Shown: in pieces, positions 1 through 35,879 of the stretch | Position numbering within the stretch: the first letter of the stretch is position 1 | Layout of the letters: every line of letters starts with the position of its first letter | DNA from: Deltaproteobacteria bacterium | Lineage (GTDB): Bacteria > Desulfobacterota > DSM-4660 > Desulfatiglandales > HGW-15 | Assembly (NCBI GenBank): GCA_016932115.1 | Contig: JAFGDM010000150.1 | Span: 1 to 35,879 of the forward strand | Direction: 5' to 3' | DNA length: 35,879 bases | Program-made: the position numbers and the translations under genes | Notes under the pieces: model-generated | Database searches by the model: none | Told to the model about the DNA's origin: nothing | Seen by the model: the letters and a program-made list of their open reading frames with translations, nothing else

Positions 1-198
1 CGCGTAGGAATTTATCGTCTTTTCCATAATGACCCAGAAGGAATGCAAACCTTACACCCACCAAGAAGGCACTCGCTATGACTCTTATGTTATCATAGAT
101 TAAGGGACCCCAAAAGACAAGACCAAGAGTTGATAAGATGCACCCTTGCCTTCACATCAAAAAAAGCTGTCGAGGAGCACAGGAGTGAGGAAAATGAA

Positions 199-939
199 AT
201 GAAAACAAGGGCACGAGTATCGGCGCTTATGGTAATCCTTTCCATCTACTTTGCCATACCGGGCGACGCATCGCCTCATGATCAGGATATGGACCCCTTC
301 CGCATCCTCCGTCACGACATGGTGCGCCGGCAGATAGAGGAGCCCCCGGGATTTCGGGACCCGGTGCAGGATAATCGAGTTCTTTCAGCAATGCGGGCAG
401 TCCCTCGGCATCTTTTTGTCAATGCCAAAGATATTTCCCGCGCTTACGGGGATCATCCCCTTCCCATCGGCTACGGTCAGACTATTTCACAGCCTTACAT
501 CGTCGCTTTGATGACTAAAATGCTTGAGGTCAAGTCGGAGCATCGTGTTTTGGAAGTTGGAACAGGATCCGGATATCAGGCGGCGATCCTCTCGGCCCTG
601 GTCAAACAAGTCTATACAGTAGAAATTGTCGAACCCCTTGGTAAGCAGGCAGCCGATCGGTTAAAACGCTTGGGCTATGAGAATATCCATGTGAAAATCG
701 GTGACGGTTACTTCGGCTGGGAAGAAAAAGCGCCTTTTGATCGAATTATCGTTACCTGCGCAGCCACTCTGGTTCCCTCTCCATTGCTCCGCCAACTCAA
801 GCCGGGAGGCAAGATGTGTATTCCGGTAGGCGGCCAGTATACGGTCCAGTATCTCACGACGGTGGAGAAGCCCCAGGAAGGGGCCATCACCATGAAAAAG
901 AGCATTCCCGTTCGTTTCGTTCCCCTCGTTCAACAATGA
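199..939 (+). CDS. pcm: Protein-L-isoaspartate O-methyltransferase, exported form
   Basis: This 246-residue enzyme should transfer a methyl group from S-adenosylmethionine to abnormal L-isoaspartyl residues, starting protein repair. The family hallmarks are present: GYGQTISQPYIVA (about 91-103, substrate pocket) and the SAM-binding motif VLEVGTGSGYQAA (about 117-129). ATG 199 is chosen because GAGGAA lies about 6 nt upstream and it opens a typical signal peptide: MKTRAR, a hydrophobic stretch 8-20, then GDA-SP. An upstream in-frame start near 130 would bury that signal. The usual bacterial enzyme is cytosolic, so this copy probably acts in the periplasm. It is the first of four plus-strand genes. 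I saw no convincing promoter in the 198 nt before it, and nothing else recognisable there. Confidence 0.9.
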   Translation: MKTRARVSALMVILSIYFAIPGDASPHDQDMDPFRILRHDMVRRQIEEPPGFRDPVQDNRVLSAMRAVPRHLFVNAKDISRAYGDHPLPIGYGQTISQPYIVALMTKMLEVKSEHRVLEVGTGSGYQAAILSALVKQVYTVEIVEPLGKQAADRLKRLGYENIHVKIGDGYFGWEEKAPFDRIIVTCAATLVPSPLLRQLKPGGKMCIPVGGQYTVQYLTTVEKPQEGAITMKKSIPVRFVPLVQQ

Positions 940-1015
940 GAACGCTTCTACCCACCAATGATTTCAAAGGCCAGGACCGGGTAGATCTTCTGATCGATTT
1001 GAGGTGCACGACATT

Positions 1016-3496
1016 ATGAGCCTGCTGATTTTCTGCACGTCCTTTTCTGTGCTTGCATACGAAATCCTCCTTATTCGCCTACTTTCAATAGTGTGGTGGC
1101 ATCATTTTGCTTACATGGTAATCAGCCTTGCTCTTCTGGGGTTCGGTGCTTCAGGTGTGCTCCTGTTCCTGCTTTACGCCCACATAGAGAGAAAATTTGA
1201 TCATTGGCTTTTTCTTCTCGCTGTCTTGACGGCCCTATCCTTTTCTCTGGGCTTCAGTTTTTCTCAGCAAACAGGCCTGGACCCCCTCCAGCTCATCTGG
1301 CAAAAAAAAGCCTGGGCGGGCATGTTTTTGACCTATCTTTTCATGGGTATCCCTTTTCTTTTTGCAGGGGCCGTCATCGGAATCATTCTCACCCGTGCAG
1401 GAGAGAACGCTCACCGGATGTATGCCCTTGATCTTGTGGGTGCCGGATGCGGCGCCTTGTTGGTTGTCCCCGCTCTTTATATGGGGCCTCCGTGGTTCCT
1501 TCTTCCGTTATTGGGTGCTTTTGTTCTTTTCGGGTCAAGCGGGACTTGCCTTCGAATCTTTGGAGCCCTGAAAGGGATCAGCCTCCTTGTCACAGTCTTT
1601 GGGCTGATTGTCTTGTGTTATTTGGTTTTGCCGCCCACACCCAAGATCCATCATACCAAAGGCCTTCCCATGATCCTCTCTCTTCCCGATGCCGGGGTGG
1701 AAGCAAAAAGCTGGGGTCCTCAGGGCATTATTCAGGTCGTAGGAAGCTCTTCAATCAGAGAGGCGGCCGGTCTAAGCCTCACCTTCTCCCTTGATGAGGA
1801 AAGCCGGGGTTCAGGTATTCCATCCCAGAAAATGATTTTCCTGGATGCCGAGTCCCTTGGTCCCCTGACTCGATTCAACGGCGACAGACAGGAACTTCAA
1901 TACCTGGATTATACTACCCAGGCCCTTCCCTATCATGTCCGGCATCCTCAAAAGGTAATTGTGTTGGGGCCGGGAGGAGGCACAGATGTCCTTTTAGCCC
2001 TGAGACAGGGCACTAAGGAAATTTTGGCCCTTGAAGCCAACCCACAGGTGGCGGATCTACTTAAGCAGCCCTTTGCCTCTTTCACCGGTGAGCTTTACGG
2101 GAGGCCGGAAATCACCCTCAAGATCGGAGAGGCTCGCCAGTTGATCCATTCCACGGATGACACATTCGACCTGATTCAACTCTCCTTGCTTGATTCATTC
2201 GGGGCTTCCGCTGGGGGCCTGGCTTCTGCGGAGGAAAGCTACCTATATACCGTGGAGGCTTTTTGTCTTTACCTTTCAAGACTCTCTGATTTCGGCATGA
2301 TTGCGGTAACCCGCTGGCTCAAGCTTCCTCCCAGGGACTCCTTCAGGGTTTTTGCTACGGCTCTGGAGGCCCTGAGAAAAACCTCCTCAACGTCCACCCC
2401 TGAAAGGCATCTTCTCTTTATTCGGAGCTGGAAGACCTCGACGATTCTTATTTCAAGATCCGCCTTTAGCGACGAAGAGATTGCTTCAGCCGCCCGTTTT
2501 TGCGATCGACGCGGTTTTGACATGGCATACCATGCAGGGCTTAAGAAAGAAAAAGCTAATCGCTTTGATCGTCTGAAGGAGCCCTATTATTTCCTAGGCG
2601 CGAGCGCACTCAGCAGTGAAAAAGCAGACGATTTTCTGGATGCTTATGTTTTCAATGTCTTTCCTACCACTGACAACCGGCCCTATTTCTCTCATTTTTT
2701 TCGGTGGGACAAAGCTTTTTTCTTGTTCCGCCAGCTGAGAGCTGAATCGCTTCCCCTGATTGAGTTGGGGTACGTTTTTATCGTTGCCACGCTGGTTCAA
2801 GCATTGGTTGCAGGCGGGATCTTTATTCTTGTGCCGCTCATATTTTTGGGACGGATCGGTCTCAATGCACAACAATGGAAGGAACTACCAAGTAAAGGAA
2901 AGGTGGCGGGGACACTCTTGTATTTTGGTCTGATCGGCCTTGCCTTCATGTTCATGGAAATGGCTCTTCTACCCAAATTCACATTTCTTCTGGCCCACCC
3001 TATTTACTCTGCAGCTCTGGTCCTGAGTTCCGTTCTCATTTTCGCGGGATGCGGCAGCTTAAACGTTGGGAGGCTCCAGGCTCGGTGGCACTGGTTTCTC
3101 TGGCTGGCGGTTGCCGGCATCTTTTTTTGGATTGCTTTTATGGCCCTCTTGGGGGAGAAGCTCTTTGCTGTGGCATTCACCAAGCCCCTGTGGGTAAGGC
3201 TGCTTGTTGCGATCGGCTTGAGTGGTTTTCTCGCTTTTTTCCTCGGCTGGCCTTTCCCCGCCGGCCTCCGGGTGACATCGAAGCATTCCCCGAAGCTTGT
3301 CCCCTGGGTATGGGGAGTCAACGGATGTGCATCTGTGGTCGGCGCTGTAATGGGAAAGATCTTAAGCATCAGCTTCGGCTTTCAATGTAGCACGATTGTG
3401 GCCGGTATACTTTACCTTGGCGCATGTCTTATTTTCTACGCTCTCCCGAATCGTGGAGACGGCGCAAGCGCAAAAATTCCTGAAACGCTCCCCTAA
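1016..3496 (+). CDS. Polytopic membrane protein with spermidine-synthase-like methyltransferase-fold domain
   Basis: An 826-residue protein with three parts: about six hydrophobic N-terminal segments (residues 1-220), a soluble Rossmann-type domain (about 300-530) with the nucleotide-binding loop VLGPGGGTDVLLAL, and a C-terminal membrane block of about six segments (570-815). This matches the family annotated as membrane-bound spermidine synthase-like proteins. The loop reads GPGGGTD rather than the GGGDG of true spermidine synthases, so polyamine synthesis should not be assumed; the substrate is unknown. ATG 1016 is preferred over an upstream in-frame GTG (1004) because GAGGTG at 1001-1006 is a well-placed ribosome site for 1016. 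It follows pcm after 76 nt, probably in the same transcript. Confidence 0.8.
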   Translation: MSLLIFCTSFSVLAYEILLIRLLSIVWWHHFAYMVISLALLGFGASGVLLFLLYAHIERKFDHWLFLLAVLTALSFSLGFSFSQQTGLDPLQLIWQKKAWAGMFLTYLFMGIPFLFAGAVIGIILTRAGENAHRMYALDLVGAGCGALLVVPALYMGPPWFLLPLLGAFVLFGSSGTCLRIFGALKGISLLVTVFGLIVLCYLVLPPTPKIHHTKGLPMILSLPDAGVEAKSWGPQGIIQVVGSSSIREAAGLSLTFSLDEESRGSGIPSQKMIFLDAESLGPLTRFNGDRQELQYLDYTTQALPYHVRHPQKVIVLGPGGGTDVLLALRQGTKEILALEANPQVADLLKQPFASFTGELYGRPEITLKIGEARQLIHSTDDTFDLIQLSLLDSFGASAGGLASAEESYLYTVEAFCLYLSRLSDFGMIAVTRWLKLPPRDSFRVFATALEALRKTSSTSTPERHLLFIRSWKTSTILISRSAFSDEEIASAARFCDRRGFDMAYHAGLKKEKANRFDRLKEPYYFLGASALSSEKADDFLDAYVFNVFPTTDNRPYFSHFFRWDKAFFLFRQLRAESLPLIELGYVFIVATLVQALVAGGIFILVPLIFLGRIGLNAQQWKELPSKGKVAGTLLYFGLIGLAFMFMEMALLPKFTFLLAHPIYSAALVLSSVLIFAGCGSLNVGRLQARWHWFLWLAVAGIFFWIAFMALLGEKLFAVAFTKPLWVRLLVAIGLSGFLAFFLGWPFPAGLRVTSKHSPKLVPWVWGVNGCASVVGAVMGKILSISFGFQCSTIVAGILYLGACLIFYALPNRGDGASAKIPETLP

Positions 3497-3589
3497 CGCT
3501 CGCGCCTTTCTCAAAAACGTAAAATATCCATTTTGGAGTATGAGTCATGGTGCTCCCGTTTGTTTGATCAGTGTGTTATAGATCTTTTT

Positions 3590-4291
3590 ATGAACCCATT
3601 TAAAGGAGTTCCAGGGGAGGAAAGATATTCCGGCTGCTTTGTGATCATCGTATCCGTTTTCGTAACGTGCCTGATCACGGCTAATGTCACTGCCGTAAAA
3701 CTCATTCAGGTCTTTGGGTTTATTCTTCCGGCGGCAATATTCATTTTCCCGCTCAGCTATATTACTGGCGATGTGCTTGCCGAGGTGTACGGTTACAGGC
3801 AGACCAGAAAAGTGATCTGGCTGGGATTTTGCTGCAATTTCATTGTGGTCGCCTTCATCTGGATCGGTCAGATCATGCCCCCTGCCGTTTTCTGGGACGG
3901 CCAGGCGGCTTACGAACGCATTCTTGGATACACGCGTCGGCTTCTCGGTGCCTCCTTTATGGCGTATCTTGTAGGTGAATTTGCAAATGCCTACGTGCTG
4001 GCTAAGATGAAGATTGCAACACAGGGGCGATGGCTGTGGCTCCGCACCATTGGGTCTACCGTCGTGGGACAGGGTTTGGATTCAGCGATTTTCATCGTAT
4101 TTGCTTTTGCGGGGACGATCCCCTTGCGAGGGCTTGCAGCAGCCGCGGTCACTCAATGGCTGGCAAAAACCATTTACGAAGCCGCCCTGACCCCTGTCAC
4201 CTATATGGTGGTGAAGTTCTTGAAGAGAAAGGAAGGGGTCGATGTGTACGATCATGAAACGCAGTTCAACCCGTTCTCGTTTTCCAAATAG
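3590..4291 (+). CDS. Queuosine precursor transporter (YhhQ/VUT family)
   Basis: A 233-residue inner-membrane protein with about six hydrophobic segments. It carries the family signatures PLSYITGDVLAEVYGY (near residue 57), ASFMAYLVGEFANAYV and GQGLDSAIFIVFAF. Members import queuine or preQ0-type precursors for queuosine modification of tRNA wobble positions. The start is uncertain: ATG 3590 gives a sensible N-terminus but lacks a clear ribosome site, while an in-frame TTG at 3533 would add 19 polar residues. A GGAGG at 3616-3620 is too far from any in-frame start to help. It lies 93 nt after the membrane methyltransferase-like gene and 47 nt before the acyl-CoA dehydrogenase gene, with no terminator visible between. 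Confidence 0.85.
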   Translation: MNPFKGVPGEERYSGCFVIIVSVFVTCLITANVTAVKLIQVFGFILPAAIFIFPLSYITGDVLAEVYGYRQTRKVIWLGFCCNFIVVAFIWIGQIMPPAVFWDGQAAYERILGYTRRLLGASFMAYLVGEFANAYVLAKMKIATQGRWLWLRTIGSTVVGQGLDSAIFIVFAFAGTIPLRGLAAAAVTQWLAKTIYEAALTPVTYMVVKFLKRKEGVDVYDHETQFNPFSFSK

Positions 4292-4338
4292 CCCCAAGGT
4301 TGAAAAAGTGGTTACGGATAGATGGGAGGTTTTTTGAA

Positions 4339-5544
4339 ATGGATTTTTCTTTGACCAAGGAACAGCGGGATATTAAGAGGGCCGCAGCCGAATTCGCCAA
4401 AAAAGAATTCAAACCGGAATTGGCGCAAGCATATGAGCTGGAACATCGATTTCCAAGAGAAATCTACAAGAAAGCCGCCCAACTCGGGTTTGTAGGGGCG
4501 GATTACCCTGAAAGAATCGGCGGAGGCGGCATGGGCATCTTGGAGAATGTTCTCGTGGTTGAGGAGTTTTGCAAGGCTGATTCAGGCATCGGTATGGCCA
4601 TTCACCTTGCCTACATTCCTTCAAAAATCTTGAAGCTTTTCGGGACAACCTTGCAGCAAGAGCAATTCCTGGCGCCTCTTGTGCGAGGCGATTGGGTGTC
4701 GGCTGTTTCTTTTACTGAACCGGATCATGGGAGCGACCTCACGCACATGGAGACATCTTTAGAAGAAAAGGAGGATGGTTTCGTACTCAACGGCACCAAG
4801 GTCTTCACAACCAACGCTTCCTATGCGGATTTCTTTATTATTTTGGTGCAAGATCAGCAGGATGCCGCACCGGGGAAAGGAATGACCACGATAGTCGTTC
4901 AGCGTGATTCCTCCACCTGGCTTGAAGGAAGCATGGAGATCAACGAAATTCCCAACAAGATGGGGCTGAGAATGACCTCCAGCGGAGAGGTGGTGTTTCA
5001 CAATCTTAAGGTCCCGAAGGGCAATCTGGTAGGCGAAAGAGGACGGGGTCTTCTTAATGTTCTTGATTTCCTTGACGAAAGCCGTATCGAGATTGCGGCC
5101 CAGGCACTGGGAAACGCGGAAGGGGCTTTTATCAAGGCCCTCAAACACGGAAGAGAAAGGACTCAGTTTCGGAAACCAATTATTGATTTTCAGGCGGTCG
5201 GCCACAAGCTTGCCCGGATGTGGAGCGAGATCCAGTCCCTTAAATGGCTCACTTATTATGCAGCCTGGTTGTGTGACACCAGAACCGACACCATGTCAGG
5301 CGCTCTTCCGTTATTTACTTCCATGGTGAAACACCATGTCCCGGAAAGAGCCAAAAAGGTGATTGATGAGACCATCACGATTTTTGGAGGATACGGGTAT
5401 TTCCTGGAGCAGGAGGTGGAAAGACGATACCGGGACAATAGAATTGTTGAAATTTATGAAGGGACCGTAGAGGTCCAACTTAACAACATGGTCAGAATTC
5501 TAAAAAAGCTGAACCTCGATTTTATCCGTTCAACCTTGATCTAA
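4339..5544 (+). CDS. Acyl-CoA dehydrogenase
   Basis: A 401-residue FAD flavoenzyme of normal family length that introduces the 2,3-double bond in acyl-CoA. It has the N-terminal helical region (FSLTKEQRDIKRAAAEFA), the FAD/substrate signature AVSFTEPDHGSDLTHM (about 119-134), and a C-terminal GGYGYFLEQEVERRYRD followed by IVEIYEGTVEVQ. The glutamate in YEGT (about residue 374) is the expected catalytic base. ATG 4339 is chosen because GGGAGG lies 9 nt upstream, trimming 13 residues from the longest frame. Chain-length specificity cannot be read from the sequence. No electron-transfer flavoprotein genes are adjacent. The stop codon overlaps the stop of the convergent gene at 5541. Confidence 0.93.
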   Translation: MDFSLTKEQRDIKRAAAEFAKKEFKPELAQAYELEHRFPREIYKKAAQLGFVGADYPERIGGGGMGILENVLVVEEFCKADSGIGMAIHLAYIPSKILKLFGTTLQQEQFLAPLVRGDWVSAVSFTEPDHGSDLTHMETSLEEKEDGFVLNGTKVFTTNASYADFFIILVQDQQDAAPGKGMTTIVVQRDSSTWLEGSMEINEIPNKMGLRMTSSGEVVFHNLKVPKGNLVGERGRGLLNVLDFLDESRIEIAAQALGNAEGAFIKALKHGRERTQFRKPIIDFQAVGHKLARMWSEIQSLKWLTYYAAWLCDTRTDTMSGALPLFTSMVKHHVPERAKKVIDETITIFGGYGYFLEQEVERRYRDNRIVEIYEGTVEVQLNNMVRILKKLNLDFIRSTLI

Positions 5545-6038
5545 GGACCTTTGAACTTGTGTCGCACTTCTTCCTTTTCCTGAAGAGTAAGTGTATCCCA
5601 GCGGTCGAGCTTTTCCCGAATTCCTTCTTGTTCTTCCACCGTAAGTTCCCGCCATTGGTGATGGCGCTTTCTTATAAGATCTTTTTCCTCAGCGGAAAGC
5701 CGTTGCCATCGTTCCATTCGGCGTTCGAGCTCTCGTCGCTTTTCCTTGGAGAGACCTTCCCATTTCCGGGATTTGCCTTTTAACGTCTCTTTTTCCTCAG
5801 GAGAAAGTCTTTCATAGACTCGATCGTCCGATTCAGAAGCTGCCTTTCTTCTTTGGGTAATCCATTGGCCGTGTTCCCGGCCCTGCCTTTGCGACCCGAT
5901 TGAGGGTGCCGGGGTGATGAAAGGTGCTTTATTTTTGTGGGCTTCCGCGGGTGAGAGCAATGAGAGGGAAATTAAAACAGCCGCTATGACGGGCCGTAAA
6001 ATTTTCCTCGTGCCGCCAATAACCGCATATATTATCAT
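5541..6038 (-). CDS. Exported DUF3106-like protein with five 18-residue repeats
   Basis: A 165-residue protein with a signal peptide (basic start, hydrophobic 17-27, cleavage expected after SPAEA, about residue 33), a polar linker rich in Q/R, then five consecutive 18-residue repeats (76-165). It resembles DUF3106 proteins, whose function is unknown. Its start overlaps the stop of the anti-sigma gene as ATGA, so translation is probably coupled. Sitting third in a sigma/anti-sigma operon and lying outside the inner membrane, it may sense or buffer envelope stress as Spy/CpxP-type helical proteins do. That role is inference, and no LTxxQ motif is seen. Confidence 0.75.
   Translation of the reverse strand: MIIYAVIGGTRKILRPVIAAVLISLSLLSPAEAHKNKAPFITPAPSIGSQRQGREHGQWITQRRKAASESDDRVYERLSPEEKETLKGKSRKWEGLSKEKRRELERRMERWQRLSAEEKDLIRKRHHQWRELTVEEQEGIREKLDRWDTLTLQEKEEVRHKFKGP
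5544..5813 (-). repeat. Five tandem 18-residue protein repeats
   Basis: Residues 76-93, 94-111, 112-129, 130-147 and 148-165 align without gaps. The pattern is x-x-L-[ST]-x-x-E, charged middle, [LIV] at position 11, and W at position 18 in the first four units. Eighteen residues equal five turns of an alpha helix, so L3 and W18 recur on the same face. The nucleotide copies have diverged, so this is an old, selected protein repeat and not a recent DNA duplication. Confidence 0.85.
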
Positions 6039-6553
6039 ATCTGGGGACTCCCGGACATGGCTTTCTTGTGATCGATGACATGAACCAGCTTGCTGAGCGT
6101 TTCCAGCTCCTCAAGGAGTTCCAAATTGCTAATGACCTCAAACTCTTTCCTGGAAAGCTCAATCTTATCTGAAGGGCTCCGACCGTAGAAGGGCGCATCA
6201 AACCATTTTAAAGCCAGCCATCCGGAGAGTACCACAACGCAACAACCTGCGGCCACAGCCGCAAAAGCACGGCCTGAAAAAGGGACCAATCGAGCCCACC
6301 ATGGCAGCTTGGACTTTTGGCTGGACAGTTTCCGTGTAATCGCCCATGAGAGGGCAGAGCCCTTTTCCGGAGAGAGTTCAGGCACCAATGTCCGTTCTTT
6401 GATGCGGCCCAGAAAACGGAGCATCTTGCGCCGTTCCTCGCGGCAGCCGGGGCATTTTTCGAGATGATGATTCCAATCCGCCGTCTCTCTAGCTCCCAAC
6501 TCTCCATAAACGTCGAGAAGCAGGGTCTCCCGATACTTGCGGCACCCTTCCAT
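6035..6553 (-). CDS. Anti-sigma factor with zinc-finger (zf-HC2) domain
   Basis: A 172-residue inner-membrane regulator. The N-terminal cytoplasmic domain has C4, then H30-x3-C34-x2-C37, the zinc-binding pattern of ZAS-type anti-sigma factors that hold an ECF sigma factor inactive. One membrane helix follows (about 92-113, AFAAVAAGCCVVVLSGWLAL), then a short periplasmic tail of about 60 residues. It starts 6 nt after the sigma gene, the usual order for such pairs, and its stop overlaps the start of the repeat-protein gene. The signal that releases the sigma factor is not evident from sequence. Confidence 0.88.
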   Translation of the reverse strand: MEGCRKYRETLLLDVYGELGARETADWNHHLEKCPGCREERRKMLRFLGRIKERTLVPELSPEKGSALSWAITRKLSSQKSKLPWWARLVPFSGRAFAAVAAGCCVVVLSGWLALKWFDAPFYGRSPSDKIELSRKEFEVISNLELLEELETLSKLVHVIDHKKAMSGSPQI

Positions 6554-6559
6554 AAACTG

Positions 6560-7225
6560 CTACTCCTCCCAGTCTTTCAATGCCTGTCTTAAGAAACGTG
6601 TTGACCTGAAAAGATGGCTCTTTACGGTGCCTTCCGCCGTACCCATGACTTGAGCAATTTCGTTAATGCTCATGCCCTCAAAGACCTTGAGCTGAAAAGC
6701 AACTCTTTGCTTTTCCGGAAGGGCCTTCATCGCCTGTTGAATGTCCCGGGAAAGTTGCTTATTGATCAGCTCCTTGCTGGTGTCGGAGCGCCCTACAACG
6801 TCTTCCGCCTCGGCAGCCCCCTCTCTTCTCCAGGGCAACCATGGGGAAATGAGCTTCTGCCGTCTGCTTTCTCGTCTCTTTCCGTCCAGGCACACATTTA
6901 TCAGGATGCGGTAAAACCAGGTGTAGAACCTCGACTTTCCCTGAAAATGCTTTAATTTGCGGAATGCTCTCAGAAAAGCTTCTTGGGTAAAGTCTTCGGC
7001 ATCCTGTCTTTCCCCGGAACAAAGGTGAAAGGCGACTGCAAACGCCTTGTTTCGATAGCGCCGGACGAGTTCTTCCATGGCCCACTGAGCTCCGGCTTGT
7101 GCAAAACTCACCAGGCGATCATCTTCCAGCGAAGTCGCTAGCGGCTCAGCGGGTGAAGCCTTTCTCGAATCTGACGTAAGATATGACAAGAGGCTCCTTC
7201 TTCCAAAAAGGCTTTTTCTCTGCAC
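6560..7225 (-). CDS. RNA polymerase ECF-type sigma-70 factor
   Basis: A 221-residue group IV sigma factor. Region 2 spans about 47-113, including DAEDFTQEAFLRAFRKL and the -10-binding FYTWFYRILIN. Region 4 spans about 163-218, with ALPEKQRVAFQL and the helix-turn-helix MSINEIAQVMGTAEGTVKSH. It resembles RpoE-like sigma factors paired with zinc-finger anti-sigma factors. The start is uncertain: GTG 7225 has no good ribosome site, while an in-frame TTG at 7189 has AGAAGGAG just upstream and would remove 12 residues outside region 2. Autoregulation would be typical, but I could not identify a convincing ECF-type promoter upstream. Confidence 0.93.
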   Translation of the reverse strand: MQRKSLFGRRSLLSYLTSDSRKASPAEPLATSLEDDRLVSFAQAGAQWAMEELVRRYRNKAFAVAFHLCSGERQDAEDFTQEAFLRAFRKLKHFQGKSRFYTWFYRILINVCLDGKRRESRRQKLISPWLPWRREGAAEAEDVVGRSDTSKELINKQLSRDIQQAMKALPEKQRVAFQLKVFEGMSINEIAQVMGTAEGTVKSHLFRSTRFLRQALKDWEE

Positions 7226-7548
7226 GTCTTATCATATCTTATCAACTCCTGAGAGTAAACGACCGGGTCTTTTCCAAAAGGCTCCTATTCTATAGCATAC
7301 GACGCATTGGGCCGAGAAAAGTTTACACCATCGTTTTTCAGTTTTCAGAGGGATCCCCATGCTTGGTGCTTAAGGTGTTTTCAAAAAGCCAAAGTGTTAC
7401 GAAATTTCAAACATGTTTGGCTAGCCTTTTTGAAATTCAAGAGCGGCGGCGGCCTCGGACACGGAGATGATTCTTCTCTCACACCTAAACTCTCTACACG
7501 CAACACAGAAATTCGGTAAGAATAAAAATGAAGCAGGATACAATGTGG
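7226..7548. other. Intergenic region between manA and the sigma-factor operon
   Basis: These 323 nt hold no credible gene. They contain the nested palindromes and possible terminator of manA described separately (7379-7435) and must carry the promoter of the sigma operon on the minus strand. A TATAGAAT-like element lies on the minus strand near 7290, but its -35 partner is poor, so no promoter is called. Confidence 0.5.
7387..7422 (-). terminator. Possible terminator of manA (weak hairpin plus T-run)
   Basis: On the minus strand, AGCCAAA pairs with TTTGGCT (plus positions 7416-7422 and 7387-7393) around a 22-nt loop and is followed directly by TTTTTGAAAA. It lies about 127 nt past the manA stop. 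The loop holds two further perfect palindromes, CAAACATGTTTG (7408-7419) and GAAATTTC (7401-7408). The stem is short for a Rho-independent terminator, so a regulatory-protein site is an alternative. Confidence 0.35.
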
Positions 7549-8772
7549 TCAAGATCCGTGAGACCCTTTGCTTTCATCCAAGGGGACGGTCGCTTTGTAC
7601 AATGTTCCATCTCCTCTTATGCGATAGCCTCTTACCTGTGCGGGAACTATAATCGATGATCCACAAGAGAGTCTGAGTTCGTCTCCTGTCCCGATATCCG
7701 ACACCTCCGACTCACCCTGCACACAGATGATGATTTCAACACTTCTGTTCAGGGGGCTTTCGTAGAACCGATCATGATCAAGACTGATCCGCGAAAGAAT
7801 GAATTCCTCTGAACCCTCCACATAAAACCATTCCCCGGAACGCCGCGCCTCGGGATGCAGCACATTCTTTTTGCCGGGCGAAAAATTTAGGATCTCCAAA
7901 AGCTCCGGAATATCAATATGCTTTTCCGTGAGCCCCCCTCTAAGAACATTATCCGAGTTTACCATCACCTCGATACCCGCTCCATCCAGGTAGCAATGTA
8001 GCTCTCCAGCAGCTATGGAAAGGGCCTCGCAGGGTTTGAGGTGGATGAGGTTGAGAAGCAACGGACCAAGGACGCCCACATCGTAGGGGAACTCTCTATG
8101 AAGCCCGATCATCCAGGCAAAGGCCGGATTTGAAGATGCGTGAGCCTCAGCGGCCGAGACCATTTCCGACACAAGACGCCGCTGTTTTTTCCCGGGCATG
8201 GTGAAAAGGGAAGTAAAGAGCTTTTTCAAAGCGTTCTTGCCCTCCTCCTGGAGGTAAGGCACCTCCGCAGCAGGAAAGCCTATTCGGTCCAGCATGGAAC
8301 GGATCTCATTTACAGTGCGAAAACCTTTGAGCGCCCAGAAGGGGGTCAGAGCACAGAGGATCTCCGGTTTGTGAAAGGGGTCCCGATAATTCCGGTTAGG
8401 GGCACTGAGCGGAATTGCCTGGTTTATTTCTTTTTTAAAGCCCTCCAAGGCCTGCTCCTGATTCGGGTGCGCCTGAATGGATAAGGGCTTCGAAGTCGCA
8501 ATGATTTTGAAGAGGAAGGGAAGCCGGTTACAGAAACGGGCCGCCGTGTCTTTTCCCAGCATGCCCGGGGGGTCTTTCTCGATGAGATCGGAGAGAAGCG
8601 TCCATCGATTCTCCCAAAACACCTTGGAGGTTCCATTGGGATGAGCCCCCATCCAAAGCTCGGCCTGAGGCGCCCGTGACGGAGAAGGCTTCCCCAAGAG
8701 CCTGGGAATAAAGGTCCTTGATCCCCACGCATACTCTTGAACGGGATTATCGAGCAGGGAAATGCCGGTCAT
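7549..8772 (-). CDS. manA: Mannose-6-phosphate isomerase, class I
   Basis: A 407-residue zinc enzyme interconverting mannose-6-phosphate and fructose-6-phosphate, feeding GDP-mannose for polysaccharides or running in reverse for mannose use. Type I features are present: NPVQEYAWGSR at the N-terminus, AELWMGAHPNG, the metal-site segment SIQAHPNQEQA, and the C-terminal GELHCYLDGAGIEVMVNSDNVLRGGLT, where the more usual form is GTPHAYL-x-G-x-G-x-E-x-M. ATG 8772 has an excellent AGGGAGGT 5-6 nt upstream. It is co-oriented with and downstream of gspM (98-nt gap) but seems to have its own promoter, so the link with secretion may be only positional. Confidence 0.95.
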   Translation of the reverse strand: MTGISLLDNPVQEYAWGSRTFIPRLLGKPSPSRAPQAELWMGAHPNGTSKVFWENRWTLLSDLIEKDPPGMLGKDTAARFCNRLPFLFKIIATSKPLSIQAHPNQEQALEGFKKEINQAIPLSAPNRNYRDPFHKPEILCALTPFWALKGFRTVNEIRSMLDRIGFPAAEVPYLQEEGKNALKKLFTSLFTMPGKKQRRLVSEMVSAAEAHASSNPAFAWMIGLHREFPYDVGVLGPLLLNLIHLKPCEALSIAAGELHCYLDGAGIEVMVNSDNVLRGGLTEKHIDIPELLEILNFSPGKKNVLHPEARRSGEWFYVEGSEEFILSRISLDHDRFYESPLNRSVEIIICVQGESEVSDIGTGDELRLSCGSSIIVPAQVRGYRIRGDGTLYKATVPLDESKGSHGS

Positions 8773-8805
8773 GACGTACCTCCCTGATTTAAGGAACTAA
8801 CATTC

Positions 8806-8834
8806 ATCATACCAAGAGGGAGTTTTGCCATCGA
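8806..8834 (-). promoter_or_regulatory. Putative extended -10 promoter of manA
   Basis: On the minus strand, TGG followed by TATGAT (plus 8806-8811) forms an extended -10 element. The -35 position 17 nt upstream (TCGATG) is poor, matching only 3 of 6. It predicts a start near 8799 and a 27-nt leader with the strong manA ribosome site. Confidence 0.35.
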
Positions 8835-8870
8835 GTATAATACAAGAAGCTTCCGGCCAAAGCATGGCAT

Positions 8871-9398
8871 TCAGATTCTTGTATAGGTATTGACCTGGAG
8901 AGTGACCTTGAGGGCGCTTGAGGTTCCTCGTGTGGACTTGACAATCTTGATCCTTTTCACATAGAGGAGATTCCCTGTGTGTTCCACCTTGTAAAGAAAG
9001 TTCACGAGCTGCTCCATGCCCATGTTGGCAAGGCTTAACTCGATACCTTCCGGTCGAAAGGGCCCCTCGCTCGGTGGAAAGGTGACCGGCTTGATGTACT
9101 CGATGTTTTTATCAATGCCGACCTCCCGCGTCACTCCCTCCAGAAAGGAAAGAAGGCTGAAGCGATCTCCTCGGCTCTTGAGGGCCTCCTCCACCTCACT
9201 CCGGGCTTTCTTGAAACTTTCCCAAGACCTGATATGTTCCCCGATCTTGACAAGATCGGCCTTTCTTTTGGCAATACTCCGCTCCACCGCTTTCTGTTTG
9301 GAAAGTCCGGGAGAGATCACCACAAAATAGAAAAGAAGGGCGACAAGAAAGAGTCCTCCGAAAAACAGATAGGTTATTTTATTTCTATCCAGCTTCAC
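8871..9398 (-). CDS. gspM: Type II secretion system protein GspM (PilO-like)
   Basis: A 175-residue inner-membrane platform protein with a short cytoplasmic N-terminus, one membrane helix (about 9-29), a coiled-coil region (about 33-75, Lys/Glu-rich) and a ferredoxin-like C-terminal domain. GspM pairs with GspL to link the GspE ATPase to the pseudopilus. Sequence similarity in this family is low; the call rests on architecture and on its place as last gene of the gsp operon. Its start overlaps the gspL stop as ATGA (9395-9398), indicating translational coupling. Confidence 0.85.
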   Translation of the reverse strand: MKLDRNKITYLFFGGLFLVALLFYFVVISPGLSKQKAVERSIAKRKADLVKIGEHIRSWESFKKARSEVEEALKSRGDRFSLLSFLEGVTREVGIDKNIEYIKPVTFPPSEGPFRPEGIELSLANMGMEQLVNFLYKVEHTGNLLYVKRIKIVKSTRGTSSALKVTLQVNTYTRI

Positions 9399-10834
9399 TC
9401 ATTTTTCTCCAGGGCAAAGTTAAAGGTCACGGCATTCTCCCGGCGGTCCATCTTGGCGCCCACCAGCTTGATGTTTTTAAAATCACCGGCCTTTGTCAGG
9501 CGGTTGGTGAGTCTGTCTACCACTTCAAAAGAAGGGGTTCTGCCGTCAAGGCGGATATCTTTTGCTTCCAGGGACAAGTTATCGATCTGCACCTCAGGGT
9601 CTTCGGATATGATTTTTGTAAGCTTCAAAAGCACATCCAGAGTCTTTTCCTTCGCAGTCGCTTCGTCGACCCCCTGGAACCGCTCTCTTTCCGCCGAGAT
9701 CATCTGCTCGAGCTGAGGGATCTCCCGGCCTTTGATGATTCTGCCCGCTTCCGGGAAAGACTGGGCAATAACTTGACTGATCTGGTTTTGAAGACCCTGA
9801 TCCTGTTTTTCCAGATAAAAGACTTTCTGGTACACACCGACCGTCAAGAGTAGGGCGATTAGGAGGATAGCCGACGCCGAAAAAAGAAAGATTTTTCTCA
9901 GATCCATATGGGTCTTTGGAACGAATTCTTCCTTTCTCAGGTTAACAAGCCTGATGGACGGTCGTGCAGCGTAACGAGCAAGAGCGAGAGGAATGCACAT
10001 CTCTTGCCCAAGCGGAGCGAGTTTTCCTTCCTTTTGATCTCCTAGATCCCCTAGGGGTTGCCACAGCGATGTCTTGATTCCCGTATTCGATTCAATCGCC
10101 CCCAACAGATCCGTATCCTGCGGAAGGAAACCTGTAATGAGGATTTCGTTAACAGTCACTGCGGGCCTCTTGAGTTTGTAAAGGCGGAAGGTATCCGCAA
10201 TTTGCTCCGAAGCCTTCTTGGTATCTCCAAAAACGCGTAAGAAGTCGAGTCGCTTCTCATAAATGATTTCCACAAGAATGCTTTCTCCTTCAAGGTAAAC
10301 CAGGGCAACAGGCATTTCGGACCGCTCAGAGGAAAAGGAAATGTAAAGGTCAAGAAGGGCCACGCTGTCAAAGGTCACAACATCCGGCTCAATGCCTGCG
10401 CCTGCAAGACGGGCAAGGTGCACTGCAAGGTGCTTTTTCTCAACACCGAAACATGGAATGGACCCATCAGCCCCGGGATCCAGGAAATCCACCAGCATAT
10501 CTTCAATTGATCCCGGAATATAGGGCTCGAGCTGAAACTTGATGATCTTTTCTACGACCTTCGGGTTGTTCACCGTAAGGGTAATATCCCGAATAAAGGC
10601 CTGAGAAGATGGAAGACATGTAATGACCATCTCGGTCTTGAAATTTTCCTCCCTGAGGAAAGCTTGCAATTCTACTTGCAATTCCCCGGGATTTGAGATC
10701 TTCCTGAACGCGGTGTTTTCAATTTCAGGGCCTTTCACCCCGTTGAAAACTTGAACGGCCGCAATAAAATTCTCTTTCACCAGAAGGCTAAGGATATATT
10801 TGGGCCTCAAGAAGTCTTTGAGTGGGTTGAACAT
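9395..10834 (-). CDS. gspL: Type II secretion system protein GspL (PilM-like)
   Basis: A 479-residue protein with an actin-like cytoplasmic domain (about 12-295), one membrane helix (about 314-335, IFLFSASAILLIALLL) and a periplasmic coiled-coil plus ferredoxin-like domain. GspL recruits the ATPase GspE through its cytoplasmic part and binds GspM in the membrane. Positions 70-105 (TCLPSSQAFIRDITL...KIIKFQLEPYIP) are typical of the PilM/GspL fold. It starts 2 nt after the gspK stop and overlaps gspM by 4 nt. Confidence 0.88.
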   Translation of the reverse strand: MFNPLKDFLRPKYILSLLVKENFIAAVQVFNGVKGPEIENTAFRKISNPGELQVELQAFLREENFKTEMVITCLPSSQAFIRDITLTVNNPKVVEKIIKFQLEPYIPGSIEDMLVDFLDPGADGSIPCFGVEKKHLAVHLARLAGAGIEPDVVTFDSVALLDLYISFSSERSEMPVALVYLEGESILVEIIYEKRLDFLRVFGDTKKASEQIADTFRLYKLKRPAVTVNEILITGFLPQDTDLLGAIESNTGIKTSLWQPLGDLGDQKEGKLAPLGQEMCIPLALARYAARPSIRLVNLRKEEFVPKTHMDLRKIFLFSASAILLIALLLTVGVYQKVFYLEKQDQGLQNQISQVIAQSFPEAGRIIKGREIPQLEQMISAERERFQGVDEATAKEKTLDVLLKLTKIISEDPEVQIDNLSLEAKDIRLDGRTPSFEVVDRLTNRLTKAGDFKNIKLVGAKMDRRENAVTFNFALEKNE

Positions 10835-10836
10835 GA

Positions 10837-11802
10837 TTAAAGGACCTGCCAGTAAATAGGTCTTGTCTTGCCTCCTTCTCGTAACACATAGGTCCTTATT
10901 TCGGCAGCCGCACCGTTGGCATTAACGCTAAAATCAATGGAGAAGGTCGAACCCTTCACTGTAATCCAGTCGCGTATTTCTGCAAACACTTCACCGCTTA
11001 TGGCTGGCACCTTCTTCAGATCATCAATACCCATAAAATCTTCGTCCTTGCGGAACTCGATGATCGCATCAGCCATCGCAGCATCCATGGACTCGCTGAG
11101 ACACTGCAGAACCTCCTTGGGCGCCGTGTTAATGTTGACCTTTCCGTCGGAATAAATCGTTATGTAGTCAAGCAACCTCTTCCCCTCAAATTGCTTGATC
11201 TTCCCCATACCTTTGACAAGGAAAATCTGGCCAGGAGTGAGGAACGGCCCGTTGCCGCAAGGATAGGGGTCATCAAGGTTCTCATAATAGTATGCTTCCG
11301 CTCCGTCCTGCATTTCCACATCATCCCCGTCCAGCCAGTCCAAAATCGGGTTCACCATTTCTTCCTTGAGGCCAAGGGCTAGAAAAAGTCTCCGGATGTG
11401 TTCTTCTCTTGTCTCGTTGATTTCTCCATCATTGTTTCTGAGGAGATTCAGGTTGATTTTCCCGCTTTCATCCGCTATGCCGCCTGAAACCGCAATCCCT
11501 TCTGTCTCCAGGCCTTGAAGGGTAAAAAAGGCTTCATCAAGCTGAGCCCAGTCCTCATTAAGGCTGTCCATGGCAGGGTCTTCATCGTAGGCAAGAAGGG
11601 CCATGCCTGCATCAATCCCCGCTTTAGCGGTCAGGTAGGCCTTATAGCTGTCTCTCGAGTACCCGGCAAGGGTAAGCTCAACCCCGGATTCACCTGAAAA
11701 GCCGATGGTAAGACCCGCAAGGGTCGTAATGATTAGCAGCGTGAGCACCAGAGCTGTCCCGCGCTCCGCCTTTCTGTTCCTTTTCCCGGCGGTGTTTCCC
11801 AT
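10837..11802 (-). CDS. gspK: Type II secretion minor pseudopilin GspK
   Basis: A 321-residue protein with a prepilin-type leader that should be cut after the glycine in KAERG-TALVLTLLII (about residue 15). As in other GspK proteins, the Glu-5 found in most pilins is absent. The large periplasmic part includes an INTAPKEVL segment (about 224-232), the GspK/helix-hairpin-helix signature, followed by AMADAIIEFR. GspK caps the pseudopilus tip with GspI and GspJ. The start ATG follows the gspJ stop by 1 nt without a clear ribosome site, so it probably depends on coupled translation. Confidence 0.93.
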   Translation of the reverse strand: MGNTAGKRNRKAERGTALVLTLLIITTLAGLTIGFSGESGVELTLAGYSRDSYKAYLTAKAGIDAGMALLAYDEDPAMDSLNEDWAQLDEAFFTLQGLETEGIAVSGGIADESGKINLNLLRNNDGEINETREEHIRRLFLALGLKEEMVNPILDWLDGDDVEMQDGAEAYYYENLDDPYPCGNGPFLTPGQIFLVKGMGKIKQFEGKRLLDYITIYSDGKVNINTAPKEVLQCLSESMDAAMADAIIEFRKDEDFMGIDDLKKVPAISGEVFAEIRDWITVKGSTFSIDFSVNANGAAAEIRTYVLREGGKTRPIYWQVL

Positions 11803-11803
11803 T

Positions 11804-12520
11804 TCAGTTTTTTCTCATAGTGCCCGCCAATTCGGGATGTATCGCGGTGGTAAAGACGTGTTCCCGCTCAAGAATGTCTTTTAAGACCAGACGAACTTTG
11901 ACAAGCACCGGAAGCCCGGAACTCGCATTCGTCTCATCGGTGCTCCACCGATCCAGTTCATCTCCCCGTGAATCCTCGTAGGTAATTCGGAACCCTGCCA
12001 GGTTTCTGGCCAACTCCTGCTCACTTCCCCCTTCCGCGAACCCCTCACCTATGCCGGCATCCTCCGCCGGCAGTGAGACCAGAAGTTTTTGTCTTCGCAT
12101 GAGCACTAGGATCTCTTCTGTCTCAGGATCTTCTATAACCTGGTATCCTACTTCACAGAGATCAGCAGCCGGACTCCGCTCTGAAAAAGCCAGGTAGGTC
12201 AGGGTGGTAAAATTGAGCCGATCCATCCTTTTGCCGTCCCTTTCCTCTATATTCCCTATAAACTTGAGCTGAGTTGTTCCCGAGGACGCCCACGTTTGCG
12301 TCAGGGCGGACTGTAGGTCTTTCGTCATCCGATCGAGGACGACTCTTGCCGTTTGATGAACCTGCCCGTTTTCCCTGGCGATTTGAATGGCCTCCACATT
12401 GGTCGTATAAGCGCTGTAGACCGCCGACATTATGATACTAAGAATCGCCACGGACACCAAAACCTCTAAGAGCGTGAAGCCACTCAGATTTTTTCTCTGT
12501 AAAGATGCGTTTCGAGCCAC
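11804..12520 (-). CDS. gspJ: Type II secretion minor pseudopilin GspJ
   Basis: A 238-residue pseudopilin with the processing site KNLSG-FTLLEVLVSVAIL (cut after about residue 14; Glu-5 present) and a hydrophobic helix. GspJ forms the tip complex with GspI and GspK. The periplasmic domain has family-typical features such as the helix VHQTARVVLDRMTKDLQSA. It overlaps the end of gspI by 37 nt in a different frame, which supports both reading frames as real. Confidence 0.93.
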   Translation of the reverse strand: MARNASLQRKNLSGFTLLEVLVSVAILSIIMSAVYSAYTTNVEAIQIARENGQVHQTARVVLDRMTKDLQSALTQTWASSGTTQLKFIGNIEERDGKRMDRLNFTTLTYLAFSERSPAADLCEVGYQVIEDPETEEILVLMRRQKLLVSLPAEDAGIGEGFAEGGSEQELARNLAGFRITYEDSRGDELDRWSTDETNASSGLPVLVKVRLVLKDILEREHVFTTAIHPELAGTMRKN

Positions 12521-12873
12521 AGGTCTTTCCGCGTATTTTCTCTCTCCAGGATGATCCCCACCCTGACCTTATAAAGATTCTCCAGTTCAGAAACTTCGCT
12601 GATCTCTTCTTGGTAGGTAAAGTCAGGGAAGTCTTCTCCCATTTCTCCGGTGGATGTGCCTTCTGAAATCTTTTCCCTGGAAGTGATCAGCGACATCCTT
12701 TCCTGGATAAGGCCCTTGGCAATAGTCATGAATTGGGCCTCTGATTGAAGGTCCAGGTTCTGGGCCTGAAGATGAAACACCACGAGAAGCGCCACGGCAA
12801 TGAGCCCAAGGGAAATAACGATTTCAAGGAGCGTAAACCCCTCATCTTTCCTTTTTCTTCTCAATGTATCCAT
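12484..12873 (-). CDS. gspI: Type II secretion minor pseudopilin GspI
   Basis: A 129-residue pseudopilin with leader MDTLRRKRKDEG and processing site G-FTLLEIVISLGLIAVALL (Glu-5 present). GspI nucleates the tip complex with GspJ and GspK. ATG 12873 is chosen because it gives a normal 12-residue basic leader; a longer in-frame start would add 20 residues without pilin character. The ribosome site is weak, and the gene begins inside the end of gspH (32-nt overlap), so coupled translation is likely. Confidence 0.9.
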   Translation of the reverse strand: MDTLRRKRKDEGFTLLEIVISLGLIAVALLVVFHLQAQNLDLQSEAQFMTIAKGLIQERMSLITSREKISEGTSTGEMGEDFPDFTYQEEISEVSELENLYKVRVGIILERENTRKDLWLETHLYREKI

Positions 12874-13408
12874 CGTGAATTCTGACGTATCCCGTGATAG
12901 GGTTAATTTCCAACGTGTAGGTATGATTGGCACTGTTCTTCAAATGGATCAGGGAGTGGTCCACGCAACCGTTGGCATAAAAGCGGATATAGGCCTCTCC
13001 TTCTTGATCCTTTCCCCTCGATAAAACCACCACATCCTCAAAATAAACCCCTTGAGGAAGCATCTGCTTGTCTGAGATCCTCTTCTCAGTCTCGCTCAGG
13101 CTGCCGTCGAGCTTTCTATCCTCCTCCGGTTCGAGCGGGTAGAAGCTGTGCTCGGTCATATTCAGAACAAGCGCCTGGGGTTTTCGAGCATAGGCAGCTT
13201 CTCCCCTCAAGCGGGTTACTTCGCTCATGATCATCCTGGTCCCTCTTCCCAGGTCCCCACCCGCCAGCATCCCCTCGATAGGTACGCGCACCAGTGAGAG
13301 AAAGAGGCTGACAATGAAAAGGACAATGATCATTTCAAAGAGGGTGAATCCCGCGAATCCCCTTCCCACAGATACGGCACTATTTCGTCCAGTTGCCGAC
13401 ATCCCCAT
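12842..13408 (-). CDS. gspH: Type II secretion minor pseudopilin GspH
   Basis: A 188-residue pseudopilin with processing site GFAG-FTLFEMIIVLFIV (Glu-5 present) and the GspH-type beta-rich domain, including the segment EVTRLRGEAAYARKPQALV. GspH lies between the tip complex and the GspG shaft. ATG 13408 or 13402 (two residues shorter) is preferred over an upstream start at 13465, because either gives a short basic leader after a purine-rich GGTGAAG. Either start lies within the end of gspG, an overlap of 23-29 nt. Confidence 0.88.
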   Translation of the reverse strand: MGMSATGRNSAVSVGRGFAGFTLFEMIIVLFIVSLFLSLVRVPIEGMLAGGDLGRGTRMIMSEVTRLRGEAAYARKPQALVLNMTEHSFYPLEPEEDRKLDGSLSETEKRISDKQMLPQGVYFEDVVVLSRGKDQEGEAYIRFYANGCVDHSLIHLKNSANHTYTLEINPITGYVRIHDGYIEKKKER

Positions 13409-13835
13409 CTTCACCTTCACCACCCTCTTCTCCATCAGCGCCATAGGACCAAAGATCAAAATCACGGTTATTCACACCGGGGCTTAGGTACAGGTAATCA
13501 TTCCCCCAAGGGTCTTTTGGCAGAACTTCTTTCTCGAGATACCCGCCCTCACGCCACTTTGTTGGAATTCGGCCCGTCGAGGGTTTCTCCACCAAGGCCA
13601 TGAGACCCTGTTCCGTGGTTGGGTAGAAGGCATTGTCGATCTTGTAAAGCTTCAGGGCGGTCTCCAAGGTTTGAATATCCATTTGAGCTTTCAGGATTCG
13701 GGCTTCTCCCGGCCGATCCATTAGCTTTACCGCCACAAGGCTCGCCAGAATACCCAGGATTGTGATAACGATGAGAATTTCAAGAAGGGTAAAACCTTTT
13801 TGTCCATGCCGAATAGATTTTGTTTTTTCTTTCAC
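13380..13835 (-). CDS. gspG: Type II secretion major pseudopilin GspG
   Basis: A 151-residue major pseudopilin that builds the pseudopilus shaft. It has leader MKEKTKSIRHGQKG, processing site G-FTLLEILIVITILGILASL with Glu-5, and the GspG signatures ALKLYKIDNAFYPTTEQGL and LPKDPWGNDYLY. The C-terminal calcium-binding region is recognisable (NNRDFDLWSYGADGEEGGEG). Processing needs a prepilin peptidase (GspO/PilD), which is not encoded in this window. Its start overlaps the gspF stop as ATGA. Confidence 0.97.
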   Translation of the reverse strand: MKEKTKSIRHGQKGFTLLEILIVITILGILASLVAVKLMDRPGEARILKAQMDIQTLETALKLYKIDNAFYPTTEQGLMALVEKPSTGRIPTKWREGGYLEKEVLPKDPWGNDYLYLSPGVNNRDFDLWSYGADGEEGGEGEDGDVGNWTK

Positions 13836-15070
13836 CGTATACCTCTAACCCCGCTGGTCATCTCAAAAATTGGGAGCAGAATGGCCATCACGATAAAACC
13901 GACCACCACGCCCATACCTAGAATGACGATAGGCTCAATAATGGAGGTCAGCGAGGCGATGGCCGCCTCCACATCATCTTCATACACTTCCGCCGCCTTT
14001 GCAAGCATCTGCTCAATCTCGCCGCTTTTCTCCCCGGCCCGGACGAGCTGCACAACCAATGGGGGAAATCCTGCTTTCTGTCTTAGGGGTGTAGCAAAGT
14101 CCGATCCCTCTCCTACCATTTTCCAGGTTTCCTCGATTCCTTCCTCCATGATGCGGTTTCCCATGGAAGGCGCAGCAATGGACAGAGCATTCACCAAGGG
14201 AATGCCACTTTTCAAAAGGATGGAAAGGGTCCTGGTAAACCGGGCAATCACAGCCTTGTGGTGGAGTTTTCCAAAAACAGGAATATGAAGGCGTATCCTG
14301 TCCCAGATCCTATTGCCCTTATCTGTTTTCACAAATGCCGCAATCAAGCCCGAAACCGCCACTACCCCGGCAAGAACAAGCCACCAGAACCTGCTGAGGA
14401 AGTGGGTAACAAAGATGAGCACCTTCGTGGACCAGGGGAGAGCCAGTCTCATGCCTTCGAAGATCCCAATTACCTTAGGCATCACAAAAGACATGAGGAA
14501 CACCAGTATGACCGTGCTGATAAAGAGCAAAAAGATCGGATATGCCATGGCGGACTCGATTTTTTTCTTGAGCTTGAGCCTCATCTCGGAAAAATCCGCT
14601 AATCGTCGCAGGATGATATCAAGAGCGCCGCCTGTTTCCCCTGCTTTCACCATGTTCACATGAATTTGGCCAAAAACCGAAGGATGTGCCGACATAGCCT
14701 GGGCCAGAGAGCCTCCTTCCAGCACTTTCTCCCTGATCTGGGTGAAGGTCCTCTTGAGTTTCAACTGCTCTGTCTGCTCAATCACGCCGTTTAGACACTC
14801 GATCAGGGGAAGCCCTGAGGAAACGAGGGTGCTAAGCTGCCTGAGAGCCGTGGTCACCTCCACAGGATTGAGCCTGCGGAATCTTGACAAAGGCGAGGCA
14901 AATAGCCGAGAGGCCGGCTTTTGATCCGATTCCGGTACCTCCCTGATCTGGGTAGGATAAATGAAGTCCTGGCTCAGCCGGAGTCTGGCGGCAGAGGGTC
15001 CTTCCGCGGTGATGAGCCCCTTTGTTTTCTTTCCCGTCCTGTCCAGAGCCTTATATTCGAAAACAGGCAT
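13832..15070 (-). CDS. gspF: Type II secretion inner-membrane platform protein GspF
   Basis: A 412-residue polytopic platform protein with two related cytoplasmic domains (about 60-170 and 260-370), each followed by hydrophobic segments (AYPIFLLFISTVILVFLMSF; PIVILGMGVVVGFIVMAILL). The start MPVFEYKALDRTGKKTKG is the family-typical N-terminus. ATG 15070 has GGGAG a few nt upstream and is chosen over a 13-residue longer frame. It lies 48 nt downstream of gspE, its functional partner. Confidence 0.96.
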   Translation of the reverse strand: MPVFEYKALDRTGKKTKGLITAEGPSAARLRLSQDFIYPTQIREVPESDQKPASRLFASPLSRFRRLNPVEVTTALRQLSTLVSSGLPLIECLNGVIEQTEQLKLKRTFTQIREKVLEGGSLAQAMSAHPSVFGQIHVNMVKAGETGGALDIILRRLADFSEMRLKLKKKIESAMAYPIFLLFISTVILVFLMSFVMPKVIGIFEGMRLALPWSTKVLIFVTHFLSRFWWLVLAGVVAVSGLIAAFVKTDKGNRIWDRIRLHIPVFGKLHHKAVIARFTRTLSILLKSGIPLVNALSIAAPSMGNRIMEEGIEETWKMVGEGSDFATPLRQKAGFPPLVVQLVRAGEKSGEIEQMLAKAAEVYEDDVEAAIASLTSIIEPIVILGMGVVVGFIVMAILLPIFEMTSGVRGIR

Positions 15071-15118
15071 ACACTCCCACTGTGGCGTGTCGCAGCCGGC
15101 AAATACCAATCCTGTAAC

Positions 15119-16759
15119 CTATTCCTGCGTGACCCGCATGACCTCGTCCACTGTGGTCAGCCCACGCTTTACTTTGCTGAGACCATCCTCAAAAAGGGTC
15201 GCCATCCCCCTTCGAACTGCTTCTTCCTTGATAGTCACGGAATCGGCCCCGGAAGTGAGAAGATGCCTCAATTCATTGTCCATGAGAAGGAGTTCGAAAA
15301 TTCCTGTGCGGCCCCTGTATCCGCTCTGCATGCAGGATTCACAACCGCGCCCCCGCCATAAGACCTGATCCCGGGGGAGGCCGAGCTCCGCTAGAGTGGA
15401 CTCACCGAGATGGAAAGGCTCCTTGCACTCCGGGCAAATCCTGCGCACGAGCCTCTGGGCTACCACTCCCAGAAGGGAGGAAGCAATCAGGAAGGGCTCA
15501 ACCCCCATCTCCACCAATCGGGTAAGAGCGCCTGCAGCATCGTTCGTGTGAAGAGTGCTAAAAACCAAGTGTCCGGTTAGGGACGCCTGAATCGCGATTT
15601 CGACCGTCTCAAGATCCCTGATCTCACCCACCATTATGATGTCCGGATCATGGCGGAGCACTGATCTGAGGCCCCTGGCAAAGGTCAGCTCCGTCTTGGG
15701 GTTCACCTGGATCTGGCCGACCCCTGCCAATTCATACTCGATCGGGTCCTCAATGGTGATAATATTTTTTTCCGTAGAATTGATCCGGTTGATGGCTGCG
15801 TAAAGCGTGGTCGTTTTTCCGCTTCCCGTAGGTCCCGTGACAAGGAGAATGCCGCTGTTTTTGTTGATCAGGCTCTCAAAAATCTTCAATTTCTCGGGGT
15901 CCAAACCCATTTCTCCGAGACCCAAAAGAGATACGCCCTTGTCCAGAAGCCGGAGAACAACTCTTTCCCCATAGGCCATGGGTATGATGGATACGCGAAT
16001 ATCCACTGCCTTATTTGCGACCTTGATCTTAATACGACCGTCCTGGGGAACCCTCTTCTCGGCGATATCCAGATTGGCCATGACCTTGAGCCGGGAAACA
16101 ATGTGAGCCTGGAAACGTTTGGGCAGGGAGAAGACCTCATATAAGATCCCGTCGATTCGGAACCGAACCTTGACTTCTTTTTCATAAGGCTCGATGTGAA
16201 TATCGCTCGCCTGCCGCCTTAGGGCCTGGGTCAGGATGACGTTCACAAGGCGAATGATGGGTGCTTCATTGGTGGCATCCATCAGGTCCTGAATTTCTTC
16301 AAGCTCGGTGAAAACCTCGCTCTCAGATTGGTAGGCTTCCAGATCCTGCACCATTTTCTCTGCATCGTCGGTGGTTTGATCAAAAAGCAGGTTGATGGCC
16401 GAGTGTATCTCGGCCAGGGGGCTCAGTACCATTTTCATGCCTGTACAACCCATCTGCCGGGACAGTTCGTCGGCAGCCTGATAGTGGGCCGGATCATTCA
16501 GCGCCACCGTAAGGGTGCCGTCCCGCAAGCAAAGGGGCACAAGCCCCATGCGCTTGAAATACTGGATCGGGGTTTCAAGCTTGCTGTCAAAATCGAGCGC
16601 TTCCAGAAGATTATTTTTTATGGGAATGCCTGAGGCTTCCGAGCACCATTTGAGGCGCTCTTTTTCGGACATCTCATTATGAAGCGCCGAGTGGTTGCGA
16701 GCCGGCTCAGAGGTTCGAGGCTCATTCCCTGCATTTCCTGAAAGGAGCTTCCTTAACAT
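15119..16759 (-). CDS. gspE: Type II secretion ATPase GspE
   Basis: A 546-residue hexameric cytoplasmic ATPase that powers pseudopilus assembly. It has an N-terminal MshEN-like domain (about 35-130), the nucleotide-binding domain with Walker A GPTGSGKTTT (309-318), an Asp-box region TIEDPIEY (335-342), Walker B DIIMVGEIRD (373-382), a His-box HLVFSTLHTND (397-407) and a zinc-binding tetracysteine (C442, C445, C473, C476). All key residues are intact. The first 30 residues are polar and poorly conserved. It starts 12 nt after the gspD stop. Confidence 0.97.
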   Translation of the reverse strand: MLRKLLSGNAGNEPRTSEPARNHSALHNEMSEKERLKWCSEASGIPIKNNLLEALDFDSKLETPIQYFKRMGLVPLCLRDGTLTVALNDPAHYQAADELSRQMGCTGMKMVLSPLAEIHSAINLLFDQTTDDAEKMVQDLEAYQSESEVFTELEEIQDLMDATNEAPIIRLVNVILTQALRRQASDIHIEPYEKEVKVRFRIDGILYEVFSLPKRFQAHIVSRLKVMANLDIAEKRVPQDGRIKIKVANKAVDIRVSIIPMAYGERVVLRLLDKGVSLLGLGEMGLDPEKLKIFESLINKNSGILLVTGPTGSGKTTTLYAAINRINSTEKNIITIEDPIEYELAGVGQIQVNPKTELTFARGLRSVLRHDPDIIMVGEIRDLETVEIAIQASLTGHLVFSTLHTNDAAGALTRLVEMGVEPFLIASSLLGVVAQRLVRRICPECKEPFHLGESTLAELGLPRDQVLWRGRGCESCMQSGYRGRTGIFELLLMDNELRHLLTSGADSVTIKEEAVRRGMATLFEDGLSKVKRGLTTVDEVMRVTQE

Positions 16760-16771
16760 GGCTCACACCAC

Positions 16772-18742
16772 CTATTCATAGGCCTTCTTTCTGATCACTT
16801 CCTTTTTCTGAACCTCGCGAACCTTCTCTGATTCCCTGTCAATATGATCCTTCTTGATCTCATAAATCCTTCTTGCTTCCTCCTTATCCCGGACAACATG
16901 GGGAGTCAGAAAAACCATAAGGTTTGTTTTTTCATCTCGATCGCCCGTGGCTCTAAAGAGCCACCCAAAAGCAGGAACCTTCCCAAGACAGGGAGTCTGG
17001 GTCCTGTCTCTGTCGATGGTCGTCGAAATGAGCCCACCGATCACCGCCGTCTCGCCGGCCTGAACAATAATGCTTGTCTTGGCTGTCCGATATGCGGTCG
17101 TGGGGGCAAGCACGGTTCCGCCCAGAGCCGTCTGCGCCAAAACAGCTTTGATGCTTTCCTCCACCTGGAGTCTGATAAAACCCTCTTCATTGATCTGAGG
17201 GGTTACCTTGAGCGTGACGCCCACGTCTTTGTACTCGAAGTTTTGAATTGCCCTGGAGTCGGTCGTGTCTCCCAGGTCGACGCGAGTGACAAAGGGGATG
17301 TTCTGCCCCACCTCAATGCTTGCCTCCTCATTGTCCAGGGTGAGGATCTGAGGCGTTGAGATAATGTTGAAATCAGTATCCGTTTTTACCGCCCTTACAA
17401 AAGCTGCAATAGTTGGAAAAGTAAGGCTCCCAAGCGTGATCCCCCTGCCGATCACGCCCGCCATAAAACCCGCGGGGAGCGTGCCTGTCGAAATAATCTC
17501 ATTTGCCGACGAGGTGTCTCCTCTTGCACCGCCAAACCATACCCCTCCGGATTTGCCTTCGCCGTATCCGCCGTCGTATTCATTTCCCAGGCGCCATTCA
17601 ACGCCCAAGTCCATCGCTTTGGTGGCGGATACCTCCATAATAAGAGCCTCGACATAGACCATGGCCCGCGCTTCATCCAGTTTCTTGATGACCTCCATTA
17701 GAATAGCGTACTCTTCAGGTTCTGCAATGATCACCAGGCTGTTGGTCGCTTTGTCTGCCGTAATCTGCACATCCTTGGATATAGGCGGCGCTTTAACTTT
17801 TTCATCCTTGGTCCCTTTGCCCGGGATTTCAACAAGGACCTGAGCAAGATCCTCGGCTACGGCATTCTGAAGGGAATAGATATGAATGTTTTCCCTGGAC
17901 CTGGCGAGGCTTTGATCCAGTTTTTCCACGAGCATTCGGATCCTGGCCATCTGAGGAGACGCCGCCAAAACGACTAAGGAGTTGGTTCGTTCGTCGGCCA
18001 TGATTTTGAGGTCCTGCTTGCCCACTGCCGCCGCAGTCTTTTTCTCCTGACAAATAGTAAGGAGTTTCTTGGCTAGATCGTCGGCCTTTGCATAACTCAG
18101 GGAAACCACCCAAATCTCTTCGTCTCCGGGTACGTCAAGTTCCATGATGATTTTGACCAAGCGGTTGATATTGGACTGGGTGTCGATTACAATAATGGTG
18201 TTGGTTGCCGGATAAGGAATAAGAAGACCCGTCCTTTCCACCAGCGACGCTAGTAATTTCCCGAGGAATGTGGCATCCGCATTCTTGAGGGCAATGAGTT
18301 GGGTTATGATCTTGTCCTCCTGAGGACCGACTCGTCTTCGTAGAACTGTGTCCGTAGCCTTTGTTTTTGCGGCAGCCGTTGGGATGATCTTCACCACCTG
18401 ACCGGCTTCCACGGTGGTAAACCCGTTAACCTCAAGCACTGAAAGGAATACCTGGTAAACCTCGTCAATGGTGACTTTCTGAGGAGATACAATTGTCACC
18501 GTCCCTTTCACATTCGGGTCAATGAGAAAATTCTTCCCACTCAATTCGCTGATGAACTTGATGAAAACCTGGAGGTCCACGTCTTTAAAATTCATGGTGA
18601 CATAGGCAGGTTTGGAGGAAGAAGAGCCTTCCTCCCTTCTTTTTGAATCCTCTTGGCCGATTCCTAGGGCAGGGAAAAGAAGAAAAAGCAGCAGGATGAG
18701 TTGGAAAAATGCCCTTCTGGAGTATATGTTAAGAGCGGTCAC
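16772..18742 (-). CDS. gspD: Type II secretion outer-membrane secretin GspD
   Basis: A 656-residue secretin forming the outer-membrane exit channel. A signal peptide (about 1-29) is followed by the N0 domain (about 46-125, YVTMNFKDVDLQVFIKFISE), three ring domains N1-N3 (about 145-375) and the secretin domain (about 375-625) with the VxxxPxLL-like tract IISTPQILTLDNEEASIEVG and GETAVIGGLIS. The tail is charged (Lys/Glu). The start is GTG 18742 with GGAGGAAA 8 nt upstream. No lipoprotein pilotin gene is recognised here, although the exported protein at 19549 could be an accessory. Confidence 0.97.
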   Translation of the reverse strand: MTALNIYSRRAFFQLILLLFLLFPALGIGQEDSKRREEGSSSSKPAYVTMNFKDVDLQVFIKFISELSGKNFLIDPNVKGTVTIVSPQKVTIDEVYQVFLSVLEVNGFTTVEAGQVVKIIPTAAAKTKATDTVLRRRVGPQEDKIITQLIALKNADATFLGKLLASLVERTGLLIPYPATNTIIVIDTQSNINRLVKIIMELDVPGDEEIWVVSLSYAKADDLAKKLLTICQEKKTAAAVGKQDLKIMADERTNSLVVLAASPQMARIRMLVEKLDQSLARSRENIHIYSLQNAVAEDLAQVLVEIPGKGTKDEKVKAPPISKDVQITADKATNSLVIIAEPEEYAILMEVIKKLDEARAMVYVEALIMEVSATKAMDLGVEWRLGNEYDGGYGEGKSGGVWFGGARGDTSSANEIISTGTLPAGFMAGVIGRGITLGSLTFPTIAAFVRAVKTDTDFNIISTPQILTLDNEEASIEVGQNIPFVTRVDLGDTTDSRAIQNFEYKDVGVTLKVTPQINEEGFIRLQVEESIKAVLAQTALGGTVLAPTTAYRTAKTSIIVQAGETAVIGGLISTTIDRDRTQTPCLGKVPAFGWLFRATGDRDEKTNLMVFLTPHVVRDKEEARRIYEIKKDHIDRESEKVREVQKKEVIRKKAYE

Positions 18743-18855
18743 CGGAATATTTCCTCCTACCCTTAAAGATCATAAAGGTCAATTCATATCCTGTTTCACC
18801 GGGCCAGGGTCCTGATATTTTCAGGGGGCTTCATCGGCTTCCAGCAGGGGGGCGT

Positions 18856-19395
18856 CTACCTTGGCGCGGGTTTCAGCTGAGAAGAATAGCCCAGCTCATC
18901 AAAAGCCCGTTTTTCATGACTCATGAGCAGCGCTTCCTCCTTGCCCTTGGAGTCTAGGACGACCATGTTTTTCAAGATCCTCGCAATACGGGCGCCCGTG
19001 ACAAAATCATCCTCAAAGTAGATGTCCTCTTTGCCTAAATCATGATCCAGGATAACGGCATAGGACATACGTCCCTCTGCAACCACCGTTCCCTTCAGCT
19101 CCAGATTGCGTTCTGTTATATGGCTGACGACTTTTTCCCCGACAGGGCTACCCAAATTAAATTTTCCAGCTTTAAAGACATCTTTTTCCTTGATCATGCC
19201 GTAATCGGTCAAGGTTTTGCGCTGGCGTGGAACTTCAGACCTTGCACCAAGCGCCTCCCAAGCCTCCGTCTTCAAAAAATCAGGGCCCCGTCTCTCTGAG
19301 ATCCACGTGAAGACAATGGAAACCATCATCCAAAAAACAATGGCCGCGATAATGAGGTTACCAAACAACACCATTTTTCTGGAATTCATTTCCAT
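18856..19395 (-). CDS. gspC: Type II secretion inner-membrane protein GspC, short form
   Basis: A 179-residue protein with one N-terminal membrane helix (about 12-31, GNLIIAAIVFWMMVSIVF), a linker, and a single periplasmic homology-region domain (about 90-160, LELKGTVVAEGRMSYAVI). GspC connects the inner platform to the N0 domain of GspD. Many GspC proteins carry an additional C-terminal PDZ or coiled-coil domain; this one ends soon after the homology region. ATG 19395 and an in-frame ATG two codons later both lack a clear ribosome site. It is first in the operon, about 17 nt after the predicted transcription start. Confidence 0.88.
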   Translation of the reverse strand: MEMNSRKMVLFGNLIIAAIVFWMMVSIVFTWISERRGPDFLKTEAWEALGARSEVPRQRKTLTDYGMIKEKDVFKAGKFNLGSPVGEKVVSHITERNLELKGTVVAEGRMSYAVILDHDLGKEDIYFEDDFVTGARIARILKNMVVLDSKGKEEALLMSHEKRAFDELGYSSQLKPAPR

Positions 19396-19418
19396 TAATT
19401 ATGCAATATTATCTAAAT

Positions 19419-19447
19419 ATTATAGCATTTTTATTCCTGAAAATCAA
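19419..19447 (-). promoter_or_regulatory. Sigma-70-type promoter of the gsp operon
   Basis: On the minus strand: TTGATT (plus 19442-19447), a 17-nt spacer, and a perfect TATAAT (plus 19419-19424) preceded by TGC, giving an extended -10. The surroundings are A/T rich. It predicts a start near 19412 and a very short leader before gspC. No operator is evident. Confidence 0.7.
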
Positions 19448-19480
19448 ACAACATTTCAACATCGATTCGTTTCCTTCACT

Positions 19481-19510
19481 TTGACAACGGTTTTCACTAT
19501 GGGAAATTAT
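19481..19510 (+). promoter_or_regulatory. Putative promoter of the STN-domain protein gene
   Basis: A perfect -35 TTGACA (19481-19486) is followed after 17-18 nt by AAATTA/AATTAT (19504-19510), a mediocre -10. It fires away from the gsp promoter 34 nt to the left, so the two may share regulation. Confidence 0.4.
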
Positions 19511-19548
19511 TTTATGGATTCTGTCAAGAATCCTGTTAAAATAGAAGG

Positions 19549-20349
19549 GTGAAGAAAGTGCTTTCAACCTTTTTTTTCCTTTTGGGTTGCCTATTGATGA
19601 CGCCTTCGGTTTCATGGGCCCAAGGCGTAAAGATCCAGGACGCGCACATATCCGCAGAGCTGAATGAGGCGTCACTTATAAGCGTGGCCGGGGATATCGA
19701 AAGGCAGTCAGGCATATCTTTCAAAGGAGATGAATCGTTGCTGGAGGAAAAGGTTTCCGTTTTTTTCAAAGACCTGCCCTTAGAGCAAGGCATCAAACGA
19801 ATCCTCGCCGGGTTAAATTACAGCCTCCTGTTTGACAGCCGAGGTAATGTATCGGAAGTCATGATCATGTCCGAGGAGAGCATATCTACTACCTCCGGCC
19901 CTCAACTCAGAGGCACGCAGGTAAGGCCCGTAAACGCTTCGCCGGCTCGGCAAAGGCCTGTGGTTAGGCGGCCGGGAGCAACAACCTCCCCCTTCGTTTC
20001 CGGAGAAAGCAGAACCCCTTTTCCAACTCGGTCTCGAACTACCACACGCCGCCTCAGCCCCCAAAGACCAACCCGGACCGCACCCTCCGCCCGCCGGGTT
20101 CCTGCTGCAGAATCCAATCTTCCGGAACCCTTTAGAACGATTGAGAGCCCTCCTCCCGAGGGGGCTGCGGAATCACTGGATGGACCGCTGCACCCTGCCT
20201 TCAAGGTTGTTGAACGCGACGAACCTGCTGCGGAAAGAGTGAAAAGACCCAGGGAAATCCCTAAACCGGCGACTGTCCAAAAAGAGGACAAGCCTGCAGA
20301 GAAGGAGGTTTCAAATGAAGAAGCCCCCTCATCGCCTCAGAAGGATTAA
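19549..20349 (+). CDS. Exported STN-domain protein with Pro/Arg-rich tail
   Basis: A 266-residue protein beginning at GTG 19549. The signal peptide (1-24, ending VSWA) contains LLGC at 11-14, which could alternatively act as a lipobox. Residues about 27-115 form a secretin/TonB short N-terminal-like domain (ISAELNEASLISVAGDIERQ; VSVFFKDLPLEQGIKRILAG). Such domains usually occur in secretins, TonB receptors and their regulators. The remaining 150 residues are low-complexity and rich in P, R, T, S and E, with no folded domain visible; it might span the periplasm or bind peptidoglycan. Being divergent from gspC, it is a candidate accessory of the secretion system, but its function is unknown. 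Confidence 0.7.
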   Translation: MKKVLSTFFFLLGCLLMTPSVSWAQGVKIQDAHISAELNEASLISVAGDIERQSGISFKGDESLLEEKVSVFFKDLPLEQGIKRILAGLNYSLLFDSRGNVSEVMIMSEESISTTSGPQLRGTQVRPVNASPARQRPVVRRPGATTSPFVSGESRTPFPTRSRTTTRRLSPQRPTRTAPSARRVPAAESNLPEPFRTIESPPPEGAAESLDGPLHPAFKVVERDEPAAERVKRPREIPKPATVQKEDKPAEKEVSNEEAPSSPQKD

Positions 20350-20419
20350 CGACCTCCTAACCATCCATTATCCTCTGCTCTTTCATAGCGCGGCCTTTTG
20401 CCGATGCATCAAAATCAAA

Positions 20420-20450
20420 AAACTCCCTGGATACTATTTCCAGGGAGTTT
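20420..20450. terminator. Strong bidirectional Rho-independent terminator
   Basis: A perfect 12-bp stem (20420-20431 with 20439-20450) closes a 7-nt loop (TACTATT). The plus strand continues with TTATT after the stem's own TTT, and the minus strand continues into TTTTGATTTT. It sits between two convergent genes, so it should end both the STN-protein transcript and the acs operon. Confidence 0.9.
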
Positions 20451-20487
20451 TTATTGGGTCTCAATAAAGAAATACAAGGGGAACCGC

Positions 20488-21372
20488 TTACAGCTCCAGC
20501 CACGAATCTGAATAAAGCGCGTGGCCGAGGATCACCCTCGCAGTCTTGACATAGTCCTGCAGTTCTTTGGAAAGGGCGCCCGTATCTAACGACTCTCCAT
20601 CCATGACCTTGTGGATAATTTCGACGATATCGGGCCTCTTACCTCTGGCGATTTCCGCAAGTTTATCATCATAGGCGTCCGCAATACAGGAATACATCCC
20701 TTTTCTCTCCAGCATTACCATATACGCCCGGTTTAGGATGCCTCTCAGGTGATCCGGCGGACCGTTTGAGACGTTCGAAAGGCCGCAAGTGGATTTGATG
20801 CCTGGAAACATGTCCTGGAGCATTTCTTGAAAAGCCAAAAGACTCATGAGCTGCTGTTGCTGGATATTCACCGGAGTCACAATCCCGTCAACAAAGATAT
20901 CCTCATTCGGGACCCCCGCCTCATTGGCGGCATAAATCAGTTCCGCCGCCAAGGCGCCTCTCTCGTTCTCATCCCTGGGAAGACCTTCCGGCCCCCACAT
21001 CAGAGCAATCATGCTCGCCTTGTATTTAACTGCAAGGGGAATCATTTTCTCGTACCGCTCGGGCCGGCACATGATGGAATTGATGATGGCCTTTCCCTTG
21101 TGGGCGGCCAACCCCGCCTCCATAGCCTCTATGTTTGAGGTATCCAGGCAAAGGTGTGGGGTGTCGCCGATAGATTCCTGCACGGTCCTGACCACGAACT
21201 CCATGAGCTCAGCGCCGCCTTTTCTTGCGGGCCCCAGATTGATATCAATCCAGTCCACGCCTTTTGCTTTCTGTCGTTTGGCCTCTTCGGCAATCGGGCC
21301 GGGGTCCTTTTCCCTGAAAGCCTTACCAATGACCCGGTTTATCACATTGAGGTTCTCTCCAATCAATAGCAT
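20488..21372 (-). CDS. acsE: Methyltetrahydrofolate:corrinoid/iron-sulfur protein methyltransferase
   Basis: A 294-residue TIM-barrel enzyme (pterin-binding family) that moves the methyl group of methyl-tetrahydrofolate to cob(I)alamin of the AcsCD corrinoid protein in the Wood-Ljungdahl pathway. Signature residues are kept: LCLDTSN (D77, matching D75 of the Moorella enzyme) and GLSNVS (N200, matching N199). It is about 30 residues longer than the Moorella enzyme because of an insertion near 245-275 (IIHKVMDGESLDTGALSKEL). Last gene of the acs operon, with GGAGAAAG upstream of its ATG; the bidirectional terminator follows. Confidence 0.96.
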   Translation of the reverse strand: MLLIGENLNVINRVIGKAFREKDPGPIAEEAKRQKAKGVDWIDINLGPARKGGAELMEFVVRTVQESIGDTPHLCLDTSNIEAMEAGLAAHKGKAIINSIMCRPERYEKMIPLAVKYKASMIALMWGPEGLPRDENERGALAAELIYAANEAGVPNEDIFVDGIVTPVNIQQQQLMSLLAFQEMLQDMFPGIKSTCGLSNVSNGPPDHLRGILNRAYMVMLERKGMYSCIADAYDDKLAEIARGKRPDIVEIIHKVMDGESLDTGALSKELQDYVKTARVILGHALYSDSWLEL

Positions 21373-21392
21373 CGCCTTTCTCCTTTTTCACT

Positions 21393-22742
21393 CTACTTTG
21401 CCCACATGTCTTTCAGGAATTTCGGTATAAGAGAAGCATCTCTCGGTCCGATGATGATCTCCCACCCTGGAAGTTCTTCTTCCATGTCGCCGCTGATGGA
21501 GGCTGCATACCCGGGGATAATTATCTTTTTGTGCGCGACCTTTTCCGCTATGCCGGATTTCTTGACGAAGACGCCCACCGCATCCCCGGAAAACTTACCC
21601 GCTGCCCATGCGGTCATGACTGAAAGTCCCTCTGTGTCCATGATAAGGAGCCAGCTCGGCACTCTGCTTCCCTCAATCTCACCGCTGACGATAAAATAGG
21701 TAAGAGAGAAATTGGTGGTAACCAGCACGGGAGAGTTCTCATCTGGTGCGCCGATCTCGTAGATGCCTTGGGTCACAGTCATGGGCCGCTGGGGATCAGT
21801 GTAGATGTTGAGTCTCTCAACTAACAACGGGAAAAGGTTCTCGCCCTTGAAATCGGAAAGAACCACGATCCCCGCATATTTTGCAATGAGCATCGCAGCA
21901 AGCAGGGACTCCACATCCAGGTTTCCCCCCATCTCACAGGGAAAGGTGATCGTCGGAAAGCCCAAAGAGCGGTTCCCTGCTTTTAAAGGAGCTCTACGGA
22001 TCGCCACCTGGTCATGGAAAAGTTGCTTGGCCTCCCGGGCACCCGAATCCAGGACAAGATCTTTCAGCCCCATGCCCGAGAGTTTGTCGCTCAGCGCTAT
22101 CAGGCTGTCCATGCCGTCTGCCTTTACCGCCAGGGGAAGGCCTTTTTCTTTGGCAAGCTCGCCCATCCCCTCAAAATTCTTCTCCGTTGCCGCATACAGA
22201 AGAGGTCTTTTAAAAGCACAAACTTCAACCGCGGCTTTCATGGCTTCGAGGCTCTCACTCATGAGAATGAGATTAAACTCGCTTTCTTCGGCTATTTTCT
22301 TGGCCGCGGCGGCGAAACCAGCCCCGTCGCCGTTAACGTCTTTTAGGGCGATCAACTCCGGCCTGAGATTAAGCCCCACCCTCTCAAATTGAAAGGCATT
22401 CCATACTTTCAGCTTCCGGCCAAGGGACTCCGGAGCTTCGTTCGAATTGACCAACACGCCGATGGCCGTGGGATTGTAAAAGGTCTTTTCATGTCTGAAC
22501 ATGACCGTCTCACCGCCGATCTTGAACGCCCTCACCCCGGTGCCGATAGCAACCGGCCTGATGGGAGGCGCTGAGGCCTCTGAAAGTTTCTCCCGTGCCT
22601 CGTCGGAAACATAGGGGCAAGCATCAAGCTCAGCCTTCCCTGCGGCAAGGTTCATAGCGAAGGCTAGGCAAGTTGGAACGCCGCATTCACCGCAGTTGGT
22701 CTTGGGCAACAGTTTAAAAATCTGAATACCGGTAAGTGCCAT
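21393..22742 (-). CDS. acsC: Corrinoid/iron-sulfur protein large subunit
   Basis: A 449-residue protein that, with AcsD, forms the corrinoid/iron-sulfur protein carrying the methyl group between AcsE and acetyl-CoA synthase. The N-terminal [4Fe-4S] motif is C17-x2-C20-x4-C25-x16-C42 (TNCGECGVPTCLAFAM). The central TIM-barrel and the C-terminal corrinoid-binding domain (from about residue 325) are full length. The ATG has GGAG 6 nt upstream and lies 21 nt after acsB. Reactivation of oxidised cob(II)alamin requires an Fe-S activator, which is not seen in this window. Confidence 0.97.
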   Translation of the reverse strand: MALTGIQIFKLLPKTNCGECGVPTCLAFAMNLAAGKAELDACPYVSDEAREKLSEASAPPIRPVAIGTGVRAFKIGGETVMFRHEKTFYNPTAIGVLVNSNEAPESLGRKLKVWNAFQFERVGLNLRPELIALKDVNGDGAGFAAAAKKIAEESEFNLILMSESLEAMKAAVEVCAFKRPLLYAATEKNFEGMGELAKEKGLPLAVKADGMDSLIALSDKLSGMGLKDLVLDSGAREAKQLFHDQVAIRRAPLKAGNRSLGFPTITFPCEMGGNLDVESLLAAMLIAKYAGIVVLSDFKGENLFPLLVERLNIYTDPQRPMTVTQGIYEIGAPDENSPVLVTTNFSLTYFIVSGEIEGSRVPSWLLIMDTEGLSVMTAWAAGKFSGDAVGVFVKKSGIAEKVAHKKIIIPGYAASISGDMEEELPGWEIIIGPRDASLIPKFLKDMWAK

Positions 22743-22763
22743 AATCGTCTCCTATCCTTACAA

Positions 22764-24980
22764 TTAGCCAACAATGGGGTCCATTTTCATGGCCGGATGA
22801 TTCTTTTCCTTCAGGAAGTCCGTGATCGCTTCTTCCGTGATCCCTACGGTCTCATCGGCAATCTTGTCAACCAAATCAGGAACACCCAGCTCCTCTCCCC
22901 GTTGGATCAAGCGTTCCCTTAATTCTTCTTTCAAGGCCTTAGGCATCCACACCATTCGCAGAAGCCCGCCGTCTCCCTTGATGAATTTTTTCTGGGTGAT
23001 GTTGTATTTCGAGTGACCCACAAATCCGGGAGACGATTGTCCTCCGCCTATGACTCCGGCAAGAGTGCTGAATTTCATGCCGCAGGGCGTTTCCCCGGTG
23101 TAATCCCGGTTGACGGTCATGACGCCGTTACACGAAGGAAGTACGGCCGCTATACACTCGCAGCACCCGCAGGTGGTCATCGGGTCAATCACAAGGCTGT
23201 AAAAATTGTAGTGATCGATGGTCTGACGGGAAGCTTTGTAAACAAACTCGTTTACACCTTTCCACTGACCCAGCACTGGATCCAAGCATTCCCCTTTTTC
23301 CACAGGCTGATTGGGGCCCGTCGGGTTGATTTCAAAAGAGGCTTTGCAGTCCATCCAGTTGTAAGCCCCGCAAAGACCCGTCCTCTCAGGGCTGATCGTG
23401 CACACGTGGCTTGGCGCAAAGGACTGACAGAGAGTGCAGGAATAGTAGGTTTCCACAGACTCATCAGTCATTTTCTCGACCCGGTCATCCCTCAACTTGT
23501 ACTCTTTCCTGGCCCGTTCGGTGAGCTTGTCCACGTCCTCTTTCTTGGTATAGAGCGTCACCTGCACCTTATCTAGGATGCTGCCGAAGTCCTGATGAAA
23601 CTTGGCATGAAGAATCGTTCCGATATCCTTCAACCCGAAACCCTTTTCCACAGCTTGATCTCCGACCCTGATCCAGGAAATGTCTCGTTGCCCTATATGC
23701 ATGATACCTTGAGCGTAGTTGACAAGGTGGTGAATCTGTCTTTCCAGAATGGGTTCGAAGTCGGTCTGCATCTTCCTGCCCGCTGCCTGTACGTAAATAC
23801 CCAAGGGAAGGCGGCTGCCCTTTTTCGCATCCTTCACGTCGGGACCAATAAGGATAACCTTTCCGTCTTCAATCTCGTTCATCTCCGCCATTTTGCACAG
23901 CTCGGTGCATTGGGTTTTCCCGCCGCCCATCTCGAGGTAAAGATCGTCCTTCCTTACCCGCTCGCCCTCAAAGGCCGGACCATAAGCCAGGGGGATGTCT
24001 ACCTTGGCCACTGTCACCTTGAGGCCCCGGATCTCGATGGACCTGGAGGGCATATCATCATAAGGTACATTCGCGACCACATGCTCGTAGGTGCACACGC
24101 CCGTGGGGAGGATCTCCGGTATGTCCGTATCGGCAATGGTCGGGAATCCCCAGTTGACGGCGCCCGCCGCATTGGCGGCCCACTCGGCGTTTACATCGCC
24201 CAAAGCGTTTATGAACGCAAAAATGCGGTCCTTCTGGTATTTGAGTTGTCGTTTGTAATCACCGGGCTGAATGCCGCCGAAAGACATGCCTGCACGGTTT
24301 GCGAACCCCAGAGCGAAGACAGCCGCTGAAATGTCCGGACCAAAGGGAACCAAACGGGTGTTCCAGCCGATTTGCACCTTTTCCTTTAAAAGCTGCTCTG
24401 CAAAAGTCGTCCCATTTTGGTTGGCTGCCATGAAAACATAGATTGTTTTGAGCTGGTATTCCTCAGCAATTCTCTTCGCTGTGGCGGAGTCGGGCGCAGA
24501 ACCCACGATAGCGGCAAACCCAGGTGCCGTTCCATCCACAAATTCCACACCTCTTTTTCTCATGATCTTGTCGTCTGCGGCGCCAAGCCAAAGTTTTCCG
24601 TTGTCAATGTCCGGATCCTCCACTTCAGGCTGGTAAAAATCCGGATCCTCCACATAGCGAATCGCTTCCACGATCTCCTCGGCAAAGAGAGCCGCCATAC
24701 CCGCGTCTAGAAGGGGCCCCAAATAGGGAATGTGGCAGTCCTTTTTCACGTGAGGAGGCAAGAGCTTGCGTGCAAACTCAAGCGGCTTTCTTGCAGAATC
24801 CAGATCCGTCACTTTCATTCCGGTCAGGGAATAAATGATGGGCAAAAAATATGCCGTGTTTGGAAATTCCAGTTTTTGGCTTCCGCCGTAAGTTTCCAGG
24901 GCTTGCCGGTATTTTCCTTCCGCCTTGGATACGATGTTGTATGCTCCCTGGATAGCTGCAAAGGCGACTAATTTTGACAT
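22764..24980 (-). CDS. acsB: CO-methylating acetyl-CoA synthase (ACS alpha subunit)
   Basis: A 738-residue nickel-iron-sulfur enzyme that condenses CO, the methyl group and CoA into acetyl-CoA, or cleaves acetyl-CoA in reverse. It is the full-length bacterial form, with the N-terminal CODH-contacting domain absent from archaeal subunits. A-cluster ligands are intact: C515, C518, C527 and C537 for the [4Fe-4S] cluster, and the Cys-Gly-Cys (C604-G605-C606) for the distal nickel. They match the Moorella positions with a constant offset of nine. ATG 24980 has GGGAGGAAC upstream. It follows acsD after a 117-nt gap with two hairpins. Confidence 0.98.
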   Translation of the reverse strand: MSKLVAFAAIQGAYNIVSKAEGKYRQALETYGGSQKLEFPNTAYFLPIIYSLTGMKVTDLDSARKPLEFARKLLPPHVKKDCHIPYLGPLLDAGMAALFAEEIVEAIRYVEDPDFYQPEVEDPDIDNGKLWLGAADDKIMRKRGVEFVDGTAPGFAAIVGSAPDSATAKRIAEEYQLKTIYVFMAANQNGTTFAEQLLKEKVQIGWNTRLVPFGPDISAAVFALGFANRAGMSFGGIQPGDYKRQLKYQKDRIFAFINALGDVNAEWAANAAGAVNWGFPTIADTDIPEILPTGVCTYEHVVANVPYDDMPSRSIEIRGLKVTVAKVDIPLAYGPAFEGERVRKDDLYLEMGGGKTQCTELCKMAEMNEIEDGKVILIGPDVKDAKKGSRLPLGIYVQAAGRKMQTDFEPILERQIHHLVNYAQGIMHIGQRDISWIRVGDQAVEKGFGLKDIGTILHAKFHQDFGSILDKVQVTLYTKKEDVDKLTERARKEYKLRDDRVEKMTDESVETYYSCTLCQSFAPSHVCTISPERTGLCGAYNWMDCKASFEINPTGPNQPVEKGECLDPVLGQWKGVNEFVYKASRQTIDHYNFYSLVIDPMTTCGCCECIAAVLPSCNGVMTVNRDYTGETPCGMKFSTLAGVIGGGQSSPGFVGHSKYNITQKKFIKGDGGLLRMVWMPKALKEELRERLIQRGEELGVPDLVDKIADETVGITEEAITDFLKEKNHPAMKMDPIVG

Positions 24981-25021
24981 AACCTTGTTCCTCCCTTCCT
25001 AAGAGGCATTCACGTTTTCCG

Positions 25022-25100
25022 GCCGGCTTCTGCCGGCGCGTGTTTAAAAAATTACTCGGTTTTCCACTGTCCTAACTCGACCGGAAGCGGTAAACCGCTA
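25022..25100 (-). other. Two hairpins between acsD and acsB
   Basis: The first hairpin, AGCGG-TTTA-CCGCT on the minus strand (plus 25086-25099), overlaps the acsD stop codon. The second, GCCGGC with an AGAA loop (plus 25022-25037), is very stable but lacks a T-run, so it is unlikely to be a full terminator. They may stabilise or process the message between the two cistrons. Confidence 0.5.
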
Positions 25101-26672
25101 AGAATGCTTGTGCATGCGCGCAAGTTCACGGGTCAAGCGGTCTACCACGCTTTCGGGTTCAAACGTCGGCGGCTTGGCCGTCTTGATTTCTTTTTCAACC
25201 CGGGCGACCTCTTCCACCTTCTTTTCGACTCCGACTTTCACTTTTTCTGAAGCCCTCTTTTTCCGCAGGGCTTCAAGATCATCCTTCTCCTTGGCCTTGG
25301 CGTCTGCTTCGGCCTTCTTCTTAGCCTCTGCTTCAGCTTGAGCTTTCGCCTCTGCTTCAGCCTTAGCCTTAGCGTCCGCTTCAGCCTTTGCTTTAGCCTC
25401 CTGCTCAGCTTTGGCCTTGGCGTCTGCTTCAGCCTTCTTCTTGGCCTCTGCTTCAGCTTGAGCTTTCGCCTCTGCTTCAGCCTTGGCCGAAATCTCTTGC
25501 TTTCCCTTGACCTCGGGCTTCAGTTCCACCACCTTTTCAGACGCCTTGGGAGGAGCCTTCGGCTTTTCCTCGGCCTTTGGAGCCGCTGCCTTTTCTTTGG
25601 GTTTGGGCGCTGGAGGAGTCTCTTCTTTACCCACGGCCAGAACCGGTTCAGGAGCAAGAGGTGCAAGATCGACCTCTTGAAGTTTGAGCTTCTTAGAAAT
25701 CCCCTGAACATCAGCCATAGACCCGCCGTCGAGCATCCGCTCAATATAGGCCCGGATAAGCCGAACGGTTTCCGGATGCCTGAGAATCACGGCATCGGCG
25801 CCCGCAAGCAGATAGCACACTGCAGCCGTGACCTCCATGGATATGCCCCTCTTCTCGGGGTCCCCCAGGTTTGGAGCGCTCTCTATGGGCTGGCCGGCTT
25901 CCTTGCACTTCCAAACTTCGTTTCCAACGTTTGCGATGATTGGGATTTGAAGTTTATCATCTTCCTGGGTCAAAGCGGCCATGCGGATTCTTTCCATCAC
26001 GGAATAGGAGTACTCGAGGCCGTAACCCAGTCCTCCGGTGGTGGGATCTATGATGATCTTATCAGAACCGACACCCAGATTGCCGAGAAGAATGTTGAGC
26101 TGCTTAGCGAGGTTTACATCGATAGGCGAAGAAGCCACAATCCTTTGTCCGTAAGCAAGAGCACTGGCACCCACCCCTTTATAATTCGCCTCTTCCACAG
26201 GGGAAAGACCAAGGTTCCTGTCCTGACAGGTTTCTGCGATTTTCTTCAGGACTTCTTCATCCTTCTGATTGTCTGCCGTTCCCCAAAGTACCACAGGGAC
26301 CTTCACGGAATCCGCCACTCTCTTGACCACCCCTGCGGCTTCGTCCGCTCCTCTGTTGATGCCGTTGGGGTCCGTGCTCTTTAGTTGAATCACAATAAGA
26401 TCAGCACCGTACTCTTCGACGCATTTCTTCGCCCAGGCTTCAGGTGAACCTATCACGTCCTTGAAAGGCTCCACCACCGCAGCCGGCCATTCTTTTGACG
26501 GGTCGTAATCCCAGATTTCCATGGCAATTTTTGGAGGATTCGGCATGGATCCTTCAAAAAGATAAAACGGGTAAGAATCCGCTCCTCCAAGGGTGACGGC
26601 CCTGTCACCCGTTCCGATGGTTGTCGTCCCTATTTTGCCGGAATAGGGTTGTTTTGGAATTTGAAAGGCCAA
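25098..26672 (-). CDS. acsD: Corrinoid/iron-sulfur protein small subunit with long Ala/Lys/Glu-rich tail
   Basis: A 524-residue protein. Residues 1 to about 335 are the TIM-barrel small subunit of the corrinoid/iron-sulfur protein (ADLIVIQLKSTDPNG, IIIDPTTGGLGYGLEYSYSV, GADAVILRHPETV). Known homologues are about 310-325 residues, so some 190 residues are extra: a Pro/Lys/Ala linker (340-395), a KAEAEAKA-type helical repeat (396-462) and a charged end (463-524) finishing VVDRLTRELARMHKHS. TTG 26672 is chosen as start because AAGGAGG lies 8 nt upstream; an earlier TTG would place that site inside the gene. First gene of the acs operon. Confidence 0.93.
   Translation of the reverse strand: MAFQIPKQPYSGKIGTTTIGTGDRAVTLGGADSYPFYLFEGSMPNPPKIAMEIWDYDPSKEWPAAVVEPFKDVIGSPEAWAKKCVEEYGADLIVIQLKSTDPNGINRGADEAAGVVKRVADSVKVPVVLWGTADNQKDEEVLKKIAETCQDRNLGLSPVEEANYKGVGASALAYGQRIVASSPIDVNLAKQLNILLGNLGVGSDKIIIDPTTGGLGYGLEYSYSVMERIRMAALTQEDDKLQIPIIANVGNEVWKCKEAGQPIESAPNLGDPEKRGISMEVTAAVCYLLAGADAVILRHPETVRLIRAYIERMLDGGSMADVQGISKKLKLQEVDLAPLAPEPVLAVGKEETPPAPKPKEKAAAPKAEEKPKAPPKASEKVVELKPEVKGKQEISAKAEAEAKAQAEAEAKKKAEADAKAKAEQEAKAKAEADAKAKAEAEAKAQAEAEAKKKAEADAKAKEKDDLEALRKKRASEKVKVGVEKKVEEVARVEKEIKTAKPPTFEPESVVDRLTRELARMHKHS
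25291..25488 (-). repeat. 120-bp-period direct repeat in the acsD tail
   Basis: Positions 25291-25368 and 25411-25488 match over 78 nt with three differences, exactly 120 nt (40 codons) apart. They encode two copies of the KAEAEAKAQAEAEAKKKAEA helix. The near-identity at DNA level points to a recent in-frame duplication, and copy number may vary between strains. Confidence 0.9.
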
Positions 26673-26958
26673 TTTCCATCCCTCCTTTTTCAAATACAAT
26701 CATTACCGCACGCGTATATTGCAAATCCCTCTTATTGCGTTGAAACACGGCCCTATCCACCACCTTCACTCCCACCCCGGGATCTTAAATTTAATCCGTC
26801 CCTGGAGGGAAGTGAAAATCACCTTCCAGCACTCAGTAGTAGCCTATCTTGTTTGGATCGCTTGGGGCCGGCCTGGAACTAAGGTAATCCCCACCGCGGA
26901 ACCACGAAGATACACCGTTTCCCTTGAGGCAAAAAAACCGCCCGCCCTTGCATGGGAA
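26673..26958 (-). promoter_or_regulatory. Long untranslated leader of the acs operon
   Basis: About 285 nt lie between the predicted transcription start and the acsD TTG, with no gene in them. Local structure includes the hairpin GGAAGGTGA-TTT-TCACTTCC (plus 26808-26827, one bulge). I do not recognise a known riboswitch class. The only small frame with an ATG, 24 codons at 26879-26953, lacks a ribosome site. The leader is long enough to host RNA-based control. Confidence 0.45.
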
Positions 26959-26964
26959 GTTAGT

Positions 26965-26993
26965 ACAATATTCAAGCCAGGCAGGGTTGTCAA
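26965..26993 (-). promoter_or_regulatory. Sigma-70-type promoter of the acs operon
   Basis: On the minus strand: perfect -35 TTGACA (plus 26988-26993), exactly 17 nt, then -10 TATTGT (plus 26965-26970). It lies about 130 nt past the cooC stop, so acsD-B-C-E can be transcribed without cooC. The 26994-27123 stretch is A/T rich. It contains a small GCCTA-AAA-TAGGC hairpin (27059-27071) without a T-run and no gene. Confidence 0.65.
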
Positions 26994-27123
26994 GCACTTT
27001 TTGCCAATAAAAATAATACCTTCTAATATGGTAGAGAATGACCTATATTTTGAATCAGGCCTAAAATAGGCTTTATATATTGATATATCTGGAAAAATTC
27101 ATCACCTCCCAAAAACAGGGGTT

Positions 27124-27873
27124 TCATGCCGGCAGAATTTTCTCGAATAAAGCAAAGGCCGCTTCCACGGCTCGGCTTTCCTTGTCCAGCAACACAGTGG
27201 GTTTCCCTTCCAGGTCAAACTCTCGAACAAGCGGGTCTTCCGGTACCACTCCGGCCAGGTCAAGGTTGAATTCCTTTGCCCGCTTTGCGATCTCTTCCTC
27301 TTGACCCTCCTTGGCCTGGTTCACGATGAGGCATCTCCTATCTATTTTGAGGCTGAGTTCATCAGTCAACTCGTATATCCTGGAAGCGGCCTGTATACCC
27401 CGTCTGGTGGGGTCCGAAATCACAAGGAGCAGATCGATATTGTTGGTGGTAAGCCTGCTGATATGCTCCATTCCGGCTTCATTATCCATAACGATATAGG
27501 CATAGTTTTTAATGAGCCGGTCCAAAGAATTGGTCAATAGCGTGTTGGCGGCGCAGTAGCAGCCGGCCCCTTCCGGTCGTCCCATGACAATGAGATCAAA
27601 GCCCTTCGCTTCCACTACAGCTTGTTCGAGCTTCATCTCGATAAAAACGTCTTTTGTGATACCGGTAGCAACACCCCTTTTCATCTCTTCTCTTGCATCT
27701 CCCAGGGTCTCCACAACCTCCATTCCTAGCACTTCGTTTAGATTGGAATTCGAGTCTGCGTCCACAGCGAGAATGGGAACTCTCCCTCCTTCAACAAGGT
27801 AGCGGATCAACAACCCCGCCAGGGTCGTCTTGCCTGTTCCTCCCTTACCGGCTAAGCCGATTGAATAAGGCAT
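27124..27873 (-). CDS. cooC: Nickel-insertion ATPase for CODH/ACS (CooC/AcsF family)
   Basis: A 249-residue MinD-family ATPase that assists nickel loading of carbon monoxide dehydrogenase or acetyl-CoA synthase. It has the deviant Walker A AGKGGTGKTT (8-17, with the signature lysine at 10), the switch region VDADSNSNL and the metal-binding Cys-x-Cys (C105, C107 in GCYC), matching the paired cysteines of CooC1. ATG 27873 is chosen because GAGGAG lies 7 nt upstream. It heads the minus-strand block, divergent from dnaA, and is separated from acsD by about 450 nt. The CODH gene it would be expected to accompany is not adjacent. Confidence 0.93.
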   Translation of the reverse strand: MPYSIGLAGKGGTGKTTLAGLLIRYLVEGGRVPILAVDADSNSNLNEVLGMEVVETLGDAREEMKRGVATGITKDVFIEMKLEQAVVEAKGFDLIVMGRPEGAGCYCAANTLLTNSLDRLIKNYAYIVMDNEAGMEHISRLTTNNIDLLLVISDPTRRGIQAASRIYELTDELSLKIDRRCLIVNQAKEGQEEEIAKRAKEFNLDLAGVVPEDPLVREFDLEGKPTVLLDKESRAVEAAFALFEKILPA

Positions 27874-27902
27874 TGCTTTACTCCTCAAACGACAATTTTT
27901 GA

Positions 27903-27931
27903 TTGCTATTCAAATAAATTTTTCTTAAGAT
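27903..27931 (+). promoter_or_regulatory. Putative dnaA promoter
   Basis: TTGCTA (27903-27908), a 17-nt A/T-rich spacer and TAAGAT (27926-27931), each matching the sigma-70 consensus at 4 of 6. It predicts a leader of about 27 nt. The 91-nt gap between cooC and dnaA is A/T rich and must also hold the cooC promoter on the other strand. Confidence 0.4.
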
Positions 27932-27964
27932 TTCACCAAATTTATAAGGTCTTTTTCCCCCACC

Positions 27965-29281
27965 ATGAGTAGGTTAAAAAAAAAAGAAATATGGGAGCAA
28001 ATCATCGCATCCTTGGAGTCTACACTGCAAAAAGAGGAATTTCAAACCTGGTTTTCTCGGGCCTCACTTAAAAAGCTTGACGAGACCGTCGCGATTATCG
28101 ATGTCCCTCATAAGTTCATCGCAACTTGGCTTAACGAAAATTATTTAATTGAAATTAAGAAAACCATTAAAAAACTCACAAAAAGCGCCCCAACTATTCA
28201 TTTTACATTTGAGATCCCGCCACTGCTTCAAACGCTCTACCGCACCAAACCGCAATTTCCTTTTCACCCATCAACAAATCACGGACTTAATCGAGATTTT
28301 ACCTTTGATAGGCTAGCTACAGCGGACAGCAACTCTTTTGCCTGCAGCTCAGCTCATGCTCTCGCCGGAAACGGTGCAGAAAAATATTCCCTCTTATATA
28401 TCTTTTCAAAACCTGGGCTTGGGAAAACCCATTTGCTTCATGCTATAGGGAATCATCGCCTCAAAAAGGACCCCATCTGCAAGGTTCGCTATTTATCCTC
28501 CAACACCTTTACTTCGGAATTCACTTATGCCGTCAATACTGAAAGATTGGATCTCTTTCGAGAACAATACTGCAATCTCGATCTTCTTCTTTTCGATGAT
28601 ATCCATTTATTGGACCACAGTGAAAAAATCCAGGAAGAATTTCTCTCTATCTTTAATTCACTGTACAGTGAAAAGAAGCAAATCGTTATTACCGGTAACA
28701 GTCTTCCTAATGTAATGAAAAACCTTAAGCCCGAGTTGAAGTCGCGCTTAGGGTGGGGGTTACTCACTGAAATCCACACGCCCGAGCAACAAGTAAAAAT
28801 GAACATTGTCAGGACTAAGGTATCGGAAATCTCTTTGGATATTCCTGATGATGTGCTTTTTTTTCTAGCCAACGCAAACAGTAATATCAAAACCCTTAAA
28901 AAGAATCTTCTAAAGCTCGAAACCTATTCATCAATGAGCGATGGAAAAATAACAATGTCCGTAGTCAAAGCTCTAATAAAAGACATGGAAAGCGCCGGAA
29001 TTAGTCTGGAAGAGATTATTAACACAACAGCAGGCTACTTTAATATATCCGTAGCAAATCTTCTTTCCCATAAAAAAAACCACCTTTACGCTTACCCAAG
29101 GCAACTGGCTATGTACTTAGCCCGGCTACATACAGGGCTTTCCTATAAGGATATCGGTCGGTCTTTTAAAAAGAAGGATCATTCAACCGTGATCTATGCC
29201 ATAAAGCGTATAGAAGGGTTAAAAACAAAAGACAGCAACATCGGTGACGATCTTAGAATCATAGAAAGCTTATTGGGGTGA
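27965..29281 (+). CDS. dnaA: Chromosomal replication initiator DnaA, divergent
   Basis: A 438-residue protein with the DnaA layout: domain I (about 5-80), short linker, AAA+ domain III (about 110-330) and DNA-binding domain IV (about 345-438). Kept features are GLGKTHLLHAIGN (151-163), Walker B LLLFDDIHLL (207-216), ELKSRLGWGL (257-266) and the helix-turn-helix PRQLAMYLARLHTGLSYKDIG. Several near-invariant positions differ: the first Walker A glycine is Ser148, the sensor-II arginine of NVRELEGAL is Lys309 (NIKTLKKNL), and GGRDHTTV is KKKDHSTV (402-409). There is no clear ribosome site. The gene is more A/T rich than its neighbours. Position next to dnaN and gyrB makes the assignment secure. 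Confidence 0.93.
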   Translation: MSRLKKKEIWEQIIASLESTLQKEEFQTWFSRASLKKLDETVAIIDVPHKFIATWLNENYLIEIKKTIKKLTKSAPTIHFTFEIPPLLQTLYRTKPQFPFHPSTNHGLNRDFTFDRLATADSNSFACSSAHALAGNGAEKYSLLYIFSKPGLGKTHLLHAIGNHRLKKDPICKVRYLSSNTFTSEFTYAVNTERLDLFREQYCNLDLLLFDDIHLLDHSEKIQEEFLSIFNSLYSEKKQIVITGNSLPNVMKNLKPELKSRLGWGLLTEIHTPEQQVKMNIVRTKVSEISLDIPDDVLFFLANANSNIKTLKKNLLKLETYSSMSDGKITMSVVKALIKDMESAGISLEEIINTTAGYFNISVANLLSHKKNHLYAYPRQLAMYLARLHTGLSYKDIGRSFKKKDHSTVIYAIKRIEGLKTKDSNIGDDLRIIESLLG

Positions 29282-29490
29282 AGCAAATTTTTGACATTTT
29301 TTATGAATTTCTCTCATCACTCCCGCGTGATTACCAAGAAAAACGATTTTTCAACTCCAGCTTGTTAGGATTGTCGAAAAAACAGCAAATTATCAAAGAT
29401 AAAGACTTAATGTTAATACAGTAGCTTATTTGAGTTTTAAACAATTCATTATGGTTATTAATAGTGTTATTATCTATTAAGGAGGAAATA
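29282..29490. other. A/T-rich dnaA-dnaN intergenic region, candidate part of oriC
   Basis: These 209 nt are strongly A/T rich and carry no gene. The dnaA-dnaN gap is a common origin site, and gene orientation diverges nearby. However, I find no TTATCCACA box or close match; the nearest, TTATCAAAG near 29390, differs at three or more positions. A 7-bp inverted repeat, TTAATAG (29458-29464) with CTATTAA (29474-29480), lies just before the dnaN ribosome site AAGGAGG. Confidence 0.35.
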
Positions 29491-33004
<3,514 letters not shown>

Positions 33005-33042
33005 AATGAAATCTTGGGGAACAGGTTTCATGGAGAAAACGA

Positions 33043-35463
33043 ATGGTTGAGAACTTCATCCTCGAGAGCGTAAACATCGAAGAAGAGATGAAGAAGTCCT
33101 ATCTTGAATACTCGATGAGTGTCATCGTGGGAAGAGCTTTACCGGACATCCGCGACGGGCTTAAGCCCGTGCATCGCCGGGTGCTCTTTGCCATGCACGA
33201 GATGCACAATACCTTCAACAGGCCCTACAAAAAATCGGCCCGTGTTGTAGGAGATGTGATCGGAAAATACCATCCCCATGGGGATACGGCCGTGTATGAC
33301 ACGATCGTAAGGCTCGCGCAGGACTTTTCTATGCGATACCCACTGGTAGACGGCCAGGGAAACTTCGGCTCGGTAGACGGAGATCCTCCTGCGGCGATGC
33401 GCTATACTGAAGTCAGGATGACAAGGCTGGCCCAGAACTTTTTGAACGATATCGACAAAGAGACCGTCGATTTTATGCCCAACTATGATGCCTCACTCCT
33501 CGAGCCGCTTATTCTTCCCACCTCAATACCGAATCTTCTTATCAATGGATCTTCGGGCATTGCGGTGGGCATGGCCACGAACGTGCCCCCTCATAACTTA
33601 AGCGAAGTGTGTGATGCCGTTACCTTCCTCATCGATCATCCTGATAGCGCCGTCAACGACCTGGTAAAAATTATACCTGGGCCTGATTTTCCCACCGCCG
33701 GCTTTATTCTGGCGAGCAAGGGAATTCGGGAGGCCTATGAAACAGGTAGGGGCGTGATTAAGATCCGGGCGCGGGCTTTCATTGAGAAGGCCGGTCAAAA
33801 CAGGGAACGGATCATCATTTCCGAACTTCCCTATCAGGTGAACAAGGCCAAGCTTCAGGAAAGAATGGCCGAATTGGTAAAGGAAAGAAAGATTGAAGGA
33901 ATCACCGATATTCGAGACGAATCCGACAGAGACGGGATGAGGGTTGCCATCGAGGTGAGAAGGGACGCCAATCCTCATGTCATTTTGAACCGCCTTTACA
34001 AATTCACACAAATGGAAATTTCTTTTGGGATCATCCTGCTTGCCATCGTGAAGGGAAGACCCCAGATTCTCAATCTCAAAGAAATCCTGGAAAAGTTCGT
34101 AGAACATCGGCGTGAGATTGTCGTCAGGAGAACGATTTTTGATTTGAGGAAGGCTGAAGAGAGGGCCCATATCCTGGAGGGGCTCAAGAAAGCACTGGAC
34201 TTTCTTGATGAGGTTATCGAGGTGATCCGCTCATCGGCGGATCCTAAGGAGGCGAAATCAAGGCTGATGGCTGATTTTACGCTTAGCGAAATCCAGGCAC
34301 AGGCCATTCTCGATATGAGGCTTCAAAGACTCACAGGACTGGAAAGGGAGAAGATCACTTCCGAGTACCTGGACTTGATCAAGAGCATTACGAAATACAA
34401 AGCCGTTCTTGAAAGCCCGGCCATGGTTCTTCAAATTATCAAGGAAGAGATGAAGGAAATCCGGGATCGGCACGGTGACGATAGGAGAACTGAGATCCTG
34501 CACGAATCGGGGGACATTGATGTTGAAGACCTCATTGCCGAAGAAGACATGGTCGTAACCATAAGCCATGAGGGATACATCAAGCGCAACCCCATCAGCC
34601 TTTACAGGGCTCAACGTCGGGGCGGTAAGGGATTGACCGGGGTCAAACCCAAAGAGGAAGACTTTGTGGAGCTCTTCTTTGTAGGGTCATCCCACGATTA
34701 TCTTCTATTTTTCACCAACAAGGGGCGCGTTTATTGGAAAAAAGTCCATGAAGTACCGGAGGGAGGCCGCGTGTCACGGGGCAAGGCGATCGTAAACCTC
34801 CTGGAGCTGCAAAGAGGAGAAAAGGTGGCCACCACCCTGGCGATCAGGGATTTCAGCGGGGGTAAATACGTAGTAATGGCCAGCAAGGGAGGGCTCGTGA
34901 AGAAAACGGAACTTACCGCCTACGCAAACCCGAGATCGGGCGGAATTGCAGGGATCAGAATCAAGGATGAAGATGAGCTCATAGGCGTAAGGGTATCCAC
35001 CGGGTCTCAGGATATTTTTCTGACAACCCGGCAAGGAAAGTCCATCCGGTTCAGCGAGACGGAAATCAGGGAGATGGGACGGGTCGCCGCAGGCAATATC
35101 GGGATCAGAATGGAACCGGGTGATGAAGTGGTGGGGATGGAAGTTCTGGAAGAGGGCGCTACGATCCTGACGGTCACGGAAAAAGGATACGGCAAGCGCA
35201 CGAGAACCGAAGAATATAGGATCCAGGGTAGAGGCGGTAAAGGCATTCTGACTATCAAGACCAGTGAACGAAATGGACCGGTGGTGTATGCTTACCAGGT
35301 TACGGACCAGGATCAGCTCATGATCATCACCGAACAAGGCAAGATCATTCGCCTCAGGGCGGCGGACATCTCGGTTATAGGCCGTAACACACAGGGCGTG
35401 AAGCTTATCGACCTCGGAGAGGGGGAAAAGGTGGTTGCCGTGGCCAGGGTCGTAGAAGAATGA
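33043..35463 (+). CDS. gyrA: DNA gyrase subunit A
   Basis: An 806-residue breakage-reunion subunit. Catalytic Tyr121 lies in [10 protein letters not shown]. The quinolone region reads [14 protein letters not shown], with Thr82 at the position of E. coli Ser83 and Asp86 kept at the Asp87 position; Thr is the natural residue in many bacteria. The C-terminal wrapping domain begins with the GyrA box QRRGGKG (524-530), which distinguishes gyrase from topoisomerase IV. ATG 33043 has GGAGAA upstream and follows gyrB by 38 nt. No terminator is visible after the gene. Confidence 0.98.
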
Positions 35464-35726
35464 AGCCGAAGATAGCAGGCTGTATGTACTAGACAGATCG
35501 TTTCCTTGATTTTGAACTCTAAGGAGAAATCCAAAAGCGAGCCGGAAAGTGTCGCGTTACGAATCAGGAACGCCGCAGCAGACGATCAATATAATAAATC
35601 TTCATCATTCAAAATTCGTAACAATTTGCTAACGTTCAAAAGTGTTTGCAAGACTTACAAAATGATCTCAGGCAGCATTCCGCACGCCGGACAGGGCTGG
35701 GGTCTTTTTCGGAGTGACTGGCGGTA
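35464..35726. other. Intergenic stretch after gyrA
   Basis: These 263 nt contain no convincing gene; a 73-codon open frame (35506-35727) lacks a ribosome site and recognisable content. The first 200 nt are of ordinary to A/T-rich composition, then the sequence becomes markedly G/C rich from about 35665. That change may mark the edge of an inserted element leading into the structured RNA. Confidence 0.4.
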
Positions 35727-35879
35727 GGGCGCCGTCTTTTCACGGTTTATCTGTGGGGGAAACCCCTGGCCCCAAGCGCATGCGAGGGGAAGAGCGGGAG
35801 GGGGCAGAACTCCCCCGTAGATAAGCCGTAGAAAAGACCAGCCCGGTAGACTAAGCCGCCCCCGGCGGCCTTGGAACGC
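35727..35879 (+). ncRNA. Structured RNA candidate, HEARO/omega-RNA-like, truncated by window end
   Basis: A long hairpin pairs 35734-35760 with 35811-35838: 27 base pairs, three of them G-U, with a single bulged A at 35830. GGGC (35727-35730) pairs with GCCC (35841-35844) below it. The wobble pairs keep the stem only if the plus strand is the RNA. The loop holds a second hairpin closed by CCCC (35770-35773) and GGGG (35786-35789). A third hairpin, GCCGCC-CCC-GGCGGC, follows at 35855-35869. From memory, the large 5' hairpin with a C/U-rich strand, then a CAG..GGUAGAC linker and a GC hairpin ending GGAACGC, resembles the omega-RNA of IscB nucleases (Rfam HEARO). Family assignment is tentative; a structured RNA is well supported. 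Confidence 0.5.

Follow-up and report, generated by a model that had tools for sequence, protein, structure and literature searches.

Bacterial MITEs are usually viewed as empty shells, in which the ends are defining and the insides are variable. Bacteria commonly carry both MITEs and stem-loop repeats, and template switching can equalise the arms of a palindrome. Elements of the IS66 family are characterised by 8-bp duplications and by ends starting with GTAA, and 8-bp duplications together with terminal repeats are typical of double-strand DDE transposons. HEARO, the omega-RNA of IscB, rides a mobile element, and its protein is frequently not encoded alongside. MITEs of bacterial IS elements include MITEAba12 (PMC6382973), and those of Coxiella have been discussed together with small RNAs (PMC5896051). 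The ERIC, NEMIS and YPAL families of stem-loop repeats have been surveyed, and Yersinia ERIC was reported to fold into RNA hairpins and thereby to regulate the genes next to it (PMC2267715).

The repeat described here lies at the end of the window (the whole stretch of DNA analysed, 35,879 nucleotides) and is of a kind already known, being a foldback MITE and a bacterial stem-loop repeat. In common with MITEs of bacterial IS elements, it is short and non-coding, with terminal inverted repeats, target duplications, many copies and a transposase presumably supplied in trans, whereas its conserved, strand-specific structured core, found in several shells and across bacterial families, sets it apart. 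Long intergenic hairpins and many copies are shared with ERIC, NEMIS and YPAL, but the large conserved internal loops, the covariation and the several shells are not, and no sequence relation to these families was established. The 8-bp duplications and the ends of one shell, denoted as A/F, suggest a link between the repeat and the IS66 family, although the element is without a transposase. Similar to HEARO (RF02033), it has a structured RNA (putative here) on a mobile element; unlike HEARO, it has no covariance-model match, no guide and, in the copy-rich hosts, no IscB. Within our limited search of Rfam and the literature, a strand-specific conserved core common to several shells had no precedent, and papers sought by the core sequence or by subject did not describe this element.

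The window is the entire contig G000:C180 of a 323-contig assembly, and its end falls within the repeat. What lies ~165 bp after gyrA is a non-autonomous foldback MITE of ~300-330 bp, of which the window contains the left ~250 bp. Using 35660-35879 as a query, we found nine places in the same genome with 87-100% identity, mostly at contig ends, where matches concentrate because assemblies break at repeats. The left terminal inverted repeat (CGTAACAATTTGCTAACGTTCAAAAGTGTTTGCA, 35617-35650, + strand) belongs to a shell denoted as shell B and has 11 further sites in the same genome, with 0 for the control. The motif GGTANCGTTCAAAAGTGTT occurs there 12 times with up to two mismatches (reversed control, 0). 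Public genomes contain at least 111 stretches with it, most of them in deltaproteobacterial MAGs. Inverted pairs of this motif are typically ~300 bp apart, and many have identical or near-identical 8-bp flanks. Closed copies with 8-bp target duplications, as expected of IS66-derived MITEs, include L060, L061, L149, L161, L167, L178, L185 and others. The duplications are perfect in the own-genome copies on C265 (AACGAATT, L061) and C305 (AAATTATT, L060), and further ones are AATAATTT (L149), AATCATTT (L178) and AATCAATT (L250, which carries the core). The right end of the window copy is missing, and the duplications come from closed relatives; that of the gyrA copy is predicted to be AACAATTT if the edge is at 35628.

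The terminal repeats, paired ends and duplications together identify a foldback MITE with its left edge at 35617-35628. The original prediction had suggested a possible insertion edge near 35665, where GC content rises. The rise is real (from ~0.27 to ~0.67 across 35590-35740), but the true edge is slightly upstream of it, since the terminal repeat is AT-rich. Homology with closed copies places the edge at 35628, bearing the terminal repeat GCTAACGTTCAAAAGTGTT, and it would be at 35617 if the longer own-genome end belongs to the element. Copies on C150 and C277 extend from the GGCCTTGGAACGC side to ...CAACACTTTTGAACGTTACC, the expected right end. From the terminal repeat to the core, the left arm of the palindromic shell (35651-35700, + strand) is 97% identical in own-genome copies L002 and L004, and in L141, a complete copy, the equivalent arm is base-paired to the right one. 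Intact relatives are ~300 bp; L141 (6212-6507 in MAG Ww165, JAHECH, G013) is complete at 296 bp with 81% identity to the window copy, and L131 (2358-2483) and L146 (69-193) in the same MAG are the L141 shell minus the core hairpin. The closed copies span 99-357 bp with paired terminal repeats and no open reading frame. As such, the repeat has the properties of a bacterial MITE (short, ORF-free, multi-copy and dispersed, with terminal inverted repeats and target duplication), and the mobile-element edge suspected earlier was borne out by the terminal repeat, the dispersed copies and the 8-bp duplications of closed relatives. A phage, plasmid or viral-contig origin was rejected, as there was no match, although the viral scan used a single exact 22-mer and is therefore weak. 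A second foldback repeat of ~300 bp is more abundant in the same genome; it has GTAACACTTYGGCTTTTTGAAA ends, and its long palindromic interior is a different one (GGGGGTCCCTCTCAAAACTGCAAAACGAAGA...). It was seen at L056, L057, L058, L059 and L062 (C148, C74, C191, C115 and C236). Matching ends number >25 across the genome and often coincide with contig ends, and the copies scanned had no Rfam match.

With regard to a transposase partner, the ends of shell A/F match those of an IS66-type element in G004 (L365, 67-2430), which has GTAACAGTTTAGCTCTTTGAAA ends, a PF03050 domain (E 1.9e-37) and zf-IS66, and whose flanks are without matching 8-bp sequences. A gene for a DruA-domain (PF14236) protein overlaps the transposase gene of this element. 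An IS66-type gene in G013 lies after a similar end (L366). Shell B shares with IS66-type ends only the GTAAC start. No IS66, IS256 or ISL3 transposase gene was found in the own genome, and tracing 28 unclosed terminal-repeat matches inward, up to 2.2 kb, gave no autonomous partner for shell B; selected ORFs beyond such repeats proved to be ordinary genes when checked against Pfam or inspected by eye. Nor did the known shell ends have a convincing counterpart at the ISL3 loci searched, and no core was found within IS66/ISL3 loci.

The structured core occupies 35701-35879 (+ strand) and is truncated at the contig end. A covariance model, R1, built from the 31 cores of alignment A1, matches 35701-35871 with 126 bits, the window copy itself being among the 31 sequences. 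From 5' to 3', the core consists of the 5' strand of an outer helix P1, a GUGACUGG..GGUAGG internal loop, a long stem, a tip hairpin, a purine-rich loop, the 3' internal-loop strand and a GGAAC motif. The long stem, supported by sequence, fold and alignment, is formed by 35734-35760 (GTCTTTTCACGGTTTATCTGTGGGGGA) and 35811-35838 (TCCCCCGTAGATAAGCCGTAGAAAAGAC), both on the + strand; the 27 pairs, including three G-U pairs, that had been proposed are present with one bulged base and zero A-C mismatches. Over 35680-35879, the + strand folds at -99.4 kcal/mol (z -3.3, with 1 of 200 shuffles equally good), and the fold of the - strand is weaker at -88.2 kcal/mol (z -2.5). The further GC-rich hairpin noted 3' of the long stem (TAAGCCGCCCCCGGCGGCCTTGGAACGC, 35852-35879, + strand) was also confirmed, and the contig stops there. 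It is an insertion in own-genome copies (window and C82; A1 columns 174-195, L003), and the other aligned cores have CTCGGAAC in its place.

Three G-U pairs in a lone hairpin amount to weak evidence, and the argument is carried by the aligned homologues. In A1, 97.2% of the cells are standard pairs, compared with 91.7 +/- 0.3 in shuffles and 41-54% in controls with the 3' side slid, and 19 base pairs have changed on both sides, compared with 8.9 +/- 1.6. None of 500 shuffles attained any A1 measure, and covariation exceeds both the shuffled and the slid controls. Examples are column pairs 29/158 (C-G 16, G-C 12), 45/145 (A-U 21, G-C 9) and 21/169 (G-C 19, C-G 6). G-U outnumbers A-C by 105 to 15 among A1 cells and by 153 to 32 among parsimony changes on the tree, where both counts, being fitted with the model, lean towards the structure, and cell counts are not independent because the copies share ancestry. 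Considering that the A1 structure was derived from RNA energies, the arm alignment was repeated in a strand-neutral manner. The long stem then gave 90 G-U and 23 A-C, while the 14 nt of shell arm just outside the core, in the same orientation, gave 22 and 23. With ~4:1 in the core against 1:1 in the shell arms, the + strand of the core, and not a DNA palindrome, appears to be selected, and a general mutation bias is an unlikely cause given this internal control. Selection of the plus strand and conservation of the stem through compensatory change, both anticipated by the original prediction, are thus upheld by the G-U excess and the two-sided changes. The columns with the highest conservation include the loops GTGACTGG, GGGAGG, GGGGGA, GGAGGGGGCAAG and CGGGAGCCTCGGAAC, while the tip hairpin varies in sequence and length with pairing retained. 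In distant copies (G197 and part of G011), most of the long stem is replaced and the loops are retained.

Searching with the L141 element, the ~170-nt core was found in 31 of 61 related genomes, and beyond the closest of these the matches were limited to L141 element positions ~66-257, which correspond to the core. R1 found 107, 39, 37, 35, 24 and 5 copies, respectively, in the six genomes counted. When the phylum was sampled evenly and the filters were stricter, the model matched 6 of 297 genomes, and three of these belong to families other than that of the window, a patchy distribution as for mobile DNA. The core is conserved across the whole order and is housed in several different terminal-repeat shells. 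Shell B has ends GGTAACGTTCAAAAGTGTTTGCA and an 8-bp duplication, e.g., AATCAATT/AATCAATT in L250; shell F has ends GTAACACTTTAGCCTTTTGAAA, with flanks GAATGATC/GAATAATC in L257; shell D has ends TACTACTGAGAGCATCAAATAGTTTGCA and TA flanks without an 8-bp duplication; and shell E terminates in CCCACGGGCTCACGCCCGTGG hairpins without a clear terminal repeat. Judged by eye, shell D may be of a TA-duplicating type, and any placing of shell E in an IS type is likewise tentative. In the own genome, the core of C82 lies within another shell with ends TGAGGATCATGGCTCT. Shell B also holds an unrelated interior of ~250 bp with a hairpin around GTGGTCAAATATGTGGGGTTTA...TAAACCCCACATATTT (L089, L095, L104, L149, L161 and L167; CP070673 and other MAGs), implying that one shell hosts several cores.

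For 50 core copies, with genes called by a simple ORF rule, the upstream gene was oriented + in 21 and - in 27 cases, and the downstream gene + in 17 and - in 32. Since neighbours occur in all orientations, the core has no fixed link to a single gene or transcript, and as there was no promoter-like site near the window copy, an RNA would need its own promoter. In the window, four genes lie in a row at 27965-35463 (+ strand), which we take from protein resemblance to be dnaA, dnaN, gyrB and gyrA, with no recF between dnaN and gyrB. Farther upstream, 25098-26699 (- strand) encodes a 533-aa protein with a long, repetitive C-terminal part rich in Ala, Lys and Glu, which presumably resembles an acetyl-CoA decarbonylase/synthase subunit.

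The proposal that the core is an IscB/HEARO omega-RNA, or a TnpB-type guide RNA with its nuclease gene past the contig end, would fit the presence, within a mobile element, of a large 5' hairpin under one-strand selection, but it retains hardly any probability. Neither the window nor nine other copies matched the RF02033 model, even with the E limit raised to 10. Searched against all of Rfam 15, at the gathering score or at this relaxed limit, the same sequences gave only chance matches to eukaryotic miRNA, snoRNA and lncRNA families. The ~16 nt upstream of the stem, which had been proposed as the guide, are conserved core sequence across copies and not variable. Closed copies, at ~300 bp, are too short for the nuclease gene expected beyond the contig end and hold no gene, and own-genome copy C240 (L005) continues into ordinary flank with no RuvC-HNH/IscB-type gene directly after the element. 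Furthermore, one of the 61 related genomes had the IscB domain PF14239, whereas the copy-rich genomes counted (24-107 core copies), which include two single-contig genomes, had none. The sole PF14239 match is L309 (G028:C150:8481-8993), and its genome gave 22 weaker matches to the L141 query as well. A 3'-UTR element of gyrA, acting as a terminator or mRNA stabiliser, would agree with the location on the same strand ~165 bp after the gyrA stop; considering that other copies adjoin many genes in all orientations, such an effect is possible only at the gyrA site, and this explanation is very improbable for the core.

Two explanations require that the core is not an RNA. In an ordinary foldback MITE with a functionless core, the arms would be kept complementary by template-switching repair and recent spread, which is conceivable since such repeats are common and template switching equalises arms. 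However, this predicts no strand bias, while the core shows 4:1 against 1:1 in its own shell arms; moreover, unpaired loops are highly conserved, the tip hairpin changes yet stays paired, and the same core resides in different shells, making a functionless core improbable. Selection as folded single-stranded DNA, e.g., recognised by a transposase or exposed at replication forks, fits better but is still unlikely. It would account for a strand bias without fixed orientation to genes and for the palindromic mobile shell, and as G-T is better tolerated than A-C in DNA hairpins too, the same bias of G-T over A-C would also arise. On the other hand, the 8-bp duplications and terminal repeats of shells B and A/F are typical of double-strand DDE transposons, and the shell arms, the parts that a transposase would read, are unbiased (22:23). 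An RNA thus seems preferable, with single-stranded DNA the less likely form.

Taken all together, the feature is probably a foldback MITE carrying a structured core, likely an RNA, that is common to several transposon shells. The shells would be moved by a transposase supplied in trans, probably of the IS66 type, as suggested by the 8-bp duplications and by the ends that one shell has in common with an IS66-type element. The + strand of the core would be transcribed from a promoter somewhere within the element and fold into a rod-like RNA. A host or transposon protein may bind to its purine-rich internal loops (GUGACUGG..GGGAGG / GGGAGCCUCGGAAC and GGGGGAA / GCGGAGGGGGCAAG), a role suggested solely by the conservation of these loops. 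Because it is kept by different shells with no fixed orientation of neighbours, the core most likely serves the mobile elements, in their spread or in host tolerance, and not gyrA. More tentatively, and with somewhat less than an even chance, the core may be a new structured-RNA class, a passenger module swapped among unrelated shells (8-bp-duplicating, TA-flanked and others) and kept because it is advantageous to any carrier, e.g., by binding a host protein. The repeat also explains the assembly breaks in the genome of the window. In this repeat, conservation resides in the inside, which is under selection on one strand and is combined with different ends. If the core is an RNA, deltaproteobacterial (Desulfobacterota-like) genomes would contain a very abundant RNA family that has yet to be described.
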